NCBI RefSeq assembly: GCF_000503895.1
Contig: NC_022997.1
Location: forward strand, 1,756,501-1,820,500
DNA: 64,000 bases
DNA from: Hyphomicrobium nitrativorans NL23
GTDB taxonomy: Bacteria > Pseudomonadota > Alphaproteobacteria > Rhizobiales > Hyphomicrobiaceae
Direction: 5' to 3'
The notes below the pieces were generated by a model. That model searched no databases. It was not told where the DNA came from and saw only the letters and a program-made list of their open reading frames with translations. This document shows, piece by piece, positions 1 to 64,000 of this stretch. The translations under genes and the position numbers were made by a program. Every line of letters begins with the position of its first letter. The stretch's first letter is position 1.

Positions 1-1
1 G

Positions 2-1003
2 GACGTCTACGAGACGTCGATCCGGCCGCGTTCGCTCACCGAATTCGTGGGCCAGGAGCAGGCGCGCGCGAACCTGCGCGTGTTCATCGAGGCCGCCAAG
101 TCGCGGGGCGACGCGCTCGACCACGTGCTGTTCGCCGGCCCGCCAGGGCTCGGCAAGACGACGCTTGCGCAAATCGTCGCTAAGGAGCTTGGCGTCGGGT
201 TCCGCGCGACGTCGGGCCCCGTGATTTCGAAAGCGGGCGATCTTGCGGCTCTGCTCACCAATCTCGAAGAGCGCGATGTGCTGTTCATCGACGAGATCCA
301 TCGCCTGACGCCGGCGGTGGAGGAAATCCTTTATCCCGCACTCGAAGACTTCCAACTCGATCTCATCATCGGCGAGGGGCCGAGCGCGCGGTCGGTCCGG
401 ATCGATCTTGCGAAGTTTACGCTGGTCGGTGCGACGACGCGGCTCGGTCTGCTGACGACGCCGCTACGCGACCGCTTCGGCATTCCGGTGCGGCTCAACT
501 TCTACACGGTCGAGGAACTGGAGAGCGTGATCACGCGAGGCGCGCGCGTGCTGGGCGCTGCGATTTCGCCGGACGGTGCGGTCGAGATCGCGCGGCGCGC
601 GCGGGGTACGCCCAGGATCGCGGGCCGTCTGCTTCGGCGCGTGCGGGATTTCGCGGCGGTCGCGGGCGCGCCCATCATCGATGCACGTGTGGCGGATAAG
701 GCGCTGAGTGCGCTCGAAGTCGATCAGGCCGGGCTCGATTCGCTCGATCACCGCTATCTCGCGTGCATCGTGCACAACTACGAGGGCGGCCCCGTCGGCA
801 TCGAGACGCTGGCGGCCGCGCTGTCCGAGCCGCGGGATGCGCTCGAAGAGATCGTCGAGCCGTTTCTGTTGCAGCAGGGTTTCATCGGGCGTACGCCGCG
901 CGGGCGCGTGGCGACGCTGAAGACATATCGGCACCTCGGGCTTTCGGGGCCCGCGCGGGCGGCAACGCCAGAGTTGCCGATTTTCGAAGAGGGTGAGGAG
1001 TAG
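2..1003 (+). CDS. ruvB: Holliday junction DNA helicase RuvB (5' truncated by window edge)
   Basis: RuvB is the hexameric AAA+ motor that drives branch migration of Holliday junctions with RuvA. The frame is open from base 2, starting within the conserved stretch before [12 protein letters not shown], so the first ~20 codons lie outside the window; the GTG at 47 is internal. Visible motifs are Walker [10 protein letters not shown] (about nt 137-163), Walker [10 protein letters not shown], sensor GATTR and the C-terminal winged helix ending in [12 protein letters not shown]. The remaining 333 residues agree with a normal RuvB of about 345. The gene probably ends a ruvCAB-type operon; an exported metallophosphoesterase follows after 120 bp. 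Identification is very secure. Confidence 0.97.
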
Positions 1004-1123
1004 GATCGTGAGCGGTGGCCCGGTTTGCGCCAACGACAGGCGCGGGCGTTTGGGCTCGTTCCGAATTTCTTGACGCACCGTTAGCAAACTCTCCGCATAA
1101 TTCGTGGCTGCCAAGGAGCTCGC

Positions 1124-2047
1124 GTGTTTTCTCGTCGACAGGTCATCAAAGGGCTGGTTGTCACCGGCGTCGGGTCCATGAGCTTGGGAGGTTACGCATT
1201 GGCGGAGCCGTTCCGCCTCGGCGTGAGCCGCTATGCCATCTCGCCCTCTGCGTGGCCGCAAGGGTTCGCGCTCAAGCTCGCTGTGCTGACCGATTTCCAT
1301 ATCTGCGATCCGTGGTTCAGCCTTGACCGGCTGGAGGGCGTCGTCGAGCGCGCGAATGCGCTCAATGCCGACGCGGTTCTCCTGCTCGGAGATTTCGTGG
1401 CGGGGCCGCGTCTGGGCCGCCCTATTCCACACAAGGACTGGGCGCGGGTGCTCGCTGGCCTCAAAGCCCCGTTCGGCACCCACGCCGTTTTGGGCAACCA
1501 CGACTGGTGGGAAAAGCGCGAAATCCAAATGACACGACGGGGGCCCACTCCTGTCGGTGTCGCGCTGGAGGACGCCGGAATTCCGGTTTACGAGAACGAT
1601 GCCATTCGTTTCGAGAAGAACGGACAACCGTTCTGGCTCGCGGGTCTTGGTGACCAGTGGGCGTTCTGGCCGAGAGACCGCAAGAAAAAGGTCGGCGGCG
1701 TTCATGCCTATGAGGGTGTCGACGATCTGCCGGGGACGCTTGCCAAGATCACAGACGACGCGCCGGTGGTGCTGATGGTGCACGAGCCCGACATCTTTCC
1801 GGAGGTTCCGGATCGCGTTGCGCTGACGGTTGCCGGGCATACGCATGGCGGGCAGGTGCGGTTCGCGGGGTATGCGCCCATCGTGCCCTCGCGGTTCGGC
1901 CAGCGTTATTTGCAGGGACATATCGTGGAGGAGGGACGCCATCTTGTGGTGTCGGGCGGGCTTGGATGCTCGTCTCTGCCGATCCGCTTCGGCGTGCCGC
2001 CCGAGATCGTCCTGATCGAACTTGGCTCCGGGCCCGCGATTGGCTGA
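1124..2047 (+). CDS. Tat-exported calcineurin-like metallophosphoesterase (YkuE-like)
   Basis: A 307-aa binuclear-metal phosphoesterase. The GTG start at 1124 is set by AAGGAG at 1113-1118. The N-terminus carries a twin-arginine motif (SRRQVIK) and a hydrophobic stretch, so export by Tat and a periplasmic or membrane location are likely. Calcineurin-family motifs appear in order: TDFH (about residue 56), GDFV, GNHDWW, VHEPD and GHTHGGQV near residue 240. The architecture resembles YkuE-type phosphodiesterases associated with lipid or envelope metabolism, but the substrate cannot be read from sequence. It lies between ruvB and ybgC, 34 bp upstream of the latter, and is probably co-transcribed with the tol genes. 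Confidence 0.85.
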   Translation: MFSRRQVIKGLVVTGVGSMSLGGYALAEPFRLGVSRYAISPSAWPQGFALKLAVLTDFHICDPWFSLDRLEGVVERANALNADAVLLLGDFVAGPRLGRPIPHKDWARVLAGLKAPFGTHAVLGNHDWWEKREIQMTRRGPTPVGVALEDAGIPVYENDAIRFEKNGQPFWLAGLGDQWAFWPRDRKKKVGGVHAYEGVDDLPGTLAKITDDAPVVLMVHEPDIFPEVPDRVALTVAGHTHGGQVRFAGYAPIVPSRFGQRYLQGHIVEEGRHLVVSGGLGCSSLPIRFGVPPEIVLIELGSGPAIG

Positions 2048-2081
2048 TGACAAAGCGGGCGTAATCGGCTTTCAAAACGGC

Positions 2082-2606
2082 ATGAGCGACAAAGCCCCAA
2101 CGACTGCGCAATCCTGGCCCGATCTTGCGGGCCGTCTCGTCGACGACGAGATGGGTCGCTGGCACGTGCTGCCGGTCCGCGTCTATTTCGAGGATACGGA
2201 TGCGGGCGGCATTGCCTATCACGCCTCCTACATCCGCTGGTGCGAGCGAGGACGGACGGACTTTCTGCGTCTGCTCGGCACGGATGCGCGCCGCCTCATC
2301 GACGGTTCGGCGAGCGTGGAACCTGCGGCGTTCGTCGTCCGGCGGATGACCTGCGATTTTGTCCGGCCGACGCGCATGGATGACGTTCTCGTCGTCGAGA
2401 CGCGCGTGAAGGAACTCGGCGGGGCGAGCGTGACGCTGATCCAGACGGTGATCGGGCCCGACGGACGGCGCGTGTTCGAAGCCGAGGTCACGGTGGTGCT
2501 GGTTGCAGTATCCGGTAAGCCGCTCCGGCTCTCGACCGCGATCCGCGGGGCGTTCGGCGGGGCGGACACGGCCAAGGTGCTGGGGCCGGGAGCCGGGAAC
2601 GGCTGA
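2082..2606 (+). CDS. ybgC: Tol-Pal system acyl-CoA thioesterase YbgC
   Basis: A hotdog-fold thioesterase of 174 aa. YbgC proteins hydrolyse acyl-CoA or acyl-ACP in the cytoplasm and are almost always encoded beside tolQ. The family signature with the catalytic Asp is visible as YFEDTDAGGIAYHASYIRW. I chose the ATG at 2082; an in-frame TTG at 2022 would overlap the upstream phosphoesterase, and an ATG at 2151 would start just before the conserved fold. A carbonic anhydrase separates it from tolQ, a departure from the usual direct ybgC-tolQ adjacency. Confidence 0.88.
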   Translation: MSDKAPTTAQSWPDLAGRLVDDEMGRWHVLPVRVYFEDTDAGGIAYHASYIRWCERGRTDFLRLLGTDARRLIDGSASVEPAAFVVRRMTCDFVRPTRMDDVLVVETRVKELGGASVTLIQTVIGPDGRRVFEAEVTVVLVAVSGKPLRLSTAIRGAFGGADTAKVLGPGAGNG

Positions 2607-2701
2607 GCGAGCGGCCCTGTCTGCTTGACGCGCATAGACAAGTCATCGCCATGCGGGAATGATGCGGCCCAGGGGACGGAAACGATCACTTGGGGGATGC
2701 C

Positions 2702-3358
2702 ATGACGAACGATCGCGATGGGCTCGATCCGGATATTCGGGATGCCATCGAAGGTTACGAGCGGTTCCGGCTCGAATTCGAGCGTGACCGGACGTTCTTC
2801 AAAAGCCTTGCCGTCGCGCGGCAAAAGCCACGGCTGCTCTGGATCGGGTGTTCGGACAGCCGGGTGGTGCCGTCGCAGATCACGCAGGCCGATCCGGGCG
2901 AGCTGTTCGAAGTGCGCAATATCGCCAACTGCGTGCCGCCCGCGTGGGCAGGCGACGATACCGTCGGGGCGGCCATCGAGTATGCGGTCGGCCATCTCGG
3001 CATCGACGACATCGTGGTGTGCGGACACACCGGATGCGGAGGCATCCAGGCGCTGTCAGAGCCGATCCCGCCGCAGCAGGAGGCGCATCTCGGTCGCTGG
3101 GTGGAGTACACGCGGCCTGCGCACCGGCTGATCGCGGCGGCTGGCGTGGCCGAGGAAGACCGCGCGCTCGCGACGGTACGCGCGCACATCCAGTTCCAAC
3201 TCGACAACCTCATGAGCTACGAGATCGTGGCGACGGGCGTGCGCGAAGGGCGTGTCGGTGTTCACGGCTGGCTGTACGACATGACGGAAGGCGAGATCCA
3301 AGCCTACGACGGCGCGACGGGGACGTGGCGCGGGCTGTTGGAGATGACGGGACGGTAG
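2702..3358 (+). CDS. beta-class carbonic anhydrase
   Basis: Zinc enzyme interconverting CO2 and bicarbonate, 218 aa, cytoplasmic (no signal peptide). The beta-class zinc ligands are evident: the CSDSR motif (Cys, Asp-Arg dyad) near residue 50 and HTGC near residue 110, with RNIAN between. The ATG at 2702 follows a G-rich ribosome-binding site directly upstream. The gene is inserted between ybgC and tolQ, so it may ride on the tol transcript; a weak hairpin after its stop may separate the two. Confidence 0.93.
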   Translation: MTNDRDGLDPDIRDAIEGYERFRLEFERDRTFFKSLAVARQKPRLLWIGCSDSRVVPSQITQADPGELFEVRNIANCVPPAWAGDDTVGAAIEYAVGHLGIDDIVVCGHTGCGGIQALSEPIPPQQEAHLGRWVEYTRPAHRLIAAAGVAEEDRALATVRAHIQFQLDNLMSYEIVATGVREGRVGVHGWLYDMTEGEIQAYDGATGTWRGLLEMTGR

Positions 3359-3387
3359 TGTGGGGGATTTGTTCTCCGCTTCGTCTA

Positions 3388-3423
3388 AAGGGCGCGAGAG
3401 GCGCCGCTCCCGGCCCTTGTTTT
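3388..3423 (+). terminator. possible weak terminator after carbonic anhydrase
   Basis: AAGGGC at 3388-3393 pairs with GCCCTT at 3413-3418, enclosing a GC-rich loop that can itself fold, and is followed by GTTTT. It lies 30 bp after the carbonic anhydrase stop and 200 bp before tolQ. The outer stem is only six base pairs, so this is tentative. Confidence 0.35.
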
Positions 3424-3626
3424 GTCATATTGCGCGGCAACAAGGGCCTTGATGGCGCGTACGTGCCAGTGCACGTTCAATCCGCGATCGAGCCGCTTGC
3501 CGAATCGGGCACCAACATCTTTACGAGGCACGTGGCCGCCCGCTCACATATGGGAACGGGGGGTTACGTGTCGGGCTATGCCGCCCGGGACGACCACGGT
3601 CCGAGCCTCTAAAGACGGTTGACGAC

Positions 3627-4340
3627 ATGAATCCGGAAGACGTCACGCAACAAGCTCTTGCGCCCAGTGCGCATGGCGTATCCTTCATCGAACTCTTCCT
3701 CATGGCGTCGCCCATGGTCCAGGCCGTTATGGCCGGGCTGTTGCTCGCGTCCATCTGGTCGTGGGCGATCATCATCGAAAAGCTGTTCGCGTTTCGCCGC
3801 GCACGCATCGAAGCCGACCGCTTCGAGCAGACGTTCTGGTCCGGCCAATCGCTGGACGAACTCTACAACGGGCTTTCCCGCGGGCACACGATCACGATGG
3901 CGGCCTTATTCGTCGCGGCGATGCGTGAATGGAAGCGTTCCGTGGAAGGCAATATCCGGGCGCTGGGCGGCATTCAGCTTCGCGTCGAGAAGGTGATGGA
4001 CGTCACCATCAGCCGTGAGATGGAACGGCTGGACCGGCGGCTGCTGTTCCTTGCAACCGTGGGCTCGACGGCGCCGTTCGTCGGCCTGTTCGGCACCGTA
4101 TGGGGGATCATGACGGCGTTCCAAGCCATCGCGGTGTCGAAGAATACGAACCTTGCCGTGGTGGCGCCGGGTATCGCAGAAGCGCTGTTCGCGACCGCGC
4201 TCGGCCTCATGGCCGCCATCCCGGCGGTGGTTTTCTACAACAAATTTCAGGCCGATTCGGCCCAGATCAGCCAGCGGCTCGAAGCGTTTGCGGATGAGTT
4301 CGCCGCGATCGTCTCGCGTCAGATCGACGTGAGGAGCTGA
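3627..4340 (+). CDS. tolQ: Tol-Pal system proton channel subunit TolQ
   Basis: Inner-membrane MotA/TolQ/ExbB-family protein of 237 aa. With TolR it forms the proton channel that energises TolA for outer-membrane constriction at division. Three transmembrane segments are visible: the first near residues 25-45 (MAGLLLASIWSWAIIIEK), the second and third in the C-terminal half around TVGSTAPFVGLFGTVWGIM and ALFATALGLMAAIPAVVFYN, with the family's conserved TAPFVGLFGTVWGI stretch. The ATG at 3627 is the natural start. tolR begins eight bases after its stop. Confidence 0.97.
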   Translation: MNPEDVTQQALAPSAHGVSFIELFLMASPMVQAVMAGLLLASIWSWAIIIEKLFAFRRARIEADRFEQTFWSGQSLDELYNGLSRGHTITMAALFVAAMREWKRSVEGNIRALGGIQLRVEKVMDVTISREMERLDRRLLFLATVGSTAPFVGLFGTVWGIMTAFQAIAVSKNTNLAVVAPGIAEALFATALGLMAAIPAVVFYNKFQADSAQISQRLEAFADEFAAIVSRQIDVRS

Positions 4341-4348
4341 CGGGGTCG

Positions 4349-4819
4349 ATGGGGGCAAGTCTCAATACCGGCGGCGGGGGCGGGGGACGGCGCAGAGGAC
4401 GGCGCCGCCGCGCCGCGCCGATGAGCGAAATCAACGTCACGCCGTTCGTGGACGTCATGCTGGTGCTGCTCATCATCTTCATGGTGGCGGCGCCGCTTTT
4501 GACCGTCGGCGTGCCCATCGAGCTGCCGCAGTCTCAGGGCAAACAACTCGAAACGGCGGCCAGCGAACCACTCACGATCTCGGTTTCGGCGAACGGCGAC
4601 GTTTTCATCGGCGAGACGGCGGTGCCGCTCGACGAATTGCCCGAGAAGCTCAAGGCCATCGCGAAGAACGGTGTGGACGAGCAGATTTTCGTGCGTGGCG
4701 ATCAGGGCATCAATTACGGCACGGTGATGCGTGTGATGGGCCGAATCAGCGCCGGCGGGTTCAAGAAGGTGTCGCTGGTGACGGAATTGGAGGACGGGGC
4801 GAGCCCGACCGCGCAATGA
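4349..4819 (+). CDS. tolR: Tol-Pal system channel subunit TolR
   Basis: ExbD/TolR-family protein of 156 aa. A Gly- and Arg-rich cytoplasmic N-terminus precedes one transmembrane helix with the conserved Asp of the proton path (EINVTPFVDVMLVLLIIFMV), then the periplasmic domain. It pairs with TolQ and is encoded eight bases behind it. The poly-Gly/poly-Arg N-terminal leader of roughly 20 residues is typical of alphaproteobacterial TolR. Confidence 0.96.
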   Translation: MGASLNTGGGGGGRRRGRRRRAAPMSEINVTPFVDVMLVLLIIFMVAAPLLTVGVPIELPQSQGKQLETAASEPLTISVSANGDVFIGETAVPLDELPEKLKAIAKNGVDEQIFVRGDQGINYGTVMRVMGRISAGGFKKVSLVTELEDGASPTAQ

Positions 4820-4952
4820 GGCCCGTCAGGGTTCGATCGCCCGGAGAGGCGATTCCGGGCGAGGACAACGGCATGATCGAGACGAGGCGAGCGATGAGGG
4901 CGATGCGGGGGAGCCGTGCTGACATGCACACCGCCGCAGGGTTGCCGAATGC

Positions 4953-6089
4953 TTGCCACGCTTCGCCGCGTGCAGGATTTCAGGTCTCCATGAACCGGAA
5001 TGGGGTTTGCCGGTGCGGCTCGGACTGACGCTTTCGGTATTCCTGCACGGCAGCTTCATGGCGTGGGCGCTCCTCGCCATGTTGTGGACCGAGCCGTTGA
5101 AGGCGCCGGAGCCAGAGCCGATCATGGTGGCGCTGGTTACGCCGTCGGAGTTCCTCGCGCTCAAGAAGGGCAGCGAGACCTCGACCGAGCTCGAAGCCAA
5201 GAAAAACGAAGACGCCAAGCCGGACGATCAGAGCAAGGTGCAGGCGGATTCGAAGCCGATTATCGCGCCCGAGCCCGCTCCCGAACCCGAGCCCGCGCCG
5301 AAAGAGACGAAAGTCGAGCCGCCGCCTCCGCCGCCGGAGCCTCAGGCCGACCCGATTGCGGAGAAGCTTGCGGAGTTGCCGCCCCCAGGACCCACGCCCG
5401 AGGAACTCGCCAAGAAAGCCGCCGACGAGAAGGCCGCGGCCGAAAAGGCTGAGACCGAACGGCTGGCCGAGGAAGCCAAGATAAAGGCTGCGGAAGAAGC
5501 GAAGCAAAAAGCGGCAGAAGAGGCGAAGAAGAAGGCCGCTGCCGACGCCAAGAAGAAGGCGGACGCGAAGAAAAAGGCCGACGCGCAGAAGAAAAAGCAG
5601 GCGGAGCAGAAGCGCAAGGAAGCCGAGAAGAAGAAAAAGCAGCAACAGGCCGACCGGCTCGCCGCGTTGCTCGATAAGGACCCGACGCGCCAGGGGGCTT
5701 CCAACTACGCGACGGACCCGATGAATCCGACGGACTACTCGGGGCCGACGGCGGGCGCGCAGATGGGAGACGCGCCGGTGCTTTCGGTGCGCGAGCAGGA
5801 TCTCTTGCGCGCGCAGATCAGCGCGCAGCTCAGGAGTTGCTGGAAGCTTCCGGGCGGTGGCGGCGGCATCGAGACGACGGTTGTGACGCTGCGCTGGCGG
5901 CTCAGGCAGGACGGCTCGCTCGACGGGGAGCCGATGGTGGAGGCGCCGCGGCAAGGTATGGTGTTCCAGATCGCGGCGGAGGCAGCTATCCGGGCCGTGC
6001 GCATGTGTTCGCCATTCCAGCTTCCGCCCGACAGATATTGGGCGTGGCGTTCGCTGACGTGGGATTTCGATCCGCGCGAGATGATGTAA
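4953..6089 (+). CDS. tolA: Tol-Pal system bridging protein TolA (non-ATG start)
   Basis: TolA spans the periplasm to link TolQR with TolB and Pal. It has one transmembrane helix (LTLSVFLHGSFMAWALLAML, about residues 28-47 from the TTG at 4953), a Pro/Glu-rich segment, a long Lys/Ala/Glu helical domain II (about residues 140-235) and a C-terminal TonB-like domain III ending near REMM. No ATG lies upstream of the membrane helix in this frame. The frame opens at 4953 (TTG); TTG 5007 or GTG 5013, preceded by a GGGG stretch, would give a more usual short cytoplasmic tail, so the exact start is unresolved. Domains and context (tolR upstream, tolB downstream) leave little doubt. Confidence 0.9.
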   Translation: MPRFAACRISGLHEPEWGLPVRLGLTLSVFLHGSFMAWALLAMLWTEPLKAPEPEPIMVALVTPSEFLALKKGSETSTELEAKKNEDAKPDDQSKVQADSKPIIAPEPAPEPEPAPKETKVEPPPPPPEPQADPIAEKLAELPPPGPTPEELAKKAADEKAAAEKAETERLAEEAKIKAAEEAKQKAAEEAKKKAAADAKKKADAKKKADAQKKKQAEQKRKEAEKKKKQQQADRLAALLDKDPTRQGASNYATDPMNPTDYSGPTAGAQMGDAPVLSVREQDLLRAQISAQLRSCWKLPGGGGGIETTVVTLRWRLRQDGSLDGEPMVEAPRQGMVFQIAAEAAIRAVRMCSPFQLPPDRYWAWRSLTWDFDPREMM

Positions 6090-6134
6090 GGCTTGCGTCG
6101 CGTTTTGCGTGATAAGGCCACAAACCAACCGAAG

Positions 6135-7700
6135 ATGAGGACCATGACCGACCTCCGTTCCCCCTTCCGCGGCCTGGCCGATCTTCGCGCGTCGTTTTCG
6201 GCGTTTGTCGTTCCGCTCATGGCCGCGTTCGCGCTGATGGTGCTTCTCGTTCCGTTCGCGGCGGTCGCTCAAGTGGACGATGCCTATCGTCCGCCGGCCG
6301 GAGCGGGCGGTGGCGGGAGCTTCGAGCAGCAGCTTCGGCAAGGCGGGTTCGACGTGCCCCCGCCTCCGCAGGGCGATTTTCAGGGGCCGCCGGGGCCGCC
6401 GCCGCAGGGCGGCATGGATGGCGGCGGCGGGCAGTACGGCGCGGACGGCTTCTCGGCCGAGGGCGGCCTTCGCGGCACGCAGCGGCAGGGTACCGTTGCG
6501 CCGATCCCGATTGCCATTCCGACGTTCGTCGGCGACGATCCGGGGCTTGCCGCGGATGTGGCGCACGTGGTGATGGCCGACCTCGAACGGACGGGCCTGT
6601 TCCAGCCGCTGGATCAGGCCTCGTTCCTTGAAAATATTCGTGATGTCAATGCGTTGCCGCGCTTTCCGGATTGGCGGCAGATCGGCGCGGAAGCGCTCAC
6701 GGTGGGCCGCGTCACGCGTGGTGACGATGGCCGTCTCAGCGCCGAATTCCGGCTGTGGGATGTCGCGACCGGCAAGCAGCTCGCCGGGCAGCGGTTCACG
6801 GTCGGCGGACAGAACTGGCGGCGGCTCGCGCATCTCGTGGCCGACCAGGTCTACGAGCGGTTGACGGGCGAAGTCGGCTACTTCGACACACGTGTCGTGT
6901 TCGTCGACGAGACGGGCTCGCGCGAGAAGCGCGTCAAGCGGCTCGCGATCATGGATCAGGACGGCGAGAACGTGCGCCTGCTTACGCAGGGGCAGGAGCT
7001 GGTGCTGACGCCGCGCTTCAATCCGGCGGCGAACGAGATTGCGTTCATGGCCTACACCAAGGACCAGCCGCAGGTCTTTCTCATGAACCTCGAAACCGGA
7101 AAGCGCGAGATGGTGGGCGAGTTTCCGGGGATGACATTCGCGCCGCGGTTTTCACCCGACGGGCAGCGCGTGGTGATGAGCCTGCAGAGCGGAAGCGATT
7201 CCAACATTTTCGAAATGGATTTGAGGAGCCGCCAGCCGCGCCAGCTCACGGGGGCCGGTTCGCTGGATACGAGCCCGTCCTACGCGCCCGACGGGCGGCA
7301 GATCGTGTTCGAATCGGATCGCGAGGGGACGCAGCAGATCTACGTGATGAATTCCGACGGCTCGAACGCGCGCCGCATCAGCATGGGGCAGGGGCGCTAT
7401 TCGACGCCGGTCTGGTCTCCGCGCGGCGACTATATCGCCTTCACGAAGCTGCTTGCGGGCCGATTCCTGATCGGCGTGATGCGGCCCGACGGGTCGGGCG
7501 AGCGTATTCTGACCGAGGGGTACCATAACGAAGGGCCGACCTGGGCGCCCAACGGCCGCGTGCTCATGTTCTTCCGTGAAGGGCGGGGCGACGGGGCCGG
7601 TCCGCGAATCTATTCGGTCGATCTCACGGGGTATAACGAGCGAGTCGTGAAGACGCCTTCATTCGCGTCGGATCCGGCTTGGTCATCGCTCCTGAATTGA
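6135..7700 (+). CDS. tolB: Tol-Pal system periplasmic beta-propeller TolB, with Gly/Pro-rich insert
   Basis: Periplasmic partner of Pal and TolA, 521 aa from the ATG at 6135 (ATG 6144 and TTG 6093 are alternatives). A signal peptide ends near FAAVAQ. Then comes an unusual low-complexity stretch of about 65 residues rich in Gly, Pro, Gln and aromatic residues before the canonical TolB N-domain starts at [13 protein letters not shown]. The C-terminal half is a PD40-type propeller with repeated [21 protein letters not shown] and [10 protein letters not shown] blades. The family is usually about 430 residues, so the extra length is mainly this linker and the long signal region. Confidence 0.95.
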
Positions 7701-7971
7701 GCCAGAGTTTAACGGCCAATTAACCAGGCATTGTTATTGTTTCGTGTCGGCGCGCATGTAATGCGGCGTTGAGAATTGGCTTTTCGATTCAGAGGGTTAT
7801 CTGTTCCCCCTGAAGGGCGGATATTGCTTTGCGAAGCCCAATGATCGGCGTGGCATTTTCGCATCAACAGGGGTGGAAAACAGTGTCGCTCATCCCTCTG
7901 TTCTTGAACAAATCATGCTGGGCCAGTACCCAAATATTCGGCTCGTTGCCGAAAGCATCAGGAGATAAACC

Positions 7972-8106
7972 ATGCAGGGTGTGAAGGGGCTGATTGTTAT
8001 GTCGGCTGCCGTTGTCGCTGTTGCGCTCGGTGCGTGCCGTCGTGAGGAAGCAGTGCCGTTGAAGCTCGGCGCTGAGGTTCCGACTGCCACGGAAGTGGCT
8101 CGCTAA
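7972..8106 (+). CDS. small lipoprotein A (44 aa), tandem pair
   Basis: A 44-codon ORF starting at ATG 7972 behind AGGAG (7960-7964, spacing 7). The translation is a signal peptide with a clear lipobox (ALGAC) followed by a mature peptide of only 23 residues beginning C-R-R-E-E and containing VPLKLG. Its central 22 residues are identical to those of the next gene, 42 bp downstream. Both sit between tolB and pal. The lipobox and strong ribosome-binding site argue that it is real. No characterised family is recognised. It may be an outer-membrane-anchored partner or regulator of Tol-Pal; that is inference from location only. Confidence 0.8.
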   Translation: MQGVKGLIVMSAAVVAVALGACRREEAVPLKLGAEVPTATEVAR

Positions 8107-8147
8107 CGTCCGAAACGACTATTGGGACACACACAGGAGATACTACT

Positions 8148-8270
8148 ATGAAGGGCGCTATCGTTCTCACTGCTGCCGTTGTGGCTGTTGCCCTCGGCGC
8201 TTGCCGTCGTGAAGAGGCTGTGCCTCTGAAGCTCGGCGTTGACGCTCCGGCAGTGACGGAAGTCCGCTAA
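8148..8270 (+). CDS. small lipoprotein B (40 aa), tandem pair
   Basis: Second copy of the mini-lipoprotein: 40 aa from ATG 8148, with AGGAGA at 8135-8140 matching the leader of the first copy. Signal peptide and lipobox ALGAC are identical; the mature part is 21 residues and differs only in the last dozen (GVDAPAVTEVR against GAEVPTATEVAR). The codons encoding the identical core use different synonymous bases in several places, so the duplication is not very recent and the protein sequence appears under selection. A strong terminator follows at 8319. Confidence 0.8.
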   Translation: MKGAIVLTAAVVAVALGACRREEAVPLKLGVDAPAVTEVR

Positions 8271-8318
8271 AGAATTCAAAGTCGGGTTGGATGCTGAGTC
8301 CGACCCTGCTTAGGATTT

Positions 8319-8360
8319 AAAGCTGTCGTAGCTTCGGCTGCGGCAGCTTTTCTTATTTTG
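8319..8360 (+). terminator. rho-independent terminator after the mini-lipoproteins
   Basis: A 14-bp stem (8319-8332 with 8337-8350, two G-T pairs) closed by a C(TTCG)G tetraloop and followed by TCTTATTTT. It ends the transcript carrying the two small lipoproteins and isolates them from pal. Confidence 0.92.
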
Positions 8361-8825
8361 GGAATCGTTCGCTTTGCTGCGGCGGTTCCATGTCCGAGGC
8401 TCGATGTGCGGCCACTTTGCCGCTTTCCCCAGGGGAATCGGTTCCGCGTCCAATCGCGGCTTGCTGGCCTGATGTGGATCACTCATTTTGCTTGCAGGTG
8501 CTCGATCGTCAGCGGTTAGAGCATCGAGCGTATCCGGTGGCCCGCACCGCGATCCGACTCAGCGGCAGCGGAGGACCGGCGAGAAATTCAGGGAAAACGG
8601 TGCGAATTGCCGAACGTTTCTCTCGTGTCGATGTTCTCTAAGCTCACATGTGCTTTCGCGTCGTCCCGTCGTTCGCCTCATGGGAGTGATCGATCGGAGT
8701 TTTCGGTAGGTACAGGCGGGTGGCCACATTTTCGTACGATGCCTCGGATATCCGGGGCATTCACGGGGATTATCAGGGTTCCGGCGCAGCGAAGGTCGCC
8801 GTCGAGCCGATGAAAGGATGATTTC
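8361..8825 (+). other. intergenic region upstream of pal, no gene seen
   Basis: About 465 bp between the lipoprotein terminator and the Pal signal peptide. Short open frames exist on both strands but none has a ribosome-binding site and plausible protein composition. It presumably holds a pal promoter, since the upstream terminator is strong; I cannot point to specific -35/-10 elements. Confidence 0.5.
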
Positions 8826-9331
8826 ATGGCGCTGGTTTTGCGAGCCTCGCACATTGCAGGTGCTGTGCTCGTCGTGTTCGCGGCCGTAGCGGGCGGCTGC
8901 GCCAACAACCAAAACGATCCTTCGGCCCAGCTCGGACCGGACGGCCGGGGCCGGTGACGCCGGGTACGCAGCGCGATTTCAGCGTCAACGTCGGCGATCT
9001 CGTCTACTTCTCGTCCGACAGCTCGGATCTGACGCCCGAGGCACAGGCCACGCTGCAAAAGCAGTCGCGGTGGCTCGCGCAGTATCCGCAGTACACCATC
9101 ACCGTCGAAGGCCATGCCGACGAGCGCGGCACGCGGGAATATAACATCGCACTCGGTGCGCGGCGTGCGGCTTCGGTGCGCAACTACCTGGCGCAGAATG
9201 GCGTGCAGGCCAATCGCGTGCGCACGATCTCCTACGGCAAGGAGCGGCCCGTCGCGGTGTGTAACGATATTTCGTGCTGGTCGCAGAACCGCCGCGCTCA
9301 GACCGTGCTCAATACGCGCGTCGCATCGTAG
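8826..9331 (+). CDS. pal: peptidoglycan-associated lipoprotein Pal, apparent 1-nt frameshift
   Basis: Pal anchors the outer membrane to peptidoglycan and binds TolA and TolB. The ATG at 8826 begins a lipoprotein signal peptide with lipobox VAGGC and linker ANNQNDPSAQLGPDG. That frame then meets TGA at 8955. The OmpA_C domain continues one base earlier in another frame from VTPGTQRDFSVNVGDLVYF through TVEGHADERGTREYNIALG to ISCWSQNRRAQTVL. Adding one G to the G4 run at 8947-8950 joins the halves smoothly (DGRGPVTPG). The break is therefore a homopolymer sequencing error, a true frameshift mutation or, less likely, programmed slippage. The GTG at 8954 alone would yield an unexported 125-aa domain. 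Confidence 0.88.
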
Positions 9332-9373
9332 GGCGCGGCTTCGCCGAAGCTTGCCGCATCCGGTTCATGAAAG

Positions 9374-9401
9374 CCGGCTCCTGTTTGGGGCCGGTTTTTT
9401 T
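9374..9401 (+). terminator. rho-independent terminator of pal
   Basis: CCGGCTCC (9374-9381) pairs with GGGGCCGG (9387-9394, one G-T pair), loop TGTTT, followed by seven T residues. It lies 43 bp after the pal stop. Confidence 0.92.
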
Positions 9402-9584
9402 GTATCCGCGCTCTCTTTGGTGCCGACTCACTTTTGTGTCGATTTGGGCCCAGGCCGGCTGTTGCCGGTGCGCACGCCGGATTTTCTTTGGGGCGGCAGC
9501 GGGATGGCGAAGCAAAGTTTGGCCTCATTGGGAGCGCAGAAATTTTTTTCAGTGTGTCGGGATTAACTTGATTTTCGGGGTTCT

Positions 9585-10646
9585 ATGACTGCGGGCAATG
9601 CTTCGACCTTCAGGGTTGCTGCGGTGACGCCGATTTCGCGATGCCTCGTGTTGGCGAGTGTGGTGACGATCGGCTGTGGACTCGTGCAGGGTGCCGCGTC
9701 GGCGCAGGAACTCGGACTCGCGCCGGACGACAAGGCATCGAGCGCGTTCGGTCTCGGCGCGCCGGGCAGCGGGCATCGCGGTTTTTCCATTGTCGAGCCG
9801 CCTGACGGGCTTTCCGATACGCGGCGCGGAAATGCGGACGAAGGAAGCGGGCGTTGGTTTTTCCGGAGTTGGAGAAGCGTTTCGCCCGCTGATTCCGCGC
9901 AGAGCCGCTTCGACGAGGCGAAGAAAGCGCTGGACGGCGGCAAGACCGCCGAGGCGCAGCGCCTGTTCGAGGCACTGATCGGAGATGCGCCCAACAGCAA
10001 GCTGGCCTCCGAGGCGCGGCAGCATCTGGGCCGGATTTACAGCGAGAAGGCGACGAGCGGAGGGAGCGACGTCAATGTGACGGCGGGCCCGGATGCCGAG
10101 ACGTTGCCGTGGGGCGCCGCGCAAGAGGCCGAGGCGGCGTCCACGTCCTTTTCTCAGCCGCCCGCAGTGCCGCGCTCGGTGCTGCTCGAAGCACGCGTTT
10201 CGCGTGTTGTCGATGAGGCGTTTCTGGCCGATGCGGGCGACCGCGTTTTCTTCAGCTCCGGAAGCGCGGAACTCGGAATGCGCGCGCAGGGCGTGATCCG
10301 GGCGCAGGCGCGTTTCCTCATGCAGCGTCCCGCGCTGTCCGCCGTGGTCGAAGGCCATGCCGACGACGGGGCGCTGTCGGAGGATGAACTCGTGAAGCTT
10401 TCCGGTGCTCGCGCCCAGGCGGTGCGCGATCAACTCGTGGCGGAAGGTGTGGCGGAAGACCGGCTCGCCGTGTTCGGCCGCGGTGTGGAGGAGCGCGTGG
10501 CGGACTGTCCGGCGGCCGAGTGCATGGCCCAGAACAGGCGGGCGATCACGATCCTTCTTGACGGGCCGCGCCGCTTGGGTCACACGCCTGCGCGCCAGGC
10601 ACGGCAGGGCGCGCCGCACTCCGCGGACGTTCCTGCATCCCAGTGA
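9585..10646 (+). CDS. OmpA-domain protein with TPR-like segment
   Basis: A 353-aa exported protein: signal peptide ending near GAASAQ, a low-complexity region, a TPR/CpoB-like helical segment (about residues 105-150, SRFDEAKKALDGGKTAEAQRLF...), and a C-terminal OmpA/Pal-like domain (about residues 215-325, DRVFFSSGSAELGMRA...EGHADDG...AQNRRAITIL). The OmpA domain retains GHADDG where Pal has GHADERGT, so the peptidoglycan-contact region is altered. It lies between pal and cpoB and looks like a hybrid of both. A second peptidoglycan-binding partner of the Tol system is a reasonable inference but untested. Confidence 0.75.
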   Translation: MTAGNASTFRVAAVTPISRCLVLASVVTIGCGLVQGAASAQELGLAPDDKASSAFGLGAPGSGHRGFSIVEPPDGLSDTRRGNADEGSGRWFFRSWRSVSPADSAQSRFDEAKKALDGGKTAEAQRLFEALIGDAPNSKLASEARQHLGRIYSEKATSGGSDVNVTAGPDAETLPWGAAQEAEAASTSFSQPPAVPRSVLLEARVSRVVDEAFLADAGDRVFFSSGSAELGMRAQGVIRAQARFLMQRPALSAVVEGHADDGALSEDELVKLSGARAQAVRDQLVAEGVAEDRLAVFGRGVEERVADCPAAECMAQNRRAITILLDGPRRLGHTPARQARQGAPHSADVPASQ

Positions 10647-10773
10647 GGGATCCTGAAAAGAGCCGCGGAAAAGCAGGCGAAACAGACCTGACCCGTTGGG
10701 CCTCCGTGTGGTGTTTGCGCGCTGCGGGTTCTAAGGTGCAAGAGATCGACTTGTGAAGGAGGGCGTCTCGCCC

Positions 10774-11835
10774 ATGCAATTTCTGCCCTACCGTTCGTTC
10801 CGGCCAGAGGGTCGCTCTGTAAGCGGGCGCGGCGTCTCGCGGGTTGTGGCTGGCGTGCTGGTTCTTGCGCTCGCGTGGCCGGTCGCGGCGTTCGCCCAGG
10901 CGGAAGGCGGCGCGCAGGCGAAGGGCGGGGGTGAGTCCGCCTTGCGCCAGCGTGTGGAGCAGCTCGAAGGCCAACTCGTCGATTTGCAGGTGGTGATCGG
11001 GACGCTCGAGTCGCTGGCGCGCACGGGCGGCGTGGCGGCGGCGCCGGTGCGCTCCGAGGCCAGTGGCGGGATGGTCGGCGACAGCGCGCGCCTCGACAGT
11101 ATGGAAACGCAGATTCGCGCGCTGACGGCGCAGGTCGAGCAGCTTGCCAACGAACTGCGCCAGAGCCAGATGCAGCGCCGCTCCGACGCCGTGGCGCCGT
11201 CCGGGTTCGGGCACGACGGCATCGAGACGAGGAGTTTTGGATCGACGACGGTGACGTCGGCCGAGAATGCCGATCCGATCGGCGCGTTGGCGGCCGATCC
11301 CAGCTTCGGGCAAGCGCCCACTTCCGGTTTCGGGCAGGCGCCCGTGGCGCAGCAGGCTCCGACGACCTATGGCTCGGAGGCGTTGCCCTCGCTCGGTGGC
11401 GATCAGGTTGCGGCGGCCGATCCGATGGGCGGCGGCGCGGCGGGTGGCGGAAACGCGAAGCAGCTTTACGAAACCGCTTACGGGCATCTTTTGCAGCAGG
11501 ACTACGGTTCGGCTCAGGCGGGGTTCAGCAATTTTCTGCGCAGCCATCCGCAGGATCCGCTGGCGCCCTCTGCGCTCTACTGGCTGGGTGAAGCGCATTA
11601 CGTGCAGCGCAACTACTCCGACGCGGCCGAAGCGTTCGATCTCGTCATCTCGTCGTACGGCAAGAGCGGCAAGGCCGCCGATGCTCAGCTCAAGCACGGG
11701 ATGTCGCTTGCGCAGCTCGGCAAGCAAAAGGATGCGTGCGCGAGCCTTGGAGGCGTTGCGCGCAAATACCCGAACGCACCGCCGCAGCTCAAAGCGCGCG
11801 CCGACAGCGAGCGGCAAAGGATCGGTTGCCCGTGA
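10774..11835 (+). CDS. cpoB: Tol-Pal associated periplasmic coordinator CpoB (YbgF)
   Basis: Periplasmic 353-aa protein. The ATG at 10774 follows AAGGAGG (10756-10762); the GTG at 10753 is within this leader. A signal peptide ends at AAFAQ, then a trimerising coiled coil (LRQRVEQLEGQLVDLQVVIGT and later METQIRALTAQVEQLANEL), a variable linker, and three TPR repeats from LYETAYGHLLQQDYGSAQAGF to the C-terminus. CpoB links Tol energy state with peptidoglycan synthesis in E. coli. It is the last Tol gene of the cluster; tilS follows after 43 bp. Confidence 0.93.
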   Translation: MQFLPYRSFRPEGRSVSGRGVSRVVAGVLVLALAWPVAAFAQAEGGAQAKGGGESALRQRVEQLEGQLVDLQVVIGTLESLARTGGVAAAPVRSEASGGMVGDSARLDSMETQIRALTAQVEQLANELRQSQMQRRSDAVAPSGFGHDGIETRSFGSTTVTSAENADPIGALAADPSFGQAPTSGFGQAPVAQQAPTTYGSEALPSLGGDQVAAADPMGGGAAGGGNAKQLYETAYGHLLQQDYGSAQAGFSNFLRSHPQDPLAPSALYWLGEAHYVQRNYSDAAEAFDLVISSYGKSGKAADAQLKHGMSLAQLGKQKDACASLGGVARKYPNAPPQLKARADSERQRIGCP

Positions 11836-11878
11836 CCCCTCGCCGGAACATCGGGGACGTTCGCTCCGGTGCCCGGCC

Positions 11879-13282
11879 ATGACGGAGCCGCGCCCTTCCG
11901 ATCCGGCGCGGCAGCCGCTCTTGCGGCCAAGCACGCCGTCGCGCTCAAGCCCGGGCCACATCGTCGACGAACGGTCGGTTCAGGACCGCGATCTCGATGC
12001 GCTTATCGGCCATCCGCTCGCGCCCTTCCGGCGGGTGGTGCTGGCCGTTTCGGGCGGCTCGGACAGTATGGCGCTGATGGTGCTGGTCTCGCGATGGGTC
12101 GCCTCGGGACGTGTGCCGCCGGATATGCTCATCGAGGTCGCGACGGTCGATCACGGGTTGCGGGCCGAGTCTGTGCGGGAGGCGGATTGGGTTGCGGAGC
12201 GCGCGCGTGCGCTCGGCTTTCGCCATACTACGCTGGCCTGGAGCGGCGAGAAGCCCCAAAGCGCCGTGCAGGAGGAAGCGCGCGCGGCGCGCTATGCGCT
12301 GCTGACGGCCCATGCGCAAGCTGGACCGCAGCCGGCGGCTATCGTGACCGGGCATACGGCCGACGATCAGGCGGAAACGCTGATCATGCGGCTCGGACGC
12401 GGCAGTGGTCTCGACGGGCTCTCGGGCATGTCGCCTGCGCGGCCCCTGATGCCCGACAGTTCGGTGGTGCTGGTGCGGCCGCTGCTTTCGTTGTCCAAGT
12501 CAGCGCTGCAGGGCCTCCTGGTCCGCGCGGGCGGGACGTGGCTCGACGATCCGAGCAACGATCGCCTCGATTTCGAGCGCGTGCGGCTCAGGGCGGCGGA
12601 AGCGCATCTCGAAGCGCTCGGGTTGTCCAACGCCAAGCTTGCGCTCAGTGCGCGGCGGCTCGCGCGCGCGCGGCAAGCGCTTGAGGCGTTGACGCAGGAG
12701 AAACTTGCCGGGCTCGTCGACGTGCATGGGGGCAGTTACGCTTCGCTGATCCGGCAGGCCTGGATTGCCGAGCCTGCCGAGATCAGGGTGCGGCTGCTGG
12801 CCCGTCTGCTCGATACCTTCGGAGGGTTCGCGCGGCCGGCGCAGCTCTCGCAAATCGAGGCGCTTGAAGAGGTGCTGGCGGAGGGGCGGCCAATCGCGCA
12901 GACGCTCGGGGGCTGCATGATCTCGCAAGGATGGACGACGCTCCGGCTCTATCGCGAACCGGGACGGCAGGCGCTCGCCGACGCGGTGCTGGAGCCGGGC
13001 CGGGAGATCCTCTGGGATCGCCGCTTTCGCGTCGCCTACCGCGTCCCCGAGGAGGGCGACGCGGAGGCGCGCCCGGTTTCCGTACGTCCGCTCGGGCTTG
13101 CCGCTTATGCAACCCTTAGGGATGCGCTGAACGATACGGATCGGCCTCCTGCGCGGGCGGCTGCGACGATGCCGTCCGTTTGGCGGGACGACCGCCTGCT
13201 CGCGGTCGCGGGGCTTCCCGGCGCGCCGCTGACGGATGGGCGGTTTATCTTTACGTTTCTGGGGTTTGATCGCGCTGCGTGA
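11879..13282 (+). CDS. tilS: tRNA(Ile)-lysidine synthase
   Basis: Modifies C34 of the minor tRNA-Ile to lysidine, allowing AUA decoding; essential in most bacteria. The PP-loop ATPase motif SGGSDSM is at about residues 59-65, followed by ATVDHGLR and the conserved HTADDQAETLIMRLGRGSGLDGLSGM. The ATG at 11879 gives 467 aa, normal for an N-type domain plus a C-terminal extension; the frame is open far upstream, but that part overlaps cpoB in another frame. cpoB-tilS-ftsH order is conserved in this class. Confidence 0.95.
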   Translation: MTEPRPSDPARQPLLRPSTPSRSSPGHIVDERSVQDRDLDALIGHPLAPFRRVVLAVSGGSDSMALMVLVSRWVASGRVPPDMLIEVATVDHGLRAESVREADWVAERARALGFRHTTLAWSGEKPQSAVQEEARAARYALLTAHAQAGPQPAAIVTGHTADDQAETLIMRLGRGSGLDGLSGMSPARPLMPDSSVVLVRPLLSLSKSALQGLLVRAGGTWLDDPSNDRLDFERVRLRAAEAHLEALGLSNAKLALSARRLARARQALEALTQEKLAGLVDVHGGSYASLIRQAWIAEPAEIRVRLLARLLDTFGGFARPAQLSQIEALEEVLAEGRPIAQTLGGCMISQGWTTLRLYREPGRQALADAVLEPGREILWDRRFRVAYRVPEEGDAEARPVSVRPLGLAAYATLRDALNDTDRPPARAAATMPSVWRDDRLLAVAGLPGAPLTDGRFIFTFLGFDRAA

Positions 13283-13361
13283 TGCGACGGGGCGTCCGGA
13301 AAAGGCCTTTGCGGCAAACGACTTGGTGCGGCGGAATGGCGTTACCTCCGCAGCCAATGAA

Positions 13362-13390
13362 CTTGGCAAAGACCGGACGCGCACCTATCT
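13362..13390 (+). promoter_or_regulatory. RpoH (sigma-32)-type promoter of ftsH
   Basis: CTTG at 13362-13365, an 18-base spacer, then CCTATCT at 13384-13390. This matches the known alphaproteobacterial RpoH consensus (CTTG, 17-18 bases, CYTATNT). It lies about 65 bp upstream of the ftsH start, and ftsH is a classic heat-shock gene. Confidence 0.8.
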
Positions 13391-13456
13391 TACACCCTGA
13401 CGTGGGTGCGGATCGCCCCCGGCGCCGCTCCAGGCGTCGGCTTTTCGGGAAAAGAG

Positions 13457-15388
<1,932 letters not shown>

Positions 15389-15415
15389 TCCGGGCCACCT
15401 GCTGACGCTAAAGGG

Positions 15416-15449
15416 AACGGTCGCGCTTTGAGCGCGGCCGTTTTCTTTT
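15416..15449 (+). terminator. rho-independent terminator of ftsH
   Basis: AACGGTCGCGCT (15416-15427) pairs with AGCGCGGCCGTT (15431-15442, one G-T pair) around a TTG loop, followed by TTCTTTT. The structure ends 17 bp before the folP start. Confidence 0.87.
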
Positions 15450-15465
15450 GGAGTTCACATCCGCG

Positions 15466-16572
15466 ATGCAGCGCTCGATCTACATCCGCCCGCTCGGTAT
15501 TTTCGGTGCCGCGCCTGGCGCACACGATGCGCAGGATGACGGTTCCGGCCAGATGTGGGGCGGGCTGCCGCTTGCGGGCGGGCGGCTCGCGTTTTCGGCG
15601 CTCGAAGTGCTGGAGCGGAGCGCGCGGGGCACGCAGCGGCGGACGATCGGGCTCGGCGACGTGTTCGAGCGCGACTGGGGCCGCAATACGCTGGCAGCGG
15701 CCGATCTTCTAGAGGCGGTCCGCTCGCCGCGGCCGCGGCTCGCGGGGCTTCCCCTCGACCGGCCACGCATCATGGGCATTGTCAACGTGACGCCCGACAG
15801 CTTCTCGGACGGCGGTCGTCACGATGAGGCGGCGGCGGCGATCGCGCATGGACTGAAGCTCGCGGACGAGGGCGCCGAGATTCTCGACATCGGCGGCGAG
15901 TCGACCCGGCCAGGCTCGGACGCTGTTGCGCTCGACGACGAACTTCGGCGCGTTATCCCGGTTATCGAGGGCTTGAGGGCGAAGACGGATAAGCTGATCT
16001 CCATCGATACGCGCAAGGCCGAGGTGATGCGGCGGGCAGCGGCGGCGGGCGCGGATATTCTCAACGACGTGTCGGCGCTGACGCACGACCCCAAGGCGCT
16101 CGACGTGGCGGCGGAGAGCGGGCTTCCCGTCATGCTGATGCACGCCCAGGGCGACCCCAAGACGATGAACGACGACCCGCAGTACAGCGATGTCGTGCTC
16201 GACGTTTTCGATTATCTGGAGGGGCGGATTCGCGAGTGCGTGGCGGCGGGCATCCCCAAGTCGCGGCTGATTGCCGATCCGGGAATCGGTTTCGGCAAGC
16301 ATCTTCATCACAATGTGGCGGTTCTGAATGCGCTTAGTCTTTACCACGGTCTTGGCGTGCCGCTTCTGCTCGGTGCCAGCCGGAAAAAGCTGATCGGGCA
16401 GATCTGCAACGTGGAGGCGCCGCAAGACCGCGTGCCGGGCTCCATCGCGGCGGCGCTATTCGGCATCGCGCAGGGAGTTCAGATCGTGCGCGTTCACGAC
16501 GTGGCGGAGACGCGCCAGGCCATCGCCGTGTGGGAGGCGGCGCAGGCCGGGTCTGAGGCTCGGTTGGCTTGA
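15466..16572 (+). CDS. folP: dihydropteroate synthase with N-terminal extension
   Basis: Condenses 6-hydroxymethyl-dihydropterin pyrophosphate with p-aminobenzoate in folate synthesis; the target of sulfonamides. The TIM-barrel enzyme begins at MGIVNVTPDSFSDGG (about residue 102) and shows DIGGESTRPGSD, ISIDTRKAEV, NDVSAL and the C-terminal RVHDV. It is 368 aa, about 90 longer than E. coli FolP; the first ~100 residues (IYIRPLGIF...LGDVFERDWG) match no domain I know. ATG 15466 is preferred over a nearby upstream GTG-type start. Confidence 0.95.
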   Translation: MQRSIYIRPLGIFGAAPGAHDAQDDGSGQMWGGLPLAGGRLAFSALEVLERSARGTQRRTIGLGDVFERDWGRNTLAAADLLEAVRSPRPRLAGLPLDRPRIMGIVNVTPDSFSDGGRHDEAAAAIAHGLKLADEGAEILDIGGESTRPGSDAVALDDELRRVIPVIEGLRAKTDKLISIDTRKAEVMRRAAAAGADILNDVSALTHDPKALDVAAESGLPVMLMHAQGDPKTMNDDPQYSDVVLDVFDYLEGRIRECVAAGIPKSRLIADPGIGFGKHLHHNVAVLNALSLYHGLGVPLLLGASRKKLIGQICNVEAPQDRVPGSIAAALFGIAQGVQIVRVHDVAETRQAIAVWEAAQAGSEARLA

Positions 16573-16742
16573 CGCCACACGACATCGTTTACAGTGGGCC
16601 CTCCCGTCGGGTTTAGGCTCCCGATTGAGCTTAAATTGGCTTTGGGTATCCCAAGGCTCCAACGGTTACTTCTTGCGCCGCGCCTTGGCGCGGGCCGGGA
16701 AGAGGCCTAAAATCGCTATCAATTGCCTTGCGCGAGGGACAG

Positions 16743-18095
16743 ATGACACGCCGCTATTTTGGAACGGACGGAATCCGGGGGCTCGCCAACAAGCATCCGA
16801 TGACCTCGGAGGTTGCGCTTAAGGTCGGCATGGCGGCGGGGCATCTGTTTCAGAACGGCTCGCATCGCCATCGCGTGGTGATCGGCAAGGATACGCGCCT
16901 TTCCGGCTATATGCTGGAAGCGGCGTTGATGAGCGGCTTCACGTCGGTCGGCATGGACGTGTTTCTCCTGGGGCCGATGCCGACGCCCGCCGTCGCGATG
17001 CTGACGCGGAGCCTGCGCGCGGATCTCGGGGTGATGATCTCCGCCTCGCACAACCGCTACGACGACAACGGCATCAAGCTGTTCGATCCGGACGGCTATA
17101 AGCTCTCCGACGACACGGAGCTTGCAATCGAGCGGCTGATCGACGGGCCGAGCGAGGATCTGCTCGTGTCGGCCGACCGCATCGGCCGCGCGACGCGCGT
17201 CGACAGCGCGCAGGAGCGCTACATCGAGTTCGCGAAGCGCACGCTGCCGAAGAACCTGCGTCTCAACGATCTTCGTATCGTCATCGATTGCGCGCACGGC
17301 GCGGCCTACAAGGTGGCGCCGGCGGCGCTTTGGGAACTGGGCGCGGACGTGGTCGCGATCGGCGTCGATCCCGACGGGCGCAACATCAACAACAAGTGCG
17401 GCTCCACGGCACCGCAGGCGCTGATCGACAAGGTGCGCGAAGTGCGTGCTGACATCGGCATTGCGCTCGACGGCGATGCCGACCGTGTCGTGATCGTCGA
17501 CGAGAAGGGGCGGATCGTCGATGGCGATCAGTTGATGGCGGTGATCGCGGAGAGCTGGCAGCGGCGCGGGAAGCTGTCGGCGGGCGGCGTTGTGGCGACG
17601 GTGATGAGCAATCTCGGCCTCGAACGCTACCTGAAGGATCAGGGGCTTTCGCTCGTGCGCACGCCGGTGGGCGACCGCTACGTGGTCGAGCATATGCGCC
17701 GGCACGGCTACAACGTGGGTGGCGAGCAGTCGGGGCACATCGTGCTGTCGGATTTCACGACGACGGGTGACGGGCTCGTGTCCTCGCTGCAGGTTCTGGC
17801 TTGCGCTGTGGCGACGGGCAAGCCCGTTTCCGAAGTGTGCGCGCGCTTTACGCCGCTGCCGCAGGTTCTCAAGAACGTGCGCTATGCCAACGGTCAGCCG
17901 CTCGACGATACGCGTGTGCGCCGCGCCATCGAAGGCGCGAAGGAGAAGCTGGGTGATGCCGGGCGTCTCGTGATCCGTCCGTCGGGGACGGAGCCTGTGA
18001 TCCGCGTGATGGCGGAAGGCGACGACGAGGGTCTCGTGAATACCGTAGTGGGCGATATCGTCGAAGCGGTCGAGGCGGCCGCGCACGCCGCTTAA
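16743..18095 (+). CDS. glmM: phosphoglucosamine mutase
   Basis: Converts glucosamine-6-phosphate to glucosamine-1-phosphate on the route to UDP-GlcNAc for peptidoglycan and LPS. It is 450 aa from ATG 16743, with the active-site serine loop [17 protein letters not shown] (about residues 100-116), the metal loop ALDGDADR and the phosphate-binding [12 protein letters not shown] near the C-terminus. It follows folP after 170 bp, the common ftsH-folP-glmM arrangement. Confidence 0.97.
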
Positions 18096-18157
18096 GGCTT
18101 CTCCATTTCTTAACGAAACCTTTCCATGCGCGCCCGGAGTGTGGCGCGCGTGCCATG

Positions 18158-18183
18158 GCCGCTCGCCTTAGGAGGCGAGCGGC
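18158..18183 (+). terminator. hairpin after glmM, possible terminator
   Basis: GCCGCTCGCCT (18158-18168) pairs perfectly with AGGCGAGCGGC (18173-18183) around TAGG, 62 bp after the glmM stop. No T-tract follows, so termination is uncertain. Confidence 0.5.
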
Positions 18184-18308
18184 GCGAAACGGCACGTCAT
18201 TTAAACGTCTATTAAGCGTTGTCCGACACAGTCCCCTTTGAAGTCAGTGCTGCGTTTGTTTTCAGAGTCCCGTCCTCGCGCTCGGGACAGATTTCGAAAG
18301 GGACAGTT

Positions 18309-19142
18309 ATGAAAACCACAAGCGTTTGCGCTTTGCTCGGCGCAGTCGCCAGCGCAGCGCTCCTGACGTTGTCGGCCATGCCGGCAAGCGCTGCAGATCT
18401 GGGCTATGGCAGCGTGAAGGACATTCCGCCGCCCGCTCCCTCCGGGCGCGCCTGGTATCTGCGCGGCACCATCGGCATGAAGAACCCGGAGCCGGGCTCG
18501 ATCTGGGCGGATGAATACGCCACCGGCGCTTTCAACGTTCATCACAAGGACATCAAGAGCTCGACGCTTTACGGCTTCGGTATCGGTATCGAGCACAGCC
18601 GCTGGCTGCGCTTCGACCTGACCGGCGAATATCGCGGCAAGCAGCTCTTCGTTGCACACGATTCCTACAACAATGGCGGTCCCTGTCCCGGATGGGGTTG
18701 CGGCACGAACGAGCACACGGCCAACCTCAAGAGCTGGCTGGGTCTTGCGAACGCCTATGTCGACCTCGGCACCTGGCATGGCGTGACGCCGTATGTCGGC
18801 GGCGGTATCGGTTTCGCGTCGATTACGACGATGGGTTACAAGGACGTCAACGTTCCGCGGAACAGCGTCTGGTTCGCCGAAAATGACAAGACGACCACGA
18901 ACTTCGCGTGGGCGCTCTACGCGGGGCTCGCCTACGACGTGACCCCGCAGCTCACGCTAGACTTCGGCTATCGCTACACCGATCTCGGTAGCGTCTATAC
19001 GGGCTCGGTCGTGCCGTTCGACGGCAGCGCTCCGGCGGCGCGCGGTCTGGAGATCCGCGACATCACCTCGCACGATCTGCTGCTGACCGCTCGCTATCGT
19101 CTCGGCGGTAACGAGCCGATGTATCCGGTGGCCTTCAAGTAA
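18309..19142 (+). CDS. outer-membrane beta-barrel protein (Omp25/Omp31-like)
   Basis: A 277-aa exported barrel protein. The ATG at 18309 begins a signal peptide (MKTTSVCALLGAVASAAL, cleavage near PASAADL). The mature part alternates aromatic/hydrophobic strands with Gly-rich turns (WYLRGTIGMKN, YVGGGIGFASI, LDFGYRYTDLGSVY) and ends in a terminal strand LLTARYRLGGNEPMYPVAFK. Omp25/31-family proteins are abundant surface proteins of Hyphomicrobiales. The gene is monocistronic with its own terminator. Confidence 0.87.
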   Translation: MKTTSVCALLGAVASAALLTLSAMPASAADLGYGSVKDIPPPAPSGRAWYLRGTIGMKNPEPGSIWADEYATGAFNVHHKDIKSSTLYGFGIGIEHSRWLRFDLTGEYRGKQLFVAHDSYNNGGPCPGWGCGTNEHTANLKSWLGLANAYVDLGTWHGVTPYVGGGIGFASITTMGYKDVNVPRNSVWFAENDKTTTNFAWALYAGLAYDVTPQLTLDFGYRYTDLGSVYTGSVVPFDGSAPAARGLEIRDITSHDLLLTARYRLGGNEPMYPVAFK

Positions 19143-19227
19143 GGACATTAAAAGAACAGAAGGCGCGGCCGCCTCTCGTGTTTCGTTGCGCGCTGCGTCT
19201 TCGTGGGATCGAAAGATACCCCCCTGC

Positions 19228-19262
19228 GGGGCTGGCCTTGGCCGGCCCCGTTTCGCTTTTCG
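19228..19262 (+). terminator. rho-independent terminator of the Omp gene
   Basis: GGGGCTGGCC (19228-19237) pairs with GGCCGGCCCC (19240-19249, one G-T pair), followed by GTTTCGCTTTT. It lies 86 bp after the stop. Confidence 0.78.
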
Positions 19263-19413
19263 GGACAGAAGCGAATGCGTCGGCGCGCGGCCTTAATTTG
19301 GTCGCGAAACGGCCGCACACGAGCCATCGGACGCGTGTCGCCTTGGCGAAGCATTCGCTCGAGTCTATGCCGTCAATCGGCGATCAATCAACACCAGCAA
19401 AGAAGGTTTCCCC

Positions 19414-21108
19414 GTGAAGCAGGCTCTCGGTTTCGCGCTTCTCATTCTGTCTGTGGGCGTGGGTGCGGCATACGCGGACGAGATCGAAGCGCCATCGCGG
19501 ATCGAGTCCGTCACCGTGTTTCCGGTCGGTGCCGAAGTCACGCGCGTCGCCAGGGTCGCCGTCAATAAGGGTGAGCACACAATCGTCTTCCGCGATCTGC
19601 CGGCGGGCGCCGTCGAGGGATCGATCCGGGTCGAGGGGAACGCCACGGGACGGCTCGAAATCGGGTCGGTCGATACGCGCCGCCTGTTCGTGCCGCGCGC
19701 GGATGCGCAAGCGTCCGCCAGCGAGAGGCGGCGTCTCGAAAACGAGATCGAACGCTTGCGCGATCAGCGCGCAAGCTACGAGGCCGAGGCGCAGAGTGCG
19801 GAAACGCAAAAGGAGTTGATCGGAAATCTCGCACAGCTTCCGACGCGCCCGGCTCCCGCTGCGGGGAACGCTGCGGAGGAAAACTGGCAGGCCGTGCTTG
19901 CGCTGATCACATCCGCTTCGGCCGATGCGCAGCGGGTGCTTCAATCCGCACAGATCAAAATTCGCGATACGGACCGCAGGATCGAAGACATCGAAAAGCA
20001 GCTGCGCGAGATCGCGCCGGAGCGAACGGAGCGGACGGAAGCGCGCGTTTTCGTGGTTGCACACGCGCCGCTCGATGCGGACATCACGGTACGCTATCAG
20101 GTGGCGCACGCCTCCTGGACGCCGCTCTACGACGTGCGTCTCGCGACGGGATCCAAGACGGTTGCGCCGACCCTCGATCTCACGCGGCGCGCTGCCATCA
20201 GCCAGAGAAGCGGTGAAGCCTGGGACAATATCGAGCTGGTGCTTTCGACCACGCGGCCGACGGCGGGGGCGTCCGCGCCGGAGCTTGAGACGATGATCGT
20301 CGACTTCGAGCCCGAGATGCCGCCACCGCCTCCGCTTGCCACGACACGTCGCTTTTCCGGTGAGCGTCAGGCGGCGCCTCAGGCGGGTGGGATCGTCGGC
20401 CAATACGAAGCGCAGGATATGGTGGCGGCGGCACCGGCGCCTGAGCCCGTGATCGTGGAGGAGCGCGCGGCGGAGGTCGTCCAAGCGCCGTTCCATGCGC
20501 TGTTCGCGGTGCCCGGGCGGACCTCAATTCCCGATACGGGGGAGATGAAGCGCGTCCAGCTCGGCAGCGACACGCTGGAGCCGGCGCTGACCATTCGCAC
20601 GGTGCCGAAGGTCGATGCCAAGGCGTATCTTTACGCGAAGCTCACGGTGCCGAAGGGCGCACCGCTGCTTCCGGGCGCGGCTGCGCTGTTCCGGGACGGG
20701 ACGTTCGTGGGCTCTGGGCATTTGCCGCTGCTCTCGCCGGACGAGGAGCATGAAATGGGCTTCGGGATCGACGATCTCGTGCGCGTGCGCCATGCGGTCT
20801 CGGAGCAGAAGCGCGGCGAGACGGGGCTGATCTCGACGTCGCGAACGGATAGCCGGCACTATCTGCTCTCGGTCAAGAGCATGCACGAGCGGCCGATCTC
20901 GCTTGCCGTGTTCGACCAGGTCCCGGTTTCGGCGCACCAGGATATCAAGGTGGAGCTGACGGGGCGGACGGCCCCCTCTCGCCAGGACGTGGACGACAAG
21001 CGCGGCGTGCTGGTCTGGGAGGGGACGCTGGAGCCAGATCAGGAGCAGACGGTCGAGTTCGGCTATCGGGTGTCCTGGCCGTCGGCCAAATCGGTTATCT
21101 ATAGGTAG
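19414..21108 (+). CDS. mucoidy-inhibitor MuiA-like protein (DUF4139/DUF4140)
   Basis: A 564-aa exported protein. The GTG start at 19414 follows AAGG; the signal peptide ends at GAAYAD. The N-terminal domain (residues ~25-110, IESVTVFPVGAEVTRVARV) and the beta-rich C-terminal domain (about residues 205-560, YQVAHASWTPLYDVRL) match the architecture of MuiA/DUF4139 proteins, with a coiled coil between (about 105-190). The family was named from a mucoidy phenotype in an actinobacterium; its biochemistry is unknown. A Pro-rich loop interrupts the C-terminal domain near residues 290-360. Confidence 0.8.
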   Translation: MKQALGFALLILSVGVGAAYADEIEAPSRIESVTVFPVGAEVTRVARVAVNKGEHTIVFRDLPAGAVEGSIRVEGNATGRLEIGSVDTRRLFVPRADAQASASERRRLENEIERLRDQRASYEAEAQSAETQKELIGNLAQLPTRPAPAAGNAAEENWQAVLALITSASADAQRVLQSAQIKIRDTDRRIEDIEKQLREIAPERTERTEARVFVVAHAPLDADITVRYQVAHASWTPLYDVRLATGSKTVAPTLDLTRRAAISQRSGEAWDNIELVLSTTRPTAGASAPELETMIVDFEPEMPPPPPLATTRRFSGERQAAPQAGGIVGQYEAQDMVAAAPAPEPVIVEERAAEVVQAPFHALFAVPGRTSIPDTGEMKRVQLGSDTLEPALTIRTVPKVDAKAYLYAKLTVPKGAPLLPGAAALFRDGTFVGSGHLPLLSPDEEHEMGFGIDDLVRVRHAVSEQKRGETGLISTSRTDSRHYLLSVKSMHERPISLAVFDQVPVSAHQDIKVELTGRTAPSRQDVDDKRGVLVWEGTLEPDQEQTVEFGYRVSWPSAKSVIYR

Positions 21109-21198
21109 GGCCGCGATTTAACCGGGTTGCCAGGGCAAGCCTCAGGTTAGGTGTTGGCCAGGGCGGGCCCTGGCGCTAAACCTAGATCTTATCGTTCC

Positions 21199-21227
21199 GG
21201 CCCCGGCTCGATCAGCCGGGGCCATTT
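21199..21227 (+). terminator. likely terminator before purA
   Basis: A perfect 10-bp stem (GGCCCCGGCT at 21199-21208 with AGCCGGGGCC at 21214-21223) followed by only ATTT. It lies 90 bp after the MuiA-like stop and 20 bp before purA, so it could also be a purA leader hairpin. Confidence 0.6.
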
Positions 21228-21247
21228 CATGACACGTGGTGGTAGGA

Positions 21248-22540
21248 ATGGCTAACGTAGTCGTCGTCGGCGCGCAGTGGGGCGACGAGGGTAAAGGCAA
21301 GATCGTCGACTGGCTCTCGGAGCGGGCGGACGTCGTGGTGCGGTTCCAGGGCGGCCACAATGCCGGCCATACGCTCGTCATCGGCGACAAGGTTTACAAG
21401 CTTTCGCTGCTGCCCTCGGGCGTCGTGCGGCCGGGCAAGCTCGCGATCATCGGCAACGGCGTGGTCGTCGATCCTTGGGCGCTGGTTGCGGAAATCGAGA
21501 AGCTTGCGGGACAGGGCGTTGCCATCACGCGCGAGAACCTCCGCATTGCGGAGAACGCGACGCTCATTTTGCCGTGCCATCGTGATCTCGATCAGATCCG
21601 CGAGGAGGCGGCCGGAGACGGCAAGATCGGCACCACGGGACGCGGCATCGGTCCGGCGTACGAGGACAAAGTGGGGCGGCGCGCCATCCGTGCGCAGGAC
21701 CTGCGCAATCCGGCGACGCTCGGCGTCAAGGTGGACCGCCTGCTGCTGCATCACAACGCGATCCGGCGCGGGCTTGGCCGCGAGGAAGTGAGCAAGGACG
21801 CGCTGATCGCAGAGTTGAATGCGATCGCGCCCAAGGTCGTGCCTTACCTCGACGTGACATGGGAGTTGCTCGACCAGGAGCGCAAGGCGGGACGGCGCAT
21901 TCTGTTCGAGGGTGCGCAGGGCGCGCTGCTCGATATCGACCACGGAACGTATCCGTTCGTCACGTCGTCCAACACGGTGGCCGCACAGGCCGCGACGGGC
22001 TCGGGCACGGGCCCCGGTTCGCTCGGCTTCGTGCTCGGCATCGCGAAGGCGTACACGACGCGCGTCGGCGCGGGGCCGTTTCCGACCGAACTCAACGACG
22101 AGATCGGTGAGACGATCGGCCAGCGCGGGCACGAGTTCGGCACGGTGACGGGACGCAAGCGGCGCTGTGGCTGGTTCGACGCGGTGCTCGTCCGGCAGGT
22201 GGCGAAAGTGGCTGGGATCGACGGCATCGCGCTCACCAAGCTCGACGTTCTCGACGGCTTCTCCGAGATCAAGGTGTGCGTCGGCTATAGGCTCGACGGC
22301 GAGCGGTTCAACCGGCTTCCGACGGGGCTCAACGCGCAGAAGCGGGTCGAGCCGATCTGGGAGACGTTCGAGGGCTGGTCGCAATCGACGGCGGGTGCGC
22401 GGCGGTGGAAGGATCTGCCGGCGCAGGCGGTCAAGTACGTCCGCCACATCGAGGAACTGATCGAGTGCCCGGTGACGCTGCTCTCGACCAGCCCCGAGCG
22501 CGACGACACGATCCTGATGAAGGATCCTTTTGAGGATTAA
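21248..22540 (+). CDS. purA: adenylosuccinate synthetase
   Basis: First committed step from IMP to AMP (GTP-dependent ligation of aspartate). It is 430 aa from ATG 21248. Diagnostic motifs are the N-terminal [55 protein letters not shown] and [10 protein letters not shown]. The length is normal. It ends in a repeat that contains terminators and faces a convergent GNAT gene. Confidence 0.98.
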
Positions 22541-22546
22541 TGACTC

Positions 22547-22672
22547 AAGCTGAGAGAAGCTTCGCTCAAGGAGCGTGGTGCTTTGTGGATGGCCGCGGCA
22601 CTTGGCGCGGGGGCGCAGTCGCGCCCCGAGCGCTGCGCGCTGTTTTTTCGCGGTCGACTTAAGCTGAGAGAG
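22547..22672 (+). repeat. dispersed intergenic repeat, copy 1, with terminator hairpins
   Basis: The first 64 bases (22547-22610) align without gaps to 24877-24940 with six mismatches. The element continues into a GGGGCGC/GCGCCCC hairpin (22610-22627) and an AGCGC/GCGCT hairpin followed by six T residues (22629-22648). It is bracketed by AAGCTGAGAGA at 22547 and again at 22661. It serves as the purA terminator region. Confidence 0.75.
22610..22648 (+). terminator. purA terminator within repeat copy 1
   Basis: Two consecutive GC hairpins (22610-22627 and 22629-22641) followed by G and six T residues, 70 bp after the purA stop. Confidence 0.75.
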
Positions 22673-22679
22673 GTGTTTG

Positions 22680-23183
22680 TCAGCGGCCGGAAATGGCGCC
22701 GGAGTATTGCGCGAGGGCGCCGTCTTGGAGTTCGAGCGCGAGGATGCGGTTCGGATCGACGGGGCCGGGGAATGTCATCGTGCCGGGCGGCACTGGGCGG
22801 AAACCGAGCCGGCCGTAATACGGCTCGTCTCCGATCAGAACGATCAGCTTGAGGCCGTCTGCGCGTGCGGCCGCGATTGCTTCGCGTATCAGGCCGTGAC
22901 CGTAGCCGCGGCCGCCGTATTCCGGTGCCACGACGAGCGGGCCGAGGAGAAGGGCCCCCGAAGTGCCGCCGATGGCGATCTCCGACATGCGAAGGGCTGC
23001 GATGAGGCGGTCGCCGTCCATGGCGCAGCGGCAATAGCGCGACGCGTCGCCATCCGACAATCCCTCGCGCACGCGGTAGGCCGTCCGCGCGAAACGGCCG
23101 GGGCCGAACACGCGGTCATGCAGGGCGGAGATGTGGGGAACATCCTCCGGCGTAACGGGCCGGGTGACGATGGGCGAGAGCAT
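22680..23183 (-). CDS. GNAT-family N-acetyltransferase
   Basis: A 167-aa GNAT fold protein. Acetyl-CoA-binding motif A is visible as LGPLVVAPEYGGRGYGHGLIREAI (roughly residues 90-115), followed by LIVLIGDEPYYGRLGFRP, which resembles the YhbS group of predicted N-acetyltransferases. The substrate is unknown. The ATG at 23183 (MLSPIVTRPVTPED) is preferred to an upstream in-frame codon. It is convergent with purA, and a Nudix gene lies upstream on the same strand. Confidence 0.85.
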   Translation of the reverse strand: MLSPIVTRPVTPEDVPHISALHDRVFGPGRFARTAYRVREGLSDGDASRYCRCAMDGDRLIAALRMSEIAIGGTSGALLLGPLVVAPEYGGRGYGHGLIREAIAAARADGLKLIVLIGDEPYYGRLGFRPVPPGTMTFPGPVDPNRILALELQDGALAQYSGAISGR

Positions 23184-23357
23184 GACGGTAGATCCTGGAC
23201 CGAGTTCGGGTAAGCACGTCAGCGCGGGCAACGCGCGGCGTGCACGCATCGCAGCGGCATCGGTCTCTGGCTCGTGGATCGGTTCGTCATGGCGCGGGCC
23301 TTTAGCATGGCGGAAACTAGCGGTCCAGCGCCTCCGAGGTGCGGCGTGGGGCTGTCG

Positions 23358-23843
23358 TTAAGGAGCCGACCAGTGCGCCGCGCGCGGGCGGAGGCCCATG
23401 ATTTCTTCCAGCCGGTTGCGGGTGGGCTCGCTCGTGCCGGGAGGCAAGGCATCGAGCGGGAAGAAGCCCTGCTCGGCGATCTCGCGGTTGGGGGGCGGGA
23501 TTTGGGGCTGGTGCCACGCCCGGACGACGAATAGCGCGATGTGATCGCCGGGAAAGAGGACGTGGTTGGCGTAGAGGCCGAAAAACTCGGGTGGGCCCTG
23601 AAGCTCCACGCCCGCCTCTTCGTGAAGCTCTCGTGACATTGCGTCTTCCGCCGTTTCTCCACGCTCCACGCCGCCGCCCGGAAAATGCCAGCCCGATCGA
23701 TATGTGTGACGGATGAGGAGAACGGTGTTGCCCGAGCGATCGAGCACCACGCCTTGCGCGCCGAGCGTAAGACCGCGAGAGTAGCGCCAGTAGCGTTGCA
23801 GAGCTTTGTGGATCATCCGTTCAGGGAACATGCGTCCAATCAT
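23358..23843 (-). CDS. Nudix hydrolase
   Basis: A 161-aa Nudix protein with a complete Nudix box, GGVERGETAEDAMSRELHEEAGV, and the preceding HTYRSGWHFPGG strand. It hydrolyses an NDP-X compound that cannot be identified from sequence. The frame is open up to 23987, but that would overlap the divergent metallophosphoesterase; ATG 23843 (MIGRMFPERM) or the Mets at 23831 and 23816 are more plausible starts. A GNAT gene lies 174 bp downstream. Confidence 0.88.
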   Translation of the reverse strand: MIGRMFPERMIHKALQRYWRYSRGLTLGAQGVVLDRSGNTVLLIRHTYRSGWHFPGGGVERGETAEDAMSRELHEEAGVELQGPPEFFGLYANHVLFPGDHIALFVVRAWHQPQIPPPNREIAEQGFFPLDALPPGTSEPTRNRLEEIMGLRPRAAHWSAP

Positions 23844-23945
23844 ACCGTGAGAGACATTCTGCTTCGGGGGAGGCATCCTACATCGAGACGACGTCGTGCA
23901 TCGAGGGGGCGGCGCTCTCATGGCGGCAGACGTGTTTGAGGGGCT

Positions 23946-24857
23946 ATGACCGACAGCTTTACCCTTGTCCATCTTTCCGATGTTCATCTGGGGCCGATCT
24001 CAGGGTTTCATCCGAGATACTGGAACGTCAAGCGTGCGCTCGGTTACATCAACTGGCAGCGCGGGCGCGTGCGTGTCCACCAGAGACGCGTGGCGGACCG
24101 GATCGCGGCGGATGCGCTTCGCCAAGCCCCCGACCACATCGCGGTGACAGGGGATCTCGCGAACCTCGGACTCCCCGGTGAATACGCGGCCGCATACGCG
24201 TGGCTTCAGGCGCTGGGCGATCCGGAGCGCGTGTCGGTGGTGCCGGGCAACCACGATATCTACACGGGCCGGCTTGGGGGCGCGTCATGCCTTCAGACCT
24301 GGGCCCCCTACATGCAGAACAGCGAGTCGTGGCGGGAGGCGGAGCCGGTTCGCTTTCCCTTTGTCCAGATCAAGCGCGAGGTTGCGCTGATCGGATTGAA
24401 TTCGGCGGTGCCGACGCCGCCGTTCGTCGCGTCGGGGCGGCTCGGGGATGCGCAGCTCGCGCAATTCGAAGCGGCGCTCGCGCGACTGGGAGACGCCGGG
24501 TTCATCCGTGTCGTGCTGATCCATCATCCGCCCTTGCCGGGACAGGCGCCGTGGCGACGTGGACTTCAGGACGCGGCGGCGTTCGCGGATGTGCTGGAAC
24601 GGGCTGGCGCCGAGCTCGTTCTGCACGGTCACAATCATCGCGACATGCTGGAGTGGCGGACGCATGCGGGGCGAGGCGTGCCGGTGCTCGGTGTCGCGTC
24701 GGCCTCGGCGGCGCATGCGCACAAGAGCGAGCCGCTTGCGCGTTACAATCTGCTGCGCTTGCGCCGCGAGGATGGCGTGGTGCGCATTCATTGCGAGACG
24801 CGCGGGCTTTCCTCGCCCGATGGCGAGATCGTGACGCTCGACCGGCGCGATCTCTGA
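23946..24857 (+). CDS. cytoplasmic calcineurin-like metallophosphoesterase
   Basis: A 303-aa phosphodiesterase without a signal peptide. Metal-site motifs appear in order: HLSDVHLG (residue ~9), TGDLANLG, VPGNHDIY, VLIHHPP and LHGHNHRD. This is the class III/CpdA-like cyclic-nucleotide phosphodiesterase arrangement, but it is longer than CpdA and the substrate is not certain. It is divergent from the Nudix gene with about 100 bp between preferred starts. A repeat copy with a terminator follows. Confidence 0.88.
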   Translation: MTDSFTLVHLSDVHLGPISGFHPRYWNVKRALGYINWQRGRVRVHQRRVADRIAADALRQAPDHIAVTGDLANLGLPGEYAAAYAWLQALGDPERVSVVPGNHDIYTGRLGGASCLQTWAPYMQNSESWREAEPVRFPFVQIKREVALIGLNSAVPTPPFVASGRLGDAQLAQFEAALARLGDAGFIRVVLIHHPPLPGQAPWRRGLQDAAAFADVLERAGAELVLHGHNHRDMLEWRTHAGRGVPVLGVASASAAHAHKSEPLARYNLLRLRREDGVVRIHCETRGLSSPDGEIVTLDRRDL

Positions 24858-24876
24858 TTTTTTTGCTTTCGGACAC

Positions 24877-24977
24877 AAGCTGCGGGAAGCTTCGCTCAAG
24901 GGGCGTGGTGCTTTGTAGAGGGCCGCGGCACTTGCCGCGGGTCGCCTTGCTCCCGGGCGCTTGCGCGCCGGCTTTTT
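24877..24977 (+). repeat. dispersed intergenic repeat, copy 2, with terminator
   Basis: 24877-24940 matches 22547-22610 at 58 of 64 positions without gaps, including AAGCTTCGCTCAAG and GCGTGGTGCTTTGT. Beyond that the sequences diverge but both keep GC hairpins ending in a T-run. It begins 20 bp after the metallophosphoesterase stop. Confidence 0.75.
24953..24977 (+). terminator. terminator within repeat copy 2
   Basis: GGCGC (24956-24960) pairs with GCGCC (24965-24969), extendable by CC/GG with one bulge, followed by GGCTTTTT. Probably ends the metallophosphoesterase transcript. Confidence 0.65.
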
Positions 24978-25096
24978 GCACGTCTTGTGTGCATGTGTCG
25001 TGTCGATGGCGCGCAATGCGGCCGATTGAGGCGCATACGCGACAGGGCTTCGTGCTAGGGTCCGAACCAATCATGGTCTAGCAGGACTGCAATATT

Positions 25097-26191
25097 TTGC
25101 GCTTCAGACGCCCGCTCAGGATCAATCTGGCCTTGCAAGGTGGCGGCGCGCACGGGGCCTTCACGTGGGGCGTGCTGGATCGCCTTCTCGACGAAGAGGC
25201 GCTTTCGTTCGGCTGGATTTCGGGCACGAGCGCGGGTGCGGTGAACGCCGTGGCGCTGGCAGCGGGACTTGCGCAGGGCGGCCGCAAAGGGGCGCAAGCG
25301 AAACTGCGCGAGGTGTGGGAAGGCGTGCACAAGGCGGGCGTGCCGGATCTTCTGCGTCTCAATCCGTTTCTGTTCGGACTGACCAACGTCACCACGCTCG
25401 CGCAGATGACGACCTTGCTCTCGCCTTACGAGTTCAACCCGCTCGGCTTCGATCCTCTGCGTGCGCTGTTGGCGGACACCATCGATTTCGAGAGCGTGCG
25501 TGAGAAAGCGCCCGTCGAGCTGATCATAGCCGCGACGGAAGTTTCGACGGGGCGGGCGCGGCTGTTTCGGCGTGAGGAGATTACGCTCGACGCGGTGCTC
25601 GCCTCCGCGTGTCTCCCGACGCTGCACCGGACGGTAGAGATCGACGGGGCCGGGTATTGGGACGGCGGGTTTTCGAAGAACCCGGACCTGATCATGGTCG
25701 GTTCGGAAAGCCCGGTCAGGGATACGCTGATCGTGCAGATCAATCCACTGGTGCGGCGCGAGCTTCCGAAGGGCGCGCGCGAGATCGCGGGCACCGTCAA
25801 CCGTCTGACGTTCAATGCGCCGCTGTTGCGGGACGTAGAGCACATTCTTGCGGTGCGGGAGGCGGTGGGTACGCGCCGCTTCGGCGGCAAGGGACGCGGA
25901 CGGTATGGGGCGCTCGCGCGGCATCGGTTTCACATGATCGAGGCGGGGCGATATACGTCGTCGCTCTCCGACGACAGCAAGATGAAACCGGATCTCGGAC
26001 TTCTCACATATCTTCATTCGGCGGGCCGGATGCAGGCCCACAAGTGGCTTGCGCAGAACCTCGCGTCCGTGGGGCGGCGCGAGACGGTGGATTTCACCGA
26101 GCGGTTTCTTTTGAACCGGGAGCCGGTTTCCGATGAGGAGAGCGCAGGGGAGACGGACGACGCAGAAGCCGTGGCGTCCAAGCGCGCGTGA
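25097..26191 (+). CDS. patatin-like phospholipase
   Basis: A 364-aa lipid acyl hydrolase. It has the oxyanion loop LQGGGAHGAF (about residues 12-21), the nucleophile elbow GTSAGA (Ser about residue 48), and the catalytic Asp in YWDGGFSKNP (about residue 195). No ATG is available upstream: an in-frame TAG at 25079-25081 limits the start to TTG 25097, just before the fold. The C-terminus is acidic. It is convergent with the HTH regulator, separated by only 13 bp. Confidence 0.92.
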   Translation: MRFRRPLRINLALQGGGAHGAFTWGVLDRLLDEEALSFGWISGTSAGAVNAVALAAGLAQGGRKGAQAKLREVWEGVHKAGVPDLLRLNPFLFGLTNVTTLAQMTTLLSPYEFNPLGFDPLRALLADTIDFESVREKAPVELIIAATEVSTGRARLFRREEITLDAVLASACLPTLHRTVEIDGAGYWDGGFSKNPDLIMVGSESPVRDTLIVQINPLVRRELPKGAREIAGTVNRLTFNAPLLRDVEHILAVREAVGTRRFGGKGRGRYGALARHRFHMIEAGRYTSSLSDDSKMKPDLGLLTYLHSAGRMQAHKWLAQNLASVGRRETVDFTERFLLNREPVSDEESAGETDDAEAVASKRA

Positions 26192-26204
26192 CGGTGGCGG
26201 GCCG

Positions 26205-26981
26205 TTACGGGCCGACGAGGCGGGCGTAGCCTTCTTCCAGAGACGTTTCGAGCAGGACCTTGAGCTGATCGTAGCCCGCGCTTTTCGGCGTCAGCTCCCC
26301 GAGCGCGGTCGATTTGAATTCCTGCCGCTTCACGTAAACGATGGGAGACGAGACCGGCACGTACATTGCGCGCTGCTTATTGAGCGTGGTGATGAGGCCG
26401 CGCATCTCGCCCATCTGGTCGAGTTGCGAGACGAGCACCATGCGCATGGCGCCTTTGGTCAGCGACACGAGGTGAACGTACATGGAGGAGGCCGGCACGT
26501 AGATGCGCCCCCGGTGGCTGAAGGGCGCGTCGGGGCGCTCGCGCTCTTCGAACAGAAGGCTCGGCCATTCCGGGTCCCAGACGATGTCCGTGCGGTAGGC
26601 GACGATGACGTCGGGCTTCGTGAACGAGGGGCGGACGGTGAGGAAGCTGCCGATGTAGTGATCGACGGCGGCACGCGTGTAGGCGCCCATATAGACCGGA
26701 GCCACGACGCCGCCCTCGCCGCGCAGGTCCATCGGGTGCGCGGTCTGCATGGTGCCGAACCAGGCTTCCTTGAGCCGCTGGTAATCGAGGCCGAGCACCA
26801 TCGCCACGTCGAACAGCGTCTGTTCGCGGACGGGCTTGCCGTGCAGCAGGTTCTGGATCGTTTTCTCGTGGCAGTCGGCGGCGTCCGCCAGTTCGGCCTG
26901 GGTGAGCTTCTTCTCGACCATGGCGGTGCGCATGAGCTGGACGGCAGCGTCCCGCTCTCTCGTGCTGGTGGTCCGTTTCAT
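26205..26981 (-). CDS. HTH (Cro/C1-type) regulator with unknown C-terminal domain
   Basis: A 258-aa protein. The N-terminal helix-turn-helix spans about residues 13-70 (MVEKKLTQAELADAADCHEKTIQNLLHGKPV), typical of XRE-family regulators. The remaining ~180 residues (VVAPVYMGAYTRAAVDHYIGSFLTV...VLETSLEEGYARLV) form a mixed alpha/beta region in no family I recognise; it may be a ligand-sensing domain. The ATG at 26981 is the only suitable start. The neighbours, patatin and rlpA, give no clear regulon. Confidence 0.78.
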   Translation of the reverse strand: MKRTTSTRERDAAVQLMRTAMVEKKLTQAELADAADCHEKTIQNLLHGKPVREQTLFDVAMVLGLDYQRLKEAWFGTMQTAHPMDLRGEGGVVAPVYMGAYTRAAVDHYIGSFLTVRPSFTKPDVIVAYRTDIVWDPEWPSLLFEERERPDAPFSHRGRIYVPASSMYVHLVSLTKGAMRMVLVSQLDQMGEMRGLITTLNKQRAMYVPVSSPIVYVKRQEFKSTALGELTPKSAGYDQLKVLLETSLEEGYARLVGP

Positions 26982-27108
26982 GGCGGCAGGCGGCCCTTGG
27001 TGCGGGATAACAACTTTCGCAATATATCGGATTTTGCCGTTCTCCCAAGAGGGAAGAGCATCGCGTCGTTAAGCTTCGTCCCGGCGGGGTTCGCCAAAGG
27101 TGTGTCCG

Positions 27109-27143
27109 CAAAAAAGCAGGCCGCATTTGCACGCGGCCTGCTT
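27109..27143 (-). terminator. rho-independent terminator of rlpA
   Basis: On the minus strand AAGCAGGCCGC and GCGGCCTGCTT (27133-27143 and 27114-27124) form a perfect 11-bp stem with an 8-base loop, followed by a T-run (27109-27115 read in reverse). It is 30 bp beyond the rlpA stop. Confidence 0.92.
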
Positions 27144-27172
27144 CGTCTTCCAGTCTGCAATCGTGGCTTGGC

Positions 27173-27760
27173 TTAGCCGCGGCCGACGACCTCGACGGAC
27201 ACCGGCGCGAGGCCTGCGCCCTGCATTCCGATCACGCCGGCGGCGCGCTTTGAAAGGTCGATGATGCGACCCTTGATGAAGGGGCCACGGTCGTTGATCG
27301 TGACGACGACCGATTTGCCGTTGCGCTTGTTGGTGACGCGCACCTTCGTGCCGAAGGGCAGCGAGCGGTGTGCGGCCGTGAGGGCGTTGGGGTTGAAGTA
27401 GCCGCCCGAGGCGACCTTCTGGGGCTGCCAGTAGTAGGAGGCGATGCCGTGGGAGCCGCCGCCCGAGCTGAGGGTTCCCGAGGTCTTGGCGCGGCGCTTG
27501 ACGGCGGCCGGGCGCTTGGCAGCGCGACGGGTGGTGGCCGTGTGCTTCGTCGCGCGGCGCGACGTGGCGTGGCGGTCGTGATGGCGGGCGGCGCGCTTTG
27601 CGGCGCGGCGCTCGGCTTTGGCCCGGCGCTCGGCCTTCTTGTGGGCTTTGTAATGGCTGCTGGTCTGCTTGGCTTCCTTTGCGCGGGAGGCGTCAGCGGG
27701 GCGAATGTCCATCACGCCAAGCGTGAGAGCCGCCAAAGCGGCGAGTGCAAGAAAACGCAT
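27173..27760 (-). CDS. rlpA: septal ring lytic transglycosylase RlpA family protein
   Basis: Exported 195-aa protein with a C-terminal double-psi beta-barrel (HGIASYYW...GGYFNPNALTAAHRSLPFGTKVRVTNKRNGKSVVVTINDRGPF), the RlpA fold that cleaves denuded glycan strands in Pseudomonas. A signal peptide is followed by a very basic His/Lys/Arg/Ala-rich linker (about residues 30-95). GGAG nine bases upstream of ATG 27760 favours that start over ATG 27775. No SPOR domain and no lipobox are seen. The transcript ends at the strong terminator at 27109. Confidence 0.88.
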   Translation of the reverse strand: MRFLALAALAALTLGVMDIRPADASRAKEAKQTSSHYKAHKKAERRAKAERRAAKRAARHHDRHATSRRATKHTATTRRAAKRPAAVKRRAKTSGTLSSGGGSHGIASYYWQPQKVASGGYFNPNALTAAHRSLPFGTKVRVTNKRNGKSVVVTINDRGPFIKGRIIDLSKRAAGVIGMQGAGLAPVSVEVVGRG

Positions 27761-28322
27761 CTTCGATATCTCCATATCCCTCGGGCGACAGTGCCGCGGC
27801 TCAAGCGGAGTGATGCTCGCGTTCGATGGCAGGTCCCTTAGCGACACTGCTGCGGGCCGGTTTGGCCGACATGCCCAGGGCCGATTTCGCGGCGCCTCGG
27901 GTCGAACGTGTTTGCGAGCTTCCAAGTGAAAAACGAGCCTTAGCGCAACTCCAGAACCTGTCCTGTCTCCTCGTAAATCCGGACGACCATTGGCGGCCCC
28001 CCGTTCTGGTGGCGGCACCTGACCAGCCGATTTGGGCAGAATCAACGCTATTTGATGAACGGTGTTCGAACGCTGTTTTGGGGGCGTTGATTTCGCTTTC
28101 GATTTTTCTCAAAAGCGGGGCATCTGCGACGGCACGCCGCACAAGATGGTAACTAACGAACCCCTCGCAAGCCCATGAATAGTGTGGCGAATATGTGTTC
28201 GTGAAACGGCGCAATATGGAACGCTTGGTTCACACGAAAACGTTGCGCTCGTGCGATAATCGATGCGTCCCCGACGATGCGATGCGGCATTCTCGGACGG
28301 TTTCAGCTTCCGGGAGCGTGGC
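27761..28322. other. intergenic region between divergent rlpA and chrA, no gene seen
   Basis: About 560 bp. Several short frames occur on both strands without supporting ribosome-binding sites. Near 28197-28247 an imperfect inverted arrangement (TGTTCGTG and CACACGAAAA) could be an operator for chrA, but this is weak. Confidence 0.4.
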
Positions 28323-29624
28323 ATGACGAACGGCACGCGGACATCCGCCCGCCCGTCGATGGGCGAGATGATCCGTGTTTTTCACCGCATCGGCTGGCTC
28401 TCGTTCGGCGGCCCGGCCGGACAGATCGCTCTTATGCATCGGGAGTTGGTCGAGACGAGGCGTTGGCTCGACGAGAAGAGTTATCTCTCCGCTCTCAATT
28501 TCTGCATGCTGCTGCCGGGCCCCGAGGCCATGCAACTCGCGACCTATGCAGGGTGGCGCCTGCACGGCGTCGCGGGCGGGCTCGCGGCCGGGCTGCTGTT
28601 CGTGCTGCCCGGAGCGCTGCTCATCCTGGTGTTGGGTTTCGGCTATGCCGCTTTCGGGCAGGCACCGTCGGTTGAGGCGTTGTTTCTCGGGATCAAAGCC
28701 GCCGTTCTGGCTATCGTGCTGCAAGCGCTGGCCCGTGTGGCGCGCCGATCTCTGGTCGGTCCGCTCGACTGGTTTCTCGCGGGCGCGGCGTTTGCCGGGC
28801 TCTTTCTGTTTGCCGTGCCTTTTCCGATCATCGTGGCTGCCGCCTTTCTCATCGGGTTCGTGACGGCGGATCGGACGGAGGCCGTTGCGCTTGGCGCGCC
28901 GCCGCCGACGGTCCCGCTTTCGCAGACGCTCCGGACGGTTGCGGTCTGGCTTGCGATCTGGATTTTGCCGCTGGTGGGGGTTGCGCTGGCGTTCGGGCCG
29001 ACGCACGTGCTGACGACGCTCGCGTGGCTCTATTCGAAACTCGCGGTGGTGACGTTCGGCGGCGCTTACGCGGTGCTCACGTTCATGTCGCAACAGATCG
29101 TGGAGGGTTACGGATGGCTCTCGGCGGGCGAGATGCTGGATGCGCTCGGGCTTGCGGAGACGACGCCGGGGCCGCTGATCCTTGTGGGTGAGTTCGTGGG
29201 TCTGCTCGCCGCGTGGCGCCATGGCGGCGGGCCGCCCATGCTGATGGGATTTCTGGGCGCGGCAGTGGCGTTGTGGGCGACGTTCGTGCCGTGCTTCCTC
29301 TGGATCTTCGCAGGCGCGCCTTACATCGAACGGATTACGCACGAGCCGCGCCTTGCCGGTGGGCTGCGCGCGGTTACGGCTGCGGTTGTCGGCGTCATCT
29401 TCAACCTGGCGCTCTGGTTCGCCATTCACGTGCTTTTTTCGCGCGTCGAGCGCGTGGAAGCCGGGCTGCTCTCGGTGGGCGTTCCCGATCTCACTTCGCT
29501 TAATGCCGTGCCGGCGGTTCTGTGTGTTCTGGCAGCGGTTCTGCTGATCGGCCGAAGGCGCGGCCTCGTCGAGACGTTGGCCGTTTGCGCGCTTCTGAGC
29601 CTCGGATGGTCGCTCATCCCGTAA
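28323..29624 (+). CDS. chrA: chromate transporter, long two-domain CHR family
   Basis: A 433-aa membrane protein of the CHR family, proton-driven efflux of chromate. Two homologous halves are visible: the first has FGGPAGQIALMHREL and LPGPEAMQLATYAGW, the second FGGAYAVLTFMSQQIVEGYGWLS and TTPGPLILVGEFVG. About ten or more hydrophobic segments cover the whole length. ATG 28323 is chosen over upstream in-frame Met codons. No ChrB regulator is adjacent. The assignment is by family; substrate specificity (chromate against sulfate-like anions) is inferred. Confidence 0.92.
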   Translation: MTNGTRTSARPSMGEMIRVFHRIGWLSFGGPAGQIALMHRELVETRRWLDEKSYLSALNFCMLLPGPEAMQLATYAGWRLHGVAGGLAAGLLFVLPGALLILVLGFGYAAFGQAPSVEALFLGIKAAVLAIVLQALARVARRSLVGPLDWFLAGAAFAGLFLFAVPFPIIVAAAFLIGFVTADRTEAVALGAPPPTVPLSQTLRTVAVWLAIWILPLVGVALAFGPTHVLTTLAWLYSKLAVVTFGGAYAVLTFMSQQIVEGYGWLSAGEMLDALGLAETTPGPLILVGEFVGLLAAWRHGGGPPMLMGFLGAAVALWATFVPCFLWIFAGAPYIERITHEPRLAGGLRAVTAAVVGVIFNLALWFAIHVLFSRVERVEAGLLSVGVPDLTSLNAVPAVLCVLAAVLLIGRRRGLVETLAVCALLSLGWSLIP

Positions 29625-29745
29625 CGCGTGTTCACGACGTTTCGCGCGGAATTCCGTTTTCGGCTTGAAACGACGTGCCCGCTGCCTAGCTTTCTGGGAG
29701 GACGGCGCGTGCCGGGGTCACCGCTGCTGTCAGGAGGATCGTACC

Positions 29746-30069
29746 ATGGCCTTTGCCTACCCGACCGGAAGGAGCGCCTTCATGGGCCTTCCAGCGGTGC
29801 TCGCCGCGTTCGCCTGGGCGGGACCTGCGGACGCGCGCATCAAGTGCGTGAACGGAAACCAGATCGTGCAAGGGGCGCCGCTCGCGACGCCCTATTGCCA
29901 GGACGAACTCGTGGCGCAGGTGGCGCGCGAGCGCGGCATGAAGGTGTCGGGCTCTGCGGTTCGCAACAACCCACATGTGAAGCGCGACGTGTGCCGTTTC
30001 GTAGGGCGCGACATCCGAATTCAGCTCGCGTGTATCGACGCCAACAGCATGGGGCGGCGGCGCTTCTGA
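29746..30069 (+). CDS. small exported cysteine-containing protein, unknown function
   Basis: 107 aa from ATG 29746, preceded by a strong AGGAGG (29732-29737, spacing 8). A signal peptide (cleavage near GPADARIKC) leads to a ~75-residue mature domain with four cysteines (KCVNG, PYCQDE, VCRFVG, LACIDA) that may form two disulfides. It ends in a basic tail GRRRF. I do not recognise the family. It follows chrA after 120 bp and may be independent. Confidence 0.75.
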   Translation: MAFAYPTGRSAFMGLPAVLAAFAWAGPADARIKCVNGNQIVQGAPLATPYCQDELVAQVARERGMKVSGSAVRNNPHVKRDVCRFVGRDIRIQLACIDANSMGRRRF

Positions 30070-30092
30070 TCCGCGGCGTTCCTCAAATGTAA

Positions 30093-30121
30093 ACGCGCGC
30101 GGAGGGTGCTTCCGCGCGCGT
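30093..30121. terminator. bidirectional hairpin between convergent genes
   Basis: ACGCGCGCGGA (30093-30103) pairs perfectly with TCCGCGCGCGT (30111-30121) around a 7-base loop, between two convergent stops. There is no T-tract on either side. Confidence 0.5.
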
Positions 30122-30152
30122 GCGATCGATTGGAAGAGACTGTGCGGCCGGA

Positions 30153-30674
30153 TCAGCCGTTCGTCTGGTCGGTCGTATTGGCGTAGCTCTCGACGTCCAG
30201 ATTGGGCGTGACTTCCGAGACGTCGCGCGCGCGGCGCACGCGGCCGTCGAACATGGCGCCTTCGGAGATCGCGAGCGACTGGTGGAAGATGTCGCCTTCG
30301 ACCTGGGCGGTGGGGTGGAGGATGACGTTGCGCGCCTTGATGGCGCCGCGGACGCCGCCGCGGACCTCGATGGCGTCGGCGGAGACGGTGCCGATGACGG
30401 ACCCTTCCTCGCCGATGACGACTTCCTTGCCGTTTACGTCGCCGCGCACGTCACCGTCGATCTGCAACTTGTTCTGCGAGACGATGATGATCTTCTGGCC
30501 AAGTATCGCGAGATCCGTGCCGATGACCGACTGGCCGAGCGTCGTTGCAGGACCGAAGGGAGATGCCCGGCCGTTGCCGTTCGGAACGACAGGAGGCGGG
30601 GGTGGCGCCAACTCCGTGGCGGTGGGTGGCAACGGTGGCTTCGGCAGTTCCGAATTTGAGCCGCGACTGAACAC
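30153..30674 (-). CDS. bactofilin family cytoskeletal protein
   Basis: A 173-aa bactofilin: a disordered Pro-rich N-terminus (ELPKPPLPPTATELAPPPPP) followed by the right-handed beta-helix core (GQSVIGTDLAILGQ...IDGDVRGDVNGKEVVIGEEGSVIGTVSADAIEVRGGVRGAI...EGDIFHQSLAISEGAMFDGR). Bactofilins polymerise into membrane-associated scaffolds for wall enzymes and stalk or bud morphogenesis. I take the GTG at 30674 as start: GGGAG lies seven bases upstream and the protein begins MFSRGS. An upstream ATG would add an unrelated basic stretch. Confidence 0.92.
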   Translation of the reverse strand: MFSRGSNSELPKPPLPPTATELAPPPPPVVPNGNGRASPFGPATTLGQSVIGTDLAILGQKIIIVSQNKLQIDGDVRGDVNGKEVVIGEEGSVIGTVSADAIEVRGGVRGAIKARNVILHPTAQVEGDIFHQSLAISEGAMFDGRVRRARDVSEVTPNLDVESYANTTDQTNG

Positions 30675-30811
30675 GCTAAATCTCCCCTGATACGCAGGCA
30701 ACGGGTTAGCACTATGGAGCCAATTACGGCTACGTAGAGGAAATTTGTCGTTAATCGCTTTATGACAGACGCGCTGTCGCGGCATGGCCACGGCGAGCGG
30801 CGGCGTTGGGG

Positions 30812-31213
30812 CTACTCTTTTGCCCCCAGCTCTCCGGTCAGGAACTGGGCGCGGCCGTGTCCGAAGGACCAGTCCTCGTCTGTATTTTCGATCATCGAGA
30901 CAACGAGGTCGGCCGGCGCGATGCCGCAACTTTTCTCTAGTTCCTCCGCAAGCAGACGATAGAACGTTTCCTTCGCTTCGCGCCCGCGCGGGCGGCTCGT
31001 GACCTGCAGAAATACGACCTTTTCCGTGCGGGAGATGCCAAGCCCGGTGTCCTCGACGATGAGCCGCGAGGGCTTATGCTCGTGGACGATCTGGTAGCGG
31101 TCGCGCCCGGGCACCTTGAAGGCGGCGAGCATGGCGCGGTGCGCGGCGTCGAGCAGCATTTGAAGCTCGGCGTCGGAGCGGCCCTCGATGAGGTCGAAGC
31201 GAAGCAGGGGCAT
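30812..31213 (-). CDS. tautomerase-family protein
   Basis: 133 aa with the tautomerase hallmark Pro directly after the initiator Met (MPLLRFDLIEGRSD). The sequence repeats the beta-alpha-beta pattern of the 4-oxalocrotonate tautomerase superfamily; HEHKPSRLIVEDTG and SRTEKVVFLQVTSRPRG are conserved in the fused-length subfamily. The substrate is unknown. The start at 31213 is fixed by the need for Pro1. Divergent from the chagasin-like gene. Confidence 0.85.
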   Translation of the reverse strand: MPLLRFDLIEGRSDAELQMLLDAAHRAMLAAFKVPGRDRYQIVHEHKPSRLIVEDTGLGISRTEKVVFLQVTSRPRGREAKETFYRLLAEELEKSCGIAPADLVVSMIENTDEDWSFGHGRAQFLTGELGAKE

Positions 31214-31418
31214 GGGCGCGCCTTCCTGTGGGGGGATGAGAGGATCGGGTATCGCGAGCTTAACGCCTAGTCGCGAGACGGTCGCGGGGCAATCGGGCTT
31301 TGGTCGATCCGTTGCGGTCCGGAGCTGGTGCCCGCTGCTAATCCGATGGACGCGCGTTCGGGGGCGTGCGATATGCAGTCGACAGACTGCACCGTCTTTA
31401 CGCTTGGCTGGAGGCACC

Positions 31419-31838
31419 ATGTTCAGCACTGGCGTTTCACGAACTGGCCGCCCGACCGTATGCGCTGCCATGGCGGCGGTGCTCATGACGTTTGCCTTCG
31501 TGGCCCATGCCGCGAACGACGAAAATCCGCAGGTCTCTGTCGGCGCGACGACGACGCTCGAACTCGACGGCAATCCTTCGACCGGCTATCGCTGGGTTCT
31601 CGACGTGGCTGCGAGCGAAAACACCGAAATCGTGACGGTTGAGGACGCGGGTTATGCAAAGCCTGCGACGGAACCGGGCAAGCGGCCGGTGCTCGGGGCG
31701 CCGTCCAAGCAGCGGTTTCAGGTCACCGGCGTCGCGTCCGGGGAAGCGATGCTCGTGTTCTATTACGTGAGATCGGGCGACGAAGCGCCGAGCAAGACAC
31801 AAGAGTTTCTCGTCGAAGTGATCGGCGGAAACGAATAG
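31419..31838 (+). CDS. chagasin-like cysteine protease inhibitor (I42 family)
   Basis: 139 aa from ATG 31419 with GGAGG five to eight bases upstream. A signal peptide ends near FVAHAAND. The I42 inhibitory loop NPSTGYRW is present (family consensus NPTTGY), along with the later GAPSKQRFQV and the C-terminal strands VFYYVRSGDEAPSKTQ. Family members inhibit papain-type cysteine proteases; here it would act in the periplasm. A related gene lacking the loop follows after 126 bp. Confidence 0.88.
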   Translation: MFSTGVSRTGRPTVCAAMAAVLMTFAFVAHAANDENPQVSVGATTTLELDGNPSTGYRWVLDVAASENTEIVTVEDAGYAKPATEPGKRPVLGAPSKQRFQVTGVASGEAMLVFYYVRSGDEAPSKTQEFLVEVIGGNE

Positions 31839-31964
31839 GGCGAAATCGCGGCTTACCGGCTGTTTCCGGACGTTGCGCCCGGATGGATTGCCGGGGATCG
31901 CCTCCTTATGCGACGACTCTCATGCCTGCTGTGGTGCAGGTGATTTGGAGTTCTTCGCGCTGCC

Positions 31965-32288
31965 ATGACCTCGACGGGTTTCGGTTTCCGCTCATTCTTC
32001 GTTGTGTGGCTGATCGTGGTGGCGCTCATGCTTGCGCTCGCGGCTCCGGGCCGTGCGGGCGACGGGCAGATCGTGCACGTGGGGGAAGCAACGGAACTGG
32101 TTCTCGACGGTGATGGCTGGGCGCTCGACAAAGGCACGGGGCGGAATGCGGGCCTCGTGGCCGTTCGGAAAGCCGGAGGATCGGGTGCGTCGCGGTTCGT
32201 GGTGCGCGGGCTCAAGACCGGCCAAGTCGAGCTCGTGTTTCGCAGTGGGCCGAAGACGTTCCGCGCCTCTATCGACGTTCTCAATTGA
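31965..32288 (+). CDS. degenerate chagasin-like paralogue lacking the inhibitory loop
   Basis: 107 aa, ATG 31965. After a signal or anchor helix (FFVVWLIVVALMLALAAPG) the mature part aligns with the upstream I42 protein: VGEATELVLDGD against VGATTTLELDGN, and SRFVVRGLKTGQVELVFRSG against QRFQVTGVASGEAMLVFYY. The NPSTGY loop is missing, so protease inhibition by the usual mechanism is unlikely. The ribosome-binding site is poor (GGAG about 14 bases upstream). It may be a diverged paralogue with a new role or a decaying copy. Confidence 0.65.
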   Translation: MTSTGFGFRSFFVVWLIVVALMLALAAPGRAGDGQIVHVGEATELVLDGDGWALDKGTGRNAGLVAVRKAGGSGASRFVVRGLKTGQVELVFRSGPKTFRASIDVLN

Positions 32289-32334
32289 GACCGGACCGCG
32301 CAGCGCTGTCCGCGCTGGTCTGCTCGTCTCTTGT

Positions 32335-32371
32335 TCTCAAAAATCAAAAGGGGCTGCCTAAGGCAGCCCCT
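32335..32371 (-). terminator. strong minus-strand terminator
   Basis: A perfect 10-bp stem (32349-32358 with 32362-32371) with a 3-base loop; on the minus strand it is followed by TTTTGATTTTT. It would end a minus-strand transcript containing the 25-codon ORF and possibly the alkene reductase. Confidence 0.92.
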
Positions 32372-32431
32372 CGTGAGATTTCGGCGGCGTGTGCCGGCGG
32401 TTGTGGCGCCGGAGCCGCTTGTCGCTTGTGC

Positions 32432-32509
32432 CTAAGCGGCGCCCAGAGGCTGATCCGGCTTCGACCCAAGTGACCGCGACATCGCCGTCCTCAAGATCCC
32501 ACTCGACAT
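32432..32509 (-). CDS. candidate 25-aa small ORF with perfect Shine-Dalgarno
   Basis: An ATG at 32509 is preceded on the minus strand by AAGGAGGTGATCC, an exact complement of the 16S rRNA 3' end, ending one base before the start codon (AGGAGG-to-ATG spacing 7). The ORF begins MSSGILRTAMSRSLG and stops at 32432; a strong terminator lies 60 bp further. The peptide matches nothing I know. A second frame across the same stretch (DVEWDLEDGDVAVTWVEAG) looks more protein-like but has no start codon, only an in-frame TGA inside the Shine-Dalgarno, so a local frame error or a different real gene is possible. Confidence 0.5.
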   Translation of the reverse strand: MSSGILRTAMSRSLGSKPDQPLGAA

Positions 32510-32617
32510 CGGATCACCTCCTTCCAGTTGTTGAACGATGGAGGAAGCCTGCCATGCTTCGCGGGAAATGCAAAGTTACGATTTGGATAGCTTCCGCAAC
32601 CGTTTGGCGGGCCGGAT

Positions 32618-33745
32618 TCACGCCGCGGTGACGGTTCCGTCCCAACGCGGGTAGTCGATGTAGCCGCCCGCATCGCCGCCGTAGAAGGTGGCCTGATCGC
32701 CCTCGGCCAGCGGTGCGCCGTTGCGGAGACGCTCGACAAGATCGGGATTGGCGATGAACGGACGGCCGAAGCAGATGAGATCCGCCAAGTTCTCGCGGCG
32801 CGCTTCGAGCGCGAGATCGAGGTCGTAGCCGTTGTTGACCATGTAGGTGCCGTTGAAGGCTTTGCGGAGCTTCTGCAAGTCGAAGCCGCCCTCCGGCGTG
32901 CGCGTGCCGCCGGTGTCGCCTTCGATGACGTGCACGTAGGCGAGGCCGAACGGATTGAGCTGGTCGATCAGCGAGAGATAAACCGGCTCGGGGTTCGAGT
33001 CGCCTGTGTCGCCGAAGGTCGTGAGCGGCGAGAGGCGAATGCCGACGCGATCTCCGCCCCAGACCTTGGTGACGGCTTCGGTGACCTCGACCACGATGCG
33101 TGTGCGGTTTTCGATGGAGCCGCCGTAGCGGTCCGTGCGCTGGTTCGACTTGTCGGCGAGGAATTGCTGCAGGAGGTAGCCGTTGGCGGCGTGGATCTCG
33201 ACGCCGTCGAAGCCCGCATCTTTCGCGAGCTGGGCTGCGTGCGCATAGTCGGCGACGATGCCCGCGATCTCATCCGTCTCCAGCGCGCGGGGCGTGACGT
33301 GCGGCTTGAAGCCGTCATTCGTGAAAGCCTGGCCCTCCGGGCGCACGGCACTCGGTGCGACGGGGAGCGCGCCGTTCGGCTGGATGTCGGGATGCGAGAT
33401 ACGGCCCACGTGCCAGAGCTGGAGGAAGATGCGGCCGCCCTTGTCGTGCACGGCCTTGGTCGTGAGCTTCCAGCCCTCGGCTTGCTCGGCCGTCCAGATG
33501 CCCGGCGTCAGGACGTAGCCTTTGGCGGTGGGGGAGATGTTGGTCGCTTCCGCGATCAAGAGACCGGCGCTGGCGCGCTGGGCGTAATATGTCGCCTGGA
33601 GCTCGCCGGGGACACCGTTTTCATCGGCGCGCGAGCGGGTGAGCGGCGCCATCACGATGCGGTTCGAGAGCGTGTAAGGGCCGAGCGGCACGGGGTTGAA
33701 GAGATCGGTGCCGGCGGCGGCCTGCGGGATAGGTTCGATAGACAT
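32618..33745 (-). CDS. Old Yellow Enzyme-type alkene reductase (NemA-like)
   Basis: 375-aa FMN oxidoreductase reducing activated alkenes, nitro-compounds or N-ethylmaleimide with NAD(P)H. Motifs are MAPLTRSRA near the N-terminus, QLWHVGRISHPD, the catalytic pair in FDGVEIHAANGYLLQQFL (His-Asn), RTDRYGGSIENR, and CFGRPFIANPDLVERL. ATG 33745 (MSIEPIP) is chosen although the frame is open to 34030. It is divergent from a glutathione peroxidase (166 bp), suggesting shared electrophile or oxidative-stress control. Confidence 0.94.
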   Translation of the reverse strand: MSIEPIPQAAAGTDLFNPVPLGPYTLSNRIVMAPLTRSRADENGVPGELQATYYAQRASAGLLIAEATNISPTAKGYVLTPGIWTAEQAEGWKLTTKAVHDKGGRIFLQLWHVGRISHPDIQPNGALPVAPSAVRPEGQAFTNDGFKPHVTPRALETDEIAGIVADYAHAAQLAKDAGFDGVEIHAANGYLLQQFLADKSNQRTDRYGGSIENRTRIVVEVTEAVTKVWGGDRVGIRLSPLTTFGDTGDSNPEPVYLSLIDQLNPFGLAYVHVIEGDTGGTRTPEGGFDLQKLRKAFNGTYMVNNGYDLDLALEARRENLADLICFGRPFIANPDLVERLRNGAPLAEGDQATFYGGDAGGYIDYPRWDGTVTAA

Positions 33746-33911
33746 GGGAATTTTCCAGTGTGCTGGTGGGATTGGAGAAGGAGGGATGGACGAAACGCTT
33801 CCCGCATTTGGGGGTGCTGCGCACAAGGTGCAAGGCGGGGGTTTCGTGCGTGTGCCCGAGAGCCTACAGTACAAGGCAGCCTGCGATCCAATCGGAAGGA
33901 GCGATAAGCAA

Positions 33912-34502
33912 ATGAAAAAGCTCGTAACCCTTGCCGCGCTCATCGCTGCGCCGTTGGGGCTCGCTGCCGGGGCCGCATCGGGCGACGATGCCGTGTCGAA
34001 GACCGCTTGGGATTTCGAGTTCACGTCCATTGACGGTCAGCCGATGCCGCTTGCGGACTACCGCGGGCAGGTGCTGCTGGTTGTGAACACCGCGTCGATG
34101 TGCGGGTTCACGAAGCAATATTCAGGGCTGCAGGCCCTGCACGAGAAATACGAAGCGCAGGGCTTTAAGGTGGTTGGCGTGCCGTCGAACGATTTCGGCT
34201 CGCAGGAACCGAAGGCGGCGGGTGAGATCAAGGATTTCTGCGAGACGACGTTCGGCGTCACGTTTCCCATGACCGACAAGTCCGAAGTCACGGGGAGTGA
34301 GGCGCATCCCTTCTATGCGTGGGCGCGCGAGGAACTGGGCTGGCTGAACGCGCCGAAGTGGAACTTCCACAAGTATCTTGTCGGGCGTGACGGGGCGCTG
34401 GTGACGAGCTTCTTCTCGCAGACGACGCCGGAGTCGGAGAAGGTGATCCGCGCCGTGGAAGCCGAACTCGCGAAGGCGAAGGATCAGGCGGCGCTGGATT
34501 AG
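33912..34502 (+). CDS. glutathione peroxidase-family protein, exported
   Basis: 196 aa from ATG 33912, AAGGAG ten bases upstream. A signal peptide (MKKLVTLAALIAAPLGLA) is followed by a complete thioredoxin-fold peroxidase: VNTASMCGFTKQYSGL with Cys as peroxidatic residue, PSNDFGSQEPK, and WNFHKYLV. The Cys-type enzymes usually use thioredoxin rather than glutathione. The signal peptide, absent from most cytoplasmic homologues, places it in the periplasm. Confidence 0.92.
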   Translation: MKKLVTLAALIAAPLGLAAGAASGDDAVSKTAWDFEFTSIDGQPMPLADYRGQVLLVVNTASMCGFTKQYSGLQALHEKYEAQGFKVVGVPSNDFGSQEPKAAGEIKDFCETTFGVTFPMTDKSEVTGSEAHPFYAWAREELGWLNAPKWNFHKYLVGRDGALVTSFFSQTTPESEKVIRAVEAELAKAKDQAALD

Positions 34503-34527
34503 CGCGATGGCGATCGCGGCGGACTAA

Positions 34528-34956
34528 TCAAACCTCGCTTCCCGCGGCGCGGCGGGCGGTGTGCATTTCGAGGACGCGGCCGATGCCGGCGAGCAGCGAG
34601 CCGATTGCGAACAGTCCGATGACGACGATCTGCAGGTAGCCTTCGATCTCCTGGTGCCCGATCACCAGCTCGGCGACGTCGGCGTCGGAGTTCTTATAGG
34701 CGTTGAGGATTTTTTCACGCCGTTCTTCGGCGTCGGCAATGCGTTCGGCGGGTGCGTTCAGCTGCTGGAGCAGCGTCACCTGATTGTCGTAGAGCGCCTT
34801 GAGCTGAATTTGCGACTGCTGCTGGTTGTTGAAGGCGACGAGCCGCCATTCGATCTCGCGCTTCAAGGGCTCGACGTAGAACAGCTGCGTGGCGGTGGAT
34901 GCCAGCAGGAATGCGATGCCGACGAGTTCGCCGATCTGATAGCCCTTAAGACGCAT
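34528..34956 (-). CDS. small two-helix membrane protein with coiled coil, unknown
   Basis: 142 aa from ATG 34956 with GGGGAAG upstream. One transmembrane helix lies near residues 9-28 (ELVGIAFLLASTATQLFY) and one near 108-128 (YLQIVVIGLFAIGSLLAGIG); between them is a charged helical region (REIEWRLVAFNNQQQSQIQLK...ERIADAEERREKILNAYKN), likely a periplasmic or cytoplasmic coiled coil. No family recognised. It is convergent with the peroxidase, 25 bp from its stop. Confidence 0.72.
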   Translation of the reverse strand: MRLKGYQIGELVGIAFLLASTATQLFYVEPLKREIEWRLVAFNNQQQSQIQLKALYDNQVTLLQQLNAPAERIADAEERREKILNAYKNSDADVAELVIGHQEIEGYLQIVVIGLFAIGSLLAGIGRVLEMHTARRAAGSEV

Positions 34957-35029
34957 GGATCTTCCCCTTCCGTTGACGGAGAAGACGTTAGCGTGCCCGT
35001 TTGCCGTGGTCGATGGGATTGGAACCCGA

Positions 35030-35365
35030 TCAGGGCTGCTGCTCGGCTGGTGGCGTGGCGGGTTGGCTTGCTCCGGTGGGCTCTTCCGCAATGCGCTCGA
35101 CCTTGGCGGCCATCTTGGGGATGAGCTGCACCTTGTAGCGCGCGCCTTCGCAGGTGAGCAGCCAGACCGCCTCGTCGGGCTTGCTGTCGTGCTTTTCCCG
35201 CTCCGCGCTCTCGGGGTTCTTGCACTCGAACCCCTGCTTGCGGAGCTGGACGGCGATGACGTCCTTGGAGACGGCGGGATCGGCAGCGAGTGCGCTGTCG
35301 GGTGAGGAAAAGAGCAACGCGGAGGCTAAGAGCCCCAGGGCGGCAGTGGATCGGATCGCGGTCAT
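35030..35365 (-). CDS. small exported protein, unknown function
   Basis: 111 aa, ATG 35365. A signal peptide (cleavage near SALAADP) precedes a compact domain with two cysteines (FECKNPES and LLTCEGARYKVQLIPKMAAKVERI) and a Pro-rich tail. The strand pattern DEAVWLLTCEGARYKVQLIP resembles short envelope proteins of Hyphomicrobiales; function unknown. It lies 73 bp upstream of the two-helix protein on the same strand, so the two may be co-transcribed. Confidence 0.72.
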   Translation of the reverse strand: MTAIRSTAALGLLASALLFSSPDSALAADPAVSKDVIAVQLRKQGFECKNPESAEREKHDSKPDEAVWLLTCEGARYKVQLIPKMAAKVERIAEEPTGASQPATPPAEQQP

Positions 35366-35516
35366 CGGCTCACCCCTCGTTCTGTGTTTGCGAGAGTGTG
35401 CTTCGGCTGAAGATCAGCAATCCTACACCGGATTCGGCCGTATTGTTCCGCCCTGGAGCGTCCTTTTTCCTGTTTTCGTTACCGCTTCGTACGCAGAAAC
35501 GGTTAGCGGGTTCGGG

Positions 35517-37445
<1,929 letters not shown>

Positions 37446-37449
<4 letters not shown>

Positions 37450-37688
37450 GAGCGGTCTCCCGTGCGGGTGTTGGCGATGTAACCGAAGAAACAAGGGACG
37501 GCGGCGGCGAGCACGACCAGCGCCGAGATCAGCAGCAGCGTCTCCGAAAGGAGCGGTGCCCGGAGGTTGCGCATTTCACTCGGAAGCAGCAGCCAGGCTG
37601 CGGATTTGTTCGGGCAGATCAGGATGCCGATGCCGGTTATGGCGAGCACCGGACCTGACAGGCGTGCGAGATAAACCGACGTATCCAT
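37446..37688 (-). CDS. 80-aa membrane protein under TPP riboswitch, overlapping thiC
   Basis: 80 aa from ATG 37688 (AGAGAG upstream). Two hydrophobic helices are visible: about residues 10-26 (LSGPVLAITGIGILICP) and 49-70 (LLLISALVVLAAAVPCFFGYI). Its TGA overlaps the thiC ATG (ATGA), so translation is coupled. It is the first gene after the TPP riboswitch. No thiamine-transport family of this size is known to me. A role in HMP/thiamine uptake or ThiC membrane association is inference; a truncated member of a larger membrane family is also possible. Confidence 0.75.
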
Positions 37689-37773
37689 GCGATCTCTCTT
37701 CGAGTTTGCTCGAATGGCGAGACGATCCGCACGCGCGTAGGCGTAGGCATGGCTAGGCATGGGAAAACAGCGT

Positions 37774-37860
37774 CCATCCCTTCGCCGGTACGAGCCGGAT
37801 CAGGTTCGGAGGGTGCTCGTTGGCGAACAACGATCTCAGCCGGTCTACCGGCGCCCCTTG
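37774..37860 (-). promoter_or_regulatory. TPP riboswitch (THI element)
   Basis: On the minus strand the conserved aptamer pieces appear in order: GGGGCGCC (37857-37850), GGCTGAGATC, CACCCTCCGAACCTGATCC and GGCGAAGGGATGGA (ending 37773). These match the thiamine-pyrophosphate aptamer core (CTGAGA, ACCC, GAACCTGATCNGG, AGGGA). It lies 86 bp upstream of the 80-aa membrane protein and thiC, and should repress them when TPP is abundant. Confidence 0.95.
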
Positions 37861-37918
37861 GAACGTGTGGAGCATGGCGCTATCGGCCCCAGCTTGCAAG
37901 GGACCTGGACGAAAGAAG

Positions 37919-37940
37919 GGGCCGGTCTTTCGACCGGCCC
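37919..37940 (-). terminator. terminator of the His-rich protein gene
   Basis: On the minus strand GGGCCGGTC, GAAA loop, GACCGGCCC (37940-37919), a perfect 9-bp stem followed by CCTTCTTTC. It lies 35 bp after the stop of the His/Gly-rich gene. Confidence 0.78.
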
Positions 37941-37974
37941 AAGGTGGCACAGGAGAGGAAGGCCGGCGGCGCGC

Positions 37975-38241
37975 TTACCAGCCGTGACGGTGGCCATAGC
38001 GCCAGGCGTTGTAGAAGCGCGGCTTCCAATGACGGCCGCCGTGGCCGTAATGACGATTGCGCTTGTAGTGGCGGCTGTACTTGTGCTTGCCGTGATAGCC
38101 ATGCCCGCCGTGATGGTAGTTGTGGCCATGATAGCCGTGTCCGTGATGCGAGCGGCTGCCGTGTGCAAGTGCGGGCGTGAGGGTCAGCATCGTTGCGGCT
38201 GCGGCGGCGAGCGACAGCTTGGTGAGCGTTGAGAATTTCAT
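37975..38241 (-). CDS. His/Gly/Tyr-rich small exported protein
   Basis: 88 aa from ATG 38241. A signal peptide (MKFSTLTKLSLAAAAATM, cleavage after ALA) is followed by ~60 residues dominated by His, Gly, Tyr and Arg (HGHGYHGHNYHHGGHGYHGK), ending RYGHRHGW. Such composition suggests binding of divalent metals or an envelope-associated low-complexity role; no fold is predicted. It shares an upstream TGAAC motif architecture with the EF-hand-like gene at 38485. Confidence 0.75.
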   Translation of the reverse strand: MKFSTLTKLSLAAAAATMLTLTPALAHGSRSHHGHGYHGHNYHHGGHGYHGKHKYSRHYKRNRHYGHGGRHWKPRFYNAWRYGHRHGW

Positions 38242-38324
38242 GCGGTGTCTCCCTTGGTCGAGATGCTCCGGACTGCGGGCTCCGCATTCATCCGGCTTCA
38301 GACAAGAGAATGACAGCGTGCGCT

Positions 38325-38362
38325 TGAACCGGTTTTGAACGGCTTCGACAGCTTTCGTTCAT
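38325..38362 (-). promoter_or_regulatory. shared direct-repeat regulatory motif, copy 1
   Basis: TGAAC (38325-38329), six bases, TGAAC (38336-38340), sixteen bases, GTTCAT (38357-38362); read on the minus strand, ATGAAC-N16-GTTCA-N6-GTTCA, ending 84 bp before the His-rich gene. The 11-bp period of the direct repeats is typical of OmpR/PhoB-family response-regulator sites. Confidence 0.6.
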
Positions 38363-38396
38363 GTTGCGGTTTGTGGGGCTCGTGCGTGTCGGCCCA

Positions 38397-38426
38397 TGAA
38401 AAAAGGGCCGATCTTGCGATCGGCCC
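38397..38426 (-). terminator. rho-independent terminator of the EF-hand-like gene
   Basis: On the minus strand GGGCCGATC, loop GCAA, GATCGGCCC (38426-38405), a perfect 9-bp stem followed by six T residues. It is about 60 bp after the stop at 38485. Confidence 0.93.
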
Positions 38427-38484
38427 AGTGGGAGGGAAGAAGGACAGGAGGTCGTGGGCGTGCGGGTGTGGATGCCGGTTGCGA

Positions 38485-38817
38485 TCAGCGGCCGACGCGG
38501 GGGAGGACACTCAAGCGCTGCCGGTTGTTGTCGGCGGCGCGGAATATGTTGCGCTCGGCTTCGTTCTGTAAGCGGTGGACAATGCGCCGCTCCTTCGCGG
38601 TGACGCGGCCATCGGACATGAAATCTTCGTAGACGCGGGCGATCTGGCGCTGCTCCTGACGCAGCTTGAGGCCCTCGGTCCAGGTGATCGAGCCATCCTG
38701 GCGGCCGCGTTCGATCATGCCGGCCTGCTCTGTCATGCGGGCGTCGTTGCCGTGCGCGGAGGCGACGGTGGGAAGCGCAATCAGGGCAGCGAGGGCGAAT
38801 GCGGTTGTGCGGATCAT
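38485..38817 (-). CDS. small exported protein with EF-hand-like loops
   Basis: 110 aa from ATG 38817. A signal peptide (cleavage after ASAHG) precedes an alpha-helical domain with two Asp-Gly loops, RQDGSITWTEGLKLR and MSDGRVTAKERRIVHR, spaced about 27 residues like degenerate EF-hands; key Ca ligands are incomplete. No named family is recognised. The neighbouring His-rich gene shares its promoter motif and the GC-hairpin terminator style, suggesting co-regulation. Confidence 0.72.
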   Translation of the reverse strand: MIRTTAFALAALIALPTVASAHGNDARMTEQAGMIERGRQDGSITWTEGLKLRQEQRQIARVYEDFMSDGRVTAKERRIVHRLQNEAERNIFRAADNNRQRLSVLPRVGR

Positions 38818-38892
38818 CTTGCCATCTCCGTTTGTCTTGCAAACCGTCCGGCTGTTGCCGGCGTGATGGCATGAGTTTTAGAGATGCCGCTT

Positions 38893-38930
38893 TGAACCCG
38901 TCCTGAACACGGGCTTCAGGCGGCGTTCAT
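38893..38930 (-). promoter_or_regulatory. shared direct-repeat regulatory motif, copy 2
   Basis: TGAAC (38893-38897), six bases, TGAAC (38904-38908), sixteen bases, GTTCAT (38925-38930): the same elements and spacings as the copy at 38325. It ends 76 bp upstream of the EF-hand-like gene start. Confidence 0.6.
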
Positions 38931-39307
38931 CTTGGGATGACGCCTTCGGCGGCGGGAATATGCTCCAGACAGAGAAACGCCCAACCCCGGGGGGCGGGGC
39001 TGGGCGTATTAGCGCTCTCGCGCATAACGCCGGGAGGGAAGCCGGCGTCCCAGGCGATGACCTCGGTTAGACGGGGGAGCTACCGATGAGTTTGGTCTCG
39101 CCTGTATGAGGCTGACATAAGCGCAACACGCCAGCTTTCAATAGGGGGGCAGGGCACGTCTCACAAAAAAGTGATTGACTTATGCCCGATATCCCCATGG
39201 TGCCGTGATTCGGCCGGCGCAAAGCGCCAAATCTGCCTGGATCGTTCGCTTGCCGATCCGGCTCGCCTTGCAAAACATTCCCTTGCAGGCCAGGGCTTCG
39301 GTCGAGG
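38931..39307. other. intergenic region downstream of lolA, no gene seen
   Basis: About 375 bp with no convincing coding frame. It contains the GC hairpin at 38977-39007. The lolA stop borders it at 39308. Confidence 0.45.
38977..39007. terminator. GC-rich hairpin, possible terminator
   Basis: ACGCCCAACCCCG (38977-38989) pairs with CGGGGCTGGGCGT (38995-39007) with one mismatch; on the minus strand it is followed by TTTCTCTGT. It could be a distal terminator for lolA. Confidence 0.45.
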
Positions 39308-40093
39308 TCACTGGCCGGGATGGAACCCCGAAAACGTGACGGTTTCGATCCGGAACAGCTTGGCGTCGAGGGTCTCGTCGGTGACGAGTTCGGAAACCTG
39401 GACGTGGGTGTCGAGGCCCTGCGCGTCGGTCGTGATCCATTCCTTGATCGCGAGTTCGGGCTCTCGGGTGAGCGTGAGACGGATCTGGCCAGGAGCGTCG
39501 GGGCTCTTGTCGCGCAGCGCAAGCTCGATCGCGGTCGCGTTTTCGCGGATTTCGACGATGTTTGCGTCGCGAATCAGATCGACGTCCTTGCGCAGGAGCA
39601 GCCGGAACGGCGTCTGGTCGAGCGAGACGCGATCCTCGTTGTTGAGGTCGAGATCCTGGATGGCCAGATATTTGCCGTCCGAAATGATGATCTGGCGCGA
39701 GGGGCGCGCATAATCGAAGCGGAAGCGGCCGGGGCGCTTCATCATGAACTTGCCGCGCATCCGCTTGTTGTCGGCGGTCGTCTGCACGAACGCGCCTTTG
39801 AGATCGCCGAGGGTGTTAAAGTAGGAATCGACCTGTTTGATCGCGGCGGTTTGGGCGTCGGAGAGCCCGCCTGCGCTACTGCCGGGCGTCGCGACTTCGG
39901 TGTCCCACCCAGTCGCTGCGGCTTCTGCGGCGGGCGATGCGTCAGGGGCCGTAGCAGGATCGGTGCTTGGGCGCGCGGCAGGGACGGGCGCGGGCGGCGC
40001 GACTGCGTTTTCGGGGGCGTCCTGGGCAAGGGCAGGAGTGCTGACGAGCGCAAGCGCAAGGCTTGCCGCGGCAATCAGGTTGAATTTCTTCAT
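39308..40093 (-). CDS. lolA: outer-membrane lipoprotein carrier protein LolA
   Basis: Periplasmic chaperone moving lipoproteins from LolCDE to the outer membrane. 261 aa from ATG 40093: signal peptide ending ALAQD, an Ala/Pro-rich linker of ~60 residues, then the LolA fold (IKQVDSYFNTLGDLKGAFVQTTADNKRMRGKFMMKRPGRFRFDYARPS...IISDGKYLAIQDLDL). The Pro-rich linker is longer than in enterobacterial LolA (about 200 aa) but common in this class. Downstream of ftsK on the same strand, the usual ftsK-lolA pairing. Confidence 0.93.
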   Translation of the reverse strand: MKKFNLIAAASLALALVSTPALAQDAPENAVAPPAPVPAARPSTDPATAPDASPAAEAAATGWDTEVATPGSSAGGLSDAQTAAIKQVDSYFNTLGDLKGAFVQTTADNKRMRGKFMMKRPGRFRFDYARPSRQIIISDGKYLAIQDLDLNNEDRVSLDQTPFRLLLRKDVDLIRDANIVEIRENATAIELALRDKSPDAPGQIRLTLTREPELAIKEWITTDAQGLDTHVQVSELVTDETLDAKLFRIETVTFSGFHPGQ

Positions 40094-40357
40094 GTTCCGT
40101 CCCATTGGGCCCCTGCCTTCTCCCTGCGGAGACGGCATCGGATTGTCTCACCGAACATTGCGACCACAAATTGGCGTGACCGCGCGTTTACGGGGTCCAG
40201 ACGTTGGCGAGGTCCGGGTTTCGGGCCGCCGCGCCGCTCCGACGCGACCCTCTACAATCCATATGTCAGATTTAGCGGCTAGGAGAGGGCAAAGCCAGCT
40301 TTCCCGGCACGCGATCCTCGGTTTTCACAGCGAAGGTGCGTTTTCACTGCGCAGATG

Positions 40358-43099
40358 TCAGGCGACGTCGCGGCCGGAGGCATCGCCGACAAGGATCTCG
40401 CGGCGGCCGGTGTGGTTCGGCGCGCTGATCAGGCCTTCGCGCTCCATGCGCTCGATGAGGTCGGCGGCGCGGTTGTAGCCGATGGAAAGCCGGCGCTGGA
40501 CGTAGCTGGTGGACGCTTTCCGGTCGCGGAGCACGAGGGCGACGGCGCGGTCGTAGAGGCTGTCGCCGCTGTCGCGGCCTGCCGCGTCGCTGCCCTCGCC
40601 ACGATCCGCAGCCGACGGCCGGGCTTCGGCGACGCCTTCGACATAGCGTGGTGCGCCTTGCTGGCGGAGGTGATCGGCGACGGCTTCGACTTCCTCGTCG
40701 GAAACGAACGGGCCGTGGACACGGAGAAGCTGTCCGGCGCCGGAGGTGAACAGCATGTCGCCTGCGCCCAGGAGCTGCTCGGCGCCCTGCTCGTTCAGGA
40801 TCGTGCGGCTGTCGATCTTCGACGCCACGCGGAAGCCGATGCGGGTCGGGAAGTTGGCCTTGATGGTGCCGGTGATGATGTCGACCGACGGGCGCTGCGT
40901 GGCCATGATAAGGTGGATGCCGGAGGCGCGCGCCTTCTGGGCGAGGCGCTGCACGGCGGTCTCGATGTCCTTGCCGGCGGTGATCATGAGATCCGCGAAC
41001 TCGTCCACCACAACGACGATGTAGGGCATCGGTTCGAGGTCCATTTCCTCGCGCTCGTAGATGGGCTGGCCGGTTTCGGGATCGAACCCCGTCTGCACCG
41101 TGCGCCCGAGCGTCTGGCCATCGGCGCGGGCGGTCTTCACGCGGGTGTTGAACGCTTCGATGTTGCGGACGGAGAGCTGCGCCATGCGCTTGTAGCGCTC
41201 TTCCATTTCGCTCACGACCCAGTTGAGCGCGCCGACGGCCTTTTCGGGCTCGGTCACGACGGGCGTCAGCAGATGAGGGATGCCGTTGTAGACGGACAGC
41301 TCCAGCATCTTCGGGTCGATCATCAGGAAGCGGCATTCGTCGGGCGTGTGACGATAGAGGATCGACAGGATCATCGCGTTGACGCCGACCGACTTGCCGG
41401 AGCCGGTGGTGCCGGCGACGAGCAGGTGGGGCATGCGCGCGAGGTCCGCGACGACGGGCTCGCCGCCGATGGAGCGGCCGAGTGTCAGCGGAAGCGCGCC
41501 TTCGGCGGCGGCGAAGTCGGGGCTTTCGATCAGCTCGCGCAGGCCGACGGTCTCGCGGCGCGCGTTGGGAAGCTCAATGCCGATGACGTTGCGGCCGGGG
41601 ATGACGGCCACGCGGGCGGATGCGGCGCTCATCGAGCGGGCAATATCATCGGCGAGCGCCATGATGCGCGTCGCCTTGGTGCCGCGCGCGGGTTCAAGCT
41701 CATAGAGCGTCACGACCGGGCCGGGCTTTACGTCACGCACTTCGCCCTTCACGCCGAAGTCGGCGAGCACGTCTTCGAGCAGGCGGGCGGTGCCGCGTAG
41801 CACCGTCTGCGAGAAGGCGTTGCCGGATTTCGAGGGCGGGCTCTTCTTGAGCAGTGACGGCGCGGGCGGGCGGAATGCGGGTGCGGAGCGGCGCTGGGCG
41901 ACGGCACGCAGGAGGCTTGAGCCCATTCCTCTCGACGCGGGGCCGCGCTGGGGCTCGCCGCGCTTGCTCGCAGCAGGCGGCGTTTGCGCGGCAGGTGCCT
42001 CGGCGGACTGCGCATCGGGGCGCGGCGCCTGGCCACGCATGAAGCGCGGCAGATCTTCGTGGTTGCCTGGTGCGGCGGCGGCTGGCTCGCGTTGTTGCGC
42101 CGGTGCGCGTTCGACCGCTTCGCGCGGGACCGGGCGCGCGCCCGCGGGCGCGAACCGTTCGGCGATGGCGCGGCTCAAATTGTCGAAGTCGGGATCGAGC
42201 GCGTGGATTTCGGGCTCCGGCTCGTCGTTCGCAAAATCGTCGCCCAGGTCGTGGTCGAATTCTGCCGCGGTGTCGTCGAAGCTGGGCCGAGCGGGTTGCG
42301 CGCGGTTCGCGAATGCGGCGCCAGGAAGAATGGGTTCACGGGCGTCGGACACGGGACGGCTGGCGGGCTCGCTCTTGAAGCTCGATGGGCGTAGCGCACC
42401 GAGTGCGGTGACGAGGCTCTTCGCGCGCGCGGGCGCCGTGGACCACACGGGTTCGTGCTGAGCGCTCCATGCGGTGCCTCGTGCCGCGGGGCGGGCGTCG
42501 TGCCGCTTGGCGGGCCAGCGCAGAAGAGAGGTACCGGCGAAGCCTGCGGAGCGCGAGAGGGCTGCAAAGCCTACTCCGCCGAGAAGGATGCAGGTCGCGG
42601 CCGAGGCGCTGCCGGTGCTGAAAAGACGGAGAACGCTCGAAAGCGCGTCGAAGATGACGTCGCCCAGGATGCCGCCGAGGCCATGCGTGATCGGCCAGGA
42701 TGCGGTGGCGGGCAGCGCCGAAACGGTGCCTGCGAGCGCGAGGATGGCGAGCGGATAGAACGTGAGCCTCGTCGAAAGGGCCGGGATGCGCTCGGACAGC
42801 GTCATCTCGAAGGCCCAGATCATGGGCGGCAGCAGCGCAATCGCGGCCGCAAGGCCGAGCGTCTGCAGAAGGAGATCGGCGACGATGGCGCCCGGCGCGC
42901 CGAGCGCGTTGCGGATGGGGCCGCCGGTGGCGTGGCTGAGGCTCGGGTCGGTGACGGACCATGAGACGAGGCTCGCCCAGACGGCTGCGAGCACCAAAAG
43001 CAGGACCACGCCCAAGCCACGGCCGAGCGTTCCGATGAGGCGTGCCTCAAGGGAAGCCGGGAGAAGGCGCTGGGAATTGGAACCGATAGTGGACGGCAT
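40358..43099 (-). CDS. ftsK: DNA translocase FtsK
   Basis: Septal DNA pump of 913 aa that segregates chromosome termini and activates XerCD at dif. The N-terminus has four transmembrane helices (about residues 25-195), followed by a Pro/Ala/Arg-rich linker (~200-390) and the RecA-like motor with Walker A AGTTGSGKSVGVNAM and FLMIDPKMLELS. The C-terminal gamma winged helix (LYDRAVALVLRDRKASTSYVQRRLSIGYNRAADLIERME) recognises KOPS. ATG 43099 is chosen; the frame stays open to 44092, but that part only shadows the upstream aminotransferase. Confidence 0.97.
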   Translation of the reverse strand: MPSTIGSNSQRLLPASLEARLIGTLGRGLGVVLLLVLAAVWASLVSWSVTDPSLSHATGGPIRNALGAPGAIVADLLLQTLGLAAAIALLPPMIWAFEMTLSERIPALSTRLTFYPLAILALAGTVSALPATASWPITHGLGGILGDVIFDALSSVLRLFSTGSASAATCILLGGVGFAALSRSAGFAGTSLLRWPAKRHDARPAARGTAWSAQHEPVWSTAPARAKSLVTALGALRPSSFKSEPASRPVSDAREPILPGAAFANRAQPARPSFDDTAAEFDHDLGDDFANDEPEPEIHALDPDFDNLSRAIAERFAPAGARPVPREAVERAPAQQREPAAAAPGNHEDLPRFMRGQAPRPDAQSAEAPAAQTPPAASKRGEPQRGPASRGMGSSLLRAVAQRRSAPAFRPPAPSLLKKSPPSKSGNAFSQTVLRGTARLLEDVLADFGVKGEVRDVKPGPVVTLYELEPARGTKATRIMALADDIARSMSAASARVAVIPGRNVIGIELPNARRETVGLRELIESPDFAAAEGALPLTLGRSIGGEPVVADLARMPHLLVAGTTGSGKSVGVNAMILSILYRHTPDECRFLMIDPKMLELSVYNGIPHLLTPVVTEPEKAVGALNWVVSEMEERYKRMAQLSVRNIEAFNTRVKTARADGQTLGRTVQTGFDPETGQPIYEREEMDLEPMPYIVVVVDEFADLMITAGKDIETAVQRLAQKARASGIHLIMATQRPSVDIITGTIKANFPTRIGFRVASKIDSRTILNEQGAEQLLGAGDMLFTSGAGQLLRVHGPFVSDEEVEAVADHLRQQGAPRYVEGVAEARPSAADRGEGSDAAGRDSGDSLYDRAVALVLRDRKASTSYVQRRLSIGYNRAADLIERMEREGLISAPNHTGRREILVGDASGRDVA

Positions 43100-43113
43100 G
43101 GGCCGAACGTCTC

Positions 43114-44334
43114 TTACGCAGAAACATGGACGAAGCGTTCGAGCGCCTCCCTGATCGTTCCGGCATCGTGAACGAGCGCAACCCGCACGTAGGTTTCGCC
43201 CGGATTGGTTCCACGAGAGCCGGCCTGAGCCAGGTAGGCACCAGGGATGACCTTGACTCCGAAACGTTTCCATAAGGTTAGGGCGAAGTGAGCGCCGTTC
43301 CCAATTTGACTCGTGTCGAGCCAAAGGAAAAAGCCGCCGGGCGGGCGCCGGTAGCCGAAACGGGTGCCGAGGACGGCGTCGGCAACGTCGTATTTTTCGA
43401 CGTAGGCGCGCCGGTTGGCGGCGACGTGCGCTTCGTCCGCCCACACGGCGGCCGAGACGTGCTGCACCGGGCCCGGCATCTGCGGGCCGATCAGATTGCG
43501 GACTTCGAACAGGTTTTCGAGAAATTTGGCGTCGCCCGCCATAAAGCCCGAGCGCAGGCCCGGTAGATTCGAGCGCTTCGAGAGCGAGTTGAAGACGACG
43601 AGGTTGCGGAAGCGTTCGGGTGTTTTGGCTGCAACTTCGAGCGCGCCTGCGGGCGGCGCGCCGGAATAGATCTCCGAATAGCATTCGTCGAAGAAGAGCA
43701 TGATGTCGTGATCGCGGGCGATGCGAAGCGCGCAGGCGATGTAGGTTTCGTCCGCCACCGCGCCCTGAGGGTTGGCGGGCGAGCAGAGATAGATTGCGGC
43801 GGTGCGAGCGAGGAGGTCGCCGTCGGCTTCGAGGGCCGCGAGGTCGGGCAGGTGGCCGGTTTCCTGCGTGGCATCGAGGAAGACGGGTTCCGCGCCGGTC
43901 GCGAGGGCGCCGCCGAGATAGGCCTGATAGTAGGGATTGCACATCAGGATCGCCGGGCGGCGGCCGTTCAAATCCTTGCGGGCGACGGCGGGGAAGGCGG
44001 CATAGAACAACCCTTCGCGCGAGCCGTTGCAGGGCAGGATCTCGCGGGCAGGGTCGACGAAGCCTGGGAGGCCGTAGCGACGGCCGATCCAATCGGCGAT
44101 GGCCTGGCGGAGGTCGTCGGAGCCCTTGATTGCGGGATACTTGGCGAGAAGCGCTTCGGCCTCGGCAAGCTTGGCCCCGACGAACGGGGGCATCGTCTCG
44201 CGCGGCTCGCCGAGCGTCAGGTCGATGGCGCGCTCATGGCCGGGCGGGATGCCGTCGAGCAGCGTGCGCAGGCGCGAGAACGGCGAGACGATGGTGCCGT
44301 CGGCGAGCGAGGAGAAATTGAGGGAAACGGACAT
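43114..44334 (-). CDS. PLP-dependent aminotransferase, DapC-like
   Basis: 406-aa class I/II aminotransferase. Markers are LTLGEPRETMPPFV, CNGSREGLFYAAF, SPANPQGAVADETYI, FDECYSEIY and the PLP lysine in NSLSKRSNLPGLRSGFMAGD. The resemblance to succinyldiaminopimelate transaminase (DapC) and its position just upstream of ftsK suggest a lysine/peptidoglycan precursor role, but other substrates are possible. The stop lies 14 bp before the ftsK ATG, so the two are probably co-transcribed. Confidence 0.87.
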   Translation of the reverse strand: MSVSLNFSSLADGTIVSPFSRLRTLLDGIPPGHERAIDLTLGEPRETMPPFVGAKLAEAEALLAKYPAIKGSDDLRQAIADWIGRRYGLPGFVDPAREILPCNGSREGLFYAAFPAVARKDLNGRRPAILMCNPYYQAYLGGALATGAEPVFLDATQETGHLPDLAALEADGDLLARTAAIYLCSPANPQGAVADETYIACALRIARDHDIMLFFDECYSEIYSGAPPAGALEVAAKTPERFRNLVVFNSLSKRSNLPGLRSGFMAGDAKFLENLFEVRNLIGPQMPGPVQHVSAAVWADEAHVAANRRAYVEKYDVADAVLGTRFGYRRPPGGFFLWLDTSQIGNGAHFALTLWKRFGVKVIPGAYLAQAGSRGTNPGETYVRVALVHDAGTIREALERFVHVSA

Positions 44335-44416
44335 TGGCGGCCCAGGGTCAGGACATCGTTGGCCGCTGTTTTCCACTCCTGCGGGCAAAGATCAAGAACA
44401 GGCGGCTTGGCGACGC

Positions 44417-44779
44417 TTACTCGCTGACGTGCCTGAGCTCACCGAGGCGCTGGCCTGTTAGACGTACGCGGCATTCTGCAGCTTCGATTGCGGCGATGCT
44501 GCCCTCGCCCAGGCGATGCACGAGACACGCGGCATCACGGTATTTCAGCCATGCGTTCTGGGCAGCTTTCATGGCTTCGGCGACATCCGGCGCGGCACCG
44601 GATTCCGCTTTTCCCACGAGCGAGTCGATGATGCCATCCAGCTTGTCCGCCGTGTCCGCAAGGCATTGGGTGATGTCGACGGTGCTCTCTCTGTCGTTGC
44701 AGTCGTGATGTGTGTCCGCATAAACGTGTGCTGGAGCGAAAGCGACAGTGCAAAGCACTAACGCGAAACGGCGAGACAT
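44417..44779 (-). CDS. LprI-like lysozyme-inhibitor domain protein (DUF1311)
   Basis: 120 aa from ATG 44779: signal peptide (cleavage near VYADTHHD) and a helical domain with CNDRESTVDITQCLADTADKLD, AQNAWLKYRDAACLVH and AECRVRLTGQRLGEL. The paired cysteines and the WLKYRDAxC motif are the DUF1311/LprI signature; one member inhibits lysozyme in mycobacteria. The role here is unproven. A stand-alone gene between the pentapeptide protein and the aminotransferase. Confidence 0.85.
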   Translation of the reverse strand: MSRRFALVLCTVAFAPAHVYADTHHDCNDRESTVDITQCLADTADKLDGIIDSLVGKAESGAAPDVAEAMKAAQNAWLKYRDAACLVHRLGEGSIAAIEAAECRVRLTGQRLGELRHVSE

Positions 44780-44837
44780 CGCGGGAACTCCGAATAGAGA
44801 CGAACGGCGACCCTAGGCCGGATTTGCCAAGCGGAGG

Positions 44838-45731
44838 TTAATTGTCGTCCAAACTATGGGCGAAGCGGGCGGTTTCGAAGTTCTGCGTCTCCTTAAGGCC
44901 GATCACCGTGTCGAGGCCGCGGGCGGTGCGAAGATCCACTTCGTAAAGGTTGGCGCCCGTGAGGTCCGCGCCTGTCAGATCGGCGCCGGTGAAGTCTGCC
45001 TGGATCAGGTCGGCGCCTTTCAGGTTCGCACCTCTGAGGTCCGCGTTCACGAAGCGGGCATACTTGAGGGACGTGTTCGCCAGCGTTGCGTCTTTCAGGA
45101 TGGCGCGGGTGAAGTTGGCGCTGACGAGGCTGGCGGGGGCATTTACCGAAGACTCGCGCACGGCGGTGCGGCCGAGGACGGCGCCGGTCAAATCGGCGCC
45201 GGTGAAATCTGCGCGGTCGAAATGGCCGTCGGAGCGGAAGCGGACGAGTTTGGCGCCCGTGAACTTCGGGACCTCGCCGGATGCGACATCAAGCGTGGTG
45301 AAGACCGTGGGGCGGATGATGCGCGCGTCGGTGAGGTCCGCGTTGGAGAAGTCGGTTGCGGTGATGGTCGCGCGGTCGAGCTTCGCGCCGACGAGGGACG
45401 CGCCCGCCAGGGTGGCGCGGGAGAGATCGGTGCCGTAAAGGTCCGAACCTGCGAGAAGGGCGGCCTTGAAATCGAGTTCGGCCAGATCGAGGCGGGTCAT
45501 GTCCGCCTTCTGGAGATCGGGACGCGTTTCGGGCGGTGCCTGGAAAATCCGCTCGAAGACGCTGCGGGCGGTGAGACGCGTGCCGGCGTCTCGCTCTTCG
45601 GACCCGGATCCGAAATAGCTCGGCACATCTCCGGCGGCGGCAGCGTTGCACAACGATACGGCGGATGCCGCGAGAGCAACCAGGAGGGCGGCCGATTGGA
45701 AGCGGCCTGCACGGTGATTTCCGTACCGCAT
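44838..45731 (-). CDS. exported pentapeptide-repeat protein A
   Basis: 297 aa from ATG 45731 (ATG 45746 is an alternative). A signal peptide ends near CNAAAAGD. From about residue 75 the sequence is built of A(D/N)LXX pentapeptides (ADMTRLDLAELDF...GADLTGADLTGANLYEVDL), which fold as a right-handed quadrilateral beta-helix, interrupted by ~40 residues of non-repeat (RPTVFTTLDVASGEVPKFTG). It ends RGLDTVIGLKETQNFETARFA, nearly the same as its neighbour. Tandem paralogue of the next gene; function unknown. Confidence 0.85.
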   Translation of the reverse strand: MRYGNHRAGRFQSAALLVALAASAVSLCNAAAAGDVPSYFGSGSEERDAGTRLTARSVFERIFQAPPETRPDLQKADMTRLDLAELDFKAALLAGSDLYGTDLSRATLAGASLVGAKLDRATITATDFSNADLTDARIIRPTVFTTLDVASGEVPKFTGAKLVRFRSDGHFDRADFTGADLTGAVLGRTAVRESSVNAPASLVSANFTRAILKDATLANTSLKYARFVNADLRGANLKGADLIQADFTGADLTGADLTGANLYEVDLRTARGLDTVIGLKETQNFETARFAHSLDDN

Positions 45732-45835
45732 GAAGATTTGTCCCATGCCTTGGGATACGCGGGCGCGCACCTTCCGGTTCTGTTTTGCCGGTTGCGCCTG
45801 GGCTTTCAAGGGAAATATCCCGAAGTGCGAAGAGA

Positions 45836-46693
45836 TCAACGGCTGCCCGCCAAGCGCGCGGCATCGAAGTTGAGGGTGTCTTCGAGGCCGATCACTTTGT
45901 CGAGGCCGCGGGCGGTGCGGAGATCCGCGCCGTCGAGGTTGGCACCGGTCAGGTCCGCGCCTGAGAGGTTTGCGCGCGTAAAATCGGCGCCCAGAAGATG
46001 CGCGCCGCGCAGGTTGGCGTCCGAAAGATCCGCATCGACGAAACGCGCATATTTCAAATGCGCGCTTGGGAACTTCGCTTCCTTCAGGATGGCGCCCGTA
46101 AAGTTCGCGCCGATCAGGCTAGTCGGCGAGAACAGCGTTTGCTCGTGCGCGTGGCCGCCGCCGAAGACGGCTCCCGTGAGATCGGCGCCCGAGAAGTCCG
46201 TGCCGTCGAGCCAGCCGTCGGAGCGGACGCGGACGAGACGCGCGCCGGTGAAGCGCGGGGCTTCCGCCTTTGCGGCATCGAGGGTCGTGAAGATCGTGGG
46301 GCGCAGGATGCGGGCGTCGGTGAGGTCTGCGCCTGTAAAGTCGGCGGAGGTGACTTTCGCGCGGTCGAGGCGGGCGCCTCGCAGATTTGCGCCGCTGAGG
46401 TTCGTACGCGAGAGGTCGGCGCCGTACAGGTTGGTCTCCGAGAGGTTCGCCTGCTTGAAGTCGAGCTCGGCGAGGTCGAGGTTCGCGAGGTCACGGTTTC
46501 TGAGGTCGGGCGCGGTGTCGGGCGCCGTCTTGAACAGCAGGGAAATCACGTCGCGCGCGGTGAGGGTTTCGGGTGCAGACGCGGCCGGAGCGGTCGGCGC
46601 GGCGTAGCTCGGGACGTCGTCGGCGCTGGCCGCGGTGTAGGATGCGATTGCCGCGAGCGCTGCCAGCAGTACCGAAGGGACCAGAATGCGCAT
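45836..46693 (-). CDS. exported pentapeptide-repeat protein B
   Basis: 285 aa from ATG 46693 with GGGAGG upstream. Architecture matches the downstream paralogue: signal peptide, spacer ending PDTAPDLRN, pentapeptide helix (LANLDLAELDFKQANLSETNL), the same internal break (RPTIFTTLDAAKAEAPRFTG) and the same ending RGLDKVIGLEDTLNFDAARLA. The break and tail are conserved between copies, so they are functional parts rather than decay. Exported pentapeptide proteins have no assigned role. It lies 22 bp downstream of cimA and may share its transcript. Confidence 0.87.
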   Translation of the reverse strand: MRILVPSVLLAALAAIASYTAASADDVPSYAAPTAPAASAPETLTARDVISLLFKTAPDTAPDLRNRDLANLDLAELDFKQANLSETNLYGADLSRTNLSGANLRGARLDRAKVTSADFTGADLTDARILRPTIFTTLDAAKAEAPRFTGARLVRVRSDGWLDGTDFSGADLTGAVFGGGHAHEQTLFSPTSLIGANFTGAILKEAKFPSAHLKYARFVDADLSDANLRGAHLLGADFTRANLSGADLTGANLDGADLRTARGLDKVIGLEDTLNFDAARLAGSR

Positions 46694-46714
46694 GATGGCC
46701 TCCCGCGCGGCGGT

Positions 46715-48325
46715 CTATGCCGCAACGGCTCCCGACTTCAGGAGCTTATAGTTGATGGAATCGAGGAGCGCTTCGAAGCTCGCGTCGATGATGTTCGGGG
46801 ACACGCCAACCGTCAGCCAGCGCTCGCCGGTGGCGTGGTCCATGGTTTCGACGAGAACGCGTGTCACCGCTTCCGTGCCGCCCGTCAGGATGCGCACCTT
46901 ATAGTCGACCAGCTCGATGCTATCGATGTGCTTCTGGTAGCGGCCGAGATCCTTTCGGAGCGCGCCATCGAGAGCGTTCACCGGGCCGTTGCCTTCGGCG
47001 GCCGACCACAGCGCATCGGTCTCGCCGTTGACGAAGACTTTGACGGTCGCCTCCGAGACGGTGACGAGTTCGCCCACCGCGTTGTGGCGGCGCTCCACCA
47101 TGACGCGAAAGCTGTCGACCGAAAAATAGCGCGGGACACCCGAAAGGTGGCGGCGGGCAAGCAATTCGAACGAGGCTTCGGCGGCTTCATAGGCATAGCC
47201 CGCGCTCTCGCGTGCCTTGACCTCGTCGAGCAGGGTCTGGATGCGCGGGTCGTCCTTATCGGCGGCGAGGCCGAGGCGTTCGAGCGACGCCAGTACGTTC
47301 GAGCGGCCGGCCTGCTTGGAGACCAGCAGACGGCGCTGATTGCCGACGGCTTCGGGCGGCACGTGCTCGTAGGTCTCCGGGTCCTTCAGGATCGCGGACG
47401 CGTGGATGCCGGCCTTGGTGGCGAAGGCCGCTTCGCCCACGTAAGGGGCCTGGCGGCGCGGGGCTTCGTTCAGGAGGTCGTCGAGCACGCGGCTCGCGTG
47501 GGTGAGCGTGCGCAGCGCTTCGGGCGTGACGCCGGTTTCGAAGCGTGTGGCGAAATCGCTCTTGAGCAGCAGCGTCGGGATCAGCGTCGTCATGTTGGCG
47601 TTGCCGCAGCGCTCGCCGAGGCCGTTCAATGTACCCTGGATCTGGCGGACGCCCTGGCGCACGGCGGCGAGCGTGTTAGCAACCGCGTTTCCCGTGTCGT
47701 CGTGGGTGTGGATGCCGAGGCGGTCGCCGGGGAGCTGGTTCGTCACTTCGCCGACGATGCGTTCGACTTCGTGGGGAAGCGTGCCGCCGTTGGTGTCGCA
47801 GAGAACGACCCAGCGGGCGCCCGCATCGAGCGCGGTGCGCGCAACTTCGAGGGCGTAGGCCGGGTTGGCCTTGTAACCGTCGAAGAAGTGCTCGCAGTCG
47901 AGCATCGCTTCGCGGCCCGTCGCGACGACGGCGGCAATGCTGTCCGCGATGGACGCGAGGTTCTCTTCGTTCGTGATGCCGAGCGCGACGCGGACATGAT
48001 AGTCCCACGCCTTTGCGACCAGACAGATGCTGTCGGCGGCGGATGCCAGGAGAGCCTGGAGGCCTGGATCGTTCGAGACGGAGCGTCCGGCGCGTTTCAC
48101 CATGCCGAACGCGGTGAAACGGGCGCGCCTGAACGCGGGCTTCGACGCAAAGAACGCCGTGTCGGTGTCGTTGGCGCCGGGATAGCCGCCTTCGATGTAG
48201 TCGAGGCCCAGGCCGTCGAGCAGGGTCGCGATGCGCCGCTTGTCATCGATCGAGAAATCGACTCCCGTCGTCTGCGCTCCGTCACGGAGAGTTGTGTCGA
48301 ACAGGTAGAGGCGTTCCTTGGTCAT
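46715..48325 (-). CDS. cimA: (R)-citramalate synthase
   Basis: Condenses pyruvate and acetyl-CoA to citramalate, the threonine-independent route to isoleucine. 536 aa with the HMGL-like barrel: LFDTTLRDGAQTTGVDFS at the N-terminus, YIEGGYPGANDTD, metal-binding HTHDDTGNAVANTL (about residues 205-218), and the C-terminal regulatory domain (VTVSEATVKVFVNGE...YQKHIDSIELVDYKVRIL). Overall motifs fit CimA better than LeuA. ATG 48325; a GNAT gene ends 23 bp upstream. Confidence 0.94.
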   Translation of the reverse strand: MTKERLYLFDTTLRDGAQTTGVDFSIDDKRRIATLLDGLGLDYIEGGYPGANDTDTAFFASKPAFRRARFTAFGMVKRAGRSVSNDPGLQALLASAADSICLVAKAWDYHVRVALGITNEENLASIADSIAAVVATGREAMLDCEHFFDGYKANPAYALEVARTALDAGARWVVLCDTNGGTLPHEVERIVGEVTNQLPGDRLGIHTHDDTGNAVANTLAAVRQGVRQIQGTLNGLGERCGNANMTTLIPTLLLKSDFATRFETGVTPEALRTLTHASRVLDDLLNEAPRRQAPYVGEAAFATKAGIHASAILKDPETYEHVPPEAVGNQRRLLVSKQAGRSNVLASLERLGLAADKDDPRIQTLLDEVKARESAGYAYEAAEASFELLARRHLSGVPRYFSVDSFRVMVERRHNAVGELVTVSEATVKVFVNGETDALWSAAEGNGPVNALDGALRKDLGRYQKHIDSIELVDYKVRILTGGTEAVTRVLVETMDHATGERWLTVGVSPNIIDASFEALLDSINYKLLKSGAVAA

Positions 48326-48347
48326 CGTCCGTCCCGTTCCGGTCGCG

Positions 48348-48842
48348 TCAGGCGTCGTCCTGCTTTTTGCCGAGCGGCTTCTTCATCGTGGTGTTGGGAA
48401 GCCATTGGTCGTCGAGGGGCATCATGTTGCGTTGGGTGCCCGCGTAGCCGCGCGCCTCGAAGAAGGGTACGGCGGTGTCGCTCGCGTCGACCGCGATCTC
48501 GGTTGCGCCGCGCCCTGCCGCGATGCGTTCGAGCGCGTCCGCGAGTGCGGTGCCGATACCCTGGCCCGCGTAGTAGGGATGCACGTAGAGCATCTCCAGC
48601 GTCTTGTTGTCCTTGAGAGACCCGAAGCCCGCATACTCTCCGTCCACCTGGATCAGGAGCGTGACCATGCCTGCGAGACGCTCGGCAAAGGCTTCCGCGT
48701 CGGCTGCGGTCGAGACCCACGCGAGGCGCTGGTCCTCGTTGTAGTCGTCGGCCGTCAGTTCCTCGATCGACTGGGCGAACAGGTCTTGTAGCCCTGCCGT
48801 ATCGGGGATGAGAAACGGACGCAGCGGATAGGCCGGTTTCAT
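48348..48842 (-). CDS. GNAT-family N-acetyltransferase
   Basis: 164 aa from ATG 48842 (GTG 48851 possible). It has the motif A region LEMLYVHPYYAGQGIGTALADALERIA and the motif B ending AVPFFEARGYAGTQRN. The N-terminus (RPFLIPDTAGLQDLFAQSIEELTADDYNEDQRLAW) resembles YafP-type acetyltransferases. Substrate unknown. Part of the minus-strand run cysS, 43-aa protein, GNAT, cimA with gaps of no more than 25 bp. Confidence 0.87.
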   Translation of the reverse strand: MKPAYPLRPFLIPDTAGLQDLFAQSIEELTADDYNEDQRLAWVSTAADAEAFAERLAGMVTLLIQVDGEYAGFGSLKDNKTLEMLYVHPYYAGQGIGTALADALERIAAGRGATEIAVDASDTAVPFFEARGYAGTQRNMMPLDDQWLPNTTMKKPLGKKQDDA

Positions 48843-48854
48843 GCGTGCCACGGT

Positions 48855-48986
48855 TCAGATCCAGCCTTGGCTGTGGGCGAGATAGTAGGACAGGATCACC
48901 GCCATGACGACGATCCCGACCTTGACCACGACGTAAAACAGCCAGTGTTTCGGAAACGGCGTGTCTTTCTTCCAGTCGTCGCTCAT
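48855..48986 (-). CDS. 43-aa single-pass membrane protein overlapping cysS
   Basis: ATG 48986 overlaps the cysS stop (ATGA), giving 43 aa that starts [20 protein letters not shown], has one transmembrane helix (about residues 16-36, [21 protein letters not shown]) and ends HSQGWI. The 4-bp overlap suggests translational coupling to cysS. The composition is typical of a real inner-membrane micro-protein. Function unknown. Confidence 0.78.
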
Positions 48987-50404
48987 CGTGCGATCTCCCA
49001 GGTGGTGACGATGTCGCCTGTCGCGGGGTCTTTGGCGTCTTTTACGGCCACGCCCATGGCGGCCAGTTCGTCGCGCAGCCGGTCGCTTTCCTTGAAGTCC
49101 TTCGCGCGGCGGGCGGCGAGGCGGGCGGTGACGAGTTCGTCCACTTTCGCTTCGTCGACGGCGACGGCTTCGACGCCGACGTTCAATTCGTCGCGCGTTT
49201 CGCCGCCGTAGACGCCGAGGAATTCGAGCGTCGCTTTGAGTTCGGCGGCTGTCTCGGGATTGCGGCGGGCGGACTTGGCGAGGCCGTGGATGATCGAAAG
49301 GGCGCTCGGCGTGTTGAGGTCGTCCGAAAGCGCGGCGACGACGTCGGCGCTCGGTGCATCGGCCGCTTTAACGCCCGTGAGAAGATCGGCGAAGTCGAGC
49401 AGCGTCGCGCGGGCCTGGAGCAGGCGGTCGGCCGTCCAGTCGATGGGCTGGCGGTAATGCGTGCCGAGCATGGCGAGGCGGACGACGCGGCCGTGCCATT
49501 GGTTGGCGCCGAACTTCTTCGTGGCGAGCAATTCGTTGATGGTGATGAAGTTGCCGAGCGACTTCGACATCTTCTCGCCTTCCACCTGCAGGAAGCCGTT
49601 GTGCATCCACACCTTCGCCATCGCGGGCGTGCCGTGGGCGCAGCGCGATTGCGCGATCTCGTTTTCGTGGTGGGGGAACACCAGGTCGATGCCGCCGCCG
49701 TGAATGTCGAAGACGGGGCCGAGGTGGCGCTCCGACATGGCCGAGCATTCGATGTGCCAGCCGGGGCGGCCGGGTGTGGCGATGCCAGCGGGCGAGGGCC
49801 ATGACGGTTCGCCCGGTTTCGACGGCTTCCAGAGCACGAAGTCCATCGCGCCTTTCTTGTAAGGCGCGACCTCGACGCGGGCGCCTGCCTCCATCTCTTC
49901 GAGCGAGCGGTTGGAGAGGCGGCCGTAATCGGGCATCGAGGCGACGTCGAAGAGGACATGATCTTCGGCGACGTAGGCGTGACCGTTGGCGACGAGGGCG
50001 TCGATGAGGCGGCGCATCTCCTCGATGTGCTCGGTGGCGCGCGGCTCGACGGTGGGCGGAAGAACGCCGAGGGCGGCGATGTCGTCGTGGAATTGCTTTT
50101 CGGTCGCTTCGGTGACGCGGCGGATGGCCTCGTTCAGCGGAAGGTCCGGGAATTCCGTTGCCGCGCGCGCGTTGATCTTGTCGTCCACGTCCGTGATGTT
50201 GCGGACATAGGTGACGTGGCCCGCGCCGTAGGTGTGGCGCAGGAGCCGGAACAGCACGTCGAAGACGATCACGGGGCGCGCGTTGCCGATGTGGGCGTAG
50301 TCGTAGACCGTGGGGCCGCAGACGTACATGCGCACGTTTTCGGCATCCAAGGGCTCGAATGTCTCCTTGCGGCGCGTCAGCGTATTATAGAGCGTCAGAG
50401 ACAC
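48983..50404 (-). CDS. cysS: cysteinyl-tRNA synthetase
   Basis: Class Ia aminoacyl-tRNA synthetase, 473 aa. It has the zinc-binding Cys in [19 protein letters not shown] (HIGH variant), [10 protein letters not shown], the [11 protein letters not shown] zinc region and KMSKSLGNF. The start is GTG at 50404 ([14 protein letters not shown]), as no ATG lies near. Length is normal. It heads the minus-strand group that ends in cimA and the pentapeptide genes. Confidence 0.97.
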
Positions 50405-50805
50405 CCGGTCCTCCTCATGCTTCCCCGCGTCCCCGCCACGTGCTGCGCGATACGCGGGCCCGTCCTCCGTCCGGCGGGGCGTTTCTCTGTCTTGTGATGA
50501 GGCAAAGAACGAGGCCGCGCGCCAGCGGGAGGAGCTAGCCCGAAATGATAATGTCGCCGCAATCGATAACGGCAGGTTTGCGCAGCGTGGCGATCATGGG
50601 GCGAGTTATGCGGGGCGCCTTGCGGGGCGTCAAGCGCCGTCGGGCTTCTCCGAATCCGCGGACCTAGGGGAAATGACGGGGGAAAAGCGGAGACGTGGGG
50701 AGACGCCGCATTTCTCCCGCATTGACCCCTTATCCGGCTCGCATGATATGGTGAAAGCGATTGCTTTTTCAGGGGATGCTTCGGTCCCCGACATTCGATG
50801 GATCG
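50405..50805. other. intergenic region between divergent cysS and DUF2865-like gene
   Basis: About 400 bp between divergent genes, expected to hold both promoters. Short frames on each strand lack ribosome-binding sites. No clear promoter or hairpin could be assigned. Confidence 0.4.
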
Positions 50806-51969
50806 ATGACAACGTCTCGCAATAGCGGCTGTCTCAGCCGGACCTCACGCCTCGCAGCGAAGGCCATGGATACGTCTGTGTCCAAAGCCGGCAAGAATGC
50901 CGTGCTCGGTTTTGTGGTTGCGGCTGCTCTGGCGACCGGATTTGCTGTGCCCGCGCTCGCGCAGGGCTGGTGGCCGTGGAGCGGCGGGGGCGAGCAGCAA
51001 GAGCGACCGCCGCCGACGCCGCGCGAGCCGGTCTACAACGATCCCTACACCGATCCTTATAACGAGCCGCCGCCGCCCTCTCATGGGGCGCAGCCGGGGC
51101 GAAGCCCGATCTGCCTGGATCTGGAGCGGCGGCTCGTGCAGGAAGGCCAGCGCGGCAGCGCCAACGTCGTACCCCAGCTTGAGGCCGAGCTTCGCGACGT
51201 GGAGCGGAGCTATCGCACGCAACGCCAGCAGCTCGAACGCAGCGACTGCTACGAGTATTTCCTGTTCTCGAAAACGCTCAGGCGGACACGCAAGTGCATC
51301 GACCTTTCCAATCAGGTGGAGGCGGGGCGCCGGCGGATGGACGAAATCGAATCGCGCCTGCATCAGCTTCAGGCGTCGTCGGGCCGCTCGTATCAGGACG
51401 AGATCGTCCGCGAGCTTGCTCGCAACAATTGCGGGGCCACCTACCAGCAGCAGGCGCGGCGGCAGGACAGCGGGTCGTTCGGCTTCTGGGAAGACCAGGA
51501 AAGCAGCGGCACCGCGGGCCGGTCGGGTTTCGGCTCCTTGCCGTATGCCACCTACCGGACGGTGTGCGTCCGCCTTTGCGACGGCTACTATTTCCCGGTG
51601 AGCTTCTCGACGTTGCCGAACCACTTCCAGCGCGACGAGGACGTGTGCCAGTCGCGGTGCGCGTCGCCGGCGGCGCTCTACTATCACCAGAACCCCGGCG
51701 CGGGCATGGAGCAGGCCGTGGCGGCCAGCACCAACGAGGCCTATTCGCAGCTCAAGACGGCTTTCCGCTACCGCAAGGAGTATGTGAAGGGCTGTTCCTG
51801 CAAGGTGGCGGAATACCAGCCTCCGGAGGGTACGCTTCCTCCGCATGGAGCCGCAGCGGGTGCGGCGGGCGGTTGGGCGACCGAAGGCGCGCCGGCAGGC
51901 GTCGATCCGGGCCAGCCGGCCTTCGGCGGCGGACAGGAAGAGCTGCCCTGGTCGACGACGACGCAGTAG
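50806..51969 (+). CDS. exported DUF2865-like protein
   Basis: 387 aa from ATG 50806; ATG 50776, ATG 50866 and TTG 50761 are alternatives. A signal peptide (FVVAAALATGFAVPALAQG) is followed by a Pro-rich stretch, a coiled-coil region (CLDLERRLVQEGQRGSANVV...VEAGRRRMDEIESRLHQLQ) and a cysteine-rich C-terminal domain with YRTVCVRLCDGYYFPVSFSTLPNHFQRDEDVCQSRC, the recognisable DUF2865 block. The family is conserved in Hyphomicrobiales; its role, probably envelope-associated, is unknown. Confidence 0.82.
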   Translation: MTTSRNSGCLSRTSRLAAKAMDTSVSKAGKNAVLGFVVAAALATGFAVPALAQGWWPWSGGGEQQERPPPTPREPVYNDPYTDPYNEPPPPSHGAQPGRSPICLDLERRLVQEGQRGSANVVPQLEAELRDVERSYRTQRQQLERSDCYEYFLFSKTLRRTRKCIDLSNQVEAGRRRMDEIESRLHQLQASSGRSYQDEIVRELARNNCGATYQQQARRQDSGSFGFWEDQESSGTAGRSGFGSLPYATYRTVCVRLCDGYYFPVSFSTLPNHFQRDEDVCQSRCASPAALYYHQNPGAGMEQAVAASTNEAYSQLKTAFRYRKEYVKGCSCKVAEYQPPEGTLPPHGAAAGAAGGWATEGAPAGVDPGQPAFGGGQEELPWSTTTQ

Positions 51970-52042
51970 GGCTTTATTTTTACATCACCGACGAGGGTAT
52001 GGGTCTTCGCTCAAGGTGCGCGAAGCGAGGATGCCGTTTTGC

Positions 52043-53413
52043 CTAACCTATTAGACCTTTTAGGCGGGCTTCGGCGCGCGTGCGGCCGATGAAGGGCAGC
52101 AGGGCTTTCAACTCCGGGCCTGCGTCGCGGCCGGTGAGGGCGAGGCGGAGCGGGTGGAAGAGGGCGCGGCCCTTGAGGCCGGTGGCGCTCGAAACCGCGG
52201 CTGTCAGGGTCTTCCAGGTGTCGCCATCCCACGGCTCGGATGGCAGCAGCGTGGCGGCCGTGTCGGTGAGATCCTTGTTTTCGATCACCGGGTCGATGTC
52301 GCTCGTGGCGACCTGCCACCAGTCGCGTGCGTCTTCCAGTACGGCGACATTGCCGCGGACGGCCTCCCAGAATTCGGCGCTGCCGCCGACGCCGAACGCA
52401 GCGAGGCGGTCCGCTACGGCGTCGAAGGTCGTTTTGTGGAGGAGCTTCGCGTTCAGGTTTCTGAGTTCTGCCGCGTCGAAGCGGGCGGGCGTGGTGGAGA
52501 CCTTGCCGAGATCGAAGAGGGCGGCGAGGTCTTCTATGGCGCCGTGTGGCTCGATGGCGTCGGAGGTGCCGATCAGCGCGGCGTAGCTCAGGACGGCCAT
52601 CGGTTCGAGCCCTGCGTCGCGGAACGAGCCGATCGAGAGCGAGCCGGTGCGCTTCGAGAGGGCGGTGCCGTCGGCGCTGATCAGGAGGCCGTGGTGGCCG
52701 AACGCGGGCGGCTCCGCGCCGAGGGCTTCGAAGATCGCAATCTGCACGCCGGAGTTGGTGACGTGGTCCTCGCCGCGCACGATGTGCGTGACCGAGAAGT
52801 CGATGTCGTCGACGACGCTCGTGAACGTGTAGAGCGGCGAGCCATCCTCGCGGATCAGGACGGGATCGGAGAGCGAACCCAGATCCACCGTCTGGTCGCC
52901 ACGGATCATGTCGTTCCAGGAGACGACGGTGGGGAGGGGGCTGAGGCCGCTTTCCGGGCCGGAATTGGGGAGGCGGAAGCGCCAGTGCGGCCGGCGGCCT
53001 TCGGCTTCGAGTTTCGCGCGGTCCTCGTCGGAAAGGCGCAAGCCCGTGCGGTCGTAGATCGGCGGCAGGCCGCGGGCGCGCAGACGTTTCCGCTTGAGGT
53101 CGAGTTCGGCTTCCGTCTCGTAGCAGGCATAGAGATGGCCGCTGGCTTTGAGGGTCTCTGCAACTTCAGCGTAGCGGCCGAGGCGGTCGGACTGGCGCTC
53201 CTCGCGCTCCCAGTCGAGGCCGAGCCAGCGGAGGTCCGTGCGGATGGCCTCCGCGAATTCCTCGGTGGAGCGCTCGCGATCCGTATCGTCGAGGCGGAGC
53301 ATGAACGTGCCCCCGTCCTTGCGGGCGAGGAGCGCGTTCAACACCGCGGTGCGGATGTTGCCGATATGGAGCGTGCCGGTGGGGCTCGGCGCGAAGCGGA
53401 CGGTGGGGTTCAT
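52043..53413 (-). CDS. gltX: glutamyl-tRNA synthetase
   Basis: 456-aa class I synthetase with RFAPSPTGTLHIGNIRTA (HIGH region), the LYTFTSVVDDIDFSVTHIVRGEDH block and the KMSKS variant ALSKRTGS. ATG 53413 (MNPTVRFAPSP) is the standard start, although the frame is open further. In many alphaproteobacteria GltX is non-discriminating and charges tRNA-Gln too; that cannot be decided here. Monocistronic. Confidence 0.96.
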   Translation of the reverse strand: MNPTVRFAPSPTGTLHIGNIRTAVLNALLARKDGGTFMLRLDDTDRERSTEEFAEAIRTDLRWLGLDWEREERQSDRLGRYAEVAETLKASGHLYACYETEAELDLKRKRLRARGLPPIYDRTGLRLSDEDRAKLEAEGRRPHWRFRLPNSGPESGLSPLPTVVSWNDMIRGDQTVDLGSLSDPVLIREDGSPLYTFTSVVDDIDFSVTHIVRGEDHVTNSGVQIAIFEALGAEPPAFGHHGLLISADGTALSKRTGSLSIGSFRDAGLEPMAVLSYAALIGTSDAIEPHGAIEDLAALFDLGKVSTTPARFDAAELRNLNAKLLHKTTFDAVADRLAAFGVGGSAEFWEAVRGNVAVLEDARDWWQVATSDIDPVIENKDLTDTAATLLPSEPWDGDTWKTLTAAVSSATGLKGRALFHPLRLALTGRDAGPELKALLPFIGRTRAEARLKGLIG

Positions 53414-53641
53414 GATGCGCGCCACCCTATAGAGCGATCGGGAGAACTCAAGGGGTCGTGAAGGGTGCGCGACACTCGATCTCCCGGCTTCGGTTGCGGC
53501 GAGATTTCCGTGCGGCACGGCGGCCACACCTGCCGTGTGCTGAAGTTTTTGCCTGCGTCGAAGCGGTGCGGACATTAGGCGATTGGTAAGGATGCTCGCC
53601 TAGCTTGGACATCCACGGGAGCGTCGGGGCGGGGAAGTGGC

Positions 53642-54619
53642 ATGTGCGTGGTTAAGTCTGTATCCGTTGAGGAATTCGAGTCCCGCGGCAGCATCAAGGA
53701 TGGCGACGTCGCGCGCCTCAGGGCAGCGTTCCAGGACGATCCCGACATTCACGAGGACGAAGCCGAGACGCTGCTCCGGCTCAACCGCACGTGCCCGGTG
53801 CAGGCGCCCTCCTGGGGCGGGTTCCTGGGCGATCTGATCGGCGACTACATTCTCAACCAGAGCGGCCCCGAAGGCTACATCACGGCGGAGAAGAGCGATT
53901 GGCTCATCTCACGGCTTTCTACGGATGGGTGGATCGCCAACCGTGCGGAACTGGATCTGCTGGTTGCGATCCTCGGGAAGGCGCGCTGGTTCCCGCTCAG
54001 TCTCGCGACGTTTGCGCTCGCGCAGGTGGCGGGGGCCGCGATCCATGGATTCGGTCCGTTGCGCTCGGGGCAAGGCCAGCCGCCGGTGCCCGGCACCATC
54101 GGCGAGCAGGATATCGCGCTGATCCGCACGATCCTCAATGCATTCGCGGGCGACAGTGCGCTCGCGCTCACGCGGGCCGAGGCAGAGATCCTGATCGCCA
54201 TCGACGAGGCCGTGTCGGCCCGGCCGGTGCCGCCCGCGTGGGTGGATCTGTTCGCGAAGGCGATGTCGAACGTGCTGTTGGCAGAGCAAGGCTATGCCGT
54301 GCCGCCGCGTTCCGTAGCGCTTCGGCCGCGCGTGTCGGCGGGGCAGCCTTTGCCACTCGACCGGCAGGTGGCCGCTGCCCTCGGCTTTTTGACGCACGAC
54401 TATCACCTGCCGTCGAGCGAAGAGCGGGCGCTGGCGCGTCTCGAACGGCAGAGGATCGAGATCGTGACCGGGGAACGGCTGGTCACGGACGAGCAGGGCT
54501 GGCTCTCGGCGCGGCTCGATGCCGAAGAGCCGCGCTCTCCGGTGGCGGCGGCGGTGGCTGCGCATCTGCGCCGGGAACGCCTGATCGGCGCGACCGTGCG
54601 GGACGGCCGGGCCGCCTGA
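53642..54619 (+). CDS. conserved helical protein of unknown function
   Basis: 325 aa from ATG 53642, GGAAG upstream. No signal peptide or membrane helix. The sequence contains two related acidic helical modules: DGDVARLRAAFQDDPDIHEDEAETLLRLNR...WGGFLGDLIGDYIL (about residues 20-75) and EQDIALIRTILNAFAGDSALALTRAEAEILIAIDEAV...WVDLFAKAMSNVLL (about 150-215), so it is an internal duplication reminiscent of TerB/EF-hand-like folds. A third part (EERALARLERQRIEIVTGERLVTDEQGWL) follows. Homologues are, I believe, common in Hyphomicrobiales; function unknown. Confidence 0.72.
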   Translation: MCVVKSVSVEEFESRGSIKDGDVARLRAAFQDDPDIHEDEAETLLRLNRTCPVQAPSWGGFLGDLIGDYILNQSGPEGYITAEKSDWLISRLSTDGWIANRAELDLLVAILGKARWFPLSLATFALAQVAGAAIHGFGPLRSGQGQPPVPGTIGEQDIALIRTILNAFAGDSALALTRAEAEILIAIDEAVSARPVPPAWVDLFAKAMSNVLLAEQGYAVPPRSVALRPRVSAGQPLPLDRQVAAALGFLTHDYHLPSSEERALARLERQRIEIVTGERLVTDEQGWLSARLDAEEPRSPVAAAVAAHLRRERLIGATVRDGRAA

Positions 54620-54738
54620 AATATCACGGCTTTTAAAGGGTTTGCCGATGCGGCGGGGTTGAGAACGCCGCTTTCGCCGCGGCGTGAGGCTTGGCCCGGG
54701 CCTAGCCGTTCATAATTCCGTCACGCCGTGCTCGCCCG

Positions 54739-54754
54739 CCGCGATTTATCGCGG
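54739..54754 (+). promoter_or_regulatory. inverted repeat upstream of the carboxylase gene
   Basis: CCGCGA (54739-54744), loop TTTA, TCGCGG (54749-54754), followed by TTTACGCGG, about 75 bp upstream of the acyl-CoA carboxylase start. It could be an operator or a weak terminator of the preceding gene. Confidence 0.35.
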
Positions 54755-54830
54755 TTTACGCGGTTCATAGAATTCGTCTAGAAAGCTGACCGATCAACTC
54801 CCCGACATCGAGACAGGGCGCCCAGGGATA

Positions 54831-56846
54831 ATGTTCAAGAAAATCCTCATTGCCAATCGCGGCGAAATCGCCTGCCGTGTGATCAAGACCGCGCGCAAGA
54901 TGGGCATCAAGACGGTGGCCGTCTTTTCCGATGCGGATCGCGACGCGCTGCACGTCGAGATGGCGGATGAGGCCGTGCACCTCGGTCCTCCGCCCGCTGC
55001 CGAATCCTACCTGCTGATCGATAAGATCGTCGATGCCTGCAAGAAGACGGGCGCGGAGGCGGTTCACCCCGGATACGGCTTCCTCTCGGAGCGCGAGTCA
55101 TTCCCGGTCGCGCTCGCGAAAGCCGGCGTCGTGTTCATCGGTCCGAACCCCAAGGCCATCGCGGCCATGGGCGACAAGATCGAGAGCAAGAAGGCGGCGG
55201 CCGCGGCCAAGGTTTCGACCGTGCCGGGCTACATGGGCGAGATCGCCGACGAGAAGCACGCGGTGAAGATTGCCGAGGAGATCGGCTATCCCGTGATGAT
55301 GAAGGCGTCCGCCGGTGGCGGCGGCAAGGGCATGCGTATCGCCCACAATCGCCGCGAAGTGGAAGAAGGCTTCCCGCTGGCCCGCTCGGAAGCCAAGGCG
55401 TCGTTCGGCGACGACCGGATGTTCATCGAGAAGTTCATCGTCGATCCGCGCCACATCGAGATCCAGCTCATCGGCGACAAGCACGGCAACGTGGTCTATC
55501 TGGGCGAGCGCGAGTGCTCGATCCAGCGCCGCAACCAGAAGGTCATCGAAGAGGCCCCGTCGCCGCTGCTCGACGAGAAGACGCGCCGCGCCATGGGCGA
55601 GCAGGCCGTCGCGCTCGCGCAGGCCGTAGGCTACGATTCCGCCGGTACGGTGGAGTTCGTGGCGGGCCAGGACAAGAGCTTCTACTTCCTGGAAATGAAT
55701 ACGCGCCTCCAGGTCGAGCATCCGGTGACGGAGCTCATCACGGGCGTCGATCTCGTGGAGCTGATGATCCGCTCGGCCGCGGGCGAAAAGCTCCCGATGA
55801 AGCAGTCGGACGTGAAGCTCACCGGCTGGGCGGTCGAGAGCCGCGTCTACGCCGAAGACCCGTTCCGCAACTTCCTGCCCTCGATCGGGCGGCTCGTGAA
55901 GTATCGCCCGCCCGAGGAGGGGACGCACGACGGCATCACGGTGCGCAACGATACCGGCGTCGAGGAAGGCGGCGAGATCTCGATGTTCTACGACCCGATG
56001 ATCGCGAAGCTCGTGACGCACGGGCCGACACGCATCGCGGCCATCGATGCGCAGGCCGACGCGCTCGACGCGTTCTATATCGACGGCATCCAGCATAACG
56101 TGCCGTTCGTCTCCGCGCTGATGCATCATCCGCGCTGGCGCGAGGGACGCCTCTCGACGGGCTTCATCGCCGAAGAATATCCCGAGGGCTTCTCGCCTCG
56201 CGTCGCCGAGGGCGAAGATCGCAAGGAGCTGTCCGCGGTCGCGGCGGCGATCGATCACCAGCATAATGCGCGCCGTCGTCTGATCGACGGCCAGATGACC
56301 AACGGCTCGGTGACGTTCGCCAAGCGCCGCGTGGTCGATATCGGCGGCGAGCGCCAGACGATCGAGGTGACCGCGACCGACGAGGATTTGACGGTCGGCT
56401 TCCTCGGTACGGACGGGGCCGTCGAGCAGTCGCTCGCGGTGAAGTCCGACTGGAAGGCCGGTGATCCGGTTTGGCGGGGCAGCGTCGGCGGCAAGGCGGT
56501 GTCGGTGCAGGTGCGCCCGATCCTCAACGGCGTGACGCTCTCCTATCGCGGCATTCAGAGCCCGGTCTACGTGTATACCGAGCGCGAGGCGGAGCTGGTG
56601 TCGTTGATGCCGGTGAAGGCCGCGGCCGACATGAGCAAATTCCTGCTGTGCCCGATGCCGGGTCTCGTCAAGGCGATCCACACCAGCGAGGGCGCGGAAG
56701 TGAAGGCGGGCGATGCGCTGGCGGTCGTCGAGGCCATGAAGATGGAGAACATTCTCCGGGCCGAGCGCGACGGCGTGGTCAAGAAGGTCAACGCGAAAGC
56801 CGGCGACAGCCTGGCCGTCGATGCCGTGATCCTGGAGTTCGCGTGA
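54831..56846 (+). CDS. pccA: acetyl/propionyl-CoA carboxylase alpha subunit (PccA-like)
   Basis: 671-aa biotin-dependent carboxylase subunit. It contains biotin carboxylase (KKILIANRGEIACRVIKTA...ASAGGGGKGMR...FLEMNTRLQVEHPVTE, residues ~2-450), the BT interaction domain and the C-terminal biotinyl domain with the biotin-accepting Lys in EAMKME. This size and fusion are typical of propionyl-CoA carboxylase alpha; the beta subunit is not in the window. RidA-family and acylphosphatase genes follow at 2 and 17 bp, so they form an operon. Confidence 0.94.
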   Translation: MFKKILIANRGEIACRVIKTARKMGIKTVAVFSDADRDALHVEMADEAVHLGPPPAAESYLLIDKIVDACKKTGAEAVHPGYGFLSERESFPVALAKAGVVFIGPNPKAIAAMGDKIESKKAAAAAKVSTVPGYMGEIADEKHAVKIAEEIGYPVMMKASAGGGGKGMRIAHNRREVEEGFPLARSEAKASFGDDRMFIEKFIVDPRHIEIQLIGDKHGNVVYLGERECSIQRRNQKVIEEAPSPLLDEKTRRAMGEQAVALAQAVGYDSAGTVEFVAGQDKSFYFLEMNTRLQVEHPVTELITGVDLVELMIRSAAGEKLPMKQSDVKLTGWAVESRVYAEDPFRNFLPSIGRLVKYRPPEEGTHDGITVRNDTGVEEGGEISMFYDPMIAKLVTHGPTRIAAIDAQADALDAFYIDGIQHNVPFVSALMHHPRWREGRLSTGFIAEEYPEGFSPRVAEGEDRKELSAVAAAIDHQHNARRRLIDGQMTNGSVTFAKRRVVDIGGERQTIEVTATDEDLTVGFLGTDGAVEQSLAVKSDWKAGDPVWRGSVGGKAVSVQVRPILNGVTLSYRGIQSPVYVYTEREAELVSLMPVKAAADMSKFLLCPMPGLVKAIHTSEGAEVKAGDALAVVEAMKMENILRAERDGVVKKVNAKAGDSLAVDAVILEFA

Positions 56847-56847
56847 G

Positions 56848-57240
56848 ATGACGAACGCGCCGCGCAAACTCATCTCGTCCGGATCTCCGTTCGAGCTTGA
56901 GATGGGCTACTCGCGCGCTGTCGTGGACGGGCGCTGGGTGTTCGTCTCCGGTACGACGGGTTTCAATTACGAGACCATGTCGATTTCGGAGGACGTGACC
57001 GCGCAGGCCGACCAGTGCTTCCGCAACATCGCCAAGGCGCTGGAGCAGGCGGGCGCGAGCCTCGCCGACGTCGTGCGGGTGAAGTACATTTTTACCAGCC
57101 CTCAGGACTTCAAGCCGTGTCTTCCGGTGATGAAGACCTATTTCGGCGAGGTGAGGCCGGCTGCGACGCTGATTATCGCAGGTCTGGTCGATCCTGCGAT
57201 GAAGATCGAGATCGAGGTCACGGCGCTGAAGCCGGATTGA
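56848..57240 (+). CDS. RidA family protein
   Basis: 130 aa, start one base after the carboxylase stop, so transcription and probably translation are coupled. The RidA/YjgF fold is visible: RAVVDGRWVFVSGTTGFN, ADQCFRNIAKALEQAGASLADVVRVKYIF, RPAATLIIAGLVDPAMKIEIEVTA. True RidA deaminates reactive enamines/imines with an Arg in its active site; here RPAATL keeps it, but the region around (GLVDPAMKIEIE) is typical of other subfamilies, so the exact activity is open. Confidence 0.9.
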   Translation: MTNAPRKLISSGSPFELEMGYSRAVVDGRWVFVSGTTGFNYETMSISEDVTAQADQCFRNIAKALEQAGASLADVVRVKYIFTSPQDFKPCLPVMKTYFGEVRPAATLIIAGLVDPAMKIEIEVTALKPD

Positions 57241-57257
57241 CCCCTGCAGGACATTCG

Positions 57258-57578
57258 ATGATAGGCACCCGCACCGCGCACGTCAGAATTGAAGGTCTCG
57301 TGCAGAAGGTGGGATACCGTGCCTGGACGCAGAGGGTGGCGACCGAGCTTAAGCTCACAGGCTGGGTGCGCAATCTGGCGGATGGCGCGGGCGAGGCCGT
57401 GTTCCAGGGTGAGAACGAGAGCGTCGCGGAGATGATCTCCCGCTGCGGGCGCGGGCCTCAAGGGGCCGTCGTGAAACAGGTCGAGATTCTCGGCGAGGAG
57501 GTCATGGGCACCTTCGAGGGGTTCGAGGTCAGGGCGACAGCGGCGGCGGATACCGGCTCGGACCAGAACCTCTGCTAG
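57258..57578 (+). CDS. acyP: acylphosphatase
   Basis: 106-aa enzyme hydrolysing acyl phosphates. The active-site motif is GLVQKVGYRAW (Arg binds phosphate) and GWVRNLADG supplies the catalytic Asn. QKVGY differs from the usual QGVGF/QGVGY but keeps key residues. ATG 57258 follows CAGGACATTCG. It is the last gene of the carboxylase operon and overlaps the convergent LysR stop by four bases. Confidence 0.92.
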   Translation: MIGTRTAHVRIEGLVQKVGYRAWTQRVATELKLTGWVRNLADGAGEAVFQGENESVAEMISRCGRGPQGAVVKQVEILGEEVMGTFEGFEVRATAAADTGSDQNLC

Positions 57579-58426
57579 CCCAGGCGGGCGGCGGCGCGGC
57601 GCAGGCCCTGGATGATCAGCTCGTACGTTTCCTCGTCGCGGGCTTCCGGATAAACCATGTAGACCGGATAGACGAAGCGGCGCGCGCGCTTGGGCTGATG
57701 CAGGCGGCCACGGGTGACGTAGGGCTTTACGATGCGGGCCGGGAAGTAGGCCGAGGCTTCCGTCGCGAGCAGGTAATCGAGCCCGACGGAGCCGAGATCG
57801 AGCCGCAGCCCAGGGTTCGTGAGCTCCGGGTAGGCGGCGGCGTGATCCTGCTGGAAGTCCGGACCCCAATCCACCAGCACGTATTCGCCGGGCTCGCGCT
57901 TGCCGGGCGGGGCCTTCCCGCTCGTCACCAGCACGAATTCCTCGTCGAACAGGTGCTCGACCACGTGGCCCGGAGGCTGGATGGGGCGGTACATCACCGC
58001 GAGATCGAGCGTGCCCTCGATGAGGCGCTGGGTGAGCACGGGCGATGCCGCCGAGAAGGCCGAGACCGCGATATCGGAGTTGGTCGCGCGGAGGCGTGCC
58101 ACCCATTTCAACAGGAAGCCCTGCCACAGACCTTGAGAGGCGCCGACCGCGAGGTGGTCGCTGTGCTGATCCACCAGGCTGACTTCGAGCTGCGCGCGCT
58201 GCCAGACGCGGACGAGCGCGAGCGCGTGTTTGCGGAACTGCTCGCCCGCGGCCGTGAGGTCCGCGCCGGACTTGGAGCGATGGAACAGCGAACAGCCGAG
58301 GAGATCCTCAAGGCCTTTGATGCGGGCGGAGACGGTGGACTGCGTGATGTTGAGCTTCACGGCGGCTTCGATGAAGCTGCCGGTCTCCGCGACCATCAGG
58401 AACGTTCGCGCGAGATTGATGTCCAT
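57575..58426 (-). CDS. LysR-family transcriptional regulator
   Basis: 283 aa from ATG 58426. The N-terminal winged HTH is clear (LARTFLMVAETGSFIEAAVKLNITQSTVSARIKGLEDLLGCSLFHR); residues ~88-280 form the co-inducer domain (LIEGTLDLAVMYRPIQPPGHVVEHLFDEEFVLV). A dyad at 58466-58484 in the divergent intergenic region is a plausible operator. Its target could be the divergent small Lys/Ala/Pro-rich gene or itself; the carboxylase operon is convergent. Confidence 0.93.
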   Translation of the reverse strand: MDINLARTFLMVAETGSFIEAAVKLNITQSTVSARIKGLEDLLGCSLFHRSKSGADLTAAGEQFRKHALALVRVWQRAQLEVSLVDQHSDHLAVGASQGLWQGFLLKWVARLRATNSDIAVSAFSAASPVLTQRLIEGTLDLAVMYRPIQPPGHVVEHLFDEEFVLVTSGKAPPGKREPGEYVLVDWGPDFQQDHAAAYPELTNPGLRLDLGSVGLDYLLATEASAYFPARIVKPYVTRGRLHQPKRARRFVYPVYMVYPEARDEETYELIIQGLRRAAARLG

Positions 58427-58465
58427 TTATTGCTCATAACGCGCACTTAAAAAGCACCAAACTAT

Positions 58466-58484
58466 CTATCGAAAACTTCGATAG
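58466..58484. promoter_or_regulatory. dyad operator candidate for the LysR regulator
   Basis: CTATCGA (58466-58472), five bases, TCGATAG (58478-58484): a perfect 7-bp inverted repeat 40 bp upstream of the LysR start. Its spacing suits the ATC-N9-GAT/T-N11-A type LysR box. An additional perfect palindrome CGGAAATTTCCG follows at 58492-58503. Confidence 0.65.
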
Positions 58485-58609
58485 GCGTCACCGGAAATTT
58501 CCGTTTGAAGGAGGAAATGATTCTCCTCACATTGCGAAAAGACCCGCCGACGAGTCGGGTCGAATCGAGCCCGGTGTGTGCCGGGTGTTCAATGGAAGGA
58601 CTAACGACT

Positions 58610-58690
58610 ATGGCTAAAGCTGCTAAGAAACCTGCCGCTAAGAAGCCCGCCGCGAAGAAGCCTGCGGCGAAGAAGGCGAAGAAGAAGTAA
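58610..58690 (+). CDS. 26-aa Lys/Ala/Pro-rich histone-like mini-protein
   Basis: ATG 58610 with GGAAGGA (58594-58600) upstream. The product is three tandem PAAKK units between short Lys-rich ends (MAKAAKKPAAKK...KKAKKK). This resembles the C-terminal tails of bacterial H1-like and HU-fusion proteins, so nucleic-acid binding is likely. The frame is open upstream from 58505 (MKEEMILLTLRKDPPTSR...) and includes ATG 58592, so a longer form cannot be excluded. It sits behind the LysR dyad. Confidence 0.65.
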   Translation: MAKAAKKPAAKKPAAKKPAAKKAKKK

Positions 58691-58700
58691 TCAGTTTCAA

Positions 58701-59087
58701 TTGGAGCGCTTGTTGCCGGCTGTGGTTCTTGATCGCGTCATATCGGGGCTTCTGATCGCAGTCCTCCTTTTTCCCTCGGCCGCTCTGCCGGCTTCGATCA
58801 CAAATCGGGACGATCGGGACCGCAAGGTCACCATCATCGAGGGAAGCACCCCAAAGACCCTGGTTCTCAAGCCGAACGAGGCGATCGATGGGATTTGCAA
58901 GGTGGGATGCTTGATCAGGATCGACGACAGTCGAGAAGACCCGTTCGAGCTCGAAAGCTCGGATGTCACGTCGATCGAGGATGGCCAGCTCTACGACGAC
59001 GGTGCGGTGGCGCCGACAGTCTCCGGTTCCGGAGTGTCCGGTTCAGGACCTGACGCCCAGCCTTCTCAGCCCGCGCCACGTCCGTAG
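58701..59087 (+). CDS. small exported protein, unknown function
   Basis: About 125 aa. The start is a TTG: 58701 opens the frame, but GGAG at 58703-58706 points to TTG 58710 or 58713. A signal peptide (GLLIAVLLFPSAALPA) precedes a ~60-residue domain (SITNRDDRDRKVTIIEGSTPKTLVLKPNEAIDGICKVGCLIRI) with a CKVGC motif and an acidic stretch, then a Ser/Gly/Pro tail. Such proteins occur across Hyphomicrobiales but have no assigned function. A terminator follows at 59117. Confidence 0.7.
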   Translation: MERLLPAVVLDRVISGLLIAVLLFPSAALPASITNRDDRDRKVTIIEGSTPKTLVLKPNEAIDGICKVGCLIRIDDSREDPFELESSDVTSIEDGQLYDDGAVAPTVSGSGVSGSGPDAQPSQPAPRP

Positions 59088-59116
59088 CAACGAAAGGCTT
59101 CGGTGTGCGAATTTGT

Positions 59117-59149
59117 ACCCGGCTCCGCCTGTCGCGGGGCCGGGTTTTC
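59117..59149 (+). terminator. rho-independent terminator
   Basis: ACCCGGCTCCGC (59117-59128) pairs with GCGGGGCCGGGT (59134-59145, one G-T pair) around CTGTC, followed by TTTC. It ends the small exported protein gene immediately before the convergent lipB stop. Confidence 0.85.
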
Positions 59150-59888
59150 ATTTGGCGGCCGCGGAGAGAGCGCCGGTTTCGGCCAGCGGCACGTCGTCCG
59201 CCGTAGGGCCGAACAGGGCTTCGAACTGCTGCCGCAGAGCGATGTCCACATCTTTCGTCGATGCCTGGCATCCAAGGTCGCCCAGGCTCGTCACGCCGTG
59301 CTCGGCAATGCCGCACGGGACGATGCCCGCATAGTGGGAGAGATCGGGCGCGACGTTGAGGCTGATGCCATGGAAGCTCACGCCGCGGCGGATGCGAATG
59401 CCGAGAGCGGCAATCTTGTTCTCAGAGGGCGGAGGACCTGGGTCGGCGATCCAGATGCCGACACGGCCTTCGCGCGTCTCCCCCCGTACGCCTACGTCGG
59501 ATAGCGCGGCGATGAGCCAGCGCTCAAGCGCGCCTACGAAGGCCCTCACATCGGCGCCGAAGCGGCGCTGAACGTCGAGCATGACGTACGCGATGCGCTG
59601 GCCGGGCCCATGATAGGTGAATTGCCCGCCGCGGCCCGTGGAGAAGACCGGCAGACTATCGGGATCTCTGAGGTCGGCGGGACGAGCGCTGGTGCCGGCC
59701 GTGTAGAGAGGCGGATGCTCCAGGAGCCAGACCAACTCGGGCTGCTTGCCATCGCGGATGTCGGCGGCCCGCCGTTCCATCGTTTCGACGGCAAGAGGAT
59801 AGGGCGTGAGGCCCGGGCTCGTGCGCCAGGACACGTTGGAGGTCTGCGGGAGGCGGGCATTCATGGAGCAACCGTCGAAATCGTTCAT
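59148..59888 (-). CDS. lipB: octanoyltransferase LipB
   Basis: Transfers octanoyl from ACP to lipoyl domains, the first step of de novo lipoate synthesis. About 246 aa from ATG 59888 (ATG 59864 also plausible). Conserved blocks are [40 protein letters not shown], the lysine-bearing [22 protein letters not shown] and [15 protein letters not shown] with the acyl-accepting Cys. Length is normal. Confidence 0.95.
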
Positions 59889-60064
59889 GCGCGGATCTCT
59901 ATCATTTTTCCGGTGCTTCGGCAGCATCGAGGCTGGCAAAAGCGCCTCCTGCGCTTTTTGAGCCCTTGCCTTCAGGGGTAGGCTCTGTTAGTTCCGCGGA
60001 CGCTCGGTGTCCCCCTTGTTCCGGCCGCGTGAGTTGGCTATATGGGGGCGCTTCTGGTCATGAT

Positions 60065-60149
60065 GCGGTCGTGGCGGAATTGGTAGACGCACTACCTTGA
60101 GGTGGTAGCGGGGCGACCCGTGGAAGTTCGAGTCTTCTCGACCGCACCA
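60065..60149 (+). tRNA. tRNA-Leu (GAG anticodon)
   Basis: An 85-base cloverleaf with encoded CCA. The acceptor stem pairs GCGGTCG (60065-60071) with CGACCGC (60139-60145). The anticodon stem CTACC/GGTAG encloses TTGAGGT, giving anticodon GAG (reads CTC and CTT). A long variable arm (GGG-GCGA-CCC) fits the leucine type, and GTTCGAGTC is the T arm. Confidence 0.97.
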
Positions 60150-60391
60150 TTTGCCTTTGTTCGATTTTCCCAATCGAAGACATTGTCCGGCGCAGCGTTT
60201 GGCGGCGCTCGGACGCGGCGCGCCGGGTGGCGGCCGCATTGGGCGCTGGCCCCTTGGTTCACCCCTCTCGGAGACGGGGAGCCGTAAGGATGTCTTTACC
60301 CTCCCGCCGGGTCCTTCAGTCCATCAACCATTCGTAGAGCAGTGATCCTTAACGTGGAGCCTTATCTCGGGGTCTCGCGCGTGCGAATCAA

Positions 60392-60991
60392 ATGCGTCCA
60401 GGTGAATTGCATCCTCTCAACACTCTGATCCGGGCTGCGTGCGTCGTGCGGAGATTCCGTGGCGATACGCGCGGGACGACGGCTGTCGAGTTTGCACTCG
60501 TCGCGACCCCGTTCTTTCTCCTGATGATGGGGATCATGACGGTCGGGATGCAATATCTGGCGTTGCATTCTCTGGAGCACGCCGTGGGCGAGGCATCCCG
60601 CCAGATCCGGACCGGGCAGGCGCAGAAGGCCGGGATGACCGTCGACGATTTCCGGAAAATGGTTTGTGACGAGGCTGGCTCCACCATCGCTTGCGACAGC
60701 AGGCTCGTGGTTCATTTCAGGAGCGCGGAGCGCTTCCGGGATCTGGTGCCGATGCCGAGCTGTATTGTGGATGACGGTCTCGCGCCGCCTTCGGGAGCCG
60801 GCGACGACAGTCTCGTGACGGCCGTCGGCGAGGAAGACCGAAAGGTCGTTGTCAACATTTGCTACGATTGGGTCATGGGCATGCAGCTCTGGCAGTCGAT
60901 CTGGGGCTTGATTTCGCCAACGCCAACGACGGGAAGCGGCAAGATCATCCTCTCGGCGGCGACTGTCTTTCAAACGGAGCCCTACAAGTGA
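60392..60991 (+). CDS. TadE-like pilus assembly protein
   Basis: 199 aa. The N-terminus has the TadE pseudopilin signature: a basic segment (RRFRGDTRGTTAVEFALVATPFFLLMMGIM) with the conserved Glu in AVEFAL and one transmembrane helix, followed by a periplasmic domain with paired cysteines (VCDEAGSTIACDS, SCIVDD...VNICYD). TadE proteins are minor pilins of Flp/Tad systems. It overlaps the next TadE-like gene by one base. No other tad genes lie in the window. Confidence 0.87.
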   Translation: MRPGELHPLNTLIRAACVVRRFRGDTRGTTAVEFALVATPFFLLMMGIMTVGMQYLALHSLEHAVGEASRQIRTGQAQKAGMTVDDFRKMVCDEAGSTIACDSRLVVHFRSAERFRDLVPMPSCIVDDGLAPPSGAGDDSLVTAVGEEDRKVVVNICYDWVMGMQLWQSIWGLISPTPTTGSGKIILSAATVFQTEPYK

Positions 60992-61659
60992 TGCGGGAGC
61001 CGTTTGCCGGCATCGGGCCGGGCGAGAGGAAGCATCGCGCCGGCCGTCCGCGTCTTCGGCGCTGGTTGAAGCGCAGGGCCGCGCTCACGGCCTATCGGTT
61101 CGGGCGGTGCGCACGCGGGGTTGCGGCCGTGGAGTTCGCGTTCATCGCGCCGGTCATGCTCGTCATGCTGCTTGGCGCGGTGGAGGCCACACGCGCGATT
61201 TCCATCGATCGACGGCTCAGCGTGGTTACGGCGACGGTCGCGGATCTCGTCAGCCGCGAGGAACAGCTCACCGCGCAGGACGTTAATGCGATCTACGACA
61301 TCGTCGCGCAGATCATGAGCCCATTCGATGCCGGGCCGCTCAGCATTTCGATCGTCCCGGTGAAAGGGCGAAAGGGCGATACGGTTGCCTACGTCGCGCC
61401 GAAAAACGTGCCGTCGTTCAATGGCGGTGCGCAACCCGGGAAGTGTCAGGCGGTACCGATCGCAGCCGGACTGATCGATCCGGTGGCGGATGCGGCCGAC
61501 AGCGTGATCGTCGTCAAGGCCTCCTATGCCTACAAGCCGATGTTCGTAGGAATGATCATGAATAGTGCTCAGTGGGAGGAGCAATCTTTCGCCAAGCCCC
61601 GCAAGCAGAGCTGCGTGGATTTCGAAGGCCCCGATTCGTGTCGTAGCGCCTGCACTTAA
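60991..61659 (+). CDS. TadE/TadG-like pilus assembly protein
   Basis: 222 aa, start ATG 60991 overlapping the previous TGA. A basic N-terminus (RRWLKRRAALTAYRFGRCARGVAAVEFAFIAPVMLVMLL) includes the TadE AVEFAF signature and a transmembrane helix, followed by a periplasmic region rich in beta and helical segments with three late cysteines (SCVDFEGPDSCRSACT). The pair appears to be a self-contained minor pilin module, probably serving a tad locus elsewhere. Confidence 0.85.
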   Translation: MREPFAGIGPGERKHRAGRPRLRRWLKRRAALTAYRFGRCARGVAAVEFAFIAPVMLVMLLGAVEATRAISIDRRLSVVTATVADLVSREEQLTAQDVNAIYDIVAQIMSPFDAGPLSISIVPVKGRKGDTVAYVAPKNVPSFNGGAQPGKCQAVPIAAGLIDPVADAADSVIVVKASYAYKPMFVGMIMNSAQWEEQSFAKPRKQSCVDFEGPDSCRSACT

Positions 61660-61867
61660 TACGCCGTTCTGCCGGTATTTTTCCGTGATCGGGATGCGGC
61701 AATGAAGATTGCGGTGTGCGATAATCTTCAGTACACTGCCGCGCGGGATGCGAAGCTGCAGCGTTTCGAGCGGTACATCGATTTGACAGAGGTGCAACCT
61801 CTCCCGCATCCTACTTTCGTATCGATTGCCTTTTCGGATTCGTTCGAACTTTGCGGGATGGAGCTTC

Positions 61868-62482
61868 ATGGGCCGCCGGTCCCTTCATACGGCAGATGAG
61901 CTGCGTGAGCTGATCGTTCAGGCCTCGACGGACTTGATCCATGAGAGCGGCCTGGTCGGCTTGTCGGCGCGGGAGATTGCGCGGCGCATCGATTATTCGC
62001 CGGGCACGCTCTACAATTCGTTCGACAACCTCGACGATCTCATTCTCACGATCGAAGGCCGCCTCCTCGATCGGCTTCTCGACGAGTTGGATACCGTGCC
62101 GGGGGACAGCGAGGCGCATGAGCGCGTCTATCGTATGGCGGATTGCTATCTGAATTTTGCCGGCGGCAATCCTCGGTTGTGGAACCTTCTGTTCGAGCAT
62201 CACATCCCCGTCTCGCAGACCCTTCCCGACTGGTATCGTCAAAAGCTCGATGCGCTCGCGAGCAGGTTCGAGCAGGTGCTTCGGCCGTTATCGAAGGGGC
62301 TCGGGGACGACGAGGCGCGGCGTTCGGCACGCGTTTTGTGGTCCAGTGTGCACGGGATCTCGTCGCTTGCGGTGGCGGATAAGCTTTCGATCGTCTCGGC
62401 CGAGGAGGCCCCGGTTTTGATGCGAAACCTCGTTGGAACCTATCTCGCCGGCCTCGAAGCACGGTGTTCTACGGCGGGCTAA
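61868..62482 (+). CDS. TetR-family transcriptional regulator
   Basis: 204 aa from ATG 61868 with GGAG six bases upstream. The N-terminal HTH (LIVQASTDLIHESGLVGLSAREIARRIDYSPGTLYNSFDNLDDLILTI) is clear; the C-terminal part (RMADCYLNFAGGNPRLWNLLFEHHIP...VLWSSVHGISSLAV) matches the TetR C-terminal WHG-type ligand domain. The ligand and target are unknown; the neighbours do not point to an operon. Confidence 0.92.
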   Translation: MGRRSLHTADELRELIVQASTDLIHESGLVGLSAREIARRIDYSPGTLYNSFDNLDDLILTIEGRLLDRLLDELDTVPGDSEAHERVYRMADCYLNFAGGNPRLWNLLFEHHIPVSQTLPDWYRQKLDALASRFEQVLRPLSKGLGDDEARRSARVLWSSVHGISSLAVADKLSIVSAEEAPVLMRNLVGTYLAGLEARCSTAG

Positions 62483-62814
62483 CCGGCCGCCTATCGCCGC
62501 GTCATGACGTGCGGCCTCGGACGCTCCAGGTTTTTGGGATCGGCCGCATTTTCTTGCGGCGAGCCGGGTATCGATTTCGTCGAAAAATGCGCTAACGCCG
62601 TTCCGATTAAGATGGAACGGCGCTGTCCCTCATCCGGATTCCTCGCACTGCTCGGTATCCGACCTCTCCCCGCCGGGAGCTGTTGCGAGACCTATTGGGC
62701 GCCTCGTTCAACGTGCGTATCTGGATCCCGGCCTTCGCCGGGATGACGGAATGAAAGGCAAAAATCGGCAGCTATATCCGTAACGTCACCCCGAGGTCCT
62801 AAGTCAGAACGACT
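62483..62814. other. intergenic region with REP-like palindrome, no gene seen
   Basis: About 330 bp between the TetR stop and the convergent YdjM-like stop. No convincing coding frame. It holds the palindrome at 62725-62744. Confidence 0.45.
62725..62744. repeat. REP-like palindrome
   Basis: ATCCCGGC (62725-62732), loop CTTC, GCCGGGAT (62737-62744), within the context CTGGATCCCGG...GATGACGGA. This extragenic palindrome type is widespread in alphaproteobacterial genomes; here it lies between convergent genes. Confidence 0.65.
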
Positions 62815-63636
62815 CTAGGGAGCCGATGACGGTTCGGGGGCGGCCGACTTCGTCTCGGGCAGTGTGCCGGTCGTGATGCCGTTAGGTGCCGGGGGCGTGT
62901 CTGCGAAGCGGCTCGGTACATCCATGATGCCGAACCAGCTCTCCTTGGGCAAAAGGCGTTCGTTGAGCCCGGCCCACATGTCGCGTGAGGAGATGCCGCT
63001 CCAGAACGTGTGGGGCGAGGGCGCAAGCCAGATGGCGAGCGCGAGTGCGGCCGCCATGCCCGCCGTGCCGAGGGGATAACGCCGGTCGTAGACCTTGAGG
63101 GCCGTGCCGAAGGATGCCTTCACCCTTCTGTCGATCATGTCTACGGACGAGATTTCGTCGAGCGTGAGGTGGACGAGATAGCCGACCAGCATGAAGCCGC
63201 CCGCGAGCCACGCGACGCCCGCGTGCCGGTCCAACAGGTTGCCGAAAATCACCGCCGTTGCCGCCGCGGCGAACAGGGCCGCGAGAAGCGAGTGCCATGT
63301 GCCGCGGTGAATGGTGGAGTTGTGGAAGATCGTGTGGAGCCCGTAGCGGACGAAGAGGAGCGTGCCGAGCCAGAGCAGCCACAGTTCCGCGATCGAGAAG
63401 TGGTCGGCGGCGGCGAACAGGACCGCGAACGAGAAGAAGATCGCGAAGCCCGAGAAAAGGGCGCGGCTGGGGCGGCTGACGCGGAGATCGATGTCCGGCA
63501 GGATGGAGCCTACGACGCCCGCCAGCGTGACCGGGATCAGGTTTTCCGGTGCGATGACGTCGGCGGCGAGCGTCAGCGTCGCCAGCGCGCCGGCAACCAC
63601 CGTTCCGGTGGCGATGTGGGTGGTGAAGTTGGCCAT
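62815..63636 (-). CDS. YdjM-like membrane-bound metal-dependent hydrolase (DUF457)
   Basis: 273 aa from ATG 63636. Several transmembrane helices alternate with short loops. The family markers are N-terminal THIATGTVVAG, GSILPDIDLRVSRPSR (metal ligands Asp), and HSTIHRGTWHSLL- and GYLVHLTLDEIS-type His/Asp clusters (HNSTIHRGTWHSLL, VHLTLDEISSVD), the pattern of YdjM/DUF457 proteins. A 60-residue Pro/Thr-rich tail follows the last helix. The reaction is not established. Confidence 0.85.
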   Translation of the reverse strand: MANFTTHIATGTVVAGALATLTLAADVIAPENLIPVTLAGVVGSILPDIDLRVSRPSRALFSGFAIFFSFAVLFAAADHFSIAELWLLWLGTLLFVRYGLHTIFHNSTIHRGTWHSLLAALFAAAATAVIFGNLLDRHAGVAWLAGGFMLVGYLVHLTLDEISSVDMIDRRVKASFGTALKVYDRRYPLGTAGMAAALALAIWLAPSPHTFWSGISSRDMWAGLNERLLPKESWFGIMDVPSRFADTPPAPNGITTGTLPETKSAAPEPSSAP

Positions 63637-63863
63637 GACGATGCGCTCCCCGAGCCGGATGCTCGCGCCGTTTCCCGCCCTGCGGCGCCCGTGTTGTCCT
63701 TGGGACCAGATTCGTGCGCGCGCGGGGAGCGCTGCGGCTCGTCCGGCTGTGGATAACGGGCGGCTTCGCCCGCGTGGGGAATGGTCGCGGAAGGCTGGCG
63801 CCTCGCAGCCTTCTCTGGCAGGAGGGGGCTCGCCGGTCGCAGATGACCGATGAAGGAGCAGGC

Positions 63864-64000
63864 ATGGATCCTCGGCCGAGCAAACCGCGCAAATTTTCAA
63901 CCGTCCAGTTCATCGGCGCGGCGAGCATCGTCGTGGCGCTTGCCGTTATGGCGCTCAAGTACGCCGCTTATCTCGTGACGGGGTCGGTCGCGCTCTATTC
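63864..64000 (+). CDS. cation diffusion facilitator transporter (3' truncated)
   Basis: Partial gene starting at ATG 63864, AAGGAG six bases upstream. The 45 residues seen (MDPRPSKPRKFSTVQFIGAA...VMALKYAAYLVTGSVALYS) contain the first transmembrane helix and the KYxAYLxTGSVAL motif that opens CDF-family cation efflux transporters (Zn/Co/Fe/Mn). The substrate cannot be told from this fragment. The rest lies outside the window. Confidence 0.82.
   Translation, partial: MDPRPSKPRKFSTVQFIGAASIVVALAVMALKYAAYLVTGSVALY

Follow-up and report, generated by a model that had tools for sequence, protein, structure and literature searches.

Tiny tandem lipoprotein genes of the tolB–pal gap in Hyphomicrobium and related families

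Two small lipoprotein genes in the tolB–pal gap

Two tiny lipoprotein genes lie in tandem between tolB and pal in the window, by which we mean the whole stretch of 64,000 nucleotides of Hyphomicrobium nitrativorans NL23 DNA that was analyzed. The features of this region, with their coordinates in the window and their strand, are as follows:

6093..7700, +, tolB, the upstream neighbor (TIGR02800, 431 bits)
7875..7881, +, upstream GGAAAAC box, invariant in a 7-genome alignment
7903..7932, +, promoter-like element with conserved spacing: TTGAAC (7904–7909), a 17-base spacer and TACCCA (7927–7932)
7938..7952, +, suggested hairpin directly 5′ of the first ribosome-binding site, with a 5 bp stem and a 5-base loop
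7960..7965, +, Shine-Dalgarno sequence AGGAGA of gene 1, ahead of its ATG
7972..8106, +, first of the lipoprotein genes (copy 1): 44 aa, signal 1–21, lipobox ALGA|C, predicted mature part of 23 aa
8135..8140, +, Shine-Dalgarno sequence AGGAGA of gene 2, ahead of its ATG
8148..8270, +, second of the lipoprotein genes (copy 2): 40 aa, signal 1–18, lipobox ALGA|C, predicted mature part of 22 aa
8319..8350, +, intrinsic terminator-like hairpin 3′ of both genes, with 14 pairs and a T-rich tail
8826..9331, +, pal, the downstream neighbor (TIGR02802, 147 bits, on 8954–9331)

An earlier note on this DNA had described two ORFs of 44 and 40 codons, each with an AGGAGA site, a signal peptide and an ALGAC lipobox, lying between tolB and pal and closed by a terminator, and we found each of these elements where it had been placed. 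Both proteins carry the hydrophobic signal and lipobox by which bacterial lipoproteins are recognized. They have the 22-residue block AAVVAVALGACRREEAVPLKLG exactly in common and end in the similar short tails TEVAR and TEVR, as had also been described, and the gap between the two copies is about 40 bases in the window. Among the 146 copies from the listed named loci (see below) and the window, AGGAG was present within 18 bases ahead of the start in 137. ORFs of 120–132 nt are within reach of common gene callers, so both genes may be annotated as hypothetical proteins.

Among 7 congeners, dN/dS was 0.10 for copy 1 and 0.14 for copy 2 (about 0.10–0.15 in the genus), whereas both remaining forward frames gave values above 2. 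For the pair in the window, dN/dS was 0.16 over 35 codons, far from the value near 1 expected of unconstrained copies, and their 12-codon core displayed five synonymous and no non-synonymous differences. The reading of the pair as paralogous lipoproteins under protein-level selection, which the earlier note had put forward, is supported by this low dN/dS and by the conservation and synteny seen in relatives. Both ORFs are genuine conserved genes, and the earlier observation is confirmed.

In the 7-genome alignment, little conservation was seen right after tolB, followed by about 120 strongly conserved bases ahead of gene 1. In a scan of the 79 listed loci, GGAAAA and CTTGA were both found in 62, with GGAAAA 28 bases ahead of CTTGA in 59 of these, and the distance from CTTGA to a TACC-type box was 24 bases in 64 of 66 such loci, while CTTGA[TA] was absent in 12 of the 79. 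The geometry of the element at 7903–7932 makes it a putative promoter; a sigma-70 scan called no promoter at this position, and an EcfG-type promoter was considered as a reading of the GGAAAAC box. Searching for the upstream pattern across the genome gave four exact matches, including the locus itself, compared with three for a reversed control, so that no sharing of the module with other genes is visible. By eye, similar GGAAAAC and CTTGA boxes were present in another family of the order (L077–L081).

Of 37 distinct rows, 37, 36, and 35 had a standard pair at the respective three inner positions of the hairpin at 7938–7952, but its covariation was no better than that of shuffled alignments (38 to 454 of 500 reached the observed values), so that a structure is suggested and not more; it may possibly act as a 5′ stabilizer of the mRNA. 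A terminator scan returned four such sites in 1401 bases, compared with 1.4 expected, of which the hairpin at 8319–8350 was the longest, and a similar stem was visible by eye at this place in all seven aligned genomes. The lipoprotein pair apparently forms a transcription unit of its own. In the downstream neighbor pal, the ATG frame with the lipobox stops near 8957 and the OmpA domain goes on in another frame, while the pal frame is continuous in the six other loci compared. This interruption is either a real break, which would be surprising, or a sequencing error.

Distribution among relatives and comparison with known families

A search of 60 genomes, with copy 2 as the query and a threshold of E ≤ 1, gave matches in 45, the window's own genome included. 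Homologous ORFs are present in related genomes: relatives at E < 1e-4 were found in 35 of the 36 genomes among them that belong to the Hyphomicrobiaceae, the exception being a genome that is 73% complete. At the level of the order, a profile of 54 rows, in whose alignment the lipobox A and C are invariant, matched 50 of 297 genomes at E ≤ 0.01 and 42 of 297 at E < 1e-6, across 15 families. At the level of the class, 3 of 190 genomes matched, namely the window's own and two in which just the signal part was covered. We rejected these latter two, which lie outside the order, as family members because they span profile positions 1–21 (the signal) only; one of them looked LptM-like by eye.

We also scanned named genomes, which yielded at least 80 loci. 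These loci were found through the lipoprotein match itself, so that they test the place of the genes and not their frequency; they include pairs of contigs from one assembly (L114/L124, L150/L172, and L126/L174), and many coincide with contigs of the family and order scans, so the samples overlap. Among the matches listed, the lipoprotein genes lay between tolB and pal in all 66 named loci that hold both genes, and 14 contigs hold just one of the two. Two copies were present in 56 named loci, one in 17, and three in 5, while none was recovered in 2, where the match sits at the end of a contig; some of the 17 single-copy loci are likewise cut by contig ends. Both flanking genes were found in 14 of 20 further loci, with a lipoprotein gene between them in 14 of 14, one flanking gene only was found in 3, and the other 3 (L205–L207) hold diverged relatives at a different place in the genome. 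Three tandem copies, with one core per genome, were observed in some Hyphomicrobium (L043, L139, L140, L151, L152, and L167).

Relatives away from tolB and pal were also seen at L038, L055, and L056, and L041 is a short contig with neither gene. The relatives at L038 (3020–3190, − strand) and L055 (2894–3028, + strand) belong to another genus, and we recognized no common neighbor for them. For one genus group, four of four genomes examined have a diverged relative (L056, L205, L206, and L207) with a TonB/TolA-like gene no more than 3 kb away. The TonB_C score was 31.2 bits at L056, over the cut-off of 24.6, and 23.0 bits, just below it, at L207, with L205 and L206 linked by similarity; two of the four have a convergent neighbor, and all four are probably one locus by descent. 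Given the single-copy loci (17 of the 80 listed, some of them contig-cut) and the off-locus relatives, neither two copies nor the tol-pal place is required everywhere.

As a control, TolB was searched for in 30 genomes that had given no match at E ≤ 0.01 or, in the case of G046 and G062, weak ones. Loci were obtained from 28, and pal was found in 24 of these. A separate small lipoprotein ORF in the tolB–pal gap was present in none of the 24 control loci; in 23 of them, the one ORF on the forward strand that has both a lipobox and a ribosome-binding-like site continues into pal, and the remaining locus (L190) has no such ORF.

Both proteins scored below every Pfam and NCBIfam cut-off (best NCBIfam score 15.7 bits, compared with a cut-off of 50), and Rfam gave one match, far below threshold. 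With no match in the plasmid search and a best E of 0.17 in PHROGs, we rejected a known plasmid or phage family. Short PDB matches, to designed repeat proteins and to a sugar-binding protein, reached E 0.0044 at best and were set aside as probably due to chance. Short lipoproteins of the TrbK and entericidin type have a similar size and a lipobox. TrbK (TIGR04359, TrbK_RP4) was nonetheless rejected at 12.2 and 12.9 bits against a cut-off of 23, the matches falling on the signal region, and the entericidin family was not among the Pfam matches.

Lpp (PF04728) is likewise a small lipoprotein of outer-membrane type; it is more than twice as long as the tandem lipoproteins, whose mature part is non-helical in a model (see below) and whose last residue in the window is Arg. 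We therefore rejected Lpp membership on the lack of a Pfam match, the C-terminal Arg of the window copies and the non-helical model. Across the genome, a single contig of 3,653,837 bases, the best Lpp match scored 14.9 bits and stayed below the cut-off of 29.1.

According to a published study, LptM is a tiny lipoprotein whose conserved membrane-proximal segment docks on the outer-membrane LPS translocon (PMC10567701). By analogy, the window proteins would resemble LptM (YifL; PF13627) as tiny lipoproteins with a conserved short docking segment, but they have another motif, another place and tandem copies, and the PF13627 motif is matched by neither, which excludes membership. An LptM-like lipoprotein ORF is present elsewhere in the genome (L227, at G000:C1:473210; 23.6 bits, below the cut-off of 27.3), presumably flanked by argH and lysA, so the tandem lipoproteins are not this genome's LptM. 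BamF (DUF3035) is described in another paper as confined to Alphaproteobacteria and 17.5 kDa in size after processing (PMC3359395). BamF and the BamC N-terminus appear to share with the window proteins the character of lineage-specific lipoproteins with a conserved membrane-proximal motif; BamF membership was rejected because DUF3035 is unmatched and the window proteins have just 40–44 aa. Our working model is that the tandem lipoproteins would work like LptM or the N-terminus of BamC/BamF, through a lipid anchor and a short docking motif, without being members of either family.

The mature cores of the two copies evolve in lockstep

The mature core follows the pattern CRRE...P[LM]KLG, or more generally C-R-[RK]-E-x(2-5)-P-[LM]-K-[LF]-G. 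We compared the copies in 59 of 62 multi-copy loci, three having been dropped as duplicates or for want of the ACR anchor. Identity of the core (Cys to KLG) was 0.95 between the copies of one genome, compared with 0.57–0.60 between genomes, and the core was identical between copies in 38 of the 59 loci. The 16 residues before the Cys displayed no such excess (0.70 within, compared with 0.64–0.75 between genomes), and the signal peptides keep their copy-1 and copy-2 types across genera, except at L145 and L147, where the two proteins are identical, signals included.

A quick tree was built from the TolB sequences of 75 of the 79 listed loci, with Hyphomicrobium sp. LHD-15 and H. zavarzinii as the rows nearest to the window. 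On it, the residue ahead of the core Pro underwent at least 15 changes in copy 1 and at least 18 in copy 2, and yet it was equal between copies in 52 of 60 two-copy loci. Independent evolution simulated from a common root with 16.5 changes gave a mean of 16.9 equal loci and a maximum of 35 in 400 runs, compared with the 52 seen, and at a slower rate (8.1 changes, which is too slow for the data) 52 was reached in 0.5% of runs. The length of the core, of which there are 12- and 13-residue types, changed just three to four times on this tree. With one or two well-supported pairs, a sign test on independent pairs from the tree was without power. Taken as sequence comparisons, these results show that the mature cores of both copies evolve in lockstep within each genome.

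Matching cores could also have been made by recurrent gene conversion between the tandem copies, in which case a shared partner would not be implied. The closeness of the copies in the window fits this idea, as do the few synonymous core differences in some genomes (1 of 11 at L171; 2 of 12 at L106–L108) and the two loci with fully identical proteins. However, in the variable, co-varying stretch of the core the same codon was used in 0.440 of 193 equal residues, compared with 0.453 by chance (simulated 95% range 0.383–0.523), so this stretch bears no sign of recent conversion; L096 shows 11 synonymous differences among 12 core codons for equal residues, and the signal peptides stay copy-specific across genera. 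In the invariant part of the core, the same codon was used in 0.644 of 472 equal residues, compared with 0.536 expected, and the synonymous difference over the whole core was 0.415, compared with 0.488 expected; old or short conversion, or a site-wise codon preference, is possibly behind the codon excess of the invariant part. Gene conversion as the cause of the lockstep is thus disfavored, and we consider it quite improbable. Lockstep cores without a trace of conversion in the variable stretch instead led us to infer a docking site shared by both copies.

A proposed shared partner in the envelope

In E. coli, the Lol rule sorts lipoproteins between the membranes according to whether residue +2 is Asp or another residue. 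This residue was Arg, and never Asp, in all 146 copies from the listed named loci and the window, which by the E. coli rule suggests the outer membrane, a plausible placement for both lipoproteins. The earlier suggestion that they are LolA cargo would fit any outer-membrane lipoprotein and explains nothing specific. A structural model of a relative's copy 1 consisted of a single helix over the signal (residues 2–23) with no structure beyond, and mean pLDDT was 70, 58, and 53 for residues 21–30, 31–40, and 41–44. After cleavage, the predicted product would be a lipid tail bearing a mostly unstructured peptide of 22–23 residues. We propose that the core would serve as a short linear motif through which both copies dock at a common site on a single envelope partner, on the inner side of the outer membrane; the surface of the partner would drift between genera and both peptides would follow, while the copy-specific signals and tails would maintain either two doses or two forms that differ slightly. 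The best explanation, to which we give somewhat better than even chances, is that these are tiny lipoproteins, likely of the outer membrane, that both dock on one envelope partner.

As to the class of this partner, a machine linked to Tol-Pal or to contact between outer membrane and peptidoglycan comes first, a preference that we hold only tentatively, and a barrel-assembly, LPS or porin complex would be nearly as likely. Synteny points to Tol-Pal. In distance matrices from 42 of the 79 listed loci, which provide a weak test, partial correlations of divergence with that of the core were 0.26 for TolQ, 0.11 for TolB, 0.10 for CpoB, 0.08 for TolR, and −0.13 for Pal. Pal is thus not favored by this test, and even its highest value, that of TolQ, is small.

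The genes might instead encode bulk structural lipoproteins, very abundant stand-ins for Braun's lipoprotein whose short charged peptides touch peptidoglycan or each other. Such a role would fit the promoter-like element and the terminator-like hairpin of the unit, its strong ribosome-binding sites, its two to three tandem copies and the absence of Lpp above cut-off, and codon usage bears on it in both directions. The third base was T in 39% of lipoprotein codons, compared with 11% in TolB of the same loci, and was higher in 77 of 77 listed loci, with no rise in A-ending codons (7.8%, compared with 8.3% in TolB; above TolB in 30 of the 77). The log-odds towards ribosomal-protein-region codons, the direction being set by 28 ORFs of that region and 55 window ORFs, were high at 0.14 and 0.25, values reached by 1 and 0 of 377 gene pieces. 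The CAI was nevertheless low at 0.46 and 0.50 (window genes have a 5% quantile of 0.48 and a median of 0.61) and EF-Tu has just 14% T, so the bias is not a plain expression bias; codon choice in these genes is unusual and conserved, and is no proof of high expression. Moreover, 130 of the 146 copies from the listed named loci and the window end in Arg (the others in His, 7; Gln, 4; Lys, 4; and Glu, 1), whereas an Lpp-type link needs Lys, and lockstep of a short core suggests a specific site rather than bulk. On balance we regard a bulk role as rather unlikely. A regulatory RNA or leader as the conserved unit, with the ORFs incidental to it, would account for the conserved bases ahead of gene 1 in the 7 congeners, but the in-frame dN/dS set against that of the other frames, the kept lipobox, the lack of an Rfam match near threshold and a hairpin without covariation support leave this reading extremely improbable; dN/dS, Rfam and covariation rule it out as the main reading, and the unit could still have a dual function as RNA and protein.

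The earlier note had proposed regulators of Pal, and direct modulators of TolB or Pal that tune Tol-Pal cycling are an alternative to docking on a shared site of another envelope partner. Their location beside pal is upheld, with tandem-type genes between tolB and pal wherever both flanks are present, and the off-locus relative near a TonB/TolA-like gene in all four genomes of one genus group is in keeping with this idea, although these cases are probably a single locus. Against a regulatory role stand the apparently separate transcription unit, with its promoter-like element and terminator-like hairpin, and the position of Pal as the lowest value in the weak test of co-divergence. We consider direct modulation of TolB or Pal unlikely.

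Returning to docking on one shared partner, its broader form is that tiny tandem lipoproteins may be a standard envelope component of the Hyphomicrobiaceae and several related families, with two to three copies co-adapting as motif ligands of one outer-membrane machine and perhaps linking Tol-Pal with the assembly of the outer membrane or with growth by budding; we put this forward with a little less than even confidence. Hyphomicrobium grows by budding. A description of such tandem lipoprotein genes was not found among the titles and opening lines of abstracts of openly licensed PMC literature. Brucella and related Rhizobiales lack Lpp, according to a review (PMC10787603). Together with budding growth, this bears on how the outer membrane of Hyphomicrobium is held and molded. 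The genes described here add an envelope protein family to the tol-pal locus of Hyphomicrobium and its kin, and co-varying tandem paralogues without a trace of gene conversion would be an unusual case of co-adaptation to a shared site. The roughly 60 loci with matched peptide pairs amount to a natural record of mutagenesis, which may be compared with candidate partners for a binding surface.
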